Part shown: positions 1 to 64,000 of the stretch, one piece after another
Layout of the letters: the number at the start of each line of letters is the position of its first letter
How positions within the stretch are numbered: position 1 is the stretch's first letter
Source: Pseudanabaena sp. PCC 7367
GTDB taxonomy: Bacteria > Cyanobacteriota > Cyanobacteriia > Pseudanabaenales > Pseudanabaenaceae
Length of the DNA: 64,000 bases
NCBI RefSeq assembly: GCF_000317065.1
Contig: NC_019701.1
Location: 3,110,001 to 3,174,000, forward strand
Direction: 5' to 3'
Made by a program: the position numbers and the translations under genes
The notes under the pieces: generated by a model
The model's database searches: none
The model's input: the letters and a program-made list of their open reading frames with translations, nothing else
What the model was told of the DNA's origin: nothing

Positions 1-464
1 AAACCCAGGCACAAGCCCTCAAACTGGAGGGGGGCTATCCAGATATGGTCGATCGGGTGAGCCGGATTGTGCAGGTGGGCATCCCGGTGATGGGGCACAT
101 TGGCCTTACGCCCCAGGCAGTGCATCGCTTGGGTTTCCGTAAACAGGGAATCGATGAAGCTGCCGCCGCTGAAATTTTCAAGCAGGCTGAAGCGCTGGTG
201 GAGGTGGGTGTATTTGCGCTCTTATTGGAACATATGCCGGTAGAGTTGGCGGGCAAAATCACGCAGGCTGTACCCATACCCACGATCGGGATTGGCGCTG
301 GTGATGCTTGCGATGGCCAAATTCTGGTCACCCACGATCTACTGGGTTTATCAGCATGGCAGCCACCCTTTGCACCTAAATACATTGATCTCAGTACGAT
401 CATCACCACGATCTTGCAAAAGTATTGTCAGGATGTGCAAGATCATAACTTCCCCACAAATTAA
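1..464 (+). CDS. panB: 3-methyl-2-oxobutanoate hydroxymethyltransferase, 5'-truncated by window edge
   Basis: PanB makes ketopantoate from 2-oxoisovalerate and 5,10-methylene-THF, the first committed step of pantothenate and CoA synthesis in the cytoplasm. The reading frame is open from base 3, and about 153 C-terminal residues are present against a usual length of about 260-270. The family motif GHIGLTPQ and the upstream KLEGG segment are visible. The ATG at 45 is internal, not the start. The stop codon at 462-464 overlaps the complement of a possible minus-strand stop at 461-463. Identification is firm; the N-terminal half lies outside the window. Confidence 0.93.
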   Translation, partial: TQAQALKLEGGYPDMVDRVSRIVQVGIPVMGHIGLTPQAVHRLGFRKQGIDEAAAAEIFKQAEALVEVGVFALLLEHMPVELAGKITQAVPIPTIGIGAGDACDGQILVTHDLLGLSAWQPPFAPKYIDLSTIITTILQKYCQDVQDHNFPTN

Positions 465-769
465 TTGGGCAGACATGGTTTGAGCCATAAAGCGATCGCC
501 ACCACATCGGCTAAATCCCGTGCAGCAGGTTGATCCCAGCGATCGTAACAAACCCACAGTCCATAAAGACTACAACAATTATTCTTGGTAGCTACTCCCC
601 AGGTATAAGTAAATATCCCTAGCCAATATATCTTTATACGGATTACACCTAAGTAAACTTTCGTTACATTACTTCCATCGCAGCAAATGAAGGTTTCAAG
701 TTCAGACAACTGCGATTCAAGTAGGTAAAAATTTAGGTCATCAAAGCTCTTGCAGCTTCTGTAGTTCAA
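461..769 (-). CDS. possible small protein of unknown function (doubtful)
   Basis: This is an open frame of 102 codons with only a TTG at 767-769 as start and no internal Met. The C-terminal part (SLYGLWVCYDRWDQPAARD and following) reads like real protein rather than random translation. Its stop overlaps the panB stop on the other strand. Against it, the start would lie only about 40 bp from the divergent HCP gene, so the ORF would cover the likely HCP promoter. I do not recognise a family. Confidence 0.25.
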   Translation of the reverse strand: MNYRSCKSFDDLNFYLLESQLSELETFICCDGSNVTKVYLGVIRIKIYWLGIFTYTWGVATKNNCCSLYGLWVCYDRWDQPAARDLADVVAIALWLKPCLPN

Positions 770-810
770 GGCTTTGTAATTAAGTAATCAAGGTTAGGGT
801 ATTAAATCAA
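465..810. other. spacer between panB and the HCP gene
   Basis: Apart from the doubtful minus-strand ORF, this stretch should hold the promoter and leader of the carotenoid-protein gene at 811. The sequence just before the ATG (AAGGTTAGGGTATTAAATCAA) gives only a weak ribosome binding site. I see no RNA gene or clear terminator. Confidence 0.4.
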
Positions 811-1314
811 ATGGCTAACATCTCAAACTATAACTCCACAATTTTCCCCGCGATCGCTGTCGGTAATGATGTTGAACTCGCTACTGCTCAGTACAAGACA
901 CTAAGCACCGACGACAAGCTTGGTCTGCTCTGGATTGCTTACACCGAAATTGGTCGTAGCATTACTCCTGCTGCCCCTGGCGCTGCCCGCTTAGAATTGG
1001 CTGCTGGTTTGCTAGACCAAATTAAGCAAATGTCCTATGACGAACAGCTTCAGACCATGCGCGATTTGGTTGAGAAGAGAAACACCCCAGTTACTCGCGC
1101 CTATGGTGTATTCACCACCAACACCAAGCTAGGCTTCTGGTATGTTTTGGCACAACTCATGGATCAAAAAATCGTGGTACCTGTGCCGGCTGGTTATCAA
1201 CTATCCCGCGATGCTAAAAAAGCATTCGAAACGATTACATTGTTGGAAATGAGCCAGCAAATCACCGTACTTCGCAATGCTGCCGCTGAAATGGGTGTTG
1301 ATCCTCTTTTCTAA
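811..1314 (+). CDS. helical carotenoid protein (OCP N-terminal domain homologue)
   Basis: A stand-alone, all-helical carotenoid-binding protein of 167 aa, equivalent to the N-terminal effector domain of the orange carotenoid protein. Known members bind a keto-carotenoid, quench singlet oxygen, and in some clades quench phycobilisome excitation. Alignment by eye to OCP keeps even the numbering: Trp41 and Tyr44 (LLWIAYTEIG), Trp110 (GFWY) and Arg155 (ITVLRNA) fall at the same positions. In OCP the tryptophans and tyrosine line the carotenoid tunnel, and Arg155 is needed for phycobilisome docking and domain contact. The C-terminal domain is absent but encoded by the next gene. The protein ends at GVDPLF where OCP would enter its linker. 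The HCP clade cannot be assigned by eye. Confidence 0.93.
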   Translation: MANISNYNSTIFPAIAVGNDVELATAQYKTLSTDDKLGLLWIAYTEIGRSITPAAPGAARLELAAGLLDQIKQMSYDEQLQTMRDLVEKRNTPVTRAYGVFTTNTKLGFWYVLAQLMDQKIVVPVPAGYQLSRDAKKAFETITLLEMSQQITVLRNAAAEMGVDPLF

Positions 1315-1459
1315 ATTTGTCTAATTAACTTAGCTAATTAACTTAGCTAGTTAGTAGTTATATCTATGGCTTAACGATCCTAAGTATAACTATGCATCTA
1401 AGCATCTAATCTGTTTTCTCGATCTACTCATCTAAACATCTCTGTATCTCTAATTTATC

Positions 1460-1482
1460 GCAGGCTTTGATGCCTGCTTTTT
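1460..1482 (+). terminator. intrinsic terminator between HCP and CTDH genes
   Basis: A perfect 6-bp stem GCAGGC/GCCTGC (1460-1465 and 1472-1477) with a 6-nt loop is followed by five T. It ends 17 nt before the CTDH start codon, so CTDH expression either needs readthrough or its own promoter upstream of the hairpin. Confidence 0.7.
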
Positions 1483-1499
1483 ATTTAGGTCTCGCCACT

Positions 1500-1964
1500 A
1501 TGACTAATCCTAATCAACTAACGCTTGCCCAGAAACCGCCAACTTTAAGCCCAAATAACATCCAGACCAGGCAAATATCGATCGCTGGGATCGATGAACC
1601 AAACGTGATCGCATATTTTCAAACTCTAGCCAATCAAGATTTTGAGGCAACCGCCAGTCTGTTTGCCCCCGATGGTGAATTATGCCCCCCGTTCGAGGAT
1701 GGCGTGGTTGGTAAAGTGGCGATCGCCAACTATTTAGCCCAAGAGGCGATTGGCATCAAACCCAATCCCAAAGAAGGCTTTGCTGAGTATTTTGCGGATG
1801 GCACTGTGCATTTGAAAATCACTGGTCGTGTAGAATTGCCCTGGTGTGCGGTGAATGTGGCCTGGCGGTTTGCTCTCGATCGCAATCGGCAAATTACCTG
1901 CGTGGCGATCGATCTGCTGGCTACTATGCAAGAGTTACTCAAGTTTCGCAATAATCGTGGCTAA
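1500..1964 (+). CDS. OCP C-terminal domain homologue (CTDH), NTF2-like carotenoid carrier
   Basis: A stand-alone homologue of the OCP regulatory C-terminal domain, 154 aa from the ATG at 1500. An upstream TTG/ATG in frame lies inside the terminator hairpin and is unlikely to be the start. The NTF2 fold is recognisable from GIDEPNVIAYF to the last strand VAIDLLA. The carotenoid keto-group ligands of OCP (Tyr201, Trp288) have counterparts in the YF of residues 39-40 and in AWRF (Trp122). In known CTDHs the protein dimerises round a carotenoid, delivers it to HCPs, and can be redox-controlled through Cys. Cys is present at residues 62, 116 and 134. Gene order HCP then CTDH suggests that the two work together. 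Confidence 0.9.
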   Translation: MTNPNQLTLAQKPPTLSPNNIQTRQISIAGIDEPNVIAYFQTLANQDFEATASLFAPDGELCPPFEDGVVGKVAIANYLAQEAIGIKPNPKEGFAEYFADGTVHLKITGRVELPWCAVNVAWRFALDRNRQITCVAIDLLATMQELLKFRNNRG

Positions 1965-2350
1965 GCGATCGATATCCGCGATTCTCTCTACGGCAGTTGC
2001 AAGAAGATTCCCTAGTTTTGCTTTAGCCCCGCTTAACCATTTCTTGACTTATCACCCAGCATGATTGGGTAGAATTAGTTTGGGCGTTGAATGTTAAATC
2101 CGATCGGCAACTCATAAGTAAGTTGCTAAGCTTGTCGTCTATTCAATTAAAATTTGGCGATCGTAAAAAACGATTAATGCCAAGCCTAGGCAGGATAGTA
2201 AGCGATTTTCAATCATAAAGATGATGATTTTTTGTAAAAAAACATCTTGCCAGAATCAGTCGTTTTAGCGCATTATTTAGAGATATTAATCACATTACTG
2301 ATGGCACTCGGCTTTACGTAACCAAAGTTTAAGCAACTATCTAAGCAAAA
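1965..2350. other. spacer with AT-rich hairpin
   Basis: No gene is evident. At 2054-2070 there is ACCCA(N7)TGGGT. At 2223-2246 GATGATTTTTT is followed, after a 3-nt loop, by its near-perfect complement, giving an 11-bp A/T hairpin about 105 bp before the GTG start of the next gene. The function of either is unknown. Confidence 0.45.
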
Positions 2351-3640
2351 GTGGCAGTATTGCAACCCAAAAGTCGCCAATTAGAGCGATCGCAGCAGCG
2401 GATCTATGATTACCTGATGCGAGTCGTTCGGCGCTGGCCGCCAGAAAAAGTATTAATGGCGTTTGGTGATTTATTCATTAACTATGAATGTGTCGGCGAT
2501 AGCGCTGCTTGGCAGGCTCTGGGCGAAGTGATTGATGCAAATAATGAGCAAGAATTTATTTATACCTTGCAACGCTCTTGCTTTATTTTGATCAACTTTT
2601 GGAATGTAACCAGCAATTATTGCTATGGGCAGCGGTTAGTTACGCTCCTGGCCGATACAGCCGTTTATCAACATACTAATTTACCCAAGCTGACTACCCT
2701 CAGGCGCTGGGTGCAGCGGTTTGTGGTTTCTGGGAATTATCTCAAGCTCAAAACCCTTGCCACCAGACACATCGCCGTGCGGGCACGCTGGTGCGATCGC
2801 TACTCTGCCTATTTGCTGACCTCCCAATATGCGAATTTAAATAACCCCCTCGAACAACGCCAGATCGCGGGAATGCTATCCCACAGTATTAAAAGCCAGT
2901 TTAGGTTTGACCTGGCCATGTATACGGTGCGGGTCAATCGGCCGATCGGTGGTAAGTATGCCCCTCCTGCCAATCCCACCTGTCTTGGTGATGATGTTTT
3001 GTCGTTGATTCGGCTTGTGTTGGGCTCACATTATGGTTTCAACTACCGAAATCGAGCCAATATATTTATGCGCCTGAATAGTGGCATAACTTTTGGCCAG
3101 TTCAAAGCTAATTTTGAGCAATTTTTGAAATTTAGCTACGACGACAGCGATGCAGTGACGGCCTATTGGCGCGTAGTCGAAATGCTCTATAATTCTTTTC
3201 CTAGTTGTGACGATCGCCGGGTTGATGCTGATTTGATGCGGCGTACTTGCGATCGGGTCGTCAGGGCAATGATTTTGGGCGAAGACTACAATACTCCCTC
3301 AGATTTAATTAAGGTATTGCTTCAGCATGGTCATCCTCTGGCAATGGTGATTCCACTCCTGAAGATTGTTTTGATCTCTCCGGATAGCCGCACTTGTATT
3401 GAAACCTGCCTCGCTGAACTGATTAAACACTACAGTCAATTTGCCGAGGATGAATGTCGGCCATTAATTGATTTCCTCGAAATTCTGCGGGTGACTCTGA
3501 CGATCTATACCGAAGACACCAACTATAATCTGCTCAAGATGAATAGCAACGGCAATGGCTCTAGTAGTAATGGCCATAGCATCAGTGGCAGTGCTGACTA
3601 TCGCATCTTTTCCCAAGCCCGATTGCCAAGCAAAGCTTAA
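2351..3640 (+). CDS. conserved hypothetical protein, probably helical
   Basis: A 429-aa protein with a GTG start. I do not recognise a catalytic motif. The body is rich in Trp, Tyr, Arg and Leu and looks all-alpha and soluble (for example RIYDYLMRVVRRWPPEKVL near the N-terminus). The last 35 residues are low-complexity Asn/Ser/Gly (residues 394-415) before a short conserved-looking tail. There is no signal peptide or membrane segment. It lies 18 bp upstream of holB in the same direction and may be cotranscribed with it. Function unknown. Confidence 0.8.
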   Translation: MAVLQPKSRQLERSQQRIYDYLMRVVRRWPPEKVLMAFGDLFINYECVGDSAAWQALGEVIDANNEQEFIYTLQRSCFILINFWNVTSNYCYGQRLVTLLADTAVYQHTNLPKLTTLRRWVQRFVVSGNYLKLKTLATRHIAVRARWCDRYSAYLLTSQYANLNNPLEQRQIAGMLSHSIKSQFRFDLAMYTVRVNRPIGGKYAPPANPTCLGDDVLSLIRLVLGSHYGFNYRNRANIFMRLNSGITFGQFKANFEQFLKFSYDDSDAVTAYWRVVEMLYNSFPSCDDRRVDADLMRRTCDRVVRAMILGEDYNTPSDLIKVLLQHGHPLAMVIPLLKIVLISPDSRTCIETCLAELIKHYSQFAEDECRPLIDFLEILRVTLTIYTEDTNYNLLKMNSNGNGSSSNGHSISGSADYRIFSQARLPSKA

Positions 3641-3658
3641 ACAAAAAATATTAAAGAC

Positions 3659-4633
3659 GTGGCGATCGAAAATCTAGACCCATTCAGCCAGATTATTGGT
3701 CAGACCAGCGCCGTTGACCTGCTCAAGGCGGCGATCAAACGCGATCGGATCGCCCCTGCCTATTTGTTTGCTGGCACACCGGGCATCGGTCGAGCCCTGA
3801 CCGCTACAGCTTTCGCCACCATATTAATTCAAGACCATAAATCGACCCATCGCATCCACGATCGCAATCATCCCGATCTACTCTGGGTGGAGCCAACTTA
3901 CCTGGATCGTGGCAAGCTGCTCACCGCCTCGCAGGCAGCAGAACAGGGACTTAAACGTCGGGCTGCGCCCCAAATTCGCCTGGAGCAAGTGCGATCGATC
4001 GCCGAATTCTTGAGTAAGCCTCCCCTGGAAAGCCAGCGATCGATAGTGGTGATTGAAGATGCACACACAATGGCGGAAGCGGCGGCAAATGGTTTGCTGA
4101 AAACCCTGGAAGAACCAGGTCATGGCACGATTATTTTGATTGCGCCGGCGGCGGGTAATTTACTGCCAACGATCGTGTCGCGGTGCCAGCTAATTCCGTT
4201 CTATCGGCTCTCGGTGGCTCAGGTGCAGTTGGTGCTAGGTAAGCTTGGGTATAGCGATCTGCAACTCCAAATTTTAGACCTGGCTCAGGGATCACCTGGT
4301 ACGGCACTCATGGCGATCGATAAACTAGCCGAAATCCCAGACGAGATTCTAGAAGCCCTAGAACAAATCCCCGCTCAACCGATCGCTGCGCTGACCACGG
4401 CCAAGCAAATTGCCAAAGATCTAGATATTGAAACCCAGCTTTGGTTAATTGAATATTTACAAAATTACTTCTGGCGGCTTTATCAGGGGCGATCGCTCCA
4501 TCTGCCACAGATCATCCAATGCTTGGAACAAGCCCATAAATTATTAAATGGCTATGTGCAGCCACGATTGGTATGGGAAGTGACTTTTTTGAAGATGACA
4601 GATTTACGGTCTGGTAGGCTGGCAATAGTTTAG
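3659..4633 (+). CDS. holB: DNA polymerase III clamp-loader subunit delta prime
   Basis: Clamp-loader AAA+ subunit of 324 aa with a GTG start 18 bp after the preceding stop. The Walker A region GTPGIGRALT (residues 39-48) has Arg where an active ATPase has Lys, consistent with a non-hydrolysing delta-prime subunit. The family hallmark ANGLLKTLEEP and the sensor-1 SRC (IVSRCQLIPF) are present. The four-Cys zinc module of the Escherichia coli protein is not visible. The N-terminal 200 residues match the family best. Identification is by motif and order of blocks. Confidence 0.9.
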   Translation: MAIENLDPFSQIIGQTSAVDLLKAAIKRDRIAPAYLFAGTPGIGRALTATAFATILIQDHKSTHRIHDRNHPDLLWVEPTYLDRGKLLTASQAAEQGLKRRAAPQIRLEQVRSIAEFLSKPPLESQRSIVVIEDAHTMAEAAANGLLKTLEEPGHGTIILIAPAAGNLLPTIVSRCQLIPFYRLSVAQVQLVLGKLGYSDLQLQILDLAQGSPGTALMAIDKLAEIPDEILEALEQIPAQPIAALTTAKQIAKDLDIETQLWLIEYLQNYFWRLYQGRSLHLPQIIQCLEQAHKLLNGYVQPRLVWEVTFLKMTDLRSGRLAIV

Positions 4634-4872
4634 CGTTGATTTTTCTTAATGCTTGGATTCACTAAATTGGATTCACTAAATTAGAAATTTTTAAGTGCCT
4701 GAGTTGTTAACCTATAATTAGCTGACATAATAACTGCATGGCGATCGATGTCTACACCTATTCCATGAGTGGATCGCCGTGAGTATGACTAAACTCCTAA
4801 CTGTTCTAAATTATTCTAAATTAACTGACAAAATCGGCTCCCAAGCCGCAGACTAAAACCAGAAGGAAAACA
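4634..4872. repeat. spacer with 14-bp tandem duplication
   Basis: The unit GGATTCACTAAATT occurs twice in a row at about 4663-4690. The rest is A/T-rich upstream sequence for the small gene at 4873, which has a clear AGAAGGA ribosome binding site about 8 nt before its ATG. Confidence 0.55.
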
Positions 4873-5085
4873 ATGACCACCAGACGAACCGACTCTGCCT
4901 TCCCCCTCAGCCACAACAAAGAATCCGAAGAGATTATTAATGGTTTGACTAAGCGCGAACTTTTCTCTGTGATGCTGATGCAGTCATTGACTAGCTCTGA
5001 TATCCAATTTGAGGATATTTACCAAAAAGCACGCATGGCAGTAATGGAAGCAGATGCCCTGATTGCGATCCTGGATAGTGAATAA
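4873..5085 (+). CDS. small protein resembling phage-type small proteins
   Basis: A 70-aa soluble protein with a good ribosome binding site. The pattern LTKRELFSVMLMQSL, a short spacer, then ADALIAIL at the C-terminus resembles small proteins of unknown function seen in phage and prophage genomes (LTKRE-F-x-MQG...ADALI-x-L). That resemblance is from memory, not a search. No other phage gene is adjacent. Function unknown. Confidence 0.65.
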   Translation: MTTRRTDSAFPLSHNKESEEIINGLTKRELFSVMLMQSLTSSDIQFEDIYQKARMAVMEADALIAILDSE

Positions 5086-5180
5086 TCCAATTGTGATGGT
5101 CAAATATTGCTAATTTGCGTGGTATGCGCCTCAAATTCTGAAGCTGCATATCCTTCTTCCTCCACAAACAGACCAGAAAT

Positions 5181-5732
5181 ATGCAAAAATCTCTCCCCAT
5201 CTGCCAGTTAGGGCGCTCTGCACAAGAAGATCTGAGCCTGCGGGGTGCAGCGGTGCCAGTAGTAGATATACATGATCCATTGATCCAGCAGTTGATTGAT
5301 GATGCGATCGCCACGATTAAGGCTGCTAATGGGGTTGGGATTGCCGCCCCCCAGTTAGGTCATGCGCTGCGTTTATTTATTGTGGCTTCGCGCCCCAATC
5401 CCCGCTATCCTGAGGCTCCTACAATGGAACCCACCGCGATGATCAATCCAGTGATCCTGGCAAAATCCAATAATATGGTGTCTGATTGGGAGGGTTGTCT
5501 TTCCTTGCCCGATCGCCGCGCTCAAGTATTGCGCCATCAATCAATCGAGGTTACCTATCTCGATCGCTATGGTAATCGATATCACCAGGAGCTGACTGAT
5601 TTTATTGCCCGCATCTTTCAGCATGAATATGATCACCTAGAAGGCATAGTATTCAGCGATCGGTTAGTAGATGAGTCGGAATTGATCACCGAGGCAGACT
5701 ATCTACAACAAATTAGTGTCTCAATTGCTTAA
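5181..5732 (+). CDS. def: peptide deformylase
   Basis: Removes the formyl group from the N-terminal Met of nascent proteins, using a metal ion. All three family motifs are present in 183 aa: GVGIAAPQ (51-58), EGCLS (104-108, metal ligand Cys106) and HEYDH (148-152, two His ligands and the catalytic Glu149). HEYDHLEG replaces the commoner HEFDHLDG, a conservative change. It appears to be transcribed alone. Confidence 0.96.
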   Translation: MQKSLPICQLGRSAQEDLSLRGAAVPVVDIHDPLIQQLIDDAIATIKAANGVGIAAPQLGHALRLFIVASRPNPRYPEAPTMEPTAMINPVILAKSNNMVSDWEGCLSLPDRRAQVLRHQSIEVTYLDRYGNRYHQELTDFIARIFQHEYDHLEGIVFSDRLVDESELITEADYLQQISVSIA

Positions 5733-5949
5733 ATTTAAATACAGCGATTTTAAGTAACTGGAGCATAAATAACTTACTTAACGATGCTTTTTATGTTTTA
5801 TGCATTACTGCGATCGGCTCCTCTGCTGCAACTAGCGCTAAATTGAGATAAAAGACTTGATCTTAGGTATATAGTCTAAGTGACTGGATTTACTTCCCCA
5901 TTCCAGTACAGCAAGTACGGATCATAACAGATAACAATAGACAAGCTAA

Positions 5950-6711
5950 ATGCCAAAAGTAATCTCAATTCATTCCTACCGAGGCGGTACTGGTAAATCT
6001 AATTTCACCGCCAACCTAGCCACGTCCGTTGCGGCTCAGGGATATCGGGTTGGGATAGTTGATACGGATCTGCCTTCACCTGGCATTCATACTCTGTTTG
6101 GTCTTGACCCGCAGAATATTACCACCACCCTGAATAGTTTTTTGCAAGGCAGCAGCCCGATCGAGAAGGCCGCCTATGATGTTAGTGCGGCGGTTGGCTT
6201 GGGTGAAAACAAACGGCTTTTTTTGGTGCCAGCCAGCATCAACGCCGATCAGATCGCCACAGTGCTTAAATCTGGCTATGATGTAAAGCTATTAAATGAA
6301 GGGTTTCGCCGTTTAGTAAAGGCTTTGTCGCTGGATTATTTATTCATTGATACCCATCCGGGCTTGTCTAAGGAAACTTTTCTGTCGATCGCTATTTCCC
6401 ATATTTTGATTCTGATTCTGCGCCCCGATAAGCAGGATTTCCAAGGCACTGCAGTTACCGTGGATGTAGCCAGACAACTAAAGGTCAGGCATATGATGCT
6501 GGTGGTTAATAAAGCATTAAGCAGCCTTAATTTTGATGCATTGAGCCATAAGGTAGAAGAAATTTATAAAACCCCAGTGGTAGCAGTTTTTCCGTTATCC
6601 GAGGAGATGGTGCAATTGGCAAGTGAGGGCGTTTTCTGTGTTGAAAAACCTGATCACGCGATCGCCCATAAATTTGCCAGCGTAGCCCAACAGATCATTG
6701 ATCAAGCATAG
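5950..6711 (+). CDS. MinD/ParA-like P-loop ATPase with variant Walker A
   Basis: A 253-aa SIMIBI-class ATPase of the MinD/CpaE type. The deviant Walker A is RGGTGKSN (residues 11-18). The signature Lys before GG is replaced by Arg, while the P-loop Lys is kept. A switch-like segment VDTDLPSPG follows and a Walker B-like FIDTHPGL lies near residue 130. There is no MinD C-terminal amphipathic helix of the usual kind. The next gene, a membrane receptor, starts 20 bp downstream in the same direction, so this ATPase probably works with that receptor, for example in localisation or signalling, rather than in division-site selection. This role is inference. Confidence 0.85.
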   Translation: MPKVISIHSYRGGTGKSNFTANLATSVAAQGYRVGIVDTDLPSPGIHTLFGLDPQNITTTLNSFLQGSSPIEKAAYDVSAAVGLGENKRLFLVPASINADQIATVLKSGYDVKLLNEGFRRLVKALSLDYLFIDTHPGLSKETFLSIAISHILILILRPDKQDFQGTAVTVDVARQLKVRHMMLVVNKALSSLNFDALSHKVEEIYKTPVVAVFPLSEEMVQLASEGVFCVEKPDHAIAHKFASVAQQIIDQA

Positions 6712-6731
6712 CCCTGTCGCCCCATAGCCTT

Positions 6732-8960
6732 ATGTCTGAAAACATTGCCCCAGTCGATCGCCCCTCCTCAAACCCGATTGCCAAGGTCGCTGGCCGGGTT
6801 TCGATCTGGACGCTCCTGGCCGTGCCGCAGATCCTATTAGTTACCATCATCGTCGGTGTGGTGGGATTTTTATCCTTTCGCAATGGACAAAGGGCAGTAA
6901 AAGATGTTACCTCCCAATTGCGCGAAGAAGTCTCCAGTCGGGTTGCCCAACGCTTAGAAAGCTATCTGCATGAGCCAGTGTTGGCAGTGGAGTCTAGTGC
7001 CAACGCCGCCAAGCTCGATCAACTGCCATTAGCTGATTTAAACAATGAAAACCTCGGCTATGTGGAGCGTTTTTTGTGGCAGCAAATCAGACTATTTGAC
7101 TACATGTATGCCGTGTATGTTGGCAATGATCAGGGCAAATTTGTTTATGTTAAGCGTGAGGATAATGGTGATTTGGTGGCCAAACCAGTAGAAACACCAC
7201 CGCAACGAATTGCCTATTTACTTGATGCCAATGGCGATCGCACCGTTAAAATTGGCACCGATCAATATAATCCCCGCCTGCGCCCCTGGTATGAACAAAC
7301 AGTCGCTCTCGATCGGATCAATTGGAGTGATATCTATACCTATATCGGCGGTGAGCTAGGTATTACAGTCGCCGCGCCACTCTACAATCGCCAGCAGCAA
7401 TTTCAAGGCGTGGTTGGGGTTGACTATACCCTGGACTTAATTGGTGATTTTTTACAGGATTTAAACATCAGTACCAACGCTCAGGTTTTCATTGTGGAGC
7501 GATCGGGCGGTCTGGTGGCCACTTCAACCACCGAAGCACCCTTTAGCCTGGGTCGTGATACTGAGCCTCAGCGTAAACTGGCGATCGAGAGTAATAACGA
7601 TCTGACCAAAGCGGTTGCCAATCACCTCCAAGATAACTACGACAAGTTGACTGCTTTTCAGGCTCCCATGCAACTTGACTTCCAGGCGGCTGGCGATCGC
7701 CAGTTTGTGCAGGTATTGCCATTCCAGGATGAAATCGGTCTTGATTGGCTGATTGTGGTAGTAGTGCCAGAACAAGATTTCATGGCGAATATTAATGCCA
7801 ATACTCGCATTACTGTGCTACTTTGCCTTGCTGCCCTGATCGTGGCGATCTGCATTGCAATTTTGACTTCCAAATGGATCGTCAACCCAATTTTAAATCT
7901 CAATCATGCGATCAAAGATATTAGCAAAGGGGAATGGGATCAGCGAGTCAATTTAGATCGCAATGACGAGGTCGGGGAGCTAGCCAATTCCTTTAATCTC
8001 ATGTCGGCACAACTTCAGAGTTCATTTGAAAGTCTGGAGGCGAGGAATATTGACCTGAATGAGGCAAAGCAAGAGCTGGCTCAGGCCAATGAGCAAATGG
8101 AAGCGGTGCTAGGTGCAATGCCTGGCTTGGTAGCCTGGTTTAATAATCAAGGGGCTTATTTGGGTGTCAATCGCTACATTTGTGAAACCTGGCAGATTGA
8201 GGCGGAAGATTTGATTGGCCAAAAGGTTGGCTATCTGAGTGGCAATGTTGATCTGGCCAAGTTTATTCATGCTTTCATTGACAGCGATCGGATCGCTGAA
8301 ACTAAATTAGTGGAGGTGGCAATTAATCGCTCCCTGCGTTTCTATTTACTAGAGGTGCAAAAATACCAACAGGGTAAAGCGATCGTGATGGTGGGTATTG
8401 ATATCACCGAGCGTCGCCGGGCTGAAGAGGCGCTGCGGATCGCTGAGAATAAATATCGCAGTATCTTTGAGAATGCCCTGGATGGTATTTTTCAGGCCAC
8501 CCCTGATGGCAACTATCTCAGTGTTAACCCGGCAATGGCAAAAATCTTTGGCTATGATTCACCAGAGGAGATGCTAATTCGTACCAGGGAGGCAAGCCAT
8601 GATGTGTATGTTGATGCTAGCTACCGCGATCGCTTCACCAGCCTGCTTGACCATGTGGACGAAATCGAAGGATTTGAATACCAGGTCTATCGCAAGGATG
8701 GCAGCCAGATCTGGATCGAAGAAAATGTGCGGGCGGTGCGCAGCGATCGAGGCAAGTTATTGTTCTATGAGGGTATGGTGCAGGATATTACCCGCCGCAA
8801 ACAAGAAGAAGCCGAACTGCGCCGACAGGTACAGGAACTGAAGATCGAAATTGATCACCAAAAGCGGGAGCGGGATGTGGCGCAAATTATCCAGGATGAT
8901 TATTTCCAGGAACTTAAGCTAGAGGCCGATCGGATGCGATTAGATTTTGAGGATTTCTAG
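6732..8960 (+). CDS. membrane receptor: dCache-HAMP-PAS-PAS-coiled coil, no output domain
   Basis: A 742-aa inner-membrane sensor. TM1 lies at about residues 25-48. An extracytoplasmic double-Cache-like domain runs to about 350, including the typical RPWYEQ segment and GVDYTL. TM2 is at about 357-379 and HAMP at about 383-435, followed by a short coiled coil. PAS1 starts near 455 and PAS2 near 570, ending in YRKDGSQIWIEE...GMVQDITRR. A final charged coiled coil runs to the end. No histidine kinase, cyclase, GGDEF or methyl-accepting domain follows, which is unusual. The output must be through a partner, most simply the MinD-like ATPase encoded 20 bp upstream. The stop abuts the opposing gene's stop with no spacer. 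Confidence 0.88.
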   Translation: MSENIAPVDRPSSNPIAKVAGRVSIWTLLAVPQILLVTIIVGVVGFLSFRNGQRAVKDVTSQLREEVSSRVAQRLESYLHEPVLAVESSANAAKLDQLPLADLNNENLGYVERFLWQQIRLFDYMYAVYVGNDQGKFVYVKREDNGDLVAKPVETPPQRIAYLLDANGDRTVKIGTDQYNPRLRPWYEQTVALDRINWSDIYTYIGGELGITVAAPLYNRQQQFQGVVGVDYTLDLIGDFLQDLNISTNAQVFIVERSGGLVATSTTEAPFSLGRDTEPQRKLAIESNNDLTKAVANHLQDNYDKLTAFQAPMQLDFQAAGDRQFVQVLPFQDEIGLDWLIVVVVPEQDFMANINANTRITVLLCLAALIVAICIAILTSKWIVNPILNLNHAIKDISKGEWDQRVNLDRNDEVGELANSFNLMSAQLQSSFESLEARNIDLNEAKQELAQANEQMEAVLGAMPGLVAWFNNQGAYLGVNRYICETWQIEAEDLIGQKVGYLSGNVDLAKFIHAFIDSDRIAETKLVEVAINRSLRFYLLEVQKYQQGKAIVMVGIDITERRRAEEALRIAENKYRSIFENALDGIFQATPDGNYLSVNPAMAKIFGYDSPEEMLIRTREASHDVYVDASYRDRFTSLLDHVDEIEGFEYQVYRKDGSQIWIEENVRAVRSDRGKLLFYEGMVQDITRRKQEEAELRRQVQELKIEIDHQKRERDVAQIIQDDYFQELKLEADRMRLDFEDF

Positions 8961-9620
8961 TTAGCGATCGGCTTGGGTCAAGCTGCCATTCACAATACTT
9001 TCATTGGGATTGGCGGAGTAAGTCCAATCAAAGCCAAGTGAGGATTGCTCCGGTTTGAGCGTAACCAGACCACCATCAACGCATTGTCTGGTGCCATAAT
9101 CAATCTTTTCCTTAGCACGAAGCCGATCGCCCCTGACCTCGATCACGGTTAAATAACCACCACATTGCAGATCGGGGTAGTCGATTTTGGCGAGCCGATC
9201 GCCCACTGCCACTGGCTTAGCCGCCTCAAAATTGATCACCACTAAGTATGGCGGTGCATCCACATCTTTTTGAATTACGCGACCTTGCCAGGTTCCAGCA
9301 AAGAGGGTAGCTGGATTAGCGCGATCGTTGGGGGAATCATTGCGTATGACTGGATCTGCTGGATTGGCGGGAATCGATCGACTCGGTGCTGGTTTAGTCT
9401 GGGGCGATCGATTAGGATTGCTAGGCTTACTCTCTACTGGGATCAGAATCAACCTGGGCTGATTGTTGGGATTGGGATTAGATTGACTCGATTGATTAGT
9501 TTCTACGGGGATAATATCAGCTTGCGCGGATTTATTAATTGTGGCGATCGGACTAATCGCACCCACCCCAAAAATTGTTAATCCAGTCAGAATAATTTTG
9601 CTAAGGCGATCGCTATGCAT
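8961..9620 (-). CDS. secreted protein with Pro/Asn/Ser-rich linker and Cys-containing beta domain
   Basis: The ATG at 9618-9620 was chosen because it gives a normal signal peptide (basic start, hydrophobic ILTGLTIFGVGAI, then small residues). The in-frame start at 9695 would precede this by 25 residues. The mature part has a low-complexity Asn/Pro/Ser linker and then a C-terminal domain beginning GTWQGRVIQ, with paired Cys in LQCGGYLTV and RQCVDGG. Similar C-terminal domains occur on secreted or kinase-linked proteins in other bacteria (recalled, not searched). Likely periplasmic or cell-surface; function unknown. It converges on the receptor gene with directly adjacent stop codons. Confidence 0.75.
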   Translation of the reverse strand: MHSDRLSKIILTGLTIFGVGAISPIATINKSAQADIIPVETNQSSQSNPNPNNQPRLILIPVESKPSNPNRSPQTKPAPSRSIPANPADPVIRNDSPNDRANPATLFAGTWQGRVIQKDVDAPPYLVVINFEAAKPVAVGDRLAKIDYPDLQCGGYLTVIEVRGDRLRAKEKIDYGTRQCVDGGLVTLKPEQSSLGFDWTYSANPNESIVNGSLTQADR

Positions 9621-9810
9621 AGATTTAAACCCTCTAGCTTGGCTGGTTGTGCAAATTTGAAATTTGATTATAAAAGCAAGGAAAGGATGAAACAATTGCT
9701 AGATCTGCTTTTTAAAGAAATTCAGAATAGCAAGAAACGGGTGGCTTTAGATCGTTGATCCAACTATAAACATCTAAGACGGCTTTTACGATCGGCCAGG
9801 AGAATTATCC

Positions 9811-10797
9811 ATGCTTGAACAGACCTTAACCAATCCTAATCAAGATTGCGATACATTTGGGATCGCGTTGCAGCGGAACCAGTCAAAATTGAGTATGGAT
9901 CTTTCCTCGCAGCAAAATCATTTAGATCGCAACGATAGCCAGACCTATGAGCTAATTTCAAAAGCGATCGAGTTTATGCGCGATCATCACCGCGATCAGC
10001 CTGACCTGGCCACGATCGCCGCTCAGACTCACCTCAGCGCATATCACTTTCAAAGATTGTTTAAAAAATGGGCTGGCATTAGCCCCAAACGCTTCAGCCA
10101 ATTCCTCACGGTTGAATATGCCAAGGCAAGAATTACGCAAACTCCCAGCCTGTTGGATTTAAGCTTAGATGCGGGTTTATCTAGCTCTGGCCGCTTGCAT
10201 GATCTATTTGTGAACCTGGAGGCAATGTCCCCAGGGGAATATAAGGCAGGGGGAGCGGGTTTGAAAATTTGGTATGGCGTGCATCCGACTCCCTTTGGCG
10301 ATTGCCTGATTGCCACCACGTCGCGGGGAATTTGTAATTTGTATTTTATTGATGCAGCGGATCAAGCTGAGCAGGAATTGCGGCAGGATTGGTCAAGGGC
10401 TGAGCTGATGGTTGATCAAAATCGCACCAGGTCAATTTGCGATCGCCTCTTCAACTCCAATCCCACCGATCGCCCCCTATCGCTCCATCTAAAGGGAACT
10501 AATTTCCAGATTCAAGTGTGGCGAGCCCTGTTGCAAATCCCTTCCGGTACGGTCACAACCTATCAAAATATTGCCGCTGCGATCGATCGACCCAAATCAT
10601 CCAGGGCAGTTGGCACAGCGATCGGTCGGAATCCGATTAGTTATTTAATTCCCTGTCATCGGGTAATTCGTGGCTCTGGGCATTTGGGCGGCTATCGCTG
10701 GGGACTGACCCGTAAATCCGCCTTGTTGGGTTGGGAAGCGAGCCAGTTTGAGGCTCAGGAGCAACCCCAAGAGAAAAATCAAGATCAAAATTTATGA
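9811..10797 (+). CDS. AraC-type regulator fused to O6-alkylguanine-DNA alkyltransferase (Ada-like)
   Basis: A 328-aa protein. An AraC/XylS helix-turn-helix region (about residues 45-145, including TIAAQTHLSAYHFQRLFKK) is followed by a methylated-DNA methyltransferase domain (about 150-318). The acceptor motif PCHRV lies at 281-285, with Cys282 taking the alkyl group. The E. coli Ada N-terminal Cys4 zinc domain that repairs phosphotriesters and triggers the regulon is missing, so the regulatory switch, if any, must differ. The ribosome binding site AGGAG lies about 10 nt before the ATG. Confidence 0.92.
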   Translation: MLEQTLTNPNQDCDTFGIALQRNQSKLSMDLSSQQNHLDRNDSQTYELISKAIEFMRDHHRDQPDLATIAAQTHLSAYHFQRLFKKWAGISPKRFSQFLTVEYAKARITQTPSLLDLSLDAGLSSSGRLHDLFVNLEAMSPGEYKAGGAGLKIWYGVHPTPFGDCLIATTSRGICNLYFIDAADQAEQELRQDWSRAELMVDQNRTRSICDRLFNSNPTDRPLSLHLKGTNFQIQVWRALLQIPSGTVTTYQNIAAAIDRPKSSRAVGTAIGRNPISYLIPCHRVIRGSGHLGGYRWGLTRKSALLGWEASQFEAQEQPQEKNQDQNL

Positions 10798-10869
10798 ATC
10801 GAATAGATTAACTTTTAATTTATATCAAGTTTCTACAATTTCAACCGCAATCTAAATGCTTCTAAATGC

Positions 10870-11040
10870 TTAAATATAGAGAAAAGCCAGCAAAGCCGCC
10901 GCCGTCAGGACAGTAGTTGCAAACGTAGCGATCAGAAAAGTTCTGGTATCCGCCGACTTATAAGCCTTCTCCGGCAAACTCGCCATCACCACGATCGCGG
11001 TAATAATCACCAGCGTGATCATAAAAGCAGTGCGATTCAT
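10870..11040 (-). CDS. small membrane protein, two transmembrane segments
   Basis: From the ATG at 11038-11040 this encodes 56 aa with two hydrophobic helices (TAFMITLVIITAIVVMAS and FLIATFATTVLTAAALLAFL) split by a short charged loop. A GGGGG stretch about 12 nt before this ATG could be the ribosome binding site; a longer in-frame start exists at 11094. No family recognised. Confidence 0.65.
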   Translation of the reverse strand: MNRTAFMITLVIITAIVVMASLPEKAYKSADTRTFLIATFATTVLTAAALLAFLYI

Positions 11041-11123
11041 AATTTTAATAACCCCCTTGATGCTCTGGGTTCCATCACGATCGACCAGCAACAATAACTA
11101 GCCGTAAATTAGTTCTAGCAAAA

Positions 11124-11129
11124 TATAAT
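11124..11129 (+). promoter_or_regulatory. perfect -10 box of candidate sRNA
   Basis: TATAAT on the plus strand with no plus-strand gene downstream before the terminator at 11278. No good -35 hexamer was found at the proper distance. Confidence 0.4.
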
Positions 11130-11135
11130 AGTTAA

Positions 11136-11310
11136 CTGGCGATCGCTTCACTTTTCTTAAGCTCCCCCTTGCCAGTTTTTGAATTTTTAATTGCACATTG
11201 AGGTGATTAACCCAATTGGGTGATGTCTTAGCCTACTCCTCAAGTTAGGATTAGATTAATCTTTTTCATGTCTTCTCCACCCTAGCCAACGCGTTGGGGT
11301 GTTTTTGTTT
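11136..11310 (+). ncRNA. candidate small RNA antiparallel to rnc
   Basis: The plus strand here has a TATAAT box, an ACCCAATTGGGT palindrome at 11210-11221, a hairpin CCTACT-CCTCA-AGTTAGG at 11232-11249, an A/T hairpin followed by TTTTT at 11249-11266, and a strong terminator at 11278-11310. No plus-strand gene lies upstream within reach, because the gene at 10870-11040 runs the other way. The single-stranded ACTCCTCA at 11235-11242 shares 8 of the 11 bases of the Yfr1 core (ACUCCUCACAC) as I remember it, but the final CAC is not conserved, so I do not call it Yfr1. Confidence 0.4.
11278..11310 (+). terminator. strong intrinsic terminator
   Basis: CACCC then CCAACGCGTTGG then GGTG forms a bulged stem followed by TTTTTGTTT. 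It points on the plus strand, toward the 3' end of rnc. Confidence 0.75.
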
Positions 11311-11336
11311 CAGCCCGCGTACAACAATCGAAATTG

Positions 11337-12002
11337 CTATAACAAGCCAACCTGTCGCAGCGCAGCCTCAGCGGCTTGTTTTTCTGCCTCTTGTTTCTTG
11401 TGGCCAGAACCAACCCCATAGCTTTTGCCATCTACCACCACCTCAGCGGTAAAGTGCTTATTGTGGGCGGGGCCCGATTCGGCAATGATCCGATATTCCG
11501 GTGGATTGCTGCTAATGTTGCCCAGCACCCACTGTTGAAACATAGATTTACTATTCACCACCCTGGTTGTTTCCAGGATCGGCGCGAATAATCCTTCCAG
11601 GTAAATTTTGACCGCCGCAAACCCCGAATCTAAATAGTAAGCACCAATCACCGCCTCAAACGCATCACTCAGGATCGAGGGCGATCGCCTACCACCACTC
11701 AAATCCGTGCCCTTACCCAGTTTTAATTTCTCGCCCAGATTAATTTGATTAGCAAGTCTGGCCAGATTGGTTTCATCCACCAACATCGATCGCCGCCGGG
11801 TTAGCTCCCCTTCCGCCATTTGGGCATAGCAATGATAGAGCATTTCACCCACCACAAAATCCACCACCGCATCCCCCAAAAACTCTAGCCGCTGGTTATT
11901 CACTGCCACCAAGTTATTTTCATAGGCATAGGAAGTGTGGGTTAATGCCTGCTCTAATAGTTGCGGATCTTTGAATTGGGGCAGCGGCGATGGGGTAGAC
12001 AC
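11337..12002 (-). CDS. rnc: ribonuclease III
   Basis: Cleaves double-stranded RNA in rRNA maturation and mRNA and sRNA turnover. 221 aa. The RNase III signature NQRLEFLGDAVVDF (36-49) and the second acidic site in LSDAFEAVIGAYYLD are present. A dsRNA-binding domain fills about 150-220 (AHNKHFTAEVVVDG, ending in KKQEAEKQAAEAAL). It is monocistronic, with a gene-free region on both sides. Confidence 0.95.
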   Translation of the reverse strand: MSTPSPLPQFKDPQLLEQALTHTSYAYENNLVAVNNQRLEFLGDAVVDFVVGEMLYHCYAQMAEGELTRRRSMLVDETNLARLANQINLGEKLKLGKGTDLSGGRRSPSILSDAFEAVIGAYYLDSGFAAVKIYLEGLFAPILETTRVVNSKSMFQQWVLGNISSNPPEYRIIAESGPAHNKHFTAEVVVDGKSYGVGSGHKKQEAEKQAAEAALRQVGLL

Positions 12003-12289
12003 AAATCATAGTTACGATCAACTGTTGCTCAAATTTAACCCCTAATTCGATCGACAAGCAACCGCTAACCCCAAAACCAGTTATTGCCAATCTGCCGGTT
12101 GAAATTAAAGGTGAGGTGGCGATCGCTTGCTCAGGTCTTCAGGGATGTAGTCTCATGAAGATTTTTTGTTATTTGCAATTAAACCTGAGATTTGAAATTA
12201 ATAAAGGCAATCTTTCACACAGTTGACGAGCAGACCATTTATGATGGAAGCAGAGTTGAGCTTGATCAATTAAGTAAGCTAAATAAGCT

Positions 12290-12946
12290 ATGACTGCAAC
12301 AGAAATCCCCTACTCCAATACTCAGATCACCGCCTGGCTCAGGGGGCTGATGAGCATCGCCTGGGCTGATAATGATTTCAGTCCATCCGAAAAAGAATTA
12401 TTACAAGAATTTACCCAAGATCGCCACCTGGAAGCATTTACCGATGCCTCTAGCCTGGATCAGCTAAAACCAATCACCCCCCAGGAGTTAAAGGAAGCCT
12501 TTGGCGATGATGCGGATATGGCTGAGAACTTCCTGCGCACCGCCGTAATGATGGCGATGGTGGATGGTGAATATTCCATCTCTGAAGATGATTTGATCCA
12601 GGAATATTGCGAGGCTTTGGGGCAAGAAATCCAAGCGATCGCCCAATTGCGCAAGGCAATCCAGGCTTCACCGGATGAAGAACAACATCCCAATTTATTG
12701 GAGCCCGTCAAGGAATGGATGGATCACCTGGATATTAAAGATCAACGGCTGGCCAAGTTCATTTGTAAGGTGGTTCCAGCGCAATGCCCATTCGAGCGTG
12801 ATGTTTATTTGTTTGGCAAAAAAATTATGCACATCCCAGCGATGTGTAAAATCAATCCTCTGTTCGATCAACTGATGGGACTACGCTTCAAATCGCTCAG
12901 CTACCTGGCCGATGAATGCGGTCAAGATGTAAGTAAATATTGCTAG
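12290..12946 (+). CDS. TerB-like domain fused to Mo-dependent nitrogenase C-terminal-type domain
   Basis: A 218-aa acidic protein. Residues about 8-115 form a TerB-like helical domain with two repeats of an acidic motif (WADNDFSPSEKELL and MVDGEYSISEDDL). The C-terminal 85 residues carry the family pattern named Mo-dependent nitrogenase C-terminal domain: LAKFICKVVPAQCPFERD and SYLADECGQDVSKYC, with conserved Cys. Despite its name the domain is common in cyanobacteria, including non-fixers, and its role is not established. No nif genes are in the window. Conserved Cys suggest metal or redox binding (inference). Confidence 0.85.
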   Translation: MTATEIPYSNTQITAWLRGLMSIAWADNDFSPSEKELLQEFTQDRHLEAFTDASSLDQLKPITPQELKEAFGDDADMAENFLRTAVMMAMVDGEYSISEDDLIQEYCEALGQEIQAIAQLRKAIQASPDEEQHPNLLEPVKEWMDHLDIKDQRLAKFICKVVPAQCPFERDVYLFGKKIMHIPAMCKINPLFDQLMGLRFKSLSYLADECGQDVSKYC

Positions 12947-12986
12947 AGCTAGCCAGGCTTTCCTGCTAAACTCTAGGCATTGTTTG

Positions 12987-13018
12987 ATTGGTTACTAATT
13001 GGTTACTAATTGGTTACC
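12987..13018. repeat. 11-bp tandem repeat, three copies
   Basis: ATTGGTTACTA repeats at 12987, 12998 and 13009 (last copy ending ACC), in the spacer before the DUF3611 gene. Confidence 0.8.
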
Positions 13019-13071
13019 GAGCAACAGATTCATATGAACCATTTGCCAGTTGATTGCGATCGCCAAGTTCT

Positions 13072-13692
13072 ATGACCAGAGAAATTAAAGGTGCCGAGCC
13101 AGGATCGGCTGCTTCTGCCAATATCCTTAAGGTGATTGTGCTGCTCCGTCGCGCTGGTTGGTGGGGGTTTACGGTGGAAGTAATTCTCACGGTGATCGCG
13201 GCGGTGATCTTGGCGCAGGCTTTCTTTACGATCACGGTAGTAGAAAGTGGTGAGGGTAATCCTGGCCTGGGGCCGGGGCTGACTCTGGCCTCGATCGGCC
13301 TGCTCTTGGCCTGTGCCAATGTATTCTGGATGTATTGGTATACCCGTCTGGCGAAGAAATTAGGTGCTGCCAATGGCGATCGCAGCGATCGACCTTCCAA
13401 GGCCAGTACCCTGAATCAGGTCAAAATCGGCGTTTATATTAGCTTGTTTGGGATCGGTGTGGCTCTATTGGGGGGGTTTGCGATCGTTGGCGTGCTGTTT
13501 AGCAAGGCGATCTCGGTACCTGGTAATGCGGTGGCTACCACTGGCGGTGGTTTTAGTAGCTTTGTACAACCGTTGGATATTTTTATTGTGCAGGCCAACA
13601 CAAATGTGATTTTGGCGCATTTTATTGGCCTATTGATCTCATTGTTTTTGCTGGTACGCATCCCCAGCATTACGGAGCGATCGAATAATTAG
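13072..13692 (+). CDS. DUF3611-type multi-pass membrane protein
   Basis: A 206-aa membrane protein from the ATG at 13072; an in-frame TTG at 13054 is a less likely start. Four hydrophobic segments are visible: VEVILTVIAAVILAQAFF, TLASIGLLLACANVFWMYW, VYISLFGIGVALLGGFAIVG and ILAHFIGLLISLFLLV. The pattern RRAGWWGF before TM1 and the terminal RIPSI fit the DUF3611 family of cyanobacteria and plastids. Function unknown. Confidence 0.8.
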   Translation: MTREIKGAEPGSAASANILKVIVLLRRAGWWGFTVEVILTVIAAVILAQAFFTITVVESGEGNPGLGPGLTLASIGLLLACANVFWMYWYTRLAKKLGAANGDRSDRPSKASTLNQVKIGVYISLFGIGVALLGGFAIVGVLFSKAISVPGNAVATTGGGFSSFVQPLDIFIVQANTNVILAHFIGLLISLFLLVRIPSITERSNN

Positions 13693-13882
13693 TAATGATG
13701 ATCTTGCGATCGAAAGGCTTTGCGGCTAACCCAGTCTTCAATTGCTATATCAATTAGCTCATCTAACTTCTTGATGTGATTTTAAGCCAAAGATATAAAC
13801 AGCTAAGCCTAAGCCAAAAGGAAATGGCCTAACTTTGGCATCCACCAAATAGGCATGCACAAATATATATATTAATAAGTGA

Positions 13883-13911
13883 CCGTACCATCCGCTAAAG
13901 GAATGATACGG
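13883..13911. other. hairpin in spacer
   Basis: CCGTACCAT and ATGATACGG form a 9-bp stem with one mismatch around an 11-nt loop, downstream of the 3' end of the minus-strand gene at 13956. No T-run follows on either strand, so it is not a typical terminator. Confidence 0.4.
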
Positions 13912-13955
13912 GAGTATTTAAACAAGATTTAGCTGTGCTTGTCGCCTAGCCAAAA

Positions 13956-14408
13956 CTAGTGGTAATCGCTATAGGGCCGGTTCTTGTAATACTTATGGGG
14001 GTTGTTATTGTAGTACCGATCGCTGCGATTGTAGCGATTGTTGTTATATCTCCTGGGGCTATTCACCTCATAGATGCGTTGATTATGGGAATATGGCCGA
14101 GGCGTTACTAAAACCCGGCGGCGCGGTGATCTGTTGTAGTAATTATCGTTATAGCGACGATTGTAATTGTTATAGCGTCTTTGGTTGTAATACCGATCTT
14201 TCTTGTAGTAGTTGCTATCTTTGTAATAACCACGGTTGTCGTAATAGCGATTATTGCTGTAATAGCGATCGTCAGTGTCTAGATATAGACTCACGCCATC
14301 ATTACCAAACCGAACTGCCACGTCTGCTTCAGCAGGTTTGGCGATCGCCAATGAGCCAGGAATCGCCAGCGCAAGGATCGCGGCGGCTGTAGTGATAAAC
14401 CTTTTCAT
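13956..14408 (-). CDS. secreted Tyr/Asn/Arg-rich protein
   Basis: 150 aa. A clear signal peptide (MKRFITTAAAILALAIPGS, cleavage probably near AEA-DV) is followed by a short ordered-looking stretch AVRFGNDGVSLYLDTDD and then about 100 residues made almost wholly of Tyr, Asn, Arg, Asp and Lys in NRYYDNRGYY-like repeats. It is exported and very likely disordered or polymer-like. Tyr-rich, basic repeats would suit binding to polysaccharide or cross-linking in the envelope, but this is inference. The DNA repeats make the opposite strand open as well, which is a shadow. Confidence 0.8.
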   Translation of the reverse strand: MKRFITTAAAILALAIPGSLAIAKPAEADVAVRFGNDGVSLYLDTDDRYYSNNRYYDNRGYYKDSNYYKKDRYYNQRRYNNYNRRYNDNYYNRSPRRRVLVTPRPYSHNQRIYEVNSPRRYNNNRYNRSDRYYNNNPHKYYKNRPYSDYH

Positions 14409-15270
14409 TTTCCCTCTTTCTTAATCTAAGCTAGCAGGATGAAGATGTTAGTAAAGTTATTCAATTTAGATGGGAAAGCGACCTACATCTGGGACTTCGG
14501 CAGAGCAAATCCAGAACAAATAACTATTTGCACTGATTATTTACACTTAATCAATTGCGATCAAACTCAACCTGTGGCTAGTGTTGGCACAGGAGAACAT
14601 AACGCGAGGGTAGTGGGCAAACTTACTAAAAGTAGTTTTAAGGCCGCGATCGCTACAACTCAACACCAGCTCGATCGCTCTTTGTTTTACTTAGGTGTTT
14701 TACTTAGGGGTGTTTTACTTAGGTACTTAGCACTAGCCTCGTAGCTTGGCTATCTAGGCAATACTGGGAATTGCGTCTTTTAGATTCCCAAGCTTTGTTT
14801 TTTGTACCTCTCCTAACTCTATTCTAGCATTGCTGCCTGTCTGATTAGAGTTTCCATACATCTATTCGCAGCTACTTATCCGCGGATCGAACAACGGCAT
14901 AAATAAGAAGCTCATAACTATTTAGCAATATTTAGAAATATTCATAAATATAAGGCTCCAAGCTGAGCAGCGATCGCCCATTGATAAACATGGGATTGGC
15001 GGAAAATTTTTGAGCCTGAGCGAATAGAATCAGCAATTTTTATTGTTGTAAATTCAAACTCAATTCATGTTAATTCCAATCAATAGCTTGCCCAGAATTA
15101 CATTCACCTACTACTTGATCGCCAACATATTACTCACTATTACTCATCACTTCGGGAACATGTTGGTTTAAATACTTGTCAAAAACAATAATCAATGCCA
15201 ATTCCGCCAGTATAAATACTGACAAAAGTATAATAAGAGCATCAGACGAAATTGATTAGGGTGAAATAAT
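14409..15270. other. long spacer with repeats and a terminator-like hairpin
   Basis: No convincing gene. An open frame on the plus strand at 14439-14744 starts 30 bp from the divergent secreted-protein gene and ends in a DNA repeat, so I do not accept it. A duplicated TTTTACTTAGG-type unit lies at about 14692-14730. TGGGAAT/ATTCCCA (14765-14771, 14784-14790) followed by a T-rich tract could be a plus-strand terminator. Near the end, TATAAT at about 15230 may serve the gene at 15271. Confidence 0.45.
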
Positions 15271-15684
15271 ATGGCAAGACAGATCTTTGTCACCGGCAGC
15301 CTTGATATTAGCGATGACGATCAATCAAGCTTTGAATGGTGTCACTACCGCCTGTCCGGGAGCGCTGCAATTGATATAGACGAGCCAGTTGAATTACTCC
15401 AGGTCACCAAGGTATGCGGCGGTGAAGTGAGGGTGGAGCTGGATCTCAAGGCGATCGCCCTGCCCAATGGTGATGCGAGGGTTACTGGCACTGCCAAGCT
15501 CTATGAAGGAGTTTCAGGGTTTACCACTACTGACCTGGATGATCAAGAAAATATTGATTTTTTGCTGTCGGCTGACCAATCTTTGCCCTTAAAAATCAAG
15601 CTGGAAAACCAGGAGGTTGATAGTGATGATCTGGCCGAGATCAAGCTAACCTTTGAGAATGTGGCGATCGAAGAGGTGGCATAG
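15271..15684 (+). CDS. small acidic protein of unknown function
   Basis: 137 aa, very acidic, with no signal peptide or membrane segment. The alternating pattern (EVRVELDLKAIALPNGDARVTGT cut into short strands) suggests a beta-sandwich-like fold. It contains two Cys (WCHYRL and KVCGGE). The ATG has GGGTGAAATAAT before it. A strong terminator follows at 15802-15846, so it is probably transcribed alone. I do not recognise a family. Confidence 0.7.
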   Translation: MARQIFVTGSLDISDDDQSSFEWCHYRLSGSAAIDIDEPVELLQVTKVCGGEVRVELDLKAIALPNGDARVTGTAKLYEGVSGFTTTDLDDQENIDFLLSADQSLPLKIKLENQEVDSDDLAEIKLTFENVAIEEVA

Positions 15685-15732
15685 GGCATTCTCTCTGGCT
15701 AGATTACCCGCAAATTTGCAATAATCTGAACT

Positions 15733-15768
15733 CGATAGACTCGATAGATTGGATAGATTGGATAGATT
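15733..15768. repeat. short tandem repeat GATAGATTG-type
   Basis: Successive CTCGATAGA and TTGGATAGA units (about 10 bp each) are repeated four times between the 15271 gene and its terminator. Confidence 0.65.
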
Positions 15769-15801
15769 TTTGTAACTCTAGTTTGTGATCCCTTCATCTC
15801 T

Positions 15802-15846
15802 AACGATCGCTAACCGAGCAATGGATCTGTCTGGCGATCGTTTTTT
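15802..15846 (+). terminator. terminator built from two HIP1-like arms
   Basis: AACGATCGC (15802-15810) and GCGATCGTT (15834-15842) are perfect 9-bp complementary arms around a 23-nt loop, followed by a run of six T (15841-15846). Confidence 0.75.
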
Positions 15847-15962
15847 ATTGAGACCAGCCAAGCCTCGATCGCCTTGCCGATTAGCTCAAACCGTAAGCTT
15901 TGCATCACCCATCCATTGCCAACATAAGGAATAATGTTCCAGAGCACATAATAAAGTTGGCG

Positions 15963-16862
15963 ATGCAAGAACTATTACAAGCAACGATCGATGGGATCGC
16001 CCTGGGGAGCATTATTTCCCTGGCGGCAGTGGGTCTAACCCTCACCTATGGCATTCTGCGGCTGGCAAATTTTGCCCACGGCGATATCCTTACTTTTGGA
16101 GCCTATGCGGCCTTTTTGTGTAATGTTGCGCTCAAGCTAAATATTTGGCTATCGGTAGCGATCGGCTGTGGGGTGGCGATCGCCCTGGTGATAATTGTCG
16201 AGAAAATTCTCTGGGCTCCGTTGCGGGCAAAGCGGGCAAACTCAACCACCTTGATGATTGTCTCGATCGGCCTGGCGTTAGTAATTCGCAATGCAATTAT
16301 TTTATTTTGGGGGCCTTCGCCCCAGCGATTTGATTTGCCTACTTTTCCGGCCTTGCAGTTCTTGGGGCTGACGATCACCCGCAATCGGATCTTGGTGATT
16401 GTGCTGGCCTTGTTGGCAATCGGCGCACTTTATTATCTCTTGCAAAATACCAAAATTGGTCGGGCGATGCGGGCAGTGGCGGATAATCCAGAACTGGCCA
16501 GGGTCTCTGGGATTAATGTGGATGCGGTAATTCTGTGGACCTGGGTGATCGCTGGTGGCCTGACTGCCCTGGGTGGCAGTATGTATGGGATTGTGCAAAC
16601 GCTACGGCCAAATATGGGCTGGTTCTTGATTTTACCCATGTTTGCCTCGGTGATTTTGGGTGGGATTGGCAATCCCTACGGGGCGATCGCGGGGGCGATG
16701 ATCATTGGTATTGCTCAGGAAACCAGCACTTTTTGCCCCTCAGAGCTAGGTGAATTGGCGCAGTATTGCTTGGGTACTGAGTATAAATTGGGGGTGGGCT
16801 TGCTAATTATGATCTTAGTGCTATTGTTTAAGCCGCAGGGATTATTCCGGGGCACATTTTGA
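15963..16862 (+). CDS. natD: branched-chain/neutral amino acid ABC transporter permease (LivH/NatD type)
   Basis: A 299-aa inner-membrane permease from the ATG at 15963; the in-frame TTG at 15900 is less likely. About eight hydrophobic segments are present. The LivH family hallmark GLTLTYGILRLANFAHGD lies near the N-terminus. The cytoplasmic coupling loop reads GRAMRAVADNPELARVSGI and the C-terminus is KPQGLFRGTF. In cyanobacteria such permeases belong to the N-I (Nat) neutral amino acid or to urea systems. The sequence favours NatD, though the symbol is provisional. No partner ATPase, second permease or binding protein is adjacent, so it is an orphan here. Confidence 0.85.
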   Translation: MQELLQATIDGIALGSIISLAAVGLTLTYGILRLANFAHGDILTFGAYAAFLCNVALKLNIWLSVAIGCGVAIALVIIVEKILWAPLRAKRANSTTLMIVSIGLALVIRNAIILFWGPSPQRFDLPTFPALQFLGLTITRNRILVIVLALLAIGALYYLLQNTKIGRAMRAVADNPELARVSGINVDAVILWTWVIAGGLTALGGSMYGIVQTLRPNMGWFLILPMFASVILGGIGNPYGAIAGAMIIGIAQETSTFCPSELGELAQYCLGTEYKLGVGLLIMILVLLFKPQGLFRGTF

Positions 16863-16944
16863 TTTTTTATAACTTCAAAAAATTTAAAAATCTTTAAAGT
16901 AGTCAGCCGTTCACTGTTTAAAGGGGAGATGGGATATAACTAAG

Positions 16945-17607
16945 ATGCAACCAGATCAGACATCGAATCACACCTCAAATCAAATGCCTAATCCTGAGAA
17001 TCCAGACAATCAACAATTACCAGCGATCGAGACCTTGATCGACCCGCAAGTAGCCCAACAGCTTGATGATCAAATTGCGGAGCTAATCAACGATGCCCCC
17101 CAGGATGGCGGCATGCCCCAGGCAGTGAGTATGCTCTCTTCGGTACTCAAGGCGATCGCGGCAAAGCTTGAGCATCTCCACTATTTTATTATTCAAACCC
17201 AGGCTGGGGATTGGCTCTTAACTACCCTCAGCCATCGGGATTTGCCAGAAGTCTCGAAGCGGGTGATCTATGCCTATGGCGATCGCACTGTGGCTAATGT
17301 GGAGCGATTGAAGCTGGATGATCCCAAATTGATTTGCGTAGAGATTGGCGTAATTGACTTGTTATTTCGCTTAATTGGGCTGCAAGCGGTGGATAGCTTG
17401 ATTGTGTTTGATAGCGTGGCGGGAACTACCAATGGCACTGAGATCGTGCGGGCAGAGTTGCAACAGATGTGCGAGAAGCACCTGAAGCGCTTGCAGTATG
17501 GACGCAGTAAGCTGGCGGAGGTGCAACGGCAACGTGCTGCTGCTGATCCGTTACTTGCCAGACCTAATCAACCCAGACCACCAAAGGGGTTTAGTTCGAT
17601 CGCTTAG
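16945..17607 (+). CDS. conserved hypothetical protein
   Basis: 220 aa, soluble. An Asn/Pro/Gln-rich leader of about 30 residues is followed by an alpha/beta region (YFIIQTQAGDWLLTTL, RVIYAYGDRTVANVERL, DSLIVFDSVAG) and a basic helical tail. No motif gives a function. Probably cyanobacteria-specific. It stands between two unrelated transporter genes. Confidence 0.75.
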   Translation: MQPDQTSNHTSNQMPNPENPDNQQLPAIETLIDPQVAQQLDDQIAELINDAPQDGGMPQAVSMLSSVLKAIAAKLEHLHYFIIQTQAGDWLLTTLSHRDLPEVSKRVIYAYGDRTVANVERLKLDDPKLICVEIGVIDLLFRLIGLQAVDSLIVFDSVAGTTNGTEIVRAELQQMCEKHLKRLQYGRSKLAEVQRQRAAADPLLARPNQPRPPKGFSSIA

Positions 17608-17842
17608 CAACTAATTTAGTTACTTATTTAGTTACTGATTTGGGTGATCCCTGATCAGTTGAAAGTTGCCAAGATCTAAAGATCTGCCTCAACTCAGATC
17701 AAATCCAGTTAAACACCCTGAATAAAAGCGGCCAGGAGCTTGCGACAGTAGCGCTGCAATCGTGGTTGAGCAAAAAGAGCCGAATCTTAGTTATTTAGTT
17801 ATTAATTCGTTTTTGAAGAGGATTAACTTATTAACTTACGGA

Positions 17843-19600
17843 TTAACTTACAGAAACCAGATCAACCGTAGGAATCGAAGCGATCAATTGTTGGGTATAG
17901 GCTTGCTGGGGATTGCGATAGATCTCCTCAGCGGTGCCGATCTCTTCGATCTTGCCCTGGTTCATCACCATAATTCGATCGCTCATGAATTCCACCACGC
18001 TGAGATCGTGGGAGATAAAAATATAGGTAAGGCCAAATTCTTCCTGCAGCTCCTTGAGTAAATTAAGCACCTGCGCCTGTACCGACACATCCAGCGCCGA
18101 AACCGACTCATCGGCAATAATCAGCTTGGGATTCAGCGCCAGCGCCCTGGCAATGCAAATACGTTGTCTCTGGCCACCGGAAAACTCATGGGGATAGCGA
18201 TCGATCGCCCCTGCTCCCAGTCCTACCCGTTCAAGTAAATGAGCCACCCGATCGCGTCTTTCTTGCTTAGAGGCATAAAACTTGTGGATTTCCATTGGTT
18301 CCCTCACGATCGCGCCCACACTCATACGGGGATTGAGCGATCCATAGGGGTCTTGGAAAATAATTTGCATTTCGCGGCGCAGCTTTTGCAATTGCTTGGA
18401 CTTCATCCCGACCACATCCTTGCCCTCGAAAGCGATCGCGCCACCGCTGGGCTCTTGCAAACGTAAGATCGCTCGTCCCAGGGTGGTTTTGCCACAACCC
18501 GATTCACCCACCAAGCCCAGGGTTTCACCGGGATATAGCTCAAAACTAACCCCATTTACGGCCACGTTATAGCGGCGGGTCATGCCAAAAATGCCTTTGA
18601 CCGGAAACTCTACCCTCAGGTTATCAACTTTCAAGAGTGGCTCTTGGGTTTGGAGTTGCGCCAATCGTGCTTCAGCTTGTGCTGGTGTGATCATTTGCTT
18701 AAGGCGATCGTCATCGGGCTCTTTGGCCAAAATTTCACCTGTTTCGGTCACTTCCATAAAATCGCTCACCGTGGGCAAAAATTGCAGCCGCAAATCTGGC
18801 TGAGGGCGGCAGGTAATTAAGCCTTTGGTATAGGGATGTTGGGGATTCTTGAAGATATCCCTGGTGTTGCCACTTTCCACCAGAGCGCCCTTGTACATCA
18901 CCACGACCCGATCGGCAATTTGGGAAATTACGCCCAGGTCATGGGTAATAAAAATCACCGACATTTGGCGCTCGGCCTGCAACTGCTTAATCAAATTTAA
19001 GATTGTGGCCTGTACAGTCACATCCAGCGCCGTAGTTGGCTCATCGGCGATCAAAATATCCGGGTTGCAGCTCATTGCCATGGCGATCATCACCCGTTGC
19101 AGTTGGCCGCCAGAAAGCTGATGGGGATAGCGATCGAAAATTTGCTCTGGGTTGGGCAGTTTTACTTCGGCAAATAAATCAATCGCAATTACCTTGGCCT
19201 GTTTTTGGTCTACTTGCTGGTGCAAACGAATTGCTTCGACAATCTGATAACCACAGGTAAACAAGGGATTGAGCGAGCTCATGGGCTCCTGGAAAATCAT
19301 CGCCAGACGATCGCCCCGATATTGGCGCATTTGCTCCGTGGGCAGCTTTAAGAGATCAATTTCACCACTGCCTTGCAGCTTGAACCGCACTTCACCATTG
19401 GTAATCCCCGTTTGCCCCAGTAAACCCATGATCGACAGGGCTGTAACCGACTTGCCCGAACCCGACTCGCCCACAATCCCCAGGATCTCACCCCGCTTTA
19501 GCTCAAAGGAAACATCTTTAACTGCGGTGGTGCGTCGTTCATCGCCCTTGAAATCTACTTGCAGGCGATCGACGGTGAGGATAATGTCAGCGTTGTCCAT
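17843..19600 (-). CDS. peptide/nickel-type ABC transporter, two fused ATPase domains
   Basis: 585 aa from the ATG at 19598-19600. An upstream in-frame GTG at 19648 only adds residues coded by a 10-bp DNA duplication. It contains two complete ABC ATPase units of the Dpp/Opp/Gsi type. The first has Walker A GESGSGKS, signature LSGGQLQR and Walker [13 protein letters not shown]; the second has [16 protein letters not shown] and [12 protein letters not shown]. Each unit ends with an oligopeptide-transporter C-terminal region ([16 protein letters not shown]). It energises import of peptides or similar solutes. Permeases and binding protein are not nearby. Confidence 0.92.
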
Positions 19601-20197
19601 AAATTTTTTAATTGGCTCGATTGGCTCGATATGAACGGCGGTATGCACTTAAAATTGGCAACAGTTTAGCTAATTAATTTAATCTAGTTAATCTAACTAA
19701 TCTAACTAATCTAGATTTAGCCAGGGCAATTGAAGCAATTACGAATATAGCCAGAAACTAGATTTATTGCTGTTATAGCAGATCTTGTAATCTAGGCTCT
19801 GGAATTATCTGCAATTAAAATAATTACGCTCTAAATTGCTGGATTTAAATATGCTTGGGCATAAATCAGCTAGGGCTAGATTGGAACTTGGCTGCGATCG
19901 ACTTACTTTTGCCCCATCTAATTGTTGTTGGTGCTAGCTGTGATCATAACTAGATAAGTTAATTGCTAGTTTTATAACTTATTGTTAACCACGATAACCG
20001 ATCTCAACTTTTTGCGGCGATCGTCAGCTTAAAAATGCACCCTTAGCTCTTAGTAACAACAGCTAGTAACAACAGCAATCAAAACTCAGTTAAGTATTAA
20101 ATAATAAATAGTCAGCAAGACTGCTCAAATCAACATTCCGTATTTGTTTATGATTTGTTTGTGCTGTTCTTGTTCTTGTTCTTAAGGTCGGGGTAGT
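19601..20197. other. repeat-rich spacer
   Basis: No gene seen. It holds a 10-bp duplication (ATTGGCTCG at about 19610-19629), several TAATCTAAC units (about 19678-19714), two copies of AGTAACAACAGC (about 20051-20076) and TTGTTC repeats near 20165. It presumably contains the promoter of the ABC gene. Confidence 0.5.
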
Positions 20198-20539
20198 CTA
20201 CTCAATGGCAGAATCAGCATTTTCGGCATCACCATCCAAATCCAAATCAGGATCTAGATTCTGGCAAAGCTGATCGATGCTAAGTCGATAAATATAGGGC
20301 CAACCACCATGGGTTTCAATGTCTAAGAGCATATTAAATAGCTCATGACGGCTATTGGGCAACGCCGGTTGAAATAAAGAGTCATTTATATCTCGGTGGA
20401 GTGACTCCAAAACCCGTAAAATATGTAGAAGTTGGTGGGGGTCGCCGCGATGCTGCTCAGCTAGCGATCGCAATTGCTCAACTAGCAAATCCAGATCCTC
20501 TGAATCCACCGGAAAATTAGCATCTTTAATTTGCTCCAA
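20198..20539 (-). CDS. conserved hypothetical protein, helical
   Basis: 113 aa, acidic, soluble and mostly helical (LDLLVEQLRSLAEQH, QLLHILRVLESLHRDI), with a very acidic C-terminal tail (DPDLDLDGD). Upstream on the minus strand a purine-rich stretch precedes the ATG. It is divergent from psbO with a shared 170-bp promoter region. No function recognised. Confidence 0.75.
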   Translation of the reverse strand: MEQIKDANFPVDSEDLDLLVEQLRSLAEQHRGDPHQLLHILRVLESLHRDINDSLFQPALPNSRHELFNMLLDIETHGGWPYIYRLSIDQLCQNLDPDLDLDGDAENADSAIE

Positions 20540-20709
20540 GAGAATTACCCTCGTGCGAGTTAATATTATGATTGGAAGTTGTCTGTGGTTAACACAGATA
20601 GTCTAGATCAAGTAGTGCTTGATTGTGGTTATCTTCAGTCTAAAATCAGAGAATCAAACCCCTATATAGATACAAAGATTAGTAAGAGAGATTTGTCAAG
20701 AGAACAACT

Positions 20710-21534
20710 ATGAATTATCGCAATATCATCAAAATTATTTTAGTAGCATGTATTAGCCTGACTACCCTATTCTGGAGCAGCAATGCGATCGCATCGACTA
20801 ACTTGCCTCTCACCTACGAGGATGTATTAGGTACTGGGCTAGCCAACAAATGTCCGGAAGTGTTTGGCTCTTCCCGTGGGCGCGGCGTGATTTCGATCGC
20901 CCCTGGTGAAAGCCTTGATTTTGACGGCATGTGCTTGGAGCCAACTGAATTCTATGTCAAGGAAGAAAGCGGCAATAAGCGCAAGGAAGCCGAATTTGTT
21001 AAAGGTAAAATTTTGACTCGTTCCACCTCTAGCCTCGACTTTGTCAAAGGTACAATCACCGCCAAGGAAGATGGCACCCTGGTGATGACAGAAAGAGAAG
21101 GTTTAGACTATCAGGCCATTTCAATCAAGCTGCCCGGTGGTGAGATGGTTGCTTTTCTGTTTAGCATGAAAGACTATGTTGGTACTTCCCAGCCTGGTCT
21201 AGAGGGTTTAAGCACTTCCACCAACTTTGAAGGCTCTACCTTTGTACCCACCTATCGTGGCGCTAACTTTATCGATCCCAAAGGGCGTGGGATGGGAACG
21301 GGCTATTCTGCTGCGGAAGGTCTGCCAGCCAAGCGGAGTGAATATGATCAAAGAAGCGTTAAGGATGACAGCACCTCCACTGGTAAGCTCTATTTGGAAA
21401 TTGCCAAGCTAAATTCTGAGACCGGCGAGATCGCTGGCACGTTTGAGTGTGAGCAGCTATCCGGTACTGACCTGGGTGCAACGGAGGCCAAAGAGCTAAT
21501 TATCCGTGGTGTTTTCTATGCCCATGTTTCCTAG
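20710..21534 (+). CDS. psbO: photosystem II manganese-stabilising protein PsbO
   Basis: Lumenal extrinsic subunit that stabilises the Mn4CaO5 oxygen-evolving cluster of photosystem II. 274 aa. The first 28 residues form a cleavable signal ending near AIA-STN. The mature protein opens with LTYEDVLGTGLANKCPEV, the family N-terminal signature. The two disulfide Cys (NKCPEV and DGMCLEP) are conserved, and the C-terminal half has the GTFECEQLSGTDLGA block. The gene is monocistronic with a terminator at 21641-21672. Confidence 0.97.
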   Translation: MNYRNIIKIILVACISLTTLFWSSNAIASTNLPLTYEDVLGTGLANKCPEVFGSSRGRGVISIAPGESLDFDGMCLEPTEFYVKEESGNKRKEAEFVKGKILTRSTSSLDFVKGTITAKEDGTLVMTEREGLDYQAISIKLPGGEMVAFLFSMKDYVGTSQPGLEGLSTSTNFEGSTFVPTYRGANFIDPKGRGMGTGYSAAEGLPAKRSEYDQRSVKDDSTSTGKLYLEIAKLNSETGEIAGTFECEQLSGTDLGATEAKELIIRGVFYAHVS

Positions 21535-21640
21535 GCTTGCTAGGTGTTCTGGGTTTTGTTTAGCCTAAATTTAGTTTGTATGGTTAGCTAAGCCACAATT
21601 GGCGTTTAACTATCTTAATTAATTAAGCTAAAAGTAAGAT

Positions 21641-21672
21641 CAGGGTGGTTAATTCTGCCCTTTTTTATTTTT
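21641..21672 (+). terminator. probable psbO terminator
   Basis: AGGG...CCCT hairpin followed directly by TTTTTTATTTTTT. Its T-tract also encodes the Lys/Asn-rich end of the opposing small membrane protein. Confidence 0.65.
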
Positions 21673-21912
21673 TAGTGATTGGCTGAAGGGATCGCCAATT
21701 CTGGCACAAGTTACGATCGCCGCCACCAAAATAACCACCAAAATAATCACAAAAAAATAGCGGTCTGTGGCAACGTCAGTAAACCACAACCCGCTACTCT
21801 TGTTCAATGAAACAATTGAGACGCATATATAAGTTGCCATGACAGCAAACCCTGTTGCATCGGCTAAATAGCCTAAATCCAGCCTGAACAAATACGATGT
21901 TTCCCCTAACAT
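21649..21912 (-). CDS. small membrane protein of unknown function
   Basis: 87 aa from the ATG at 21910-21912 (an in-frame TTG lies 9 bp upstream). Two hydrophobic segments (about residues 15-35 and 55-75, YFFVIILVVILVAAIVTC) and a basic tail KNKKGQN. It overlaps the psbO terminator on the other strand. No family recognised. Confidence 0.6.
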   Translation of the reverse strand: MLGETSYLFRLDLGYLADATGFAVMATYICVSIVSLNKSSGLWFTDVATDRYFFVIILVVILVAAIVTCARIGDPFSQSLKNKKGQN

Positions 21913-22144
21913 TACGGGCAATATGTCACAAACCAGTTAGACCCAGTTTTAACCCTGCATAAACATGAACTAGACAGAGCTTTGCAACTCCTGACTAGTT
22001 ATTTATGACAGAGGATCGCCTGAGAGCCATTGAGAGCTATATTTTTCGCTGGCGATCGCTTTCATGGCACTGAAGTTCTGAGGTTCTGAGATTCTGAGAT
22101 TCACAATAACAATATTGCTTGCTAATTATCGATCGATTAATCGA

Positions 22145-23155
22145 TTAGCTACTGGCCTTAGCTAGGGGCGGAGCATCACTCTTGGCCTGTTCTGGTGCGA
22201 TCGCCGGTAACAAGGGAAAGCCCATTTCCTCGCGTTGATCCAAATAGAGTTTGGCAATTTGCCGCGCCAGGGTACGAATCCGGGCAATATAGCGCACCCG
22301 CTCAGTCACCGAAATCAAGCTGCGGGCATCGAGCAAATTAAACGCATGGGAGCATTTCAGCACATAGTCAAAGGCAGGTAAAACTAGCTGTGCTGCCACC
22401 AATCGCCCTGCTTCCTGTTCATACTGGCCAAATAGCTCAAACAGCATCTGGGCACTGGCATGACTTTCTGGGCTCTTGCTAACTGCCATATCTACATCAT
22501 CTTCAGTCATGGCCTGGAAATTACCAAAGTTGTAGTGGCTATTTTCGACTTCGCTCTGGAGGTGAACCTGACCATATTTAATATTGCCCAGGGTCGGGTG
22601 CGATCGCCAGATGATGTCATAAACCGAGTTAACGCCCTGTAAATACATCGCCAGCCGCTCTAGGCCATAGGTAATCTCGGCAGCCACCGGACGGCAATCG
22701 AGGCCGCCTACCTGCTGAAAATAGGTGAACTGGGTGATTTCCATGCCATCGAGCCAGACTTCCCAACCCACGCCCCATGCGCCCAGAGTCGGTGCTTCCC
22801 AATCGTCCTCCACAAATCGCACATCATGATCGGCGGGATCGACTCCCAGCATTTTGAGGCTATCGAGATACTGGTTTAGTACATCATCGGGCGAGGGCTT
22901 GAGCAACACTTGAAATTGATAGTAATGCTGCAATCGATTTGGGTTCTCGCCATAGCGGCCATCGGTGGGACGGCGACAGGGTTCCACATAGGCCACGCTC
23001 CAGGGCTCAGGGCCGATCGCCCGCAGAAAAGAATGGGGGCTGTTGGTGCCAGCGCCTTTTTCGGTGTCGTAGGGCTGAGCAATCAAACAACCGCGATCGC
23101 TCCAGTATTGTTGCAGGGACAGAATTATCGATTGAAAGTCTTTTGGTTGGCTCAT
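22145..23155 (-). CDS. glyQ: glycyl-tRNA synthetase alpha subunit
   Basis: Catalytic alpha chain of the bacterial alpha2-beta2 glycyl-tRNA synthetase. 336 aa from the ATG at 23153-23155; the first in-frame TTG at 23170 is less likely. Family blocks are [17 protein letters not shown] at the start, [39 protein letters not shown] and [19 protein letters not shown]. The N-terminal 290 residues are near-invariant in the family, and the C-terminal Ala/Pro/Lys tail is variable. The beta-subunit gene glyS is not in this window, as is common in cyanobacteria. Confidence 0.97.
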
Positions 23156-24558
<1,403 letters not shown>

Positions 24559-24599
24559 TTTTTGGCAGAGCTATTTTTATCCCATAATTTACACGCATT

Positions 24600-24632
24600 T
24601 ACCCTGGCTTTAAGTTGCTGGGGTATTTGTTT
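24600..24632 (+). terminator. probable hemB terminator
   Basis: ACCCTGGC and GCTGGGGT pair over 8 bp (two G-T wobbles) round TTTAAGTT, followed by ATTTGTTT. It overlaps the 3' end of the short minus-strand Cys-rich ORF. Confidence 0.5.
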
Positions 24633-24726
24633 GGTTAGAAATTAAATACCCCATCGCCAATGGTCGGCCAGCATAGTCACAACGCACTTTGCCACAGGGA
24701 CAGTCGCCACTGAGCTTAATGTCCAT
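24610..24726 (-). pseudogene. short Cys-rich ORF, possibly truncated GFA/CENP-V-family gene
   Basis: A 38-codon frame beginning ATG at 24724-24726 with AAGGAG 13 nt upstream. It starts MDIKLSGDCPCGKVRCDY and continues AGRPLAMGYLIS, which resembles the first zinc-binding segment (G-C-x-C-G-x-V-R) of glutathione-dependent formaldehyde-activating (GFA) proteins. The frame then stops, so the second half of such a domain is missing. It could be a gene remnant or a genuine small metal-binding protein. Confidence 0.35.
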
Positions 24727-24825
24727 GTGATCTTGTGATCTCCTTAGAACATTTAGATCTCAATGCGATCGCCAACCCGAATAGTTAAAGCTAAGGGTAG
24801 ACGATCTTTTTTCTTTAAAACATAC

Positions 24826-25782
24826 TTATTGATTTTCTTGGCAAATTTGTTTTGCTAAATCAAAGTTATCAATGCTGGAAAAGACAAACCTATTACTATC
24901 TTTCACTTGCAGTGAATTGTAGTGTTTGACATCTTCTTCAGTCATTTTCAAAACTTTATTATCTTTGTCAAGATCATCTGTGTAATGAGCCTTATCTTTA
25001 ACTACTAATATAAGATCTTTACTCAGAGGAAACGCTATTTCACTCCCAGGCAAAAATAGACCATTAAGCGACGACGCAACAGGATGATCAGAGGTATAAA
25101 AGCTCATCTCACTTTCATTAACCCCAAATATCCAAATAAAGTCATTGCGAAGCTTTAAAGCATATTCTTCAAAACGATTTTCAATAAGACGACGCTGAAG
25201 CTCTGGCTCATCATTCACTACCTTATCAACCAATTGAGATAAACCATTTATTAAAACTTCCTCATTTAAATCATTCTGGCCATTAGCTACCAGTATATTA
25301 TTGGCCGTGGATTTAACCAGATCTTGTTTCTTTGAGACAGTAGATGGATGTTGTTTAGCTTGATTTTGTAGGTTTCTTATCTTCCTTGTCCTCAGCCCCT
25401 GAACTGCAACAAATTCAGATAAGTATTCTTTCTCAACATCGGAAATTAAATCCGTTGAGTGCAAATTATTATCTAAATTCTGGATTTGGCCAACTCTTGA
25501 CAACAAGTCATTAATAAAAGGCGATTGCTGACTTTCAATGAGTCCAAGTTCTTTCTCTACCTTTTGTCTGTCAGCAGGAGGAGCTGAGGTAAGATCATAA
25601 AAATATTTTTCAACAGCAACGTTCTCTATATTGGCTTTAAACACTTTATTTTCGTCTTTATCAAAAGAAAATACTTGACTCCCCCTCTGTTTTTTATTGT
25701 TTTTTTGCGCAGACCTTTCTTGAATTGAAAAATTTCGTAAGTATGAGCGAGGCACTAGATGTTGTCTGATAACTTCAGTCAT
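24826..25782 (-). CDS. DUF4238 family protein
   Basis: A 318-aa soluble protein that opens with the DUF4238 hallmark (QHLVPRSYLRNFS, residues 7-19). Other blocks are FYTSDHPVA and IAFPLSKDLILVVKD. It is rich in Lys, Asn, Asp and Gln, and its DNA is visibly richer in A/T and poorer in CGATCG than the flanking hemB and pepA, which suggests acquisition by transfer. DUF4238 proteins are widespread, patchy and without an assigned reaction. Single gene with its own leader. Confidence 0.88.
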   Translation of the reverse strand: MTEVIRQHLVPRSYLRNFSIQERSAQKNNKKQRGSQVFSFDKDENKVFKANIENVAVEKYFYDLTSAPPADRQKVEKELGLIESQQSPFINDLLSRVGQIQNLDNNLHSTDLISDVEKEYLSEFVAVQGLRTRKIRNLQNQAKQHPSTVSKKQDLVKSTANNILVANGQNDLNEEVLINGLSQLVDKVVNDEPELQRRLIENRFEEYALKLRNDFIWIFGVNESEMSFYTSDHPVASSLNGLFLPGSEIAFPLSKDLILVVKDKAHYTDDLDKDNKVLKMTEEDVKHYNSLQVKDSNRFVFSSIDNFDLAKQICQENQ

Positions 25783-25943
25783 TACTTTAAATAGGATTTA
25801 ATAAGTGTGTTTAAAGTTAAAATCTGCTTGCAATAAATATGAACAAGTAAATTACTAACTGTATTTCTAATGTAGAATACAAAAAAAGAAATAGCGGTAA
25901 AAGTGTGGATTACCGCTCTTAATAAATTGATTTTCGTTTGCAA

Positions 25944-27482
25944 CTAGAAACTTAGCGCCAGATTAACCAACGTTCGCACCGGATAACCAGTCCCACCAGG
26001 ATTAGTATAAGCACCAGAATCCTTATCCGTCCAAACGGGTCCTGCGATATCCAGATGTGCCCAGGCCGGAGTATTGGCCACAAATTTCTTCAGGAACAAC
26101 GCCGCTGTGATCGCCCCACCAGCACGATTGCCAGTATTTTTAAAATCAGCCACCACCGACTTCATCGCTTCAAAGTAGGGTTCTTCCAACGGCATCCGCC
26201 AGAATTTTTCACCAGCCAACTTAGCCGCCGCATGGATCGTGCCAGCCAGGTCATCATCATTTGACCACATCCCAGCGATCTCATCGCCCAAGGCCACCAC
26301 GCAAGCCCCAGTTAGGGTAGCTAGATCGACGATTCCATCCAGCTCCAATTTGTCGGCAAACACCAAGGCATCGGCCAGGGTCAGCCTACCTTCGGCATCG
26401 GTGTTATTTACTTCGATCGTTTTGCCATTGGAAGCAGTCAAAATATCGCCGGGGTGGATCGCTCGGCCACTGATCATATTTTCACAGGCGGCCACAATGA
26501 AGTGAATTTCAATGTCCTGGGGTTTGATCTGAGCGATCGCCTTGGCTGCCCCCAGAGTCGCGCCTGCCCCGCCCATATCGGTTTTCATCATCGCAATGCC
26601 ACTATTGGCACCGGCTTTGATGTTGAGGCCACCGGAATCGAACGTAACCCCCTTACCGACGATCGCCAGCTTTCGCTTAGCTGCTTCATCACCGCTGGAT
26701 TTACCAGAATAAGTAAGATGGATAAATTTGGGTGGTAGCTCGGAAGCCTGGGACACGCCAAGATATGCTCCCATCCCCATCGCCTCGCATTGTTCTCGCT
26801 CCAGGACTTCAACGGTCATACAATCGCTATAATCACTGGCGATCGCTAGTGCAGTCTCTGCCAATGCCTCTGGGGTAATTACATTCGCAGGCGCAGAAAC
26901 CAATTCACGGGTCAAAATCACACCATCAGCAATTTGCTTTGCTCTGGTTAATCCAGCTTGAGCAGCATCGCTATCCAGACCAAGGATCTCCACCAACTCC
27001 AAGCTATCGCCATTTTTAGGCGTTTCATCATCTATATCCTGGGATTTAAATCGATTGTCCTGGTGAGCTGCCAGTAATGCCCCTTCGGCGATCGCCTGGG
27101 CGGTTAGCTCCTGGTCAAGATTGTAGAGCGGGAAAGATAGAGCTAGAGTTTTACACTTAGCTCCATTTGCCCATTTAACTGCCTGCGCTGCTGCCTTGCG
27201 CCAATTGTCGATCGTACCCTGGGCAGGATCACCTAGTCCGACTAACATCACCTTGCGGATCGCGGCGCTACCACCAACCCGGCCACTAACCATGCTGCCA
27301 CTATCGCCTTTATATTCAGCTTCGGTGACAATCTCCTGTAATGTGCCTAACAGGGTGGTTTGATCCAGGTTTAATAATTGCTGATTGAGGGCAGCGGCCA
27401 CAGTTTCCTGGCCAAAGGTAGCGATCGCTAAGCCATCGCCAGTCCAATCGGGGGCAGTTTTGCTTGTTAGTTTGATTTCCAT
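25944..27482 (-). CDS. pepA: leucyl aminopeptidase (M17)
   Basis: Cytosolic two-metal aminopeptidase, 512 aa. The C-terminal catalytic domain carries [17 protein letters not shown] (metal Lys and Asp), the diagnostic [14 protein letters not shown], and the late motif [12 protein letters not shown]. The N-terminal regulatory macro-like domain fills about residues 1-175. It recycles N-terminal amino acids from peptides and, in some bacteria, also binds DNA. The ATG at 27480-27482 gives the usual family length. Confidence 0.96.
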
Positions 27483-27988
27483 TTTGTTATTTGATTCGAT
27501 TCCTATCTCTCAATGCTTCAATAATTTGCCAATGCTTACAGATTTCTAATGCTTGCCGAAAATCTGGGCTAAAAAGTGGGGGATTTTCTCGCCACGTCTA
27601 TTAGTTGATGGATTTAATTTAGGCTCAGGGTTTGGATCATTGGGGCAGTTGCCAACCAGCTTAATCAGCTATTCGATCGGTTCAAATAGTGCTGTACGAA
27701 ATTAATTGTGAATGGGAGTAATATTCAATATTCAGCCAATTTAAATATCTAAATTAAGGGGATCTCGCCATCTACCCGATCGAAGCGGCAAGGATGCATG
27801 ATCTTTGTGGTTAACCAATGTAGTTAATCAATCCAGATAGATTAAATTAATAGCTTATGAATATAACCGAAGATTAGTCATATCAGTATGCCATTTACTA
27901 CAAATCCTGTTGCCTATTTTAGGTTAGGGGGGAAGGCAATTCATGGCTACTAGCTAATAATCTAATCATCTTAAATTATTTGCTCAGT
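27483..27988. other. spacer between FTR1 and pepA genes
   Basis: Roughly 500 bp between two minus-strand genes. It should contain the pepA promoter on the right and the 3' region of nothing else (the FTR1 gene ends at its left). I see no gene, RNA or notable repeat. Confidence 0.45.
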
Positions 27989-28969
27989 TCAATTACTTGA
28001 GCCCGATGGACTCGATGGAATTGTCTTGGTTGCAATGGTTGATTTGGTTGAACTGGCTGATCTGGTTGAATTAAGCCGATCGCTAAAACTCCGCCAATAT
28101 GCGCCGCCAACCGTGACTAGGAAAAACACATAGACGATCGCTTGCCCCCAGAGCAACTGATCCCGATAACCCAGCAAAGTATGTAGAATTACACCAGGGA
28201 ATTGTTTGGCAGGCAGGATGGCGCGCAAATCCCAGATTAGATCGCCCAGGATGCAGGAATCTTTGGCAAAGCAAATTTGAGCCAGGCTAGGGCTAGATTG
28301 CGCCGCGATCGCCACGGCCTTATCAAAATGCCCCAACGCCGAGATAACTAAACCCGCCACAATCAGGAGCAACAGAGTACCAACGGTTTGAAAAAACAAC
28401 CTGATATTAATGCGTACGCCAAACTTGAACAGGGCGATCGCAAAGACCACTGCCCCAGCAAATCCACTGATTGCGCCCAATGCGGCCATATAGCTTTGTT
28501 CAAATCGGGCGGCAATAAATAACACCACCTCGAATCCTTCGCGCAAAGTAGCCAGGGCAATCAGGCTGAAGATCGCCCCAGCCGCATTATTACCCTGAGT
28601 AGGGTGATCAGGAGCAGCGAGGGCAAGATCTAAATTACTTTCAATCTCACCTTTGATTTTTTTGCCCTGCCTGGTCATCCAGAGCAGCATCCACGAAAGC
28701 ATGGCGATCGCCAGGATACAAATGCCCGTTTCCACCAATTGCTTAACTAAGGGCGAACTGAGGGATATTTCCGCCAAGCCCCAATAGAAGCCAGCCGCGA
28801 TCAAACAACTGGCCAAGATCCCGGCACCAATTCCTTGAAACACCGCACGGTATAAATCCTGGCGTTGCACTTTTTGCAGATAGGCCAACACAATTCCCAC
28901 CACCAGAGCCACTTCTACCCCTTCGCGCAGGGCGATCGTAAAGGTGGGCAAGGCATCAGTTAAGTTCAT
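27989..28969 (-). CDS. FTR1-family iron permease (EfeU-like)
   Basis: 326 aa from the ATG at 28967-28969. It has seven or so membrane segments and the two REGxE iron-binding motifs that define FTR1 permeases: REGVE near the N-terminus (ALREGVEVALVVG) and REGFE mid-protein (ATLREGFEVVLFIAA). It probably imports iron. The usual partners EfeO and EfeB are not adjacent; instead the upstream gene encodes a PRC-barrel protein whose stop lies 25 bp before this ATG (an in-frame TTG start would abut it). A Ser/Thr-rich C-terminal tail follows the last helix. Confidence 0.9.
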   Translation of the reverse strand: MNLTDALPTFTIALREGVEVALVVGIVLAYLQKVQRQDLYRAVFQGIGAGILASCLIAAGFYWGLAEISLSSPLVKQLVETGICILAIAMLSWMLLWMTRQGKKIKGEIESNLDLALAAPDHPTQGNNAAGAIFSLIALATLREGFEVVLFIAARFEQSYMAALGAISGFAGAVVFAIALFKFGVRINIRLFFQTVGTLLLLIVAGLVISALGHFDKAVAIAAQSSPSLAQICFAKDSCILGDLIWDLRAILPAKQFPGVILHTLLGYRDQLLWGQAIVYVFFLVTVGGAYWRSFSDRLNSTRSASSTKSTIATKTIPSSPSGSSN

Positions 28970-28993
28970 ATTTGCAACCCAATTAAAGCCCAA

Positions 28994-30052
28994 TTAAAGC
29001 TCTTCAAACTCCTCTTCCGGCAATCGCTGCCGTTTTTTCATGCCACCATCTGACCAGGCATCTTCAATCTTTTGTTGGGTTTCGTCATAGAAAGGCTGTT
29101 TTTCTGGCTCTGGGTTGGTGGGGATCTCAGCTTGCTTGGCGCGACTGCTGTCTATATATTTGCGCTCACGGCGATCGACATACTCCATTTCATACTCATC
29201 GTCGAAGTCGTCGTCATAATATTCATCGTCTTCGATCGGTGGTGGTGGTGGCGGTGGGGTGATTGGTTGGCTGCGGCGGGCTTGCCTTGGTGGTGGAGCG
29301 GCAGCAGCACGTTCATCCGCCCAATTATCCTCCTCTTCCCAGGCTTCTTCGCGGCGATAAACTGGTTCAGCATAGGGATCGCCGTAGGATGGAGCGGCAT
29401 AGGGACTACTACGTTGGCCAGAGCCCAGGGCATTCCCAGAAATTGGTGTTGGTTGGAAGAAATCATCCTCATAATCACTTTCCCAGGGTGGTTTACCCAA
29501 GCCCAATTGCTCTAGCAAACCGCGATTAAGCTGAGTCAGGCGCTCTTCCATGCCCTCGGTGACAATTAATTTTTCGCGGCCTACGGCAATGATTTCATTG
29601 ACATCCAACTCATAGGTGCTAATTAGCACAGATGGTACATAGGGGCTGCTCACCGAGGAAATAATTAAGTAGAATAACTCGCCGGATCTGGCATCAAAGC
29701 GATAGTCCCTCACTTTGCCCAGTAGCTCGCCGGATTCAGTTACCACTTCATCGCCAATTAGAGTAGTGTAGCGATCGCTAACTTCGATTTCCTGGAGCGA
29801 AGTTTCATCATCGATCAAAATCGCATCGGGGCCCAGCAGGGAAATTGCTGTTAAGGGCAGATAGAAGGTCTCGCCAAAACCAATTGGGGTGCCAGGCAAA
29901 AAGCTCTGCGCCACCGTAAATCCCATAATTGTTCTTTGGTCTACATCAAGCCAAACCTCGGTCACAATGCCTAAGCGTCTGGCTGTGGCTTTGCTGATAA
30001 CTTGAGTACCCAAAATCGAGGCGCGTTGGCTGATTCTTTCAGGTGTCATCAT
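28994..30052 (-). CDS. PRC-barrel domain protein with low-complexity acidic tail
   Basis: 352 aa. Two PRC-barrel units (about residues 10-85 and 90-165: LGIVTEVWLDVDQRTIMGF and LLGKVRDYRFDARSGELFYL) are followed by a tail rich in Asp, Glu, Tyr, Pro and Arg, including PPPPPP near residue 265 and DDDFDDEYEMEY. PRC-barrels mediate protein interactions in RNA processing and photosynthetic membranes. It is probably cotranscribed with the FTR1 permease just downstream; whether it acts in iron uptake is unknown. Confidence 0.85.
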   Translation of the reverse strand: MMTPERISQRASILGTQVISKATARRLGIVTEVWLDVDQRTIMGFTVAQSFLPGTPIGFGETFYLPLTAISLLGPDAILIDDETSLQEIEVSDRYTTLIGDEVVTESGELLGKVRDYRFDARSGELFYLIISSVSSPYVPSVLISTYELDVNEIIAVGREKLIVTEGMEERLTQLNRGLLEQLGLGKPPWESDYEDDFFQPTPISGNALGSGQRSSPYAAPSYGDPYAEPVYRREEAWEEEDNWADERAAAAPPPRQARRSQPITPPPPPPPIEDDEYYDDDFDDEYEMEYVDRRERKYIDSSRAKQAEIPTNPEPEKQPFYDETQQKIEDAWSDGGMKKRQRLPEEEFEEL

Positions 30053-30737
30053 AATGGCGGTACGGATAGTTTAAATTTCCCAAATGTTTAAGACGGTCTA
30101 TGCTGCGCTGATCGCTAATGTCTATTTAATCTAACACTAAGTCTCTAAGTCTCTAATAGTCTAATGGTTGAGTGTTTAGCCCCATCAATTCCATTAATTA
30201 TGATTGCAGCAATTAATTAAATCTAGGGCAATCAAGGTAATGAAATAGTTGATTATTTAGACTAACAGTTAGTGGTAATTGTTACAAAGCCCACCAGATC
30301 AGCCGTTGCAATCTAGATTAGTGCTGGCTTTAGGCTTTAGTAAATTTAGTAAATCAGCTCCAAATCATCGACGCGCTAAATTGTCTGTTGCAAAATGACA
30401 AAGCATATATTTAGAGGATACAAGACCTTGGCGATCGAGGGGGTGAGGTTTCCCGCCTTTATGGCTTGCCTAGATTATCGACTCAGCCACAATCACAATT
30501 TTCATCGGTTACCGTTGCCACTAACCCCATATCGATAATCCATATAATAAATAATATAAATATAGAGCCAGATCGTAGCTAATGCCATAACCAACGTCGC
30601 CTTAATAGAGCCAATTTGAGATCTTTGCGATCGTATTCTAGCCAGGCACAGGGCTTAGATCTGCGGTAACTCTGGCTAGCAAAGTAGCTAATTTAAGTAA
30701 CTCAATCTAGACCTAATCTGGATCTGGTTGCGATCGG
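30053..30737. other. long spacer, mostly empty
   Basis: Nearly 700 bp between gltA and the PRC-barrel gene (both minus strand). It contains AAGTCTCT duplications near 30138-30155 and one tiny candidate ORF (30502-30588). No RNA structure was recognised. Confidence 0.45.
30502..30588 (-). CDS. possible 28-aa single-pass membrane peptide (doubtful)
   Basis: ATG at 30586-30588 opens a frame of 28 codons: a hydrophobic, Tyr/Ile-rich helix (MALATIWLYIYIIYY) followed by a polar end. Size and shape recall small photosynthetic-complex subunits, but the sequence matches none that I know, and no clear ribosome binding site precedes it. Confidence 0.2.
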   Translation of the reverse strand: MALATIWLYIYIIYYMDYRYGVSGNGNR

Positions 30738-31910
30738 TTAGAGGTTGTGGATCGTGCGATCGGCGATCGGCATATAGCGAATATCCCGCTTACCGGTATA
30801 TACCTGGGTTGGCCGGAACAGGCGATTATCCACCAATTGCTCTTTCCAGTGGGCTAGCCAGCCGGTCACCCTGGCGATCGCAAAGATCGGCGTAAACAGA
30901 TCGACCGGGATACCTAATTTTTTGTAGACCAGACCAGAATAAAAATCTACATTTGGATAGATATTGCGGTGAGCCAGCTTTTCGAGCGCCACTTCCTCCA
31001 GTCTGAGCGCCACTTCATAGTAGGGATCATGGCCATACTTATCAAACAATTCCCTAGCCAATCCCTGCAAAATGATCGCCCGTGGATCTTTGACCTTATA
31101 AACCCGGTGGCCAAAGCCCATAATTTTTTCTTTGCGAGTGAGCTTGCCCTCTAAATAGGCTTCCACGTTTTCCGCCGAGCCAATCTCTTCAAGCATCACC
31201 ATCACCTGCTCATTTGCGCCACCATGCAAGGGGCCACTGAGGGTGCCGATCGCCGCGGCCAGTACACTAAAAGGGTCAGAAAGGGTAGAAGCCGTAACCA
31301 GGGCGCAGAAGGTAGAAGCATTCACCGTATGCTCACCATGCAGGAGCAGGCAAATATCAAAAATTTTGGCCATGAATAGATCTGGTTCTTCGCCATTGAG
31401 CATATAGAGGAAATTGGCGGCATAGCTCAGATCATCGCGGGGCAAAACTGGATCATTGCCCTGGCGCATCATATGGAAGGTGGCAACCATGGTGGGGATT
31501 TTGGCCAGCAAGCGCAGGGTTACATCCCTGATATAGTCAGGACTCTTGAGATCTTTGGGCGTAGCGATCGGATAGAACAAGCCCATCGCGGAAACGCAGG
31601 TTTGCAACGCATCCATCGGATGGCCATTGTCGGGAAAAGATTTGATCATATCGCGGATTCGATATTTAATCCGGCGACGATGTAATACATCGTGATCAAA
31701 CTCTTTTAGCTCATCTTCCGTGGGCAAATTACCAAAAATAAGCAGGAAGGCTGTTTCTAAAAAACTGCTATGTTTGCATAACTCATCAATGCTAATACCG
31801 CGATATTCTAATATGCCCTGTTTGCCATCAATGTAGCTGATGTTGGAGCGAGTTGCCGGAACCCCTTCTAAACCAGGCATATACTCGCCTAGCTTATTTT
31901 CATCTACCAT
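30738..31910 (-). CDS. gltA: citrate synthase
   Basis: Condenses oxaloacetate and acetyl-CoA to citrate, the entry to the open TCA cycle and to 2-oxoglutarate for nitrogen assimilation. 390 aa from the ATG at 31908-31910 (an in-frame GTG lies 6 bp before). Active-site segments are LHGEHTVNAS, GPLHGGANEQV and GFGHRVYKVKDPRA. Length and motifs fit the short, Gram-positive/cyanobacterial type II-like enzyme. Confidence 0.96.
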   Translation of the reverse strand: MVDENKLGEYMPGLEGVPATRSNISYIDGKQGILEYRGISIDELCKHSSFLETAFLLIFGNLPTEDELKEFDHDVLHRRRIKYRIRDMIKSFPDNGHPMDALQTCVSAMGLFYPIATPKDLKSPDYIRDVTLRLLAKIPTMVATFHMMRQGNDPVLPRDDLSYAANFLYMLNGEEPDLFMAKIFDICLLLHGEHTVNASTFCALVTASTLSDPFSVLAAAIGTLSGPLHGGANEQVMVMLEEIGSAENVEAYLEGKLTRKEKIMGFGHRVYKVKDPRAIILQGLARELFDKYGHDPYYEVALRLEEVALEKLAHRNIYPNVDFYSGLVYKKLGIPVDLFTPIFAIARVTGWLAHWKEQLVDNRLFRPTQVYTGKRDIRYMPIADRTIHNL

Positions 31911-32231
31911 AATCACAGTTATTTAACCTAACGATCCTATTTCTTCTGATGATTCTCAATTTAGCATCTCGTGGCAAAGGGTTTGTGTTCCTTGTTGCCT
32001 CATGTTGCCTCTACTCAAAAAATCAGGTGCAAAAACATGGGGATGCTCACAAACACCCCCAGGCTAATTCTTGTGCAGACCAATGATCCAGACCAATGAT
32101 TTAGTGTGGCTCTAGGCTAGCTTGGCAATGGCTAGAGAGTGCTAGATATGATTAACATGATCAACGCTCAACCATTGCGACTGAAATAACTAACTTGATC
32201 CAGGGCTTAATCTAAGGCTATTTCTAAACGC
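31911..32231. other. spacer between gltA and psbY
   Basis: About 320 bp holding the psbY terminator (32031-32061) and the gltA promoter region. No further gene seen. Confidence 0.5.
32031..32061 (-). terminator. probable psbY terminator
   Basis: On the minus strand TGGGGGTG and CATCCCCA form an 8-bp stem (one wobble) with an 8-nt loop, followed by TGTTTTTG. Confidence 0.6.
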
Positions 32232-32378
32232 TTATTCTTCGTTTAGATCCAGCGGGTTGTTACCGCGTTTACCAAATAATTTGGCTTCGCCTTTTGCCGC
32301 TGCTGTCAGGATGTTAAAAGCAGCCCAGCCAATCACTAATACAATTGGACCCAATACAATTAATACTCTTAAATCCAT
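32232..32378 (-). CDS. psbY: photosystem II protein PsbY
   Basis: A 48-aa single-pass membrane protein (ATG at 32376-32378, stop at 32232-32234). It starts MDLRVLIVLGPIVLVIGW, continues AAFNI and has a polar C-terminus. The pattern MD-x-RV-hydrophobic-P-hydrophobic-W-A-x-NI matches PsbY (Ycf32), a peripheral low-molecular-mass PSII subunit next to cytochrome b559. The last 20 residues (KLFGKRGNNPLDLNEE) are a longer and more acidic tail than usual. Confidence 0.75.
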   Translation of the reverse strand: MDLRVLIVLGPIVLVIGWAAFNILTAAAKGEAKLFGKRGNNPLDLNEE

Positions 32379-32588
32379 ATCGATCTATAACCCCATCAAA
32401 AGAAATGTCATATTCTTTAATTATTACAGTTTCTGAGCGCGATCGTTAGATTGATCACGATCGATGTGGCTCAATCTGACTCGATCTGACGAAAAATCTT
32501 AGACTAGACTGCATATTTATATTGATTATTGATTATCGATTATTGATAACTGGGCAGCAAAATATTTGGGTCAATTAGTAATTAACAC

Positions 32589-33419
32589 ATGGAATATCTG
32601 AAGGCTTTGGTGCTGGGCTTGGTGCAGGGCATTACTGAGTTTTTACCAATTAGTAGCACTGCTCATGTCAAGGTAGTACCGGTTTTATTGGGTTGGGGCG
32701 ATCCTGGGGCTAGCTTTGCTGCCGCAATTCAACTGGGTAGTGTGGCGGCGGTGTTGTGGTACTTCTGGACTGATCTGGCTCAAATTGCGATCGGCAGTGT
32801 GCGCGCAATCCGCAAGGCTAACTATGATGCGCTGGAACTGCGGTTGGCGATCGGCATTATTCTGGGCACTATTCCAATTGTGATTGGTGGCCTCTATATT
32901 AAATTGTTCGTGACCGACTATGATAATTCGCCATTGCGCAGTGTGGCCGCGATCGCCATTGCCTCGATCGTAATGGCGCTTTTGCTGGCCTTGGCCGAAA
33001 AGGTCGGGCTGCGTAAACGTAGATTGAATAACATTACGATCATGGATGCGCTCTGGATTGGTCTGGCGGAGATGCTGGCGATCATTCCTGGGGTATCCCG
33101 TTCTGGTTCTACGCTCACCGCTGGCCTGTTTCTGGGCTTGGAGCGAGCCCCTGCGGCTCGGTTTTCGTTTTTGTTGGGCACGCCGGCAATTTTAATCGCT
33201 GGTCTGGTAGAACTGGAAGCCATGTTTGATAGTGGCTTTGGCGATATGGGGGCAGGGGCATTTGGGGTAGCGATGATCGCCTCGTTGGTTTCTTCATACC
33301 TGGCGATCGCCTGGCTGCTGAAATTTTTCCAGACCCAAAGTACCTGGGTGTTTGTTTGGTATCGCTTGGGGTTTGGGCTTTTGTTGTTGATTTTGCTTGG
33401 GCTAGGTTATGTGAGCTAG
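32589..33419 (+). CDS. uppP: undecaprenyl-diphosphatase
   Basis: BacA/UppP family integral membrane phosphatase that recycles undecaprenyl diphosphate for peptidoglycan and polysaccharide synthesis. 276 aa with about seven to eight membrane segments. Both active-site motifs are present: GITEFLPISSTAHVKV (near residue 15) and IPGVSRSGSTLTAGLFLG. Monocistronic. Confidence 0.95.
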   Translation: MEYLKALVLGLVQGITEFLPISSTAHVKVVPVLLGWGDPGASFAAAIQLGSVAAVLWYFWTDLAQIAIGSVRAIRKANYDALELRLAIGIILGTIPIVIGGLYIKLFVTDYDNSPLRSVAAIAIASIVMALLLALAEKVGLRKRRLNNITIMDALWIGLAEMLAIIPGVSRSGSTLTAGLFLGLERAPAARFSFLLGTPAILIAGLVELEAMFDSGFGDMGAGAFGVAMIASLVSSYLAIAWLLKFFQTQSTWVFVWYRLGFGLLLLILLGLGYVS

Positions 33420-33820
33420 TTTTTACGCTGGCCTTTACGTTGGCATTTTCATAAACAGGTGCATATGCGATCGCGCTTAATTATTTTGTGCCAACCATAT
33501 TAATTAACCCTTAATAGATCGTTGCTTTTAATCGATCTATAGTTACAATTGCTCAACAGGTTTAGCCTTTGTATTTTGGCGATTAAATGAGTAAAGCAAT
33601 CATTCCGATCCCCCAGATCCTAGACCATCTAAAAAACTTAGTTAATTAAGTTAATCGGTTGGTCATATCAGAATCAGATGATTGAATTTAAATCCGGTAA
33701 TTTGGCCAGGATCACAAGTCTAAGCTCCAAATAATTAAGCCGATCGGCAAACCTGACCAGCAACAACACTAGTAATAAGTAGATACCCACTAGTAATTAA
33801 ACAGCCTAAAATTTTTTCCT
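33420..33820. other. spacer upstream of ndhD
   Basis: About 400 bp, A/T-rich, with a duplicated CACTAGTAAT (about 33766 and 33788). It presumably carries the ndhD promoter. Nothing else seen. Confidence 0.45.
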
Positions 33821-35458
33821 ATGCTCGATCTGCAAAATTTTCCCTGGCTCACATTCACCATCATATTTCCAGTGGTGATGTCGCTATTCATCCCCCTGGT
33901 GCCGGATAAAGGCGATGGTAAAACCATACGTTGGTATGCCCTGGTAATTGGTCTGATCGACTTTGCCATCTTGGTGTATGGCTTCTACTCTAGCTATGAC
34001 ATGTCCAGCCCAGACCTGCAGCTAGTAGAGAGCTATAGCTGGGTACCCCAACTAGGCTTGAATTGGTCAGTGGGTGTAGATGGTTTGTCGATGTCGCTGG
34101 TGTTGTTGACCAGTTTTATTACCACCCTGGCGATCCTGGCGGCCTGGCCAGTTTCGCTGAAGCCACGTCTGTTCTACTTTTTGATGTTGTCCATGTACGG
34201 CGGCCAAATCGGTGTGTTTGCGGTGCAGGATATGTTGTTGTTCTTCCTGATGTGGGAGCTGGAGCTAATTCCTGTTTATTTGCTACTTTCGATTTGGGGT
34301 GGCAAAAAGCGCCAATACGCGGCCACTAAGTTTATTCTCTATACCGCTGGCGGATCGCTGTTTATTCTTACTGCGGGCTTGGCGATGGCGTTCTATGGCG
34401 ACACCACCACCTTTGATATGCGATCGCTGGCCGAAAAGGACTTGCCGCTGACCTTCCAGCTTTTTGTCTATGCGGGGCTATTAATTTCCTATGGCGTGAA
34501 ACTGCCGATCTTCCCGCTGCATACCTGGCTGCCGGATGCCCACGGCGAGGCAACCGCCCCAGTACATATGCTCCTGGCTGGAATTTTATTGAAAATGGGT
34601 GGCTATGCCCTATTTAGAATGAATGTGGGGATGTTACCCGATGCCCATGCGGTGTTTGCACCAGTGCTGGTGATTCTGGGGATTGTCAATATTATTTATG
34701 CGGCCTTGACCTCTTTTGCGCAGCGAAACCTGAAACGTAAGATCGCCTATTCATCGATCTCCCACATGGGATTTGTGCTGATTGGCTTGGCCTCTTTTAC
34801 TAACCTGGGGCTGAGTGGGGCAATGCTGCAAATGATTTCCCACGGTTTGATTGGCGCTAGTTTATTCTTCTTGGTTGGTGCCACCTACGATCGCACCCAT
34901 ACTTTGATTCTGGACGAGATGGGCGGCGTGGGGCAAAAAATGCCAAAAATATTTGCCATGTTTACCACCTGTTCGTTGGCTTCGCTGGCGTTGCCGGGGA
35001 TGAGTGGGTTCGTGGCCGAGGTAATGATATTTGTTGGTTTTGCGACCTCTGATGCCTATAGCGGCACCTTCAAGGTGGTGGCGGTAGTGCTAATGGCGGT
35101 GGGGGTAATCCTGACACCTGTTTATTTGCTCTCAATGCTGCGCGAGATTTTCTATGGTGCGGAGAATAAGGAACTAACCAGCAAAGAAGCCCTGATCGAT
35201 GCCGAGCCACGGGAAGTGTTTATTATTGCCTGTCTGCTAGTGCCAATTATTGGGATTGGCTTCTATCCCAAGATTATGACCCAGGTGTATGATGCCACGA
35301 TCGGCAAATATACGGCGCTGGTGCGGGCTGCTGTGCCAGATCTGGATAATCCTGATGTGGGTACGCCACCACTGGTCTATCAACGATCGTTGCCTGCTGA
35401 ATTTGATCAAGCGGCGATCAAAACTGCCCCAGCGATCGCCATGTTGAGTCGCTCATAG
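33821..35458 (+). CDS. ndhD: NAD(P)H-quinone oxidoreductase chain 4
   Basis: Proton-pumping antiporter-like subunit of NDH-1, in the thylakoid or cytoplasmic membrane, serving respiration, cyclic electron flow or CO2 uptake depending on the paralogue. 545 aa and about 14 hydrophobic segments. Typical blocks are [18 protein letters not shown] (essential Glu in TM5), [18 protein letters not shown] and the Lys-containing [16 protein letters not shown]. Which of the several cyanobacterial ndhD paralogues this is cannot be decided by eye. No ndhF partner is adjacent, which favours the respiratory/cyclic type (inference). Confidence 0.95.
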
Positions 35459-35825
35459 CTTGGGCTGATTGGGCTTAATTAAGCATAACTAGTTTGATTT
35501 GCCAGTTTGATTTGCCAGTTTGAGAGTTTAAAAGTGAATATCGATCAGCAAGGTGGGCTTTAGTTAGTCCGTCTTGTTTTTTGGTTTCTTTAGATTTGTT
35601 TGATTTCTTTGATTTGCAGGGCAACTTAATTGCCAGGCGATCGTCATTACGGCAACGGGACAATCGGGCAAGATCACGGCGTTTGACCGCCACTCGCAAC
35701 ATTGCTTAACAAAAAACTGGCCGATCGTCAGCTAAAAGTCGCAGAAACAGGCTTACGCCATAAAAGTGATTCCCCCAAGTCCCATAAACTCGATACAATA
35801 GGCTACCGGGATCAGAATATGTAAT
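35459..35825. repeat. spacer with 13-bp tandem duplication
   Basis: AGTTTGATTTGCC occurs twice plus a partial third copy at about 35491-35522. T-rich pyrimidine tracts follow at 35575-35615. A minus-strand open frame here is judged spurious. The hisA promoter should lie near the right edge. Confidence 0.55.
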
Positions 35826-36596
35826 ATGGACATAATTCCTGCAATTGATATTTTAGATGGTCGCTGCGTCAGGCTTTATCAAGGTGACTATGATAAGTCG
35901 GAAGTATTTGGCGATGACCCATTAGAAATCGCGCAACGTTGGTATAACCAGGGTGCAAAGCGGCTTCATGTGGTGGATTTAGATGGGGCCAAAGAGGGAG
36001 AGCCCAAAAATTTAAAGGTAATCGAAGCGATCGCCCGTTCCATTCCCATGCATGTGCAGGTGGGTGGTGGTTTGCGTGATCGGCAAAGTATTATGTCGAT
36101 TTTTGCCGCCGGCGTGAGTCGGGTGATTGTCGGTACGATCGCCGTGGAGCAACCGCAGTTGGTGGCCGATATTTGCGCAGAATTTCCTGGTCAAGTGTTT
36201 GCAGGCATTGATGCCCGTAATGGCAAAGTCGCAACCAGGGGCTGGATGGAAAACTCGGAGGTGATCGCCACCAATCTGGCTCAGCGCATGACTGCCTTTG
36301 GCGTGGCGGGAATTATTTATACCGATATTCACCGCGACGGCACCATGCAAGGCCCCAACCTAGAAGCACTCAGGTCTTTGGCCGAAGTGGTCAGTGTGCC
36401 TGTGATCGCTTCGGGCGGAATTAGCTCGGTTACCGATCTGCTTAGTTTGCTAGCCCTGGAATCGCTGGGGGTGAATGCGGCAATCTTAGGTAAAGCTCTT
36501 TATACTGGTGATGTGGATTTACACGAGGCGATTAAGGCGGTGGGTAATGGCCGTTTGCAGGATGTACCACCGGATATTGGTTCGGCGATCGCCTAA
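35826..36596 (+). CDS. hisA: ProFAR isomerase (HisA)
   Basis: Fourth step of histidine synthesis, isomerising the aminoaldose ProFAR to the aminoketose PRFAR. 256-aa TIM barrel. The catalytic Asp8 lies in [14 protein letters not shown] and the second Asp in [16 protein letters not shown]. The two phosphate-binding halves are [10 protein letters not shown] and VIASGGISS. It converges on the methyltransferase gene with 19 bp between stops. No other his gene is present, consistent with the dispersed his genes of cyanobacteria. Confidence 0.96.
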
Positions 36597-36615
36597 TTAT
36601 CGCCTGATTGCTTGC

Positions 36616-37488
36616 TTATTTAACTGCTGTCAATAGGCCAAATTTTACCAACCCGCGCTCATAGCCCCGCGCCATCTGTCGTAATGACAAGGCGGCAATG
36701 ATGCTGGGTAAACCTGCTTGCAAGAGGCCGATCGCCGAGTTGATCGAAATGGCCGAGTCGATCACTTCATCCCAGAATGGTGCCACCTGCGCTGACCAAT
36801 CAGCGGTTTTAAGTTGCTGGAAATTTAGCGACCGGGCGATCGCCGCATATTCCGGCAACGAAATTACATAGGGCAAACAATAGACATCATAAATTCTTTG
36901 CAAATGCTGCTGTTCGTCTTTGCTGAGGGGGCGATCGCTGGTGGGTCGATGGCACCAGGTCACAAAAATCAGTCTGCCGCCTGGCTTGAGCACCCGGTAA
37001 CATTCGCGTAAAAATTCTGCTTTGTCGGGCATATGCTCACCGCTTTCCAGCGACCAGATCAGGTCAAAACTATGATCGTCAAAGGGCATTGCCATGGCAT
37101 CAGCAACCTGAAAACCAGTGCGATCGTTGACTTTGTTTTCGATCGCCCTTTGGCTCGCCCTAGCCGCCTGAACTGGACTGAGGGTAAGGCCAGTCACCTG
37201 GGCCCGATCGGCGCTATATTTCTGCGCCAAATAGATCGAGCTACCACCAATGCCACAACCCACATCCAGAATTTTGGGTGCTGGGTCTAGCGATGGTAAT
37301 TGATGCTTCGGTAATGCCCAGATCAAGATCTCCTCAATCAGGTCAATTTGAGCCTGGCGGCGATCCTTAGTCAGATTGGTTTCACCGGTGGCGTAATAGC
37401 CATGATGCATATGCTCGCCCCAAACTTTCTCCCACAACGAGGACGAAGTATCGTAAAAGTTTTGAATGCGACGGTTGAGGGTGGGCAT
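36616..37488 (-). CDS. gamma-tocopherol methyltransferase
   Basis: SAM-dependent methyltransferase, 290 aa. The N-terminal IQNFYDTSSSLWEKVWGEHM and HHGYY blocks, the SAM motif ILDVGCGIGGSSIYLAQ, then SLESGEHMPDKAEFLRE, FVTWCHRP and the C-terminal GYERGLVKFGLLT match Synechocystis Slr0089, the final step of vitamin E synthesis (gamma- to alpha-tocopherol). That enzyme has a hydrophobic N-terminal extension that this one lacks, so location may differ. 2-methyl-6-phytylbenzoquinol methyltransferases are the nearest alternative but have a distinct N-terminus. Confidence 0.88.
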   Translation of the reverse strand: MPTLNRRIQNFYDTSSSLWEKVWGEHMHHGYYATGETNLTKDRRQAQIDLIEEILIWALPKHQLPSLDPAPKILDVGCGIGGSSIYLAQKYSADRAQVTGLTLSPVQAARASQRAIENKVNDRTGFQVADAMAMPFDDHSFDLIWSLESGEHMPDKAEFLRECYRVLKPGGRLIFVTWCHRPTSDRPLSKDEQQHLQRIYDVYCLPYVISLPEYAAIARSLNFQQLKTADWSAQVAPFWDEVIDSAISINSAIGLLQAGLPSIIAALSLRQMARGYERGLVKFGLLTAVK

Positions 37489-38080
37489 AGGTTGCTCTAA
37501 TTTATTTACAGATCCAGATTTACAGATTTATTTACAGATCCAGATTTAAAGATAGAATCGCTCCAGCTTATGATTGCAAGTTAATCATAACCAATTGCTG
37601 ATCCCGGAAATTCAAAAATTAGTCATTATGTATTTGTTGTAGTAACAATACTCCTACCTCGATCGCTTATGATATTTAGGGCACCTAGGATCAAGCTAGA
37701 GTGAGTTAAACAAATAGCTAATCACTCAGTCTCAATATTCGTTATTATTTGGATTATTTGGCCGCTGATGTAAATACCCTATCTAAATCTAATGGCGGCG
37801 AAGATCGTGATTTACTTGTCCTATACATGAAAACATTAAGCTTTTACATCAAAACATCAGGCTTTTACATCAAAACATCAGGCTTTGGCAAATCTTCTAT
37901 CGCATTTTATGGAAATATCCTTTCTGAGGCCAAATCCACAGCCCTGAATTAGTTGAATTGAGGCGATTGCGAGTTAAAGTTAAATATATTTCAATATTTC
38001 GATTCACAATCGATTAACCAAGTAGCGGTATTCATAGTTAAGCAAATTTAAGTAATTTTAGGTAATTTTAGGTAAGCCAC
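37489..38080. other. repeat-rich spacer
   Basis: No gene accepted. The unit TTTACAGATCCAGATTTA-like occurs at about 37502-37552. A 67-codon frame at 37749-37952 is largely made of the 21-bp repeat listed separately and is treated as spurious. Confidence 0.5.
37830..37886. repeat. 21-bp tandem repeat, 2.7 copies
   Basis: Units at 37830-37850, 37851-37871 and 37872-37886 (AAAACATCAGGCTTTTACATC, the first copy differing at two bases). Confidence 0.85.
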
Positions 38081-38749
38081 ATGGAGCTACAAGCATCTAA
38101 AGGGGTACAAGAACTAATCGATCGCCTCAAAAGCGAGGGGATTAAGTCTGGTGAGGATCAAGCACAAAAGATTACTGATCAAGCTCACCAAAAAGCACGT
38201 CAAATCATTGCCGACGCTAAGCGAGAAGCTGAGTCAATTCGCAAAGAGGCCAGAGAAGACGCAAAACGTACCCAATCATCTTCAGAAGAAGCAATCCGGA
38301 TCGCTGCCAGGGATGCCCTGCTTGCTTTGAAGAGTAAAATGGCGCAGTATTTCAGCCAGAGACTCTATGAGCGCGTGGCTGTAGAATTTAACAACCGCGA
38401 TTTCTTGCGCCAACTGCTGCTAGAGGTTTGTCGCCGCAAAGTACCAGAGCTGGCTCCAGAGCAAAAAGTAACGATCCTGTTGCCCGAGAAGCTATTGAGT
38501 GTGGAAGATCTCAAGTCTAATTCTGTCAATATTGAAGATGACCCGATGGCTCAGTTCATCATCTCGGTAGCACAAGACTTCTTGGAAAAGGGGGTTGATT
38601 TTGATACCAGCCCCAATTATGAATCGATTAAGGTGCGCCTGGAAGGTCAAGAGGTGTTAGTAGATTTGAGTGACAACAGCGCTGCTGGCATGTTAATGCA
38701 ATATTTGCTGCCCCGCTTCAGAGCGATTGTAGAGGGCTATTTTCAATAA
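38081..38749 (+). CDS. V/A-type ATPase subunit E-like protein
   Basis: 222 aa. The N-terminal 85 residues (GVQELIDRLKSEGIKSGEDQ, then a long Ala/Glu/Lys heptad coiled coil) followed by a globular C-terminal region (YERVAVEFNNRDFLRQLLLE, then VDLSDNSAAGMLMQYLLPR) have the architecture and motif pattern of V/A-ATPase peripheral-stalk subunit E. The relatives FliH and the F-ATPase delta/b subunits are less likely, because no flagellar or F-ATPase genes are near. The next gene encodes a DUF2764 protein, its usual neighbour in Bacteroidetes/Chlamydiae-type V-ATPase operons, but subunits A, B, D, I and K are absent here. Confidence 0.7.
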   Translation: MELQASKGVQELIDRLKSEGIKSGEDQAQKITDQAHQKARQIIADAKREAESIRKEAREDAKRTQSSSEEAIRIAARDALLALKSKMAQYFSQRLYERVAVEFNNRDFLRQLLLEVCRRKVPELAPEQKVTILLPEKLLSVEDLKSNSVNIEDDPMAQFIISVAQDFLEKGVDFDTSPNYESIKVRLEGQEVLVDLSDNSAAGMLMQYLLPRFRAIVEGYFQ

Positions 38750-38756
38750 TTAGTAA

Positions 38757-38916
38757 TAAAATAATTAGTAATAATTAGTAATAATTAGTTTGAAGATTGA
38801 AAGTAACTCAGTCTCTATCACTAATGCTAATTAGGATGATTTAAGTAATTATTGAAGTGAAACAATTGCCGCACAGCCAACGATTTGGTAGACCGATTTG
38901 GTAGACCGATTTGGTA
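38757..38916. repeat. tandem repeats between the V-ATPase-like genes
   Basis: TAATTAGTAATAA-type units fill about 38748-38790, and the 13-bp unit CGATTTGGTAGAC occurs 2.7 times at 38881-38916, just before the DUF2764 gene. Confidence 0.8.
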
Positions 38917-38953
38917 ATTGGTATGTTGACTAGAGGATGAGCAGGAGTTTAAA

Positions 38954-39619
38954 TTGAGCGATCGCTACTATGGACTGGCCTCCAGTTTGCCCCATTTAAA
39001 AGTGGCAGACGATGGCTACTTTCAGATCCAACATTTGCCGATTAGTTATGAGACCTTAACCAAGCGATTGAATTCGCTTGAGCTAGAGGACTACGAACAA
39101 ATCAAAGCAATTGCCGAATATTTCCGTGCCCTTGATGCGGTGATGAACCTGACCAACCAGCAGGTTTGCGACATTATGGCCAAAACGGCGGCAAAATTAT
39201 CACATCCTGGGGTCAAGAAATTATTCACCGATATCTGTGAAGTTTGGATTGTGTTCAAGGCGCTACGGCAAAGACATTATGGTCGCAACTCAACTGAACT
39301 ACCCTCAGTGATCCTGCTTTCTAATCATATTCGCCGCAATTGGAATCATCCTGATTTTTCATTGGCGGGAAAATTCCCCTGGATTCCCAGAGCCAAGGAT
39401 TTGCTGGAAAAGGCTCAGTTTATGGAACTAGAACAACTATCCGATCAGATTATGTGGCGCATTGCTGAGCAAGCTAGCGTAATGGATCCATTTGGTTTCA
39501 ATTTTCTGTTTGCCTATGCGATCAAGTGGTCAATTCTGGATCAGTGGCGCAACATCGATCGAGAAGCTGGTAAGGCTCGCTTCAATCAACTGGTTGATGA
39601 TGTGTTGTCTGGGGTTTGA
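38954..39619 (+). CDS. DUF2764 protein, V-ATPase operon partner (possible subunit C-like)
   Basis: 221 aa. The TTG at 38954 is chosen as start because AGGAG lies 7 nt upstream and the N-terminus SDRYYGLASSLPHL matches the family start (Y-Y-x-LASSLP). Further family-like blocks are AIAEYFRALDAVMNL, ICEVWIVFKALRQRHYGRN and the C-terminal FAYAIKWSILDQWRNID. In Chlamydiae and Bacteroidetes this gene lies between V-ATPase subunits E and A and is thought to take the role of subunit C. The link to V-ATPase here rests on these patterns and on the neighbouring subunit-E-like gene. Confidence 0.68.
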   Translation: MSDRYYGLASSLPHLKVADDGYFQIQHLPISYETLTKRLNSLELEDYEQIKAIAEYFRALDAVMNLTNQQVCDIMAKTAAKLSHPGVKKLFTDICEVWIVFKALRQRHYGRNSTELPSVILLSNHIRRNWNHPDFSLAGKFPWIPRAKDLLEKAQFMELEQLSDQIMWRIAEQASVMDPFGFNFLFAYAIKWSILDQWRNIDREAGKARFNQLVDDVLSGV

Positions 39620-40390
39620 GGTCAGGGTTCAAACCTAAACTAAAACCTAGGTGTTATATCCTGGGCAAATATTAATAAGATATTAATTAAGATAAAAAGT
39701 GCGCCGAGAGACGAGAGAGGCGATCGCTAACGATCAATTGGCCTCGTTCTGGGGCGATCGCGCTATTTTTTAATCTATTTATTATCCTGATGTGCTGGGC
39801 ATTTAAACGCAACAAATCTGATGCCTTAGATCTGATGCCCCAGACCTACCACCATAATTTTAAGATTTAATTAGCCACAGCGATCGAACTAGTGCTTTGT
39901 CAAGATCGCCATAATTGATTAGCTTTGTCTCAACCCGCTGACGATAGATAGATAGTAGGCAAACTATTCAATCTATTACTGCTCATCTCTAATTTTCACA
40001 GAGTAGACAGAGTAGTAGGACAGAGTAGTAGGTAGGATAGGTGTGCTAGCAGTTAGGGGAAAACCCACGGATTAAATAAACAAGATTGGCAATTTCAAAT
40101 TCCAGGAACTGCATCTTAAATTCAAAAATTTAGATTTCATGCCTTAAAATCGCAGCCAAAGCTTGAAATCTGTTAACTAGATAACCTAAACTTAACCCGT
40201 TTTTGCAATCCGCACCTTCCAAAAGCATTTACAAGCGGTGGGAATAGGTTAAAATTAGAGCGTAGATGAATGATTTTAAGTGTCTTCGTAAAAACCATAC
40301 CTAAGAAGGGCTTTTTCTATTCGATGTCATGTGTAAGAATAGGGCGGCACACTGTAAACTCATTTCATTTTGAGGTGTGAGGAAATTAAA
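39620..40390. other. long spacer upstream of the porin gene
   Basis: Begins with a HIP1-based terminator (39720-39771), then A/T-rich sequence. GACAGAGTAGTAG is duplicated at 40006-40031. A leader with AAGAAGGGCTTTTTCT lies about 70-90 nt before the porin start. No gene or known riboswitch recognised. The V-ATPase A and B genes expected after DUF2764 are not here even as remnants that I can see. Confidence 0.5.
39720..39771 (+). terminator. terminator from two HIP1 octamers
   Basis: GCGATCGC at 39720-39727 can pair with GCGATCGC at 39754-39761 around a 26-nt loop. TTTTTT follows at 39766-39771. It would end the V-ATPase-like transcript. Confidence 0.55.
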
Positions 40391-42028
40391 ATGTCTAAGC
40401 TATTGAACAAATTAACTGCTGGTTCCTTGCTAGTAGCTGCCGCTCTGACTGCTCAGAGTGCTAAAGCTGCCGAGCTAGAAACCGAGCTTGAAGTAAATCA
40501 ATCCGCTCCCCAATTGCTAGCCCAAAACTATGATGCTAGCGTGCTCGATTCGATCAGCAGAGATGCATTGGTTCCTGCCGCCACGCAAACGGCTCAGGTT
40601 ACTTCTGTATCTCAGTTAACCGACGTGCAACCCACTGACTGGGCATTCACCGCCTTGCAATCACTAGTAGAGCGCTACGGTTGTATTGCTGGTTATCCCG
40701 ATCGTACCTATCGTGGCCAACGCGCTATGACCAGGTATGAATTTGCCGCTGGTTTGAATGCTTGTTTGGACAAAATCAACGAAATCATTTCGTCCGGTTT
40801 GGCCGACAAAGTCAGCAAAGAAGATTTAGCTGCATTACAAAGACTACAAGAAGAGTTTGCCGCTGAGCTAGCTGCCCTGCGTGGTCGGGTTGATGCCCTA
40901 GAAGCAAAAACCGCTCAACTAGAAGCACAGCAATTCTCCACCACCACCAAATTGGCAGGTCGTGCCATCTTGGCTCTCTCTGGTGCCGCTGGTGCTGATG
41001 ATTTGGCTGACACCAATGTTACCTTCAGCGGTCGGGTTCGTTTGAACTTCAATACCAGTTTTACTGGGAGAGATCGTTTGACCACCAGACTTCAAGCTGG
41101 TAATGTTACCCGTTTTAACCAAGCCACTGATATGACCAGACTTGGTTTTGACACCAACACTGGTAACACCTTTGAGCTGGATAACCTCTGGTACCGCTTC
41201 CCCGTTGGTGAGCGAATTACGGCTTACTTTGGTATTGGTCTGGATTCTGATGACGTATTTGGCGTTTTGAACCCATTCTTGGCCAGCTCTGACAGTGGTG
41301 CAATCTCCCGCTTTGGCCGCAGAGACCCATTCATGTTCCGTGCTCCTGAAGGTGCTGGTGCTGGTGTTAACTTCCAGATTAACGAAAAATTTGCGATCAA
41401 CGCATTCTACCTTGGTGACAAGGATGAAAGTGCTGATCCTGAAGCTGGTATCACTGGTGGTTCCTACGGTGCTGGGGTGCAATTGCTATTTGAACCTAAT
41501 GACAAGTTGCAATTGGCATTGGCTTACAAGCATGCCTATGAAAGCGAAGGCAATGTTAACCTGACTTCTTCGACTGGTAGTGAGTTCTCTCAAGATCCAT
41601 TCGGCGATCGCCCTACTGAGTCCGATCGTTATGCGTTCTACATGAACTGGCGCGTCAGCCAAGGCTTCAACTTTGGCGGTTGGGTATCCTTCATCAGCGC
41701 TAACACTGCAGGTAGCACCCTTAATGGTAGTGCTGACTTGATTAACTGGATGGCTCACTTCTCCTTCCCCGATCTATTCATGGAAGGTAGCACTGGTGCG
41801 ATCCTGTTTGGTCAACCACCTCGCGTAACTAGTTTCAGCGGTCCTGCGGTAACCCCTAACGAAGGCACCGATGATGATACTTCCTACCATTTGGAAGCTC
41901 TATATCGCTGGAAGCTCTCCAAGCACATCTCGATCACTCCTGGTGTATTGGTGATCTTCAATCCGCAGCATAACGAAGAACGCAGCACAGCATATGTGGG
42001 TACGATCAGAACTACTTTCTCGTTCTAA
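40391..42028 (+). CDS. SLH-domain OprB-type outer-membrane porin
   Basis: 545 aa from the ATG at 40391, preceded by GAGG at about 8 nt; the in-frame TTG at 40370 lacks this. The signal peptide is MSKLLNKLTAGSLLVAAALT, ending near AKA. An SLH domain follows (about residues 75-135, from VQPTDWAFTALQSLV to GYPDRTYRGQRAMTRYE), binding the peptidoglycan-linked polysaccharide. A coiled coil comes next and then a beta-barrel ending in aromatic residues (RTTFSF). Such proteins (SomA, iron-uptake porins) are the dominant outer-membrane channels of cyanobacteria. It is expected to be highly expressed, and a strong terminator follows. Confidence 0.94.
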   Translation: MSKLLNKLTAGSLLVAAALTAQSAKAAELETELEVNQSAPQLLAQNYDASVLDSISRDALVPAATQTAQVTSVSQLTDVQPTDWAFTALQSLVERYGCIAGYPDRTYRGQRAMTRYEFAAGLNACLDKINEIISSGLADKVSKEDLAALQRLQEEFAAELAALRGRVDALEAKTAQLEAQQFSTTTKLAGRAILALSGAAGADDLADTNVTFSGRVRLNFNTSFTGRDRLTTRLQAGNVTRFNQATDMTRLGFDTNTGNTFELDNLWYRFPVGERITAYFGIGLDSDDVFGVLNPFLASSDSGAISRFGRRDPFMFRAPEGAGAGVNFQINEKFAINAFYLGDKDESADPEAGITGGSYGAGVQLLFEPNDKLQLALAYKHAYESEGNVNLTSSTGSEFSQDPFGDRPTESDRYAFYMNWRVSQGFNFGGWVSFISANTAGSTLNGSADLINWMAHFSFPDLFMEGSTGAILFGQPPRVTSFSGPAVTPNEGTDDDTSYHLEALYRWKLSKHISITPGVLVIFNPQHNEERSTAYVGTIRTTFSF

Positions 42029-42537
42029 TTTAACTAGTTAAAAATAGTTAAACAGCTTGAATATTTGAATCTAGAATCTTTGAATCTAGGTTCGATGATC
42101 GCCAACAACTAAGCTAAGTGCTTTAATGTTGATTAGTAAAAGCCTCCTCCTGTGGGGGGCTTTTGTTGTGATCTCAAGTTTTTTGCGAATAAGTGGCGAT
42201 CGCCGTAGGGTTGGAATCGAAGATAAGCTAAAATGTGCTAGAGAATAGCCTTGTGCCTAGTCATTGTGTAGATGCAGGATGGATTGGGGCTACGGCATAA
42301 TTTAATACCTGGATTTGTTGAGATGAAATCTAGATTAGCAGGCGCAGCAAACAAGTGCAGATAGATAAGTCAATCCTGATCGGAGCTATGTATGGAAACC
42401 CAATCTAGCCAACTTAACTATTAGCTGTTTGTTTTGACCCCGATAATCATAGAAATTCAGGGATATTTGATTACTGCCTGAGCATCTTTAGTTTTGCAAA
42501 CTGGGATAAGTCTATTTCAGGAACTTATAGTTTAATA
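42029..42537. other. spacer between porin and dnaK
   Basis: Contains the porin terminator and, to its right, about 370 bp of dnaK upstream sequence. No CIRCE inverted repeat or other known heat-shock element was recognised. Confidence 0.45.
42138..42167 (+). terminator. strong porin-gene terminator
   Basis: AAAAGCCTCC pairs with GGGGGCTTTT (one wobble) around TCCTGT, and the 3' arm itself supplies the U-tract. Confidence 0.85.
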
Positions 42538-44520
42538 ATGGGCAAAATAGTTGGGATTGATTTGGGCACAACTAATTCGGTTGTTGCCGTCATGGAAGCT
42601 GGAAAACCGATCGCGATCGCAAATGCCGAGGGGAGCCGGACAACCCCATCGGTGGTGAGTTTTAGTAAGGATGGCGATCGTCTAATTGGTCAAATGGCTC
42701 GCCGACAGGCGGTGCTAAACCCGGAAAATACTTTTTACTCGGCTAAGCGCTTCATTGGCCGTAAGTATAGTGAATTGAATCAAGATGCCAAACGGGTTGC
42801 CTACACTGTTTTTCGGGATCAAACTGGCAACATCAGGATGAAATGCCCGCGCCTGAGCAAGGACTTTGCGCCAGAAGAGCTATCGGCCATGGTGATCCGC
42901 AAGTTGGTGGATGAGGCTTCCCGTTACCTGGGTGAAGAAGTGACTGGGGCAGTGATCACCGTGCCAGCCTATTTTAATGATTCCCAACGTCAGGCCACTA
43001 AGGACGCGGGTCGGATCGCCGGGATCGAAGTAAAACGGATTTTGAATGAGCCCACCGCGGCTTCATTGGCCTATGGCCTGGATAAAAATGAAAGTCAGCG
43101 CATTTTAGTATTTGATCTGGGCGGTGGTACTTTTGATGTCTCGATCCTGGAAGTGGGGGATGGTGTCTTTGAGGTGCTGGGCACAGCAGGCGATACTCAA
43201 TTGGGCGGTGATGATTTCGATCGCAAAATTGTTAATTGGCTGGCCGAGCAATTTAAAGAGCTGGAAGGAGTAGATCTGCGCCGGGAGCGTCAAGCACTGC
43301 AACGCTTGATGGAAGCGGCCGAGAAAGCCAAGGTGGAATTGTCTACCGTTGGTGCCACCAGTATAAATTTGCCCTTCATCACGGCAACGGCCGATGGCCC
43401 GCTGCATATGGATATTGATCTAAAGCGATCGCAATTTGAGCGCTTGTGTGAGGATTTGATCGAGCGACTGAAAGCACCAATAGAGCAAGTGCTGAGGGAT
43501 TCTGGCCTTTCCACCCGTGAGATCGATGAGGTGGTTTTGGTGGGTGGTTCAACTCGAATGCCAGCGGTGCAGGAGTTAGTTAGAAGCTATATCAACAAAG
43601 AGCCCAACCAGAGCGTGAATCCCGATGAAGTGGTGGCAGTGGGGGCAGCGGTGCAGGCGGGAATCCTGACTGGCGATCTCAAGGACATGCTGCTGCTGGA
43701 TGTAACGCCATTATCTTTGGGCGTGGAAACCTATGGCGGCATTTTCAAAAAGCTGATTACCCGTAATACCACAATTCCCACTCGCAAAACCGACCTGTTT
43801 ACCACCGCAGAGGATAATCAAACCTCGGTGGAAATTCATGTGCTGCAAGGTGAGGGCGATCTGGCCAAGCGCAACAAGTCCCTGGGGCGATTCAAGCTGA
43901 GTGGCATTTCACCCCAATCGAAGGGGATGGCGCAAGTTGATGTGATGTTTGATCTCAACGCTGATGGCATCCTGTCAGTTACGGCCACCGATCGCCGTAC
44001 TGGGGTAGAGCGCCGCGTCACAATCAAAGGAGCTTCAACCCTGGACGAACGGGAAGTAGAGCGGATGGTGTCCGAGGCGGAAAAATATGCCGAGCAGGAT
44101 CGATCGCGCAAGGAACGAATTGAAAAAATCAATCGTGCTGAAAATTTAATTACCAGCTCTAAGCGTTTGTTGAAAGAACTATCACTGGAGTTTGGCTATT
44201 TACTCAGCTATGAGCGGCGTAAGGATGTAGATAAGCTAATTCAAACCCTGGAAAAAGCGATCGCCCAGGAAGACGATGCCCGCATTGATACGGCACAATT
44301 AGAGTTGCAAGATGCGATCTCGACCCTGTCGCGGGAAATCTATGAGCAGGCTGAATATGAAGATGATTACTATGAAGGCGACTTCATTGATGACATTATC
44401 GATCGAATTGGCAATTTTGCCAGCAGCCGTAGCGATCGCCGCCCCAAGGATGACTACGATTACCAGCGTCGCCCTGATACCAGAGTTAATTGGGATGAAA
44501 ATGATGACGAGTGGGTCTAG
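42538..44520 (+). CDS. dnaK: Hsp70 chaperone DnaK (one of several paralogues)
   Basis: 660 aa. The ATPase domain starts [18 protein letters not shown], with the phosphate loop [12 protein letters not shown] and [11 protein letters not shown]. The substrate domain starts at [13 protein letters not shown]. The helical end differs from the main DnaK2: it carries [20 protein letters not shown] and a Tyr/Asp-rich tail ([16 protein letters not shown]) that ends DDEWV instead of the EEVD-like or DAD end. Cyanobacteria have two or three DnaKs; this looks like a DnaK1/DnaK3-type paralogue rather than the essential heat-induced DnaK2 (inference). No dnaJ or grpE neighbours. Confidence 0.94.
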
Positions 44521-44550
44521 CATTTATGGCCGAGGTTTTTGCCAATAAAT

Positions 44551-45975
44551 TTATAGAGGTAATGACACCACAAAACAGGTCTTACCCGGCACCGAATCTA
44601 TGATCAAGCTACCGTTGTGACGGATTTCCACAATCCGACGTACCACATCCAGCCCCAGACCAGAGCCCTTGCCCATCGGCTTAGTTGTAAAAAATGGCTC
44701 CAGAATCCGGTTTTTTAGTTCCACTGGAATACCAGGGCCATTGTCTTCAAGCTCAACCCTGAGCCGATCGCCCTTTTGGCAGGTGCGAATCTGGATTCTG
44801 GGTGAATCTCCATTGGCAGTTTTTTCATTTACAGCATCGATCGCATTGTCGATTAAATTAGTCCAAACTTGGTTTAGCTCACTGCCATAGGCGGTGATTT
44901 CTGGCAATGCTTGGTCATAGCAACGCTCCACCTTGATTCCATATTTAAGCTTGAAGGCAAACAGGCGCAATGTATCTTCAATTCCATCATGGACATTCAC
45001 CTGCTGCTGAGCCGCCCGATCCATATAGGAATAAGACTTCATCGATTGCACCAGGGTGGAAATGCGCTCCGCCCCATCCAAACCGCTGTTAATCATTCCC
45101 ATCACATCAAAGGACAACGCCAACCAGCGCAACCCCATATCCCTTAGTTCCGAAGGATCATCCCGCCAGCGCTCCATCAGCGAATCTAGCACTTCTGGCT
45201 CTACTTCGCCTGCCGCCAGGGGCTCTGCCAGTTTCCAAGCATTTTCTACGCCATAATCCTCCAACCAATCGGAGAGCAAATCTTCCCGTTCTCCCTGAGC
45301 GATCGGGTTATTTTTAGGGTTGGCGATCGCGGCAAACCCATGATCGCGCAATTCTTCCCATTTTTGAGTATGGGCCTCGTCCACTTGCTGTTGACCATAG
45401 ACCAGATTCATCCGCTGCAACTCCAACAGAGCCGGTTTAACATCCTTGAGGGCACGCACCAGAGCCGCCGCTGGGTTATTCAGTTCATGGGCTAATCCTG
45501 CCGCCAACGTCCCTAGAGCTGCCATTTTTTCACGACTGCGAATAAATGATTCTAGCCCCCGCAAGCGCTGCTCCATCGTGCGCAGAATATCTTTTTCAAA
45601 CTCCCGGCAACTGTGGAGCATTTCGACGAAGTCAGCACAATCAAGACGATATAGATCAACGTCGCTGTCAACCGTAAGCGTTACTGGCACTAGATCATCA
45701 GTGAGACATTGAACTTCGCCAAAGAAAGCGGGTGCCTGGTGACGGCCAACGGGAATATCCGCCCCATTACTCATGCGGGTGACCGTGATCAGACCGCTAA
45801 GCTGGATAAAAAATCCTTTCGGCGGTTCACCTTCACCCACCACAACTGCACCAGCACCAAGCTGAATATGCTCAGCCCGATCGCAAATCCATTCCAGGCG
45901 ATCGGGAGGCAGAACCTGAAAAGCTTTTATTTGCAACAATGATTCTGTACATAGCTTTTTGGGCGTTGATGGCAT
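44551..45975 (-). CDS. soluble histidine kinase with N-terminal cyclic-nucleotide-binding domain
   Basis: 474 aa, no membrane segments. Residues about 10-135 form a CRP-like cNMP-binding domain (GEGEPPKGFFIQLSGLI, FFGEVQCLTDD). The H-box with its phospho-His is in GTLAAGLAHELNNPAAAL. A long insert follows, then the HATPase domain with N-box WTNLIDNAIDAV, DNGPGIP and GKGSGLGLDVV. It probably responds to a cyclic nucleotide or protein ligand and passes phosphate to an unlinked response regulator, since none is adjacent. It converges on dnaK. Confidence 0.9.
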   Translation of the reverse strand: MPSTPKKLCTESLLQIKAFQVLPPDRLEWICDRAEHIQLGAGAVVVGEGEPPKGFFIQLSGLITVTRMSNGADIPVGRHQAPAFFGEVQCLTDDLVPVTLTVDSDVDLYRLDCADFVEMLHSCREFEKDILRTMEQRLRGLESFIRSREKMAALGTLAAGLAHELNNPAAALVRALKDVKPALLELQRMNLVYGQQQVDEAHTQKWEELRDHGFAAIANPKNNPIAQGEREDLLSDWLEDYGVENAWKLAEPLAAGEVEPEVLDSLMERWRDDPSELRDMGLRWLALSFDVMGMINSGLDGAERISTLVQSMKSYSYMDRAAQQQVNVHDGIEDTLRLFAFKLKYGIKVERCYDQALPEITAYGSELNQVWTNLIDNAIDAVNEKTANGDSPRIQIRTCQKGDRLRVELEDNGPGIPVELKNRILEPFFTTKPMGKGSGLGLDVVRRIVEIRHNGSLIIDSVPGKTCFVVSLPL

Positions 45976-46090
45976 TGGTATTCTCCACTGTGCCAGTTGG
46001 CATTAGTTATTCGTGAATAGGGCATAAATTTAGCTAGCACATCCCAGACTGATGCAAAACCGGAGTGAATGGCTAGCCTAGAGTGGTACC

Positions 46091-46126
46091 AAAAGACAAA
46101 GGGGGCAACGATCGCTACCCCCCCCC
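46091..46126 (-). terminator. terminator of the MBL-fold gene
   Basis: On the minus strand GGGGGTA and TGCCCCC pair around GCGATCGT, then TTTGTCTTTT follows. Confidence 0.6.
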
Positions 46127-46209
46127 ATATCTTAGCCTCATCTTAGCCTCAAGCTCGAATTTGACAACTCAAGTTGCTTCAAGCTGTTAACTCATGCTTA
46201 AAATCAAAT

Positions 46210-47271
46210 CTATGGAATCAGTGGAATCCGAGCACTTTGAGTAATTTGATCGTAGGCAACTTCTAAATTGCTCTTCAAACCAATATCATTAGGGCCGTAC
46301 ATGGCCTGAAACTTGAAGTCGCTATACTTAGCGGGCGGGATCGCTGATTGGGCAAAAGCCTCTTCGCGGGATAAATCCTGAGCCTTCCAATCCAAGGCCA
46401 TCCGCTCCAGGTCTCTAATGTATTCTTGAGCACCCTTAATACCACTCAAATCAGTCACAGGGCCATGTCCAGGCACCACCGTGGCATCGGGGAAAGTGAC
46501 AATCAAACGATATAAACTACCCTGTAGCTCGCGGATATCACCATCTCCTAGATAGGGGAAACGCTGATGGAAGACAATATCACCAGTGAATAAGACCCCC
46601 GCATCAGGCACATAGGCGATCAAGTCAGTACCACCGGAATGACCTTCTACCCGCTCGATTTGCACCTGACGACCACCCAGCCAGATCTCGGTTTCACTAT
46701 TCACAATCAGGTCGGGTAGTTTGGGACTGGGATCGTATGCTTTGTTGTTAGTGGCAATAAATTCCCGGATCAGCCCTCGACCAATGATCGGAATGCCGCG
46801 ATCGCCTGCGGCTGGATTACCACCGGTATGGTCAAAGTGATAGTGGGTATTGAGCACATACAATACTGGTTGCTCAGTCAAGCTGGCCGCCACATCCAGG
46901 ATCAAATTGCCCAGATCTTTAGACTGAAATGGATCGATTACCAATACACCCTCATTGCCAATTACAATTCCACCATTGCTGATGGCAACATCCTCGCTAG
47001 CAGGCGGAAAGTCGGTATCGGCAACCAGAGCATATACGCCAGAGCCCACTTCAGCCAGGGTCAAGTTGGCCTGATTCAAACGTGCTTCGATCGAGGCTGG
47101 GGCAATGGTTTCTTGAGCCTCTTGGGCTTGGACGGCTGGTATATAGTTATGCCAACCAATAATGCCAAAGAAGGTGAGCATTGCCGCAAGGGCTGTAGCA
47201 GCTAGACGGAGAGCTTGAGATCGCATTTTTGCTTTAATTTGAGGTTTTGTTTCTATTTTTGGTTTAACCAT
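46210..47271 (-). CDS. exported metallo-beta-lactamase-fold hydrolase
   Basis: 353 aa from the ATG at 47269-47271, which has AGGTGTGAGA directly upstream; a later ATG at 47226 would shorten the basic n-region. A signal peptide or anchor (RLAATALAAMLTFFGIIGW) is followed by AVQA-QE. The metal motif is NTHYHFDHTGG, with further ligands in VEGHSGGTDLI, LFTGDIVFHQ and VPGHGP. It fits the periplasmic class B-like/quinoprotein-relay group. The substrate cannot be named; beta-lactamase activity should not be assumed. Confidence 0.88.
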   Translation of the reverse strand: MVKPKIETKPQIKAKMRSQALRLAATALAAMLTFFGIIGWHNYIPAVQAQEAQETIAPASIEARLNQANLTLAEVGSGVYALVADTDFPPASEDVAISNGGIVIGNEGVLVIDPFQSKDLGNLILDVAASLTEQPVLYVLNTHYHFDHTGGNPAAGDRGIPIIGRGLIREFIATNNKAYDPSPKLPDLIVNSETEIWLGGRQVQIERVEGHSGGTDLIAYVPDAGVLFTGDIVFHQRFPYLGDGDIRELQGSLYRLIVTFPDATVVPGHGPVTDLSGIKGAQEYIRDLERMALDWKAQDLSREEAFAQSAIPPAKYSDFKFQAMYGPNDIGLKSNLEVAYDQITQSARIPLIP

Positions 47272-47688
47272 TCTCACACCTGTTCTTATGCATGTCCTTG
47301 CGCCATCGTAACCAAAGATGAGGTTTGGCTACCAAATCCAATGGATTTACTTAAATTACTCCTAACATGCCTGACTGCAAGCTACTTCACCCGATCGGTA
47401 AAAACTTGTTGTTATTCTCTTCCATTGAGGAAAGTCAGCATGAGCCCAAAATTTACAGCGTTATGTTGTGTTTTTACTTAGACCTAAACAGACTGTTATT
47501 GCAGCATATCAATAAAAACATTACATCACTCCAGGTATAAGGCTTAGTTAAGGATCTCTAAGGATCTCTGTTGATGAGTTTTTAAATTAGATCTACTACA
47601 TATGTCAAATTAAAATTGAGGCATAACAGACTGGCAGGGTTACTTGCTGGCAATGGCGTGGCGATCGCTTGAGCCCAATCACTCTATG

Positions 47689-47716
47689 AACGATTTGTTC
47701 TAAACGATTTGTTCTA
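47689..47716. repeat. 14-bp tandem duplication
   Basis: AACGATTTGTTCTA occurs at 47689-47702 and, but for its last base, again at 47703-47716. Confidence 0.85.
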
Positions 47717-47801
47717 TATGACGAGCATCTGCCGTAATGATGCTCAGGCCAGCCTCGATCCCTTGGCCGATTGTGATTAGATGGGCAAGAGATGAGCAAG
47801 A
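47700..47801 (-). pseudogene. possible remnant of a PIN-domain (VapC-like) gene
   Basis: A 33-codon open stretch without a start codon. It reads LAHLITIGQGIEAGLSIITA and then DARHIEQIV before the stop. The spacing of a hydrophobic helix, then (I/L)-x-(I/L)-I-T-A-D resembles the last conserved Asp segment of PIN-domain RNases. Upstream the frame is closed. Weak evidence. Confidence 0.22.
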
Positions 47802-47933
47802 CTAGCCGAATTGAAAACCCAAACTGAAAACCAAAATAATCCAGATATCAGGCCACTGGCAACGGCCAAACCCTAATAAAATAGACTGACAGGGGCAGAA
47901 TCAAAAGCAATCGCAAACTTTAGTAATTAACCC

Positions 47934-48824
47934 ATGAAAGGAATTATCCTCGCCGGTGGATCGGGCACCAGACTCTATCCGATCACCCAGGTAATCAGTA
48001 AACAACTGATGCCAGTTTATGATAAACCGATGATTTATTATCCGCTGTCGATCCTGATGTTGGCAGGTATCCGCGAGATTATGATTATTTCTACACCCCG
48101 TGACTTACCCCTGTTTCAGCAATTACTGGGGGATGGCAGCCAATGGGGACTAGAGTTTAGTTACATGGAACAACCGAAACCAGAGGGGCTGGCGCAGGCT
48201 TTTTTATTGGCCAAGGATTTTATTAATCATCAGCCAGTATGTTTGATTCTGGGCGATAACATTTTCTATGGTCAGGGGCTGAGGAGCAAACTGCGGGAAT
48301 CGGCGCGGTTGAACACAGGGGGGATCGTGTTTGGCTATCGGGTCACCGATCCACAACGCTATGGGGTGATTGAGTTCGATCGCCAGGGTTGGGCAATCAG
48401 CCTGGCGGAAAAACCAGCCGAGCCTAAGTCTAACTATGCGGTCACTGGTATTTATTTCTATGACTCTCAGGTGGTTGACCTGGCGGCACAACTTCAGCCC
48501 TCGGCGCGGGGTGAGCTGGAAATTACCGATTTGAATATGCTCTATTTAAAACAGGGCAACTTAAAGGTGGAAATCCTGGGGCGGGGCAATGCCTGGCTGG
48601 ATACGGGCACCCATGAGTCTTTGCATCAGGCGGCTAATTTTATTCAAACCCTGGAGCAGCGGCAAGGCGTAAAAATTGCCTGTATTGAAGAAATCGCCTA
48701 TCGACAGGGCTATATTGATGCCGATCGCCTCAAGGATTTGGCTCAACCGTTGGCCAAGGGAGCCTATGGCAAGTATTTATTACAGGTCTGCCAGGAAATT
48801 CCTCATATTGAGATAGAGGATTGA
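47934..48824 (+). CDS. rfbA: glucose-1-phosphate thymidylyltransferase
   Basis: Makes dTDP-glucose from dTTP and glucose-1-phosphate, the first step toward dTDP-rhamnose and other deoxysugars of envelope polysaccharides. 296 aa. The nucleotide-binding signature [11 protein letters not shown] is at residues 8-18. Other blocks are [29 protein letters not shown] and [11 protein letters not shown]. The partners rfbB, rfbC and rfbD are not adjacent, so it is solitary here. Confidence 0.95.
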
Positions 48825-49022
48825 TTGTTTCCTCATCACCTACCACCACCTAGCCAGCAAGATATGGCCTAAGCCAGTCGCCATTGGCATAATTCATTCG
48901 CATCATAATTATGTGCAATAGCCACCGTCGATCGCAAAATCCGCACCGCAATACCTTCTTCCAATTAATTGAAAATTGAAAATTGAAACTGAAGCCTCGC
49001 TCGCCATCTGCATAAGCAATCT

Positions 49023-49880
49023 ATGAATAAATCGATCGCCTCCTGGCAAAATCTATTTACCGCTAAGTCTGTGCTCAAAAATCTCCGTAAGTTAGTTTCG
49101 CTGGATGTGATCGCCCCTATGCTGGTTGGCGTGGCCGTCTTATTAATCTGGGAGGTGTCAGTTCGGGTCACCAATACACCGCCGTTTATTTTGCCGGGGC
49201 CCTGGTTAGTGCTAAAAACAATGCGGCAGGAATGGGGCAATCTTTTTCCCGCCCTGTTAAATACCTTGGCAGTGACGGTGGTGGCATTCCTGGTGTCGGC
49301 GGCTTCTGGGTTGTTTGTGGCAATTTTGTTTGCCCAGAGCAAGTGGATCGAAAAAAGTCTTTACCCCTATGCGGTGGTGATCCAAACTACGCCCCTGGCA
49401 GCGATCGCGCCGTTAATTATTATCTGGCTCAAGAACAACACCTTTGGTGCATTGGTAATTTGTGCCTGGATCGCGGCGCTGTTTCCAGTCATTTCCAACA
49501 CCACCTTTGGCCTGAATAGCATTGATTCTAATTTAGGCGATTTGTTTAAGCTCTATAAAGCTTCGCGCTGGCAAACCATGCTCTATTTGCGATTGCCCTC
49601 GGCGTTGCCTTACTTTTTGGCTGGGTTACGCATCAGTGGCGGTTTGGCCTTAATCGGGGCAGTGGTGGCTGAGTTTGTGGCGGGTACTGGTGGTTCTGGG
49701 TCTGGCATTGCCTACAAAATTTTGATCGCTGGCTATAATTTACAAGTGCCAAAAATGTTTGCCGCATTGCTGATGACCACCGCCCTGGGGATTATTATTT
49801 TTGTGGTTTTATCCGCCCTCTCCGATTTGATCTTGCGGGATTGGCATGAAAGCTCTGTCCAGCAGGAAGGCAAGATTTAA
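49023..49880 (+). CDS. ABC transporter permease, nitrate/sulfonate/taurine (SsuC/TauC) type
   Basis: 285 aa with about six membrane helices. Blocks are LPGPWLVLKTM near the start, the BPD permease EAA-like loop KASRWQTMLYLRLPSALPYF and AVVAEFVAGTGGSGSGIAYK. The family imports sulfonates, nitrate, thiamine precursors or pyrimidines, and the substrate cannot be told from the permease alone. No ATPase or binding-protein gene is adjacent, so it is an orphan in this window. Confidence 0.88.
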   Translation: MNKSIASWQNLFTAKSVLKNLRKLVSLDVIAPMLVGVAVLLIWEVSVRVTNTPPFILPGPWLVLKTMRQEWGNLFPALLNTLAVTVVAFLVSAASGLFVAILFAQSKWIEKSLYPYAVVIQTTPLAAIAPLIIIWLKNNTFGALVICAWIAALFPVISNTTFGLNSIDSNLGDLFKLYKASRWQTMLYLRLPSALPYFLAGLRISGGLALIGAVVAEFVAGTGGSGSGIAYKILIAGYNLQVPKMFAALLMTTALGIIIFVVLSALSDLILRDWHESSVQQEGKI

Positions 49881-50005
49881 GCCTAAACAATAAACATATG
49901 TGAAATTAAGTCCGGCTAATATCTCACTAAAAGCATCTGTAACCTTTGCTCCTATTATATTTGCGATCAACTAAAACAATCTGCGATTAGATCTACTAGG
50001 AAAAA

Positions 50006-50488
50006 ATGAAGCCAGAGATTGACTTTGCCTTACATCAGCAATGGATTGATCAGGCGATCGCCCTGGCCAAGGCTGCCGGACAGGTTGGCGAAATCCCGGT
50101 GGGTGCGATTGTGGTCGATCATCATCAGCAAATTATAGCCACTGGTGTAAATCGCCGCGAACGCGATCGCAATCCGATTGCCCATGCTGAAATTGTAGCG
50201 ATCCAGGCCGCTGCCCAAAACCTGAAGCGTTGGCAACTGCATGACTGTAGTTTGTATGTCACGCTGGAGCCATGCCCAATGTGTGCGGGGGCAATTTTGC
50301 AGGCGCGAATTAAGCGTTTAGTTTATGGTGCAATAGATCCCAAAGCAGGCGCGATCCATACGGTTTTGAATCTTCCCCACAGTCCCGCTACTTTTCATCG
50401 GCTCGAAGCGATCGCAGGGATCAGGGCACAGGCTTGCCAACAACTGCTCCAGGATTGGTTCCAAGCCCATCGCCATGCAAGTGATTAA
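50006..50488 (+). CDS. tadA: tRNA-specific adenosine deaminase
   Basis: Converts A34 to inosine in tRNA-Arg(ACG). 160 aa. Zinc/active-site motifs are HAEIVAI (His ligand and proton-shuttle Glu) and PCPMCAGAI (two Cys ligands). The family segment IPVGAIVVDHHQQ precedes them. AGGAAAAA precedes the ATG. Monocistronic. Confidence 0.94.
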   Translation: MKPEIDFALHQQWIDQAIALAKAAGQVGEIPVGAIVVDHHQQIIATGVNRRERDRNPIAHAEIVAIQAAAQNLKRWQLHDCSLYVTLEPCPMCAGAILQARIKRLVYGAIDPKAGAIHTVLNLPHSPATFHRLEAIAGIRAQACQQLLQDWFQAHRHASD

Positions 50489-50669
50489 AGTGATTAATAT
50501 TATTGCAAAAGTAAGCGCTTCAAGCCTAATTAACGTCAACTTAGGTTAAGAATAAGCTTGAAAGAATTGTGCTAGTAGGAATAACTAAAAATTAGTTAGA
50601 AAATGTCGGGATTTAGTGATTAAGCGTTATTTAAATTGTCTACTAAATTATTTATGCTCCCAACAACCC

Positions 50670-51584
50670 CTAGCGGCCGATTTTATCGACTCGGCAATAT
50701 GCTTCCCAACGTGGATTTTCCCGATAATTTACAATTACTGGATTGCTAAGGCTATTGATTTCCACATTATCTTCCTTCAGGTCAGGCGGCCACAGGAACA
50801 TATTTTGCATCACCGCCGGAGTCAGGTAGCGAGTTGGGATCGGCAGCGCCAGTTGATTACTGATATTTATTGCCTGCCTAGCTGCCAGACTAAACCCCCA
50901 GGGGCCAAAGGTGGGCACATCTGCCACATATTGCTGCACCACCAGACCAGCACTCTGCATTGTTTTACGAATACAAGCAGTTGCCTTGGGCGCAAAAAAC
51001 GGACTGGAGGATTGACAGCCGATCGCGCCGTTCTCGGCCAAGCGTGGCAGTAATTTGGCATAAAACTCCTGGGAATAGAGCTTGGAAATCACATCCACCA
51101 CCGCATCCGGAAAGTCAATAATAATCACATCAAAGATGTCGGTGAGGTCAGCGATCGCCGCGAATGCATCCGCAAAGATAAGCTCCACCTTGGGATCGGA
51201 AAACGAATGCTGATTGAGATTACTCAACAATGGCTCATTGATCGCTAGGTCAACGATCGACTCATCTAAGTCAATTAAAACCGCCCGCTCCACTTCTGGC
51301 CATTTCAATACCTCCCGCATCGCCAGCCCATCGCCCGCGCCGAGCAATAGCACCTGTTTACGATCGTTATCAGTAGCACCACTGGCACTCATGGCCGGAT
51401 GCACCAGCGCTTCGTGATAGCGATATTCATCAATGCTGCACAGTTGCATATCCCCGTCGATAAACAACACGAAATCATCGCCTTGTTTGACAAACTCAAC
51501 CTTTTGGTAAGGGGATACAAATTGCTTCAGGATCTGGGCAGGGAAACAGATCGAGCTAAGGGGTGTGATCGTTTGTTCTTGCAT
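50670..51584 (-). CDS. speE: polyamine aminopropyltransferase (spermidine synthase)
   Basis: Transfers aminopropyl from decarboxylated SAM to putrescine or a related amine. 304 aa. The beta-sheet N-terminal domain (YQKVEFVKQGDDFVLFIDG) is followed by a Rossmann domain with LLGAGDGLAMREVLK, LIDLDESIVDLA and FDVIIIDFPD. The motif FDVIIIDFPD has Phe where the family usually has DPxD, a small deviation in the gatekeeper loop worth noting. It lies 74 bp downstream of speD, so the two form a polyamine operon. Confidence 0.92.
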   Translation of the reverse strand: MQEQTITPLSSICFPAQILKQFVSPYQKVEFVKQGDDFVLFIDGDMQLCSIDEYRYHEALVHPAMSASGATDNDRKQVLLLGAGDGLAMREVLKWPEVERAVLIDLDESIVDLAINEPLLSNLNQHSFSDPKVELIFADAFAAIADLTDIFDVIIIDFPDAVVDVISKLYSQEFYAKLLPRLAENGAIGCQSSSPFFAPKATACIRKTMQSAGLVVQQYVADVPTFGPWGFSLAARQAINISNQLALPIPTRYLTPAVMQNMFLWPPDLKEDNVEINSLSNPVIVNYRENPRWEAYCRVDKIGR

Positions 51585-51638
51585 TGATTATCTCCTGCTC
51601 ATTCCTGCCTACTCGCTTAATAAATATGCCTGCCTGTT

Positions 51639-51664
51639 TTAAATTAAATTAAATTAAATTAAAT
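51639..51664. repeat. pentanucleotide repeat between speD and speE
   Basis: Five AAATT units in a row, ending at the 3' end of speD. This is a possible length-variable site in the speD-speE message. Confidence 0.85.
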
Positions 51665-52075
51665 ATGATAATGCTCACCATTGGCGATCGCCGCACTGAG
51701 TTTATGTCTGGGCAATTGCAACAACAAATGATTACCAGCCCGAAAAGTTTGCACCAGATATTCACATGCTTCCTGGGGGCGAGTTTGCTCACCACAGGTA
51801 AACACATCAACCGCAGCATAGTTTGCTTCCGGCCAGGTATGAATCGAGATATGGGATTCTGCTAGCAAAACCAGCGCCGTAACCCCCTGGGGCGTAAACT
51901 GATGGGAAACTTCACTCAAAAGGGTCGATTCTGCTACCTTTGCGGCCTCGCGCAGTGCCTTTTCTACAAAGTGGCGATCGTCCAGCAGATGGGAAGGACA
52001 TTCGTAGAGTTCCAGAATACAATGTGCCCCAAGGGCTTCTAAATATCGATTCCCCAACCGATCGACTGTAGGCAT
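51659..52075 (-). CDS. speD: S-adenosylmethionine decarboxylase proenzyme (class 1B)
   Basis: 138 aa from the ATG at 52073-52075; an in-frame TTG at 52120 adds 15 residues. Pyruvoyl enzyme that makes decarboxylated SAM for aminopropyl transfer. The self-cleavage site is the Glu-Ser bond in LAESHISIHTWPE, giving the pyruvoyl group on the Ser. Family blocks LGAHCILELYECP and FTCGEQTRPQEAC are present. It is the first gene of the speD-speE pair. Confidence 0.94.
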   Translation of the reverse strand: MPTVDRLGNRYLEALGAHCILELYECPSHLLDDRHFVEKALREAAKVAESTLLSEVSHQFTPQGVTALVLLAESHISIHTWPEANYAAVDVFTCGEQTRPQEACEYLVQTFRAGNHLLLQLPRHKLSAAIANGEHYHI

Positions 52076-52641
52076 GTTTAGGGAATTGATCGGTTTACGC
52101 CGCTCAAGCTGATCTCGCAATTAGTCACCTCACATCCTTTTTTAAAGGGCTAATGGTTGGCAGGATTTTTCTAGATATTTAAACTAGATGTTAAAAAAAT
52201 ATGGTCTGGTTCCGCTTAAGTAAAGGTTACGCTCGATCGTTGCTAACTCCCATCCACCAATGGTTACTAATTTGTAGCCCCCTATTCAGGTGATAGTTAG
52301 AGTTGTAATTAAAAGTTGTAACTAAATGCTCGATCGTAAATCAACCTCTTTTCTGGCGATCTAAAACGTGATCTAAAATTCAGTTCACGACTTAGAATTG
52401 ACGCGTGATTTATTGATTCAGACTGGGCGATCGCCGAACTTAACCGTTCCTTTACTTAAATTAACCAAAACAACTATAAATCGTAGCACAGCTAAAACAA
52501 TCCTAGTAGCAGCACAAGGAATAGATGGGTGCAAATATTGTTGAGATCATTTCGATCGCCTCTACCTCGCAGGAATTAGCAAGAATTGTTTGAGTTTGCG
52601 ATAACTCCTGTCAGTCCAGAATTAACAGCGACCAATGGCTT
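52076..52641. other. spacer upstream of speD
   Basis: About 565 bp holding the speD promoter and, on the right, the 3' flank of the CocE-type gene. I see no ORF, repeat or RNA structure to report. Confidence 0.45.
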
Positions 52642-54441
52642 TTATACGATCAACAAAGGTAAATAGAGGCAAGAGGGGAAAGAGCGATCGGAATATATCT
52701 GCTGAGTTGCTTCGATGAAATCACTTACCTTTGTGGTGTGGGGTGGCATAGCCGTGTTGCTGTGCCGATCGATTAGGGGAAAAGCAGCACTGGCGATCGC
52801 AATGCCAACTTTGTGCCCTGCCTGCCAACAATGACAAGTGGGGCGGAGTTTTATTAAATAGTCCAGGACTTCTTCAGTGGCGATTAATTTCGGTGCTTGC
52901 CAAGACTGCCTAAATCGGGCTCGCAAAACTCCCATACTGATCAGCATTTGCCGCCCATCGGGATAAATGTCCAACAGTTTAATCACCCAATCGGTATCTG
53001 CCACATTCGTCGCCGCATAGAGCTTGAACTCCGGTGTCCCAGCGATGCTTAAATTTGTGGTCAATGGTTCGGCCTCATAAACTAACAAATCCCAACTCTG
53101 GTGGGTTGGCCGTTGATCATGGGGGCCATAGTTACTCATGGGGTTGGGCTGACGTGGATCATAGACATAAATATCCGGCGCGCGATCGCTGTCTGGTTCA
53201 GTGCTAGTCAATTGTCGATCGGCATTTAAAAATAACTGGGCATAATCAACACCAGCCTGACTATTTGCGATCTTAATTGCGCTGTGATCATTACTAGACA
53301 AATTCGGCTGATCAACCTGGCTCTGGATATTTTGATTTAGCTCAACAGAACTAGATCGATCAAGGCTGGTGCGATCGAAGTTAGGGCAATGGTTAAACGA
53401 TCGCCATTTATTTTGTCCCATCATAAAAATTTGCAGCGCTGACCGTTGGGCAATCCCGTTGTCGATCCCTTTCAGCCAGAAATCAAACCAATCGATTTGT
53501 AACTGGTCAATGTGCGATCGCGCCGCCTCACCAAAATCAATCTCACCCACCTGCGCTAGCCAGGGCATATGCTGCCAGGGGCCAACTACTAAATGCTGGG
53601 GTTTATTGGTATGTTGCTTGGCTTGCACATAGGTGTTGAGGGTGGCTTCAATGAAAATATCCGCCCAACCAGCAATATGCAAAGCCGGTAGATCGAAACT
53701 TTCAAATTTGCTGAGTGGATTTAAGTCTTGCCAATATTGATCATCAACCTGGGGATTGCCAATCCAATCAAAGAAAAACTGGCCAAGCGGTTCATCTCTC
53801 AGGATCGCCAATTGATCCAGCGGGGTGTAGTTCAACCACTTGTCTAGCTCCCGTTGCGCCGCGATCAGGTTAGTGGTCTGGGGCTCTTGTTTGAGGTAAT
53901 AGGCACGATTTTGGGTCAGTTGCAGTGCCCAACCAAGATCAAACCCCAGCGCGATCGCCCCACCAAAATAAAACCAGCCGTGATAAAAGTCGGCAGTGGC
54001 CATACCAGGACAGATCGTTACCAAGCCCGGTGGTTGCATCATCGCCGCTTGAAATTGTGTCACCCCCTGATAGGAAAACCCATACATCCCCACCTTGCCA
54101 TTGCTACCCGCTAGCGATCGGGCACACCACTGCACCGTATCGTAGCCATCGTTATATTCATGGCGAAAGGGATAAAACTCGCCCTCTGCGGTGCCGCAAC
54201 CGCGTACATCCTGGATCACCACAATATAACCCTGCATTGCATACCAACTGGGATGTTTGTAGGTGACGGTCGAAGCGATCGCCCGACCATAGGGTAGTCG
54301 CATCAGCAAAACTGGCAACGGTTGATCGACTCCCTTGGGGCGATAGACATCGGCGGTGAGGTTAACGCCGTCGCGCATGGGGATTTTGACCTGGCGATCG
54401 ACGCTGACTTTACGATTAAAGGATGGGCGGGTGGCGGACAT
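52642..54441 (-). CDS. CocE/NonD-family hydrolase (X-Pro dipeptidyl-peptidase-like)
   Basis: 599 aa. An alpha/beta-hydrolase N-terminal domain has the nucleophile in MYGFSYQGVTQFQ (G-x-S-x-x-G), and VVIQDVRGCGTAEGEF and LHIAGWADIF surround the active site. The C-terminal half has the jelly-roll typical of X-Pro peptidase C domains (PEFKLYAATNVADTDWVIKL). Family members cleave esters, amides or acyl-peptides. Cytosolic, with no signal peptide. An Asn/Ser/Asp-rich insert lies at about 370-405. Confidence 0.88.
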   Translation of the reverse strand: MSATRPSFNRKVSVDRQVKIPMRDGVNLTADVYRPKGVDQPLPVLLMRLPYGRAIASTVTYKHPSWYAMQGYIVVIQDVRGCGTAEGEFYPFRHEYNDGYDTVQWCARSLAGSNGKVGMYGFSYQGVTQFQAAMMQPPGLVTICPGMATADFYHGWFYFGGAIALGFDLGWALQLTQNRAYYLKQEPQTTNLIAAQRELDKWLNYTPLDQLAILRDEPLGQFFFDWIGNPQVDDQYWQDLNPLSKFESFDLPALHIAGWADIFIEATLNTYVQAKQHTNKPQHLVVGPWQHMPWLAQVGEIDFGEAARSHIDQLQIDWFDFWLKGIDNGIAQRSALQIFMMGQNKWRSFNHCPNFDRTSLDRSSSVELNQNIQSQVDQPNLSSNDHSAIKIANSQAGVDYAQLFLNADRQLTSTEPDSDRAPDIYVYDPRQPNPMSNYGPHDQRPTHQSWDLLVYEAEPLTTNLSIAGTPEFKLYAATNVADTDWVIKLLDIYPDGRQMLISMGVLRARFRQSWQAPKLIATEEVLDYLIKLRPTCHCWQAGHKVGIAIASAAFPLIDRHSNTAMPPHTTKVSDFIEATQQIYSDRSFPSCLYLPLLIV

Positions 54442-54727
54442 AGATAAATTAAGAAAATACTGCTTATTGGCTTATTGGCAAACATATAACAAAATATCAA
54501 GCAATAATTATATGATGGCGATCACCTGATGATTCTGACTCATCGAGCTTAAACAGCGATCATTGTTGTAAATGTAAAATGCAGTTTTCGATTTGCACCA
54601 ATGAGCCGTGCTTTGACTAGTTGTATAAACTCTTTCCTGGTTAATTAAATGACGCTCTAGTTCAGTTATCCCCCTGTAAGATAGGTATAAGCTAAACCTA
54701 AGCGATGCAATTGCCCTGAGGTGAATT

Positions 54728-55420
54728 ATGGCTGCACCAGACCTGATCAAGCCACCAACTCAAACTCTGCCCCTTGAAAGTGGTGACAAGCTCTCTCGTG
54801 AGGAGTTTGAACGCCGATATATGGCTATGCCCCACGTTAAGAAAGCAGAGTTAATCAAAGGAATTGTTTATATGGCCTCACCCCTGAGATATCGAAGTCA
54901 TGCTAAACCTCATATCCGGATTTCGACCTGGCTGGGCACCTATGAGTCAGCAACCCCAGGCATCGGGGCAGGAGATAATGGCACGGTGCGTCTGGACGAA
55001 GATAATGAAGTGCAACCGGATGCCTTCTTGATGATCGAGCATGGTGGACAGGCATCAATTAGCGAAGATGATTACATTGAAGGGGCTCCAGAGCTAATCG
55101 TTGAGGTTGCCGCTAGCAGTGCATCGATCGACTTGCATGACAAACTCACTGCCTATCAACGCAATCAGGTGCAAGAATACCTGGTGTGGCGAATTTATGA
55201 TCAGAGTTTTGATTGGTTTCATCTGGTAGATGGCAGGTATGAACAAATGCCAGTCAATGAAGAAGGGATAATCTGCTCTAAGGTATTTCCTGGATTATGG
55301 CTGGATCAGAATGCTCTGCTGGGTGGGAATATGGCTAAAGTCCTAGAGGTATTGCAGCAAGGACTGGCTACGCCTGAGCATCAAGCCTTTGTCGAGAAAC
55401 TGTCACAATCTGGTAACTAA
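54728..55420 (+). CDS. Uma2-family (DUF820) putative restriction-endonuclease-like protein
   Basis: 230 aa with a PD-(D/E)xK-like core: EVQPDAFLMIEHGG supplies the acid before the beta strand, PELIVEVAASS the E-x-(A/S) pair, and DKLTAYQRNQVQEYLVW the lysine/Tyr region. Uma2 proteins occur in many copies in cyanobacteria, and their role (nuclease, transposon-related or defence) is not settled. The C-terminal tail with GLATPEHQAF is Leu/Gln-rich. Confidence 0.9.
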   Translation: MAAPDLIKPPTQTLPLESGDKLSREEFERRYMAMPHVKKAELIKGIVYMASPLRYRSHAKPHIRISTWLGTYESATPGIGAGDNGTVRLDEDNEVQPDAFLMIEHGGQASISEDDYIEGAPELIVEVAASSASIDLHDKLTAYQRNQVQEYLVWRIYDQSFDWFHLVDGRYEQMPVNEEGIICSKVFPGLWLDQNALLGGNMAKVLEVLQQGLATPEHQAFVEKLSQSGN

Positions 55421-55529
55421 TTCATCAGTCCTAAGCCTAATCCTAGGCAACTGTCTATGAGTTAACTAACTAAAATGATATCCGTGATACCATGTCGAGT
55501 CGATCGCCTTAATCAAATGAAATAACCCA

Positions 55530-56750
55530 ATGAAAGAACTAGTCGCCGCAGCGATCGCCAAGCTTGCCTCCACCTTCGCCGCGATTGACTTACAAACCAA
55601 GCACAACCTGGAGTGGGTCTTGGCCGCCTTTCGGGAGCATAAACTGGGCGCACATCATTTCGCCAGCGTGTCTGGTTATGGCCATGACGATGCGGGGCGG
55701 GAATTATTAGATAAAGTTTGGGCGCAAATTTTTGGTGCAGAGGCCGCGATCGTACGGGTACAGTTGGTTTCAGGAACCCATGCGATCGCCTGTTGTTTAT
55801 TTGGCATCCTCCGTCCCGGCGATGAGTTGCTCTCGGTGGCAGGCGCACCCTATGACACACTGGCACAAGTAATCGGTCAAAATGGGGCTAAGCAAGATTC
55901 TGGTCAAGGATCGCTGTGTGATTTTGGGATTAGCTATCGCCAGGTAGATCTAACTGCAACGGGCGAAATTGACTGGCAGGCATTAGCCACTGCAATTCGG
56001 CCAGAAACCCGGATGGTACTGATTCAGCGCTCCTGTGGTTATGATTGGCGTGCCAGCCTTTCGATCGAAGCGATCGCCAGAATTATTGAAATAGTAAAAC
56101 AGCAAAATCCCCACACCATTTGCTTTGTAGACAACTGCTATGGCGAGTTCATTGCCGAGCAAGAACCAACCGCAGTGGGTGCAGACCTGGTGGCGGGTTC
56201 ATTGATTAAAAACCCTGGCGGCACGATCGCTACCACGGGCGGTTATATTGCTGGTAAAGCTGAATATGTGGAAATGGCAGCCTGTCGGCTTACTGCACCA
56301 GGGATCGGCACTTCTGGTGGTGCCACCCTCGACCAAACTCGATTAATGTTTCAGGGGCTCTTCCTAGCGCCGCAAATGGTGGGTGAAGCGATCAAAGGCA
56401 ATCATCTTGCTGCCTATGTGTTCGATCGGCTCGGCTATGCAGTAAATCCATTGCCCTTTGCGCCCCGCCGTGATCTGATTCAGGCGATTAAGCTAGGTTC
56501 GCCAGAAAAGTTAATTGCCTTTTGTCGATCGATCCAGAAATATTCACCTGTGGATTCCTATGTTGATCCAGTGCCTGGTCATATGCCGGGATATGAAAGT
56601 CAGTTGGTGATGGCGGGTGGCACATTCATTGATGGCAGCACCTCGGAGCTTTCCGCCGATGGCCCGTTACGATCGCCCTATGTGGTTTATTTGCAAGGCG
56701 GCACCCATTGGAGCCATGTGGCGATCGCCTTAGAGAATCTGGTGCTTTAG
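55530..56750 (+). CDS. methionine-gamma-lyase family (aluminium-resistance-type) PLP enzyme
   Basis: 406-aa fold-type-I PLP protein. Blocks are FASVSGYGHDDAGRELLDKV, VSGTHAIACCLFGILRPGDE, ICFVDNCYGEFIAEQEP (PLP Asp) and LVAGSLIKNPGGTIATTGGY with the Schiff-base Lys. It matches the family often called aluminium resistance or methionine gamma-lyase-like (PF06838), of uncertain substrate. Monocistronic. Confidence 0.9.
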   Translation: MKELVAAAIAKLASTFAAIDLQTKHNLEWVLAAFREHKLGAHHFASVSGYGHDDAGRELLDKVWAQIFGAEAAIVRVQLVSGTHAIACCLFGILRPGDELLSVAGAPYDTLAQVIGQNGAKQDSGQGSLCDFGISYRQVDLTATGEIDWQALATAIRPETRMVLIQRSCGYDWRASLSIEAIARIIEIVKQQNPHTICFVDNCYGEFIAEQEPTAVGADLVAGSLIKNPGGTIATTGGYIAGKAEYVEMAACRLTAPGIGTSGGATLDQTRLMFQGLFLAPQMVGEAIKGNHLAAYVFDRLGYAVNPLPFAPRRDLIQAIKLGSPEKLIAFCRSIQKYSPVDSYVDPVPGHMPGYESQLVMAGGTFIDGSTSELSADGPLRSPYVVYLQGGTHWSHVAIALENLVL

Positions 56751-57229
56751 CCAATTTTTCAGATCTTATCGGCTAACCTAAGTGCTTTTTAGTGCTTTTT
56801 AGACTTTTGTAACAAAGCTGGCAGGGATCTATATGGATATCTATATGAACAGCAATTGAACCAAAGATATGACTCTTGGGTCTAAATCAATGCGGGATAG
56901 GTTGTTAACCGCTGCGATCCGCTTGGCTAGATTAATTTGAGGTTGCCAAAGCTTTCAATTTAACCAAGCTATCACCCAACCGGATGAATCGAGTGGAGGA
57001 TGAGTCGATTGATAACAACCACATAAAGTAAGTTCAACGCCAATTTAAATTGATATTTCTATCATTTGGTAGTTGCTCTGAATTTTTACAACATTTTTGC
57101 TACTCAAAGTAAAACAAGGGTAATTCTAGGAAAAATCATTAAAATGGCCGCAATTCATAACCTCAATCGATCGAACTTCCGTCACTAACTAGCTTGAATC
57201 ATCAACTAAATTAATCAATAAGGCTTGTC
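56751..57229. other. spacer upstream of the response regulator
   Basis: AGTGCTTTTT occurs twice at 56781-56800, and ATCTATATG twice near 56830-56848. No gene or known RNA seen. Confidence 0.5.
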
Positions 57230-57952
57230 ATGATTACCACCAAAGAGTGCCCTCCAACTCTTAAGCGAAGTCAATTAAATCCATTAGATCAAACTACTCA
57301 TATTAAATCAGTAAGAATTGTAATTGTTGATGCCAACACCATTTTTAGGCAGCAACTCGATCATGCCCTCAGTAAGATTTCCTATCTAGATGTAGTTGGT
57401 GTTGCCAACGACGGCTATCGCGGTGTCGAGGTGGTGGCCAGACTAATGCCAGACCTGGTCATTATGGATATGGGGATGCCCCTATTGGATGGGGTAGCAG
57501 CAACCCAAAAAATCAAGGCTGCATTCCCAGAGATCCGATCGATTATTCTCTCAGCCCGTACAGCCGAGAAAGAAATTATTGCCGCTCTTTCCGGTGGTGC
57601 TGATGCCTACTGCATCAAGGGTGACCATGGTGACAACATTGATAATCTGTTAACGGCGATCGCCTCAGTGCAGGACGGCGCGACTTATCTGGATGCCCAG
57701 ATTGCTCAAAAGGTATTGGAGCATTTAAAACCTGCTAAACCAGCTCAGTCTAATTCATTTGGGCAATTATCCCAGCGAGAACTAGAGGTATTAAGGCTGA
57801 TCGTTGAAGGTTATAGCAATCCCCAGATTGGCGCGACGCTCTATTTGAGCACCAATACCGTCAAAACCTATGTACGCGGGATCATGAACAAACTGGTAGT
57901 AAACGATCGAGTTCAGGCCGCAGTAGTTGCCCTAAGGCATGGCATCATCTGA
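57230..57952 (+). CDS. NarL/LuxR-type response regulator with altered acidic pocket
   Basis: 240 aa. The receiver domain is about 28-145 with phospho-acceptor Asp80 in LVIMDMGMP and the Lys in YCIKG. The usual Asp-Asp at the first strand end is Asp34-Ala35 (VIVDANTIF), so one metal-binding acid is lost. The LuxR helix-turn-helix is at about 172-235 (SQRELEVLRLIVEGYSN, TVKTYVRGIMNKL). No kinase is adjacent. It is either a normal regulator with weakened phosphorylation or one that is phosphate-independent. Confidence 0.9.
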   Translation: MITTKECPPTLKRSQLNPLDQTTHIKSVRIVIVDANTIFRQQLDHALSKISYLDVVGVANDGYRGVEVVARLMPDLVIMDMGMPLLDGVAATQKIKAAFPEIRSIILSARTAEKEIIAALSGGADAYCIKGDHGDNIDNLLTAIASVQDGATYLDAQIAQKVLEHLKPAKPAQSNSFGQLSQRELEVLRLIVEGYSNPQIGATLYLSTNTVKTYVRGIMNKLVVNDRVQAAVVALRHGII

Positions 57953-58021
57953 GTATTTAGCACTAAAAACCTAAGTAAAAGCTATTTTTGATGAATCGTT
58001 AACATAAGCCAGGAGCTATAT

Positions 58022-58035
58022 GTATATTTAGATAC
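58022..58035. promoter_or_regulatory. NtcA-type site GTA-N8-TAC
   Basis: A perfect palindromic half-site pair, GTA at 58022 and TAC at 58033, separated by 8 bp. It lies about 150 bp before the riboswitch-like core. NtcA is the global nitrogen regulator of cyanobacteria. The motif alone occurs by chance, so only its position makes it interesting. Confidence 0.4.
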
Positions 58036-58112
58036 AGTCGCTATTTGCTTGAATTGCATCAATGTCATGCAAAAAAAATAAACAAAACTTTAAGATTACC
58101 CCTAAATGGCGA

Positions 58113-58145
58113 TTGACATCACTACCGATCATCTGTGAATATATG
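58113..58145 (+). promoter_or_regulatory. possible promoter of the riboswitch transcript
   Basis: Perfect -35 TTGACA at 58113-58118. The -10 is poor: GAATAT at 18 bp spacing or TATATG at 21 bp. Confidence 0.3.
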
Positions 58146-58170
58146 CAGTGGACAAAAGTTTAGGTCGTAA

Positions 58171-58270
58171 TCGTTCATCTTTGGCAGTCGGGTGTCGTTA
58201 TATTTGTAATATTCATCTCGTATTTCCAAGGACGGAAGTAAGGTTCATAGCCTGAAGGAACGCATTAAAG
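58171..58270 (+). promoter_or_regulatory. glutamine riboswitch (glnA / Downstream-peptide RNA class)
   Basis: Conserved blocks of this class appear in order: CGTTCATCT (58172-58180), GGACGGAAGTAAGG (58230-58243) and CCTGAAGGAACG (58251-58262). P1 is CGTTC/GAACG (58172-58176 with 58258-58262), P2 is CTTTGG/CCAAGG (58179-58184 with 58226-58231), and P3 is AGG/CCT (58241-58243 with 58251-58253). AAGGTT (58240-58245) is also fully complementary to AACCTT (58272-58277), which could be the pseudoknot or an alternative switching helix. Such aptamers bind L-glutamine and in cyanobacteria often precede short peptide genes. A short ORF begins 40 nt downstream. Confidence 0.8.
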
Positions 58271-58302
58271 TAACCTTCTAGTATGCGAGCCTAGTTAACG
58301 TT

Positions 58303-58401
58303 ATGTTTGAATACTTTGCAGTAGCGTGTTGTAAGTTTCTGTTTAAGTGCATTGGTTTCTTTCTGTTGGTTAGTTTTATTTCTACCAATATGTCTGGTTA
58401 A
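58303..58401 (+). CDS. 32-aa hydrophobic peptide downstream of the glutamine riboswitch
   Basis: ATG at 58303, TAA at 58399-58401. The peptide begins MFEYFAVACCKFLFKCIGF, is rich in Phe and has three Cys, and ends STNMSG, so it could be a single membrane-spanning or membrane-associated peptide. No good Shine-Dalgarno is visible, and an ATG at 58283 opens only three codons. Acceptance rests on its place behind the riboswitch, because Downstream-peptide RNAs precede ORFs of about this size. Unlike the gifB type, it carries no recognisable glutamine-synthetase-inhibitor sequence. Confidence 0.45.
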   Translation: MFEYFAVACCKFLFKCIGFFLLVSFISTNMSG

Positions 58402-59253
58402 CCCTTCACAAGGATTTGAATTTCTAGGATTTTGAGCGACCACAATAGACACGATCGAGATTTATATCTCTACTGTCCGAAAAGTTTGGTAGCTATCTAA
58501 TTAAGAAGGTTTTGAGTAATCTTCTAGTAGGGGATAATCATAAAAAATTTCCTGATTTTGATGGTAGCTATCAAACACATAAACGCAAGATTGTAATTAT
58601 TGCGATTAATTATTTAAGCAGATGCATCGATCGACATATTGGTCGATTTGAATGCAAGTTAATAAGCTTAAGCCCTCTGAATGCGAGCAATGTAAGCAAT
58701 GTAAGCTGTCACGCCACTACAGCTTTGCTTCCTACAAGGGTAACTTTTGCTTAGCTTTGGTTGAGGGTTGATCTACAGGATTTATGCTTCATCAGCTCCC
58801 TGCGCAATTCCCATTCAGCTAATTTCACTGGTGGGCGTTGCCCATTGGCGCAATGATTTAACGCTCAAGCGATCGGTCAAACTAATATCAGGTATGTGTT
58901 TGATATTTTGGCTTGATATTTTTGTTGATCGCATTTTCATCCCTGGAGCAGGCAATGCCGACTTTGAGCTAGAGATTACAAATAATTATCTGTGCCGCCA
59001 CCTCAGGCATTAGATTGATAACTCCAGCCTGTTGCATTTTCATGATCTTAGTGTATATTTCTGTTTTGCCTCTATTGCATCAGTTACATCAGTTGCATTG
59101 GTGATTCAGCTAATCCCGATTGCGATAGATGGAACAAAAACAAGGGCGATCGCGTCACTTGGTGTCGATCGCAATGGCTTTCATTTAGTTTTAATTTAAT
59201 GCAATGGGGAGCCGAACATAAAATCAGTGGTTTAGGTAGCCGAGGAGCTTGCT

Positions 59254-59952
59254 TTGACATTTTTTGACTTAACTAATAATTCTGAATTTAGATCCTTCTT
59301 CCCAGGGGAGCTATCTGGTTTTAACCAGGGAGTACGGGCATTTGAGGGGAATGATACCCTGGTGGGCTCGTCTGATTCGGAAACCTTCAATGGGAATGGC
59401 GGCAACGATATTATTTCTGGGAATTTTGGCTTCGACTTTATTCGGGGTGGCCGGGATAATGACACGATCGATGGTGAGGCCGATAATGACATCGTCAATG
59501 GCAATCGGGGTGATGACATTGTGCGCGGTGGCGAGAATGCCGACGTGGTACGCGGTGGCCGAGGTAATGATGATTTGTTTGGCGATCGCGGTAGAGATAC
59601 CTTGATTGGTGATGCGGGAATTGATGATTTATTCGGTGGGCAGGGCTCGGACACCTTTGTGTTGCGTACTGATAATGCTGCCTTTGGGATTGTTAATGCT
59701 GATGCGGTGCGGGACTTCAACGCGGCAGAAAACGATCGCCTCGGCCTCGATACCAGGATCACCGTAAACGATATTATCCTGGACGATCGGGTTGACTATT
59801 CTGGCATCTTTGGTGGCACGACTGAAAATGACACTGTGATTAGTATTGGCAGTTCTGGTTTGATTCTAGGCGTTTTTCTGGATACGCCACTGGGTGAGAT
59901 CGCACCTCGCACTGATATTCTGCCGGATTCACTTATCTATGGTACGGGCTGA
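59254..59952 (+). CDS. small RTX (haemolysin-type calcium-binding repeat) protein
   Basis: 232 aa. TTG start with GAGGAG 8 nt upstream; no in-frame ATG nearby. Residues about 30-135 are nonapeptide repeats of the GGxGxD type (GNGGNDIISG, GDRGRDTLIG, FGGQGSDTFV), each able to bind Ca2+ in a parallel beta-roll. The N-terminus has no signal, as for type I-secreted RTX proteins, and the C-terminus is a beta-rich likely secretion signal. No HlyB/HlyD/TolC-type genes are adjacent. Confidence 0.88.
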   Translation: MTFFDLTNNSEFRSFFPGELSGFNQGVRAFEGNDTLVGSSDSETFNGNGGNDIISGNFGFDFIRGGRDNDTIDGEADNDIVNGNRGDDIVRGGENADVVRGGRGNDDLFGDRGRDTLIGDAGIDDLFGGQGSDTFVLRTDNAAFGIVNADAVRDFNAAENDRLGLDTRITVNDIILDDRVDYSGIFGGTTENDTVISIGSSGLILGVFLDTPLGEIAPRTDILPDSLIYGTG

Positions 59953-60035
59953 TCTAGTCTAGCTATATCTCGCTTAAATATTCCTGTATCATTTATCTAA
60001 TATATAAGTGGCTGTTATTGATGGAAATGTAGCGA

Positions 60036-60611
60036 TTGATTGATATTGGTGCTTATTCGGTAAATATCAGATCTCGTGGTGAGCCTCAGATTGCTCAATT
60101 ATCTTTTGCCAGCCAAGATGAAATGCCGATAAATTGGGTTTTCTATTGGGATGAGCTATGGCAGCGTACCTATTTTGAGTCTGAGCGAATCATCAAGCTG
60201 ACATATACCGATCAGGTGTTTGGTTTAATCCGGTATGCGATCTACCCCAATCAAGATGACAGGCAGTTTTTGGAAATATTGCACTTAGAAGCTAACCCTG
60301 TTTCCAGTGGTAAAACAGATAGTCGCTCAGTTGAACCGATCGGCAAATGGTTGATTTGGTATTCTGCCAAGACCGCTTTAACAGTATGTTCAAATAGTGG
60401 CGATCACTTATTGGTAATTCTTACCTCCGTTGAAGATGCGATAGATTACTATAGAGATAAGGTGGGGATGGAGTTTATTGATTTTGAAACCATAGCACCA
60501 GGGGAAGAAGGTTATGTCTTTGGATTTAAAAGGTCAGCAGCAGCAGAATTCTGCCGACAACAAGAAGCTTTACATGGAAAACCGTCCCGACTCGATCGAG
60601 ACCCCGCTTAG
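60036..60611 (+). CDS. GNAT-like protein of unknown substrate
   Basis: 191 aa. The TTG at 60036 is used because a stop lies just before it in frame; the first ATG is at 60123. The middle has a GNAT-like run (LEILHLEANP, then the SGKTD...IGKWLIWYSAKTAL segment, then LVILTSVEDAIDYYRDKVGM and EF), which is the fold's beta4-alpha4-beta5 with the YY-x-x-x-GF-type end. The acetyl-CoA P-loop is degenerate. Its last 98 bp overlap the following small ORF in another frame. Confidence 0.6.
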   Translation: MIDIGAYSVNIRSRGEPQIAQLSFASQDEMPINWVFYWDELWQRTYFESERIIKLTYTDQVFGLIRYAIYPNQDDRQFLEILHLEANPVSSGKTDSRSVEPIGKWLIWYSAKTALTVCSNSGDHLLVILTSVEDAIDYYRDKVGMEFIDFETIAPGEEGYVFGFKRSAAAEFCRQQEALHGKPSRLDRDPA

Positions 60612-60708
60612 GGCAGGAGCCAGAACCGTGATGAGCCATGCAGAGCGCTTAGAGTTCTGGGAACAATCTCGTCTGGCTAAAAAACTAGGGTTGGCTAAGG
60701 AAGATTAG
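60514..60708 (+). CDS. small hydrophilic protein overlapping the GNAT-like gene
   Basis: 64 aa. ATG at 60514 follows GGGGAAGAAGG. Basic and Gln/Asn-rich N-terminus, then MSHAERLEFWEQSRLAKKLG, an amphipathic helical end. A 98-bp overlap with the previous gene is long for two real genes. Translation could instead start at 60574 or 60631. Translational coupling or a toxin-antitoxin-like pair are possibilities only. Confidence 0.45.
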   Translation: MSLDLKGQQQQNSADNKKLYMENRPDSIETPLRAGARTVMSHAERLEFWEQSRLAKKLGLAKED

Positions 60709-60754
60709 TTGTTTGGCGATCGCTTCTTCCTTTTAACTCAACAAACCTAAAAAC

Positions 60755-61915
60755 TTAAGACAAACCCGCCTGCGCCTTCGCCACCACCTTGCCATTCCTG
60801 AACTCAATGATCGCATTACTGCCCTTATCATTCCGCCAGGAATAGACCTGCCCCGACACATCACCAACACTACTATTAGCGATCAACTTGCCCGGTGCGC
60901 CAATCACGGCCTCCACCTCTTCAATCGTCATGCCCTGATTGATTTGCTCAAACTCAGTCAGAGTGATTTTTAAATCCTGGGGGGCAGTATCATCTACAAC
61001 TGCCAAATTAGGATCAGTTGGATCACTAGTGGAGATATCACGATCGGTTTGGGGGCTGGTTTGGCTCGTTTCCACATTTGCTTGCCGTAGCACTGTTAGC
61101 ACCCGAATACCCATGCCCATGCCCATACCAGCGATCGCAATAAACATCCCCACAAAAATTAATTGAGCCGGTAGGGTGCTATATTTTTTGCGCTTAACCG
61201 GTGCATTACCAGAAATTACAGGACTTGCACCGGAAGGATCGATCGGGCTGGGAACTGAGTTATGCGGCGCAGTGGGAGCTTGATTAACTTGTCCTGCCAC
61301 TGGACTAAAACCGCCCACCTGATTCTGCTGATTCTGATTACTTGGCTTAGCGTAGGCACCATTAACACTATTATTCGCTCTGTTACCACGTTGAATTGGC
61401 ACATCGGTACGCCGCGAGGTAATTGGCGGAACCGCATTAGCGATCGCCATGCCATTAATCCGCGCCATCGATCTAGTGGGCGCATTAGCAGGATTAACTT
61501 GAGCTATGCCTTTAGGATGCGGAGCCGGCATCGCAACTTGAGATTTATATTTTGGTGGTTTCACAGGTAGATCCAGTTTAAATTCCTGATTCCAAGTTAG
61601 CCGTTGCTCTGGCTGTTCTGAATCCTTTAGCCACCCGTAAACTTTAACCCTTGTAATAAATTTTAACCCCATTCTGGCCAATTGCGATCGAATTAGCACC
61701 ACAATTTTGCGCGGCTCCAGCATATCGGTTGTGATCAAATTAAGCGATAATCGCCCATCGGATAGATCGGCCTCAACGCTGAGATCATTGATCGCCCTAT
61801 GGCTGACTCCGATCGCAGCGGCATTGGTGGTAATCAATTTTTTAATCAAATTAGCGATCGCGTCTGCATTGCCCTGCTGAGCATGCTCGGATAATGTTAC
61901 TTGTTTCATGACCAA
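60755..61915 (-). CDS. membrane-anchored protein with C-terminal DUF3862-like domain
   Basis: 386 aa. A cytoplasmic N-terminal domain (about 1-120) is followed by a Pro/Asn/Gln-rich linker, one membrane segment (about 253-275, LIFVGMFIAIAGMGMGMGI) and a C-terminal domain: LTEFEQINQGMTIEEVEAVI then GAPGKLI and VYSWRNDKGSNAIIEFRNGK. The end resembles the DUF3862/BLIP-like fold found on secreted lipoproteins. Topology places it outside the cytoplasm. Function unknown. Confidence 0.75.
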   Translation of the reverse strand: MVMKQVTLSEHAQQGNADAIANLIKKLITTNAAAIGVSHRAINDLSVEADLSDGRLSLNLITTDMLEPRKIVVLIRSQLARMGLKFITRVKVYGWLKDSEQPEQRLTWNQEFKLDLPVKPPKYKSQVAMPAPHPKGIAQVNPANAPTRSMARINGMAIANAVPPITSRRTDVPIQRGNRANNSVNGAYAKPSNQNQQNQVGGFSPVAGQVNQAPTAPHNSVPSPIDPSGASPVISGNAPVKRKKYSTLPAQLIFVGMFIAIAGMGMGMGIRVLTVLRQANVETSQTSPQTDRDISTSDPTDPNLAVVDDTAPQDLKITLTEFEQINQGMTIEEVEAVIGAPGKLIANSSVGDVSGQVYSWRNDKGSNAIIEFRNGKVVAKAQAGLS

Positions 61916-62095
61916 AGTAGGTTAGCCTTGGGGCGTGCGGCGGGTTTTAGCTGATATACCTATTTTAATAATCTACTTGGTTTTTAAATTGATTTGCTAC
62001 GGCCAAATTGCGCGATCGCTAAATTTACAGTCTTAACCAATATATACGGCAAGGCTTGGCGCGATCGGCCAAACCATTAAGCTTCATTAAACCGA

Positions 62096-63229
62096 CTAAC
62101 CCAGGCCAGGAATCAGCCCCTTGGTCAAGCGTTTGATTGCCCCATTTGCCACATCCCGATAGCGCTGCTCCCCACACAAAATCTGCCCCATTCGCCTGGT
62201 GGCCGATGGCTTTCTCATCCATTTTTTGTAGGCAAACTTGGGCACCCGATAGAAAATATTCGACAATCGCTGTGCCCACACCATATCCGCGCCCCATTCT
62301 TCACTTACCCGCTCGGTATATTCCGCCAGGGCATTGGTGTTGCCAGCCAAAGCACTATCGATCGACTCGGCAGCAAGCATCCCCGTAAACAATGACGGGC
62401 GAATCCCCTCGGCAGTAAATGGATCAACTACGCAAGCCGCCTCCCCTGTTAAAACCGCGTTTTGGGTATGCAAAACCTGATCGCCATTCCAGAGCGAAAT
62501 CGGATGGCCATATTGCTTAATCCCCTTAAAGCTCTCAACCCCAAACGATTGCGCATATTTAGCGGCTACCTCTTTCAGGTTTTGTTTCTCGCCGCCAATA
62601 AAAGTACCACTGCCGATCGAATAGCCATCGGCCTTGGGGAAATTCCAGATATAGCCATTGTTAACCATGCCAAAGTCAAAATGGATCATGGTGGTGGGTG
62701 ATGCTGGCGCAGGTGCTTCCACTTCCAGGGCTGCGCCCATGCGTCTTTTGCGCTCTTTGAATCCAAGCCATTTGGCCATCGATCCACGCGATCCATCGGC
62801 GGCAATTAAATATTTGGCGATTAGGGGCTCGTTTGCTGTGTTTACCTGCCAGCGATCGCCTAGCCATTCAATCCCACTCACAGCGGTATTGTCGCGCAGT
62901 TCTGCACCTTGTTTTTGGGCTTGTTGAATCAGATAGTGGTCAAACACATCGCGGCGTACCATCCAGATTGGCTCGGTGGTTGCTAGTTCTACTTCCTGGC
63001 GATCGCCCATTTGCCAGGTGTAGCAAATTTGATCGAGTTTGAGGGAGACGGCGGGGGAGAAATCAAAGTCAAACCATTGCTGGACTGCGGGGGATACGCC
63101 ACCACCACAGGGTTTGTAGCGGGGTAAGGATTCTTTTTCTAGCACCAAGACCGATCGCCCCCGCTTGGCGAGGTGATATGCGGCGGAGCCACCGGATGGC
63201 CCTGATCCAACCACGATGCAATCGTACAT
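62096..63229 (-). CDS. geranylgeranyl-reductase-family FAD oxidoreductase
   Basis: 377 aa. Dinucleotide-binding GSGPSGGSAAYHLAKRG at the N-terminus, then ESLPRYKPCGGGVSP, the family motif PCGGG, and the second FAD site TGEAACVVDPFTAEGI. It is close to but distinct from ChlP, whose start and insertion pattern differ. Family members reduce isoprenoid chains or hydroxylate aromatics. Confidence 0.88.
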   Translation of the reverse strand: MYDCIVVGSGPSGGSAAYHLAKRGRSVLVLEKESLPRYKPCGGGVSPAVQQWFDFDFSPAVSLKLDQICYTWQMGDRQEVELATTEPIWMVRRDVFDHYLIQQAQKQGAELRDNTAVSGIEWLGDRWQVNTANEPLIAKYLIAADGSRGSMAKWLGFKERKRRMGAALEVEAPAPASPTTMIHFDFGMVNNGYIWNFPKADGYSIGSGTFIGGEKQNLKEVAAKYAQSFGVESFKGIKQYGHPISLWNGDQVLHTQNAVLTGEAACVVDPFTAEGIRPSLFTGMLAAESIDSALAGNTNALAEYTERVSEEWGADMVWAQRLSNIFYRVPKFAYKKWMRKPSATRRMGQILCGEQRYRDVANGAIKRLTKGLIPGLG

Positions 63230-63380
63230 AGTTTGTTTGCTCTAATTTTTTTGGCGATCGTTTCAGGTTCTATTATTAAGCTAAAGTGCTAAAAATGGTC
63301 ATTCAAAGCAAATCTAAATAACTTGGTATAGCAGTCTTAGGTACACAAGTTACAATTTAATCAGCGCTCAATTTCTAATC

Positions 63381-64000
63381 ATGAGTCTACCAACTCCCGA
63401 CTTGCTCAAAAATATGAAGCCGCAGCCTTATCATGAAGGCTTTGTAAGTCCTGGAGATTTGGAGCGCATCCTAGATAAAAATATTGATTCTGACACTGTC
63501 CAGGATTTATTTACACAAGGGTTTGAACTGGCTCAACAAGATGAACTAGAACATGCGATCTTGGTTTGGGATAAAGTTTTAGATATAGAGCCTGATTTCG
63601 TTTCAGCAATATATAACCAGGGTGTTGCCTATCTTGAGTTAGAACAAATAGAAAATGCTCAATTGAAGTTTGAAAGAGCTTTGCAGTTGGATTTCAACTA
63701 TACGCAAGCCAGGCTAAATCTTGGCGTGGCATTAATTGCTCTAAAACAATACAACCGCGCGATCGCCAATTTTGAGATTATTTTAAATAAATATCCTAAT
63801 CTTGCACAGGCATGGCATAACTATGGCCTTGCTTTATTTGAACTTAATCATTTAGAAGCATCCATAGAGAAGTATAACAAGGCACTAAGTATCGATAGCA
63901 GTCGTTATCTTCCGCACTATTGCAAAGGTAAGGCGTTGTTTTTTCTCGATAGGTTAGATGAAGCAACTCAAAGTTATTCCACTGCCCTTAAAATTCAACC
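63381..64000 (+). CDS. TPR-repeat protein, 3'-truncated by window edge
   Basis: 206 residues are visible from the ATG at 63381, and the frame is open to the end. After a 50-residue leader there are at least four tetratricopeptide repeats (units of 34, for example AIYNQGVAYLELEQIENAQL, AWHNYGLALFELNHLEASIE), typical of protein-protein scaffolds. No signal peptide. A further domain may follow beyond the window. Confidence 0.88.
   Translation, partial: MSLPTPDLLKNMKPQPYHEGFVSPGDLERILDKNIDSDTVQDLFTQGFELAQQDELEHAILVWDKVLDIEPDFVSAIYNQGVAYLELEQIENAQLKFERALQLDFNYTQARLNLGVALIALKQYNRAIANFEIILNKYPNLAQAWHNYGLALFELNHLEASIEKYNKALSIDSSRYLPHYCKGKALFFLDRLDEATQSYSTALKIQ

Follow-up and report, generated by a model that had tools for sequence, protein, structure and literature searches.

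The window, i.e., the whole 64,000-nt stretch of DNA analysed here, covers C2:3110001-3174000 of the Pseudanabaena sp. PCC 7367 genome, which comprises 4,885,680 bases in two contigs. The locus of interest consists of two ORFs on the plus strand. The first (38081-38749, 222 aa) encodes subunit E, a peripheral-stalk component, of a V-type ATPase, and the second (38954-39619, 221 aa, with a TTG start as called) encodes a DUF2764 protein that is predicted to be a short form of V-type ATPase subunit C/d, the central-stalk socket. The two are separated by 204 nt on the plus strand (38750-38953), as against a median of 12 nt and a maximum of 285 nt at 75 other loci, and the 15-nt repeat AATAATTAGTAATAA occurs there three times (38745-38784). 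Short direct repeats of 26, 21 and 15 nt are found in the intergenic DNA around and inside the locus, at 37500-37551, 37824-37886 and 38745-38784. A methyltransferase gene lies on one side of the pair and an OprB-family porin gene (40370-42028), the next after DUF2764, on the other, and there is no other V-ATPase gene at the locus. The first-pass annotation had called both ORFs at this position, as a subunit-E-like protein and a DUF2764 protein followed by a porin, and all of these calls hold. Elsewhere in the window, a SnoaL-like protein (1467-1964; E = 0.00024, below cut-off) comes after a single-domain orange-carotenoid N-terminal protein (811-1314; PF09150, E = 3.1e-64); we take these to be, perhaps, separate homologues of the helical and C-terminal parts of a carotenoid protein.

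The assignment of the first ORF rests on a profile and on a predicted fold. Residues 9-217, nearly the full length, match the NCBIfam V-type subunit E model PRK01558 (E = 4e-25, 88.6 bits), with a score that does not reach the curated cut-off of 241. The AlphaFold model (mean pLDDT 85.3) has V-ATPase subunit E structures as its best Foldseek matches (4efa_E, E = 3.5e-4, probability 1.00). The Pfam V-ATPase E model PF01991, which the first-pass annotation had proposed as the check, gives no match to this ORF at E ≤ 10, nor any match in a search of the entire genome; it is misleading in this case, since it misses a subunit E that PRK01558 and the fold both identify. The profile check proposed for the second ORF gave a match to PF10962 (E = 1.6e-13) of 51.4 bits, the cut-off being 24.1, and confined to C-terminal residues 93-218.

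What DUF2764 does is suggested by its predicted structure. An AlphaFold model built from 67 aligned rows, out of 77 available, has a mean pLDDT of 90.2 and a pTM of 0.84. Its Foldseek matches are weak (best E = 0.51), and include Thermus subunit C (1v9m, probability 0.54, E = 0.59). When the 1000 best chains were run through VIA-align, 12 chains reached Z ≥ 5, and 12 out of 12 are V-ATPase subunit C/d from Thermus, yeast, cow or man, with Z of 9.6-12.2 and rmsd of 4.5-5.6 over 174-207 aligned residues. Helical proteins can score Z of about 13 in this program through common arrangement alone, and what counts here is that the C/d family stands clear of others, the next row having a Z of 4.8. The assignment of the predicted fold thus rests on VIA-align, Foldseek alone being insufficient. 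Sequence comparison gave no such link: hmmscan found no match of the ORF to AC39 (PF01992) at E ≤ 10, and a profile of the 67 DUF2764 rows found no PDB chain at E ≤ 10. The protein has 221 aa compared with about 320 for C/d, and so we describe it as a predicted short subunit C/d.

The first-pass annotation had taken subunits A, B, D, I and K to be missing, but all five are present, intact, elsewhere on the same chromosome, outside the window, and all match V-type models. Subunit A (C2:3277740-3279524, minus strand, 594 aa) contains the V-type A extension domain (PF16886, 2.4e-28) and scores 773 bits with NCBIfam PRK04192 (cut-off 470), while subunit B (C2:1443674-1445071, minus strand, 465 aa) scores 706 bits with PRK02118 (cut-off 431). 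Subunit D (C2:67390-67995, minus strand, 201 aa) was found by a genome-wide family search with PF01813 (1.2e-38) and scores 200 bits with PRK02195 (cut-off 189). Subunit I (C2:2102923-2104770, plus strand, 615 aa) matches Pfam PF01496 above cut-off on the whole protein (1.8e-14) and does not reach its NCBIfam cut-off. Directly after it lies the gene for subunit K (C2:2104998-2105465, plus strand, 155 aa), which scores 156 bits with PRK09621 (cut-off 108), and in which two PF00137 matches fall within one protein, a two-hairpin form. The seven genes thus occupy five loci on C2, at about 67 kb, 1.44, 2.10, 3.15 and 3.28 Mb; A, B and D are each solitary, I adjoins K, and E adjoins DUF2764. By eye, the neighbours of the I-K pair are presumably rimO on one side and an sbcD-like gene on the other. 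The D (0.444) and DUF2764 (0.453) genes have a lower GC content than 17 genes from the window, for which the mean is 0.500 and the standard deviation 0.020.

The search for catalytic subunits that the first-pass annotation had proposed was thus fruitful: it turned up A at 3.28 Mb and B at 1.44 Mb in addition to the alpha and beta genes of the F-type enzyme. These four are the only PF00006 genes in the genome at E ≤ 0.001, and there is no additional F-type alpha/beta pair among them, by which an N-ATPase or second F-type ATPase is rejected. The catalytic residues are kept (Walker A, GER and ADSTSR in A; SLSRL in B), as is the ion-path Arg520 of subunit I, within the stretch SYLRLFALG. On these family assignments, the five loci together encode a predicted V-type ATPase with seven subunits, of the kind known from Chlamydia, Borrelia and Bacteroides, in a genome that also has an F-type synthase; E and DUF2764 are very probably two of the seven genes of this one complete, dispersed enzyme. 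Two further features were seen near ATPase genes: close to subunit A, a small lipoprotein-like ORF that consists of a DPCAA(E/K) repeat (L012:8783-9214), and, downstream of F-type alpha, an ORF pair that looks IS21-like by eye, after an sppA-like gene (L015:10949-13202).

The same kind of set of seven proteins (E, DUF2764 or an ORF of no named family, A, B, D, I and K) makes up the V-type ATPases of Borrelia, Chlamydia, Kuenenia and Bacteroides; in those organisms it is encoded by a single operon, in contrast to the five chromosomal loci here. We assume that the DUF2764 gene is present in the Borrelia and Chlamydia clusters. A further difference is that DUF2764 here receives a predicted fold, that of a short subunit C/d. 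The parts of PMC2936114 that concern the Borrelia, Kuenenia and chlamydial V-ATPase clusters describe them as without homologues of C, F and G. For the Bacteroides operon, the relevant part of a 2023 paper (PMC10790697) annotates DUF2764 by family, with no assigned function, and reports Na+ residues in K.

Within the cyanobacterial class, PF16886 is found above cut-off in 11 of 388 genomes, our own counted, and in 13 at E ≤ 0.001; tblastn with the seven proteins gave no match in the two weak genomes (L040, L041). In the family of Pseudanabaena sp. PCC 7367, this genome is the one positive among 38, the domain being absent from the other 37. Eight of the ten other positive cyanobacteria carry all seven genes within 16 kb, and the remaining two are represented by contigs of 4.1 and 3.6 kb, with five and four of the seven genes. 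Two gene orders occur. The first, E-DUF2764-A-B-D-I-K, is that of L035 and of Nodosilinea nodulosa PCC 7104 (L042), and, with K inverted next door, of the draft genome G007 (L039). In the Nodosilinea cluster (L042 8394-16302), there is no further non-overlapping gene-sized ORF between the seven on that strand. The second order, B-D-I-K-E-DUF2764-A, is that of Synechococcus sp. WH 5701, whose locus (L080) likewise holds all seven genes and differs from ours in being clustered and in belonging to the type 2 lineage.

A wider contig scan confirmed 428 relatives, of which the best 80 were kept as named loci. Among these best 80 of 428, the DUF2764 gene lies beside A in 76, in many phyla, and the seven genes are together in 49 of the 50 loci with at least 8 kb either side of A, and in 21 of the 30 with less than 8 kb of flank. 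The sole exception among the 50 is a Gemmatimonadota metagenome bin (MAG bin1440, CP070792.1; L058/L126), which resembles our genome in being split: A lies at about 817 kb and has none of the other subunits within 10 kb of it, and B-D-I-K lies at 2.15 Mb, 1.3 Mb from A. It differs in that it has at least two pieces, compared with five here, and E and DUF2764 were not located. Dispersal is therefore rare and not unique, and five pieces are the extreme among the loci examined. A Methyloprofundus contig (L092) carries a V-type A gene with 4.9 kb of upstream sequence and no E or DUF2764 there, and is perhaps another split case.

The seven genes share a history. In quick trees of each subunit, the gene from Pseudanabaena sp. 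PCC 7367 groups with those of Nodosilinea PCC 7104 and G007, its closest relatives: the three form one clade with support 100 in the A tree (84 rows), and group with support 98-100 in the trees of B (70 rows), D (75), I (75), K (77) and DUF2764 (80), in the last of which ours joins the type-1 rows with support 99. In the E tree (77 rows) it groups with Nodosilinea (support 97); G007 is absent from this tree, its E being frameshifted in the draft. As all seven dispersed genes group with their counterparts in the Nodosilinea cluster, they would derive from one operon that was later dismantled without loss. The next neighbours are planctomycetes or Nitrospirota in five of the six non-A trees and Endozoicomonas in the K tree. 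The remaining cyanobacteria occupy another part of the A tree, and a single clade of all 21 cyanobacterial A rows, i.e., one origin, is rejected for subunit A in an AU test chosen after the tree was seen (p-AU 1.6e-7). Cyanobacteria have thus probably acquired this enzyme at least twice.

Amino-acid identity to Nodosilinea is 0.75 for B, 0.68 for A, 0.59 for D and K, 0.43 for I and E, and 0.40 for DUF2764, and identity at fourfold sites is 0.32-0.49 across the seven genes. The far divergence of I, E and DUF2764 (40-43% identity), together with the scores of I and E below NCBIfam cut-offs, counts against the case, as does the lower GC of D and DUF2764. None of the seven genes contains an inner stop, and first and second codon positions are better kept than fourfold sites. 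As judged from these codon comparisons, the seven genes are under purifying selection and not decaying.

The sites now occupied give some indication of how the dispersal came about. The D gene lies exactly between two genes that we take, by eye, to be prmA and uvrA, and in G088, a genome of the same family without a V-type A domain, the matches to these two genes are 18 nt apart. The order purN-h128-prmA-uvrA (purN presumed in the same way; h128, a 128-aa ORF) is the same in both genomes, and so it seems that D was inserted, as a lone V-ATPase gene, into the prmA-uvrA junction of the host. For the E + DUF2764 pair, the porin gene of G088 adjoins hisA, with ndhD 10 kb away and no E or DUF2764 there, and no more than 15 kb separates uppP-ndhD from porin-hisA; this order differs from our own, and does not constitute a clean empty site. 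Junctions matching the A, B and I-K sites were not found in the 1.6 Mb read of the 4.58-Mb contig C5 of G088. Around the five units there are short repeats only, and neither IS scars nor long terminal repeats were found. In the 250-nt stretches upstream of the units, no shared motif was found, the best 10-mer occurring in three of five and 25 sets of controls reaching three or four. The F-type gamma gene is also apart from alpha, both in this genome (C2:1994677-1995612; L129:5669-6619) and in six of six family relatives tested (L130-L135), and thus the dismantling of ATPase operons in this family seems to predate the V-ATPase case.

The history that we propose is that a foreign operon, whose nearest non-cyanobacterial kin are from planctomycetes and Desulfobulbaceae, entered the lineage, and that its genes were then relocated, one or two at a time, to intergenic positions of the host chromosome, with selection keeping them all. 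In the assembled enzyme, A3B3 would hydrolyse ATP and D would serve as the axle, as their families suggest. DUF2764 would be the socket that links the axle with the K ring, in the role of subunit C/d. E would form the peripheral stalk or stalks, holding A3B3 to subunit I, and I and the K ring would move the ion.

Which ion this would be can be approached through the ring protein. Among PDB sequences, K has a single match at E ≤ 0.001, which is Enterococcus hirae NtpK (3.1e-10). The E. hirae V-ATPase is encoded by an operon with further subunits, in contrast to the set of seven here, and the likeness lies in a ring protein with matching Na+ ligands. Residues S60, Q61, Q102 and E131 of our K occupy the positions of E. 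hirae Thr64, Gln65, Gln110 and Glu139, the Na+ ligands as they are named in PMC2359735, and M57 occupies the place of the backbone ligand. Across 77 K rows, the Gln65 position is Q in 50, but it is H in both type-1 relatives, Nodosilinea and G007. As these are the closest, common descent does not vouch for the use of Na+. Those two histidines lend some weight to the alternative that the same dispersed complex moves H+ and not Na+, e.g., for compartment acidification or the buffering of membrane potential, and so does the fact that the Na+ ligand set is a reading of the sequence. The ligands kept in our own K argue against this, and we regard H+ transport as rather unlikely. On balance we lean towards a Na+-translocating ATPase, which would spend ATP on exporting Na+, alongside an F-type synthase that works with H+.

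The first-pass annotation had seen in E and DUF2764 an orphan pair, for which it offered a broken transferred operon, a split one or a repurposed scaffold. Of these, the split operon has turned out to be the apt description, with seven genes across five chromosomal loci; the orphan, the broken operon and the scaffold were rejected once A, B, D, I and K had been found. A decaying remnant of a transferred operon, with no working enzyme, would account for the five pieces and for the low conservation of E, DUF2764 and I, but with seven of seven genes intact, their reading frames constrained as described above, and the catalytic and ion-path residues in place, it is very unlikely. It is extremely improbable that E and DUF2764 form a scaffold independent of any V-ATPase: the pair does stand by itself between a methyltransferase and a porin, but the genome has all of the remaining subunits, the pair belongs to the seven-gene cluster in relatives, and both proteins have the predicted folds of V-ATPase subunits. 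That the dispersal is an artefact of assembly is hardly credible, given that the assembly has two contigs, 100% completeness and 0.08% contamination, that each piece lies among other chromosomal genes, and that the D site matches the prmA-uvrA junction of a relative on both sides.

The preferred reading, then, is of a dispersed V-type ATPase that is complete. Assembly and the balance of subunits are often invoked to explain why large complexes are encoded by operons. This rationale would be put to a natural test by a rotary ATPase whose genes, once a single transferred operon, now lie at five loci with no part lost. With five loci and no shared promoter motif seen, the balance of subunits would have to be set in some other way. 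We think it reasonably probable that both parts of this reading are correct, namely that a V-ATPase works here without an operon for the whole enzyme, from five places and under another control of subunit balance, and that DUF2764 is the 'missing' C/d. The presence of a V-ATPase in a cyanobacterium is already known, as Table 1 of PMC2359735 (2008) gives Synechococcus sp. WH 5701 as having both F- and V-type ATPases. Our literature search found no published description of V-ATPase gene dispersal or of the role of DUF2764. The DUF2764 assignment has the wider relevance, in that the gene is common beside A across phyla, in enzymes that PMC2936114, where it treats such clusters, describes as without C. 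If the assignment is true, a short C/d would give these enzymes the usual coupling of axle to ring, which amounts to a clear structural prediction.

Follow-up and report, generated by a model that had tools for sequence, protein, structure and literature searches.

The window analyzed here is a 64-kb stretch of the Pseudanabaena genome (two contigs, 4.89 Mb; the window lies in contig C2). It contains the 1.3-kb spacer that an earlier note on this DNA had described; this spacer (57953-59253) runs from a response-regulator ORF to a 232-aa RTX-like ORF. That note had also placed in the spacer, at 58171-58270, a glutamine-class riboswitch built of three ordered blocks and three helices, and had seen no target for it. 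The riboswitch is confirmed below, and the features of the spacer to which we refer are the following:

57999-58035, plus strand: candidate distal promoter TTAACA-18-TATATT (57999-58028) overlapping an NtcA box, from a promoter scan
58113-58118, plus strand: TTGACA, a candidate for a proximal -35 element; it lies 59 nt ahead of CGTTCA and has a weak -10
58170-58266, plus strand: type 1 glutamine riboswitch aptamer, recognized by its RF01739 score, its fold and its kept core letters
58256-58292, plus strand: candidate expression platform, in which AGG..CGCAU (58256-58258, 58261-58265) pairs with AUGCG..CCU (58283-58287, 58290-58292)
58303-58401, plus strand: 32-aa hydrophobic ORF MFEYFAVACCKFLFKCIGFFLLVSFISTNMSG, candidate target; downstream of the aptamer it is the first ORF with an ATG start and 20 or more aa

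Further ORFs lie at 58512, 58768 and 59032. There is also a 33-aa ATG ORF (58062-58163, plus strand) that ends 6 nt before the aptamer, within the leader expected from the distal promoter.

A cmscan search of the 64-kb window with Rfam 15 matches 58170-58266 (plus strand) to the type 1 glutamine riboswitch (RF01739, glnA leader) at 49.2 bits (E-value 9.1e-8; gathering cut-off 35 bits). This is the sole Rfam match in the window above the gathering score, and in a genome-wide covariance search the E-value is 1.7e-9. The three conserved blocks are at 58172-58180 (CGTTCATCT), 58230-58243 (GGACGGAAGTAAGG) and 58251-58262 (CCTGAAGGAACG), and the helices are P1 (58172-58176/58258-58262), P2 (58178-58184/58226-58232) and P3 (58241-58243/58251-58253). 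All three are present in the minimum free energy structure of the isolated 97-nt aptamer, which thus forms the expected three-way junction with CGUUCA, GACGGAAGUA and GAAGGAACGC that characterizes type 1. Every core letter (CGTTCA, GACGGAAGTA, GAAGGAACGC) with 95-100% invariance across 112 cyanobacterial aptamers is also present in the window copy. This invariance is partly built in by selection, since these aptamers were chosen by a pattern with most of the core letters. The isolated aptamer folds no better than shuffled sequence (z = -1.15), so the evidence lies in how well it scores against the covariance model and in its intact core, and not in single-sequence stability. No nitrogen-related gene is recognized downstream of the aptamer; because the Rfam model does not demand a nitrogen-gene leader, this lowers the functional claim and leaves the aptamer class as it is.

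Which glutamine riboswitch is it? The earlier note had left the class as glnA/Downstream-peptide and proposed a covariance check with both models. Only the glnA half survives: RF01739 scores above threshold, while a permissive covariance search of 58000-58520 finds no match to RF01704 (Downstream-peptide, type 2) even at E-values up to 1, and nothing besides RF01739. Type 2 membership is therefore rejected. The same note had pointed to a complement, AAGGTT/AACCTT, as a possible pseudoknot or competing helix. Both hexamers are there (58240-58245, 58272-58277), but they are not the pseudoknot of the family, and their pairing would compete with P3 and break it. With about 100 x 100 position pairs and odds of 1 in 4096 for each (our own estimate), a stretch of such size should contain a 6-mer complement by chance, and this one is no more than that. 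Better positioned as a competitor is the helix of the candidate expression platform (58256-58292), which competes with P1. The element is a genuine, intact type 1 glutamine riboswitch aptamer, predicted to bind glutamine. Within its known class the riboswitch is an ordinary one; what is unusual is the target only.

The genome-wide covariance search reported the window copy alone. A looser search first showed a fragment of a second copy adjoining a DUF4278 gene, and cmscan of that locus gives a type 1 aptamer of 47.0 bits (L069:774-923, minus strand; G000:C2, about 3807373-3807522). Its long P2 arm, of about 100 nt, is the reason why the genome-wide search had not reported it. This copy follows closely on an NtcA box (GTAACTATAGATAC), has the canonical platform CGCGCCTC ... 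GGAGGCG (GCGCCTC/GAGGCG) and precedes a gene for a 58-aa DUF4278 protein. Two copies are in keeping with the few per genome that the earlier note had expected. These are the two places in the genome with the exact core pattern, and 37 other genomes from the family all lack it. Weak RF01739 matches in the family genomes (18-23 bits) were judged spurious: the one in G005 apparently falls within a coding sequence, and those in G003, G024 and G032 comprise only P1. The genome has two DUF4278 genes in all and two IF7-like genes, and a profile search of the genome places all of them outside the window spacer, so neither family is a hidden target there. The two IF7-like (glutamine synthetase inactivating factor) genes are in tandem (G000:C2 832952-833385, minus strand; L071). 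In the fetched stretches surrounding them and the second DUF4278 gene, no aptamer was seen.

We compared 113 distinct cyanobacterial aptamers (window copy counted) together with their downstream genes, and they show two classes. In class A, the junction after P1 is GAACGCGCC(TC), typically with GAGGCG before the start codon, and the targets are DUF4278 proteins (61), inactivating-factor-like proteins (10) and others. In class B, the junction is GAACGCA without CTC, and the aptamer mostly precedes a protein of about 72 aa (68-76 aa) with two hydrophobic segments (consensus MLVPSLxSLxxAxxAxxLSxNTxEEIVKVAA...LSLxFAPWxxKLxILAxP). This two-helix membrane protein family has no Pfam or NCBIfam coverage; one member touches DUF7657 at an E-value of 0.0055. 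The CGCA junction is found at 17 of the 21 two-helix-protein loci and at 0/61 DUF4278 loci. For an NtcA box nearby (GTAN8TAC, 15-40 nt upstream of CGTTCA) the counts are 1/21 and 49/61, respectively; P values for these contrasts ignore the relatedness of the loci. At the inactivating-factor loci the count of such boxes is 0/10. CGCA-junction loci before a two-helix protein include L024, L093, L137, L158, L166 and L323-L377, among others. Some strong relatives of the two-helix family (e.g., L401, L402 and L409-L416) have no aptamer core in the fetched flanking DNA, so not every family member carries the switch. In the literature surveyed, which did not extend to Klaehn et al. 2018 (NAR gky709), we found no description of class B as a separate regulon. 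Small hydrophobic proteins are recurring targets of type 1 switches in the relatives, and recognized targets start within about 100 nt of the aptamer. A second type of small target, of 42-53 aa, has one hydrophobic segment and a (L/F/T)CW(V/I)L motif (L005, L022, L028, L348, L363).

The junction of the window copy (GAACGCATTAAAG) has CGCA without CTC, the feature of class B. Membership in class A (CGC(C) junction, NtcA-linked) is rejected: the junction reads CGCATTAAAG, GAGGCG is absent, and the NtcA box is 150 nt away from CGTTCA, where 23-33 nt is usual in relatives. The other cyanobacterial CGCATT junctions found (L093, L158, L137 and L166; two Spirulina, Laspinema and Oscillatoria) all precede a two-helix protein. 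Searching every frame of 58100-59300, and the genome as a whole, with the profile of this family (...NTxEEIVKVAA...LSLxFAPW...) finds no member, which also excludes the family as a hidden target in the spacer. The window copy is thus class B by its RNA and an orphan by its target.

The statement in the earlier note that there is no target is right for recognized genes, but it passes over the 32-aa ORF, which starts 37 nt beyond the aptamer and is strongly hydrophobic (maximum 19-residue Kyte-Doolittle mean of 2.17). Among dinucleotide shuffles, 8% have an ATG ORF of at least this length in the first 60 nt, and in 1.3% such an ORF is transmembrane-like as well. A homologue search in 97 genomes gave nothing above chance (E-value at least 0.095), the ORF matches neither a protein family nor the two-helix profile, and a Shine-Dalgarno-like motif was not found ahead of it. 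Upstream of the aptamer, the TTGACA at 58113 falls within the range of 36-65 nt before CGTTCA where exact TTGACA is concentrated in relatives; a consensus promoter scan reported no promoter there. Further up, the perfect NtcA box GTATATTTAGATAC (58022-58035) is one of only three GTAN8TAC sites in the 64 kb, and the offset of 23 nt from -35 to NtcA box resembles that of class A promoters (mode 21-22 in relatives).

Our best reading, to which we give a probability of roughly 45%, is that the element is a functional type 1 switch in the leader of a short transcript, acting as a translational ON switch for a 32-aa membrane mini-protein. When L-glutamine is plentiful, it would bind the three-way junction and stabilize P1. 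Under glutamine scarcity, P1 would give up its 3' half, which together with the CGCAU junction would pair with AUGCG (58283-58287) just before the start codon. Glutamine would in this way release translation of the 32-aa hydrophobic peptide, as in other type 1 switches, and the usual two-helix gene of class B would have given way to an unrelated or unrecognizably diverged membrane mini-protein. Several observations speak for such a switch: the RF01739 match with its intact core, an alternative helix (58256-58292) that excludes P1, TTGACA at the spacing of the relatives with an NtcA-type promoter further up, and the CGCA junction class. In addition, small hydrophobic targets recur, a hydrophobic ORF of this kind is infrequent in shuffles, and the type 1 riboswitch of gifB in Synechocystis is switched on by glutamine (PMC6316151). 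A comparable pairing with the ribosome-landing region, by the junction alone or together with the P1 3' strand, is possible in many relatives. On the other side, the ON-switch reading is weakened by an ORF that lacks a homologue, a family or two-helix match and a Shine-Dalgarno-like motif, and by the alternative helix, which stops 10 nt before the ATG and at -9.4 kcal/mol does not exceed shuffles in stability (z = -0.66). Given this z-score, the expression platform is put forward as a proposal only. In the fold of 58146-58330, imposing P1 raises the energy by about 6 kcal/mol.

The close rival, which we hold to be only slightly less probable, is an orphaned riboswitch: the aptamer is intact, its original target (a two-helix or DUF4278 gene) has been deleted or has decayed, the ORF is there by chance, and the RNA is idle or a short noncoding transcript. 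The location of the DUF4278 and IF7-like genes elsewhere in the genome fits this account, as does the absence of the two-helix family from the genome and from every frame of the spacer. So do the missing Shine-Dalgarno motif and the 8% of shuffles in which an equally long ATG ORF appears, and the absence of the element from the 37 other genomes indicates that the family has not retained it. However, all core letters and the P1-P3 pairs are kept, which is unexpected after long neglect, and the hydrophobicity of the ORF is unusual.

A longer transcript is a further alternative, and an improbable one. The switch would then control expression as far as the RTX-like ORF at 59254, or act at the level of transcription, and the 32-aa ORF would be irrelevant. 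The RTX-like ORF, the next sizeable one, is on the same strand, and a scan of the stretch from the aptamer to 59254 finds nothing that resembles a terminator. Yet the same scan result rejects a terminator-based platform, leaving no transcriptional platform either, and the gene is about 1 kb from the aptamer as against about 100 nt for the recognized targets in relatives. We give very little credence to a chance resemblance to the motif. The single-sequence fold, no better than shuffles, speaks for it, but 49.2 bits and E-values of 9e-8 (window) and 1.7e-9 (genome) speak against it. Moreover, a search for the exact pattern ACGGAAGTA-N(6-36)-GAAGGAACG gives two sites in this genome, none in the 37 family genomes and none in a reversed control, and a known target gene follows the other copy.

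RNA sensing of glutamine controls nitrogen assimilation in cyanobacteria. If a glutamine switch does stand before an uncharacterized membrane mini-protein here, this and the family-wide pattern would indicate a second, membrane-located output of glutamine signaling. More tentatively, the cyanobacterial type 1 switches may form two separately wired regulons, one with CGC(C) junctions, often NtcA-linked, serving DUF4278 and glutamine synthetase-inactivating factors, the other with CGCA junctions, mostly NtcA-free, serving the two-helix proteins, for which Pfam and NCBIfam have no family. The window copy would then be a CGCA member whose protein shrank to, or was replaced by, a glutamine-induced 32-aa single-helix membrane peptide; we regard this whole picture as possible but doubtful. 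Glutamine riboswitch cores are also seen in more than 100 contigs (L083-L201) that are mostly from marine proteobacteria (SAR86, SAR116, SAR92, Pelagibacterales) and not from cyanobacteria, and these cores are mostly tandem pairs about 50 nt apart. A 2018 review describes glutamine riboswitches as restricted to cyanobacteria. The same core is present in at least 120 viral contigs (L202-L321), and for some marine phages such riboswitches have been described (PMC9004378).

Among known systems, the type 2 riboswitch (Downstream-peptide, RF01704) shares with the window element some core features and the short downstream ORFs; the window element lacks the covariance match. The second copy in this genome is of type 1 as well, but the canonical platform, the near NtcA box and the known target are found only there. 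With the gifB switch of Synechocystis, the window copy has in common the aptamer sequence, the three helices and the core, and in both the sequence before the start codon may pair with the junction and the P1 3' strand. It differs in having no DUF4278 or inactivating-factor gene, a junction of CGCATTAAAG and not CGCGCCTC, no GAGGCG Shine-Dalgarno, and an NtcA box at 150 nt as against 23-33. The two-helix gene of the CGCA-junction switches (L024, L093, L137, L158 and others) is missing downstream of the window copy and from its genome, but these switches share with the window copy the CGCA(TT) letters and, in most cases, the lack of an NtcA box near the aptamer.
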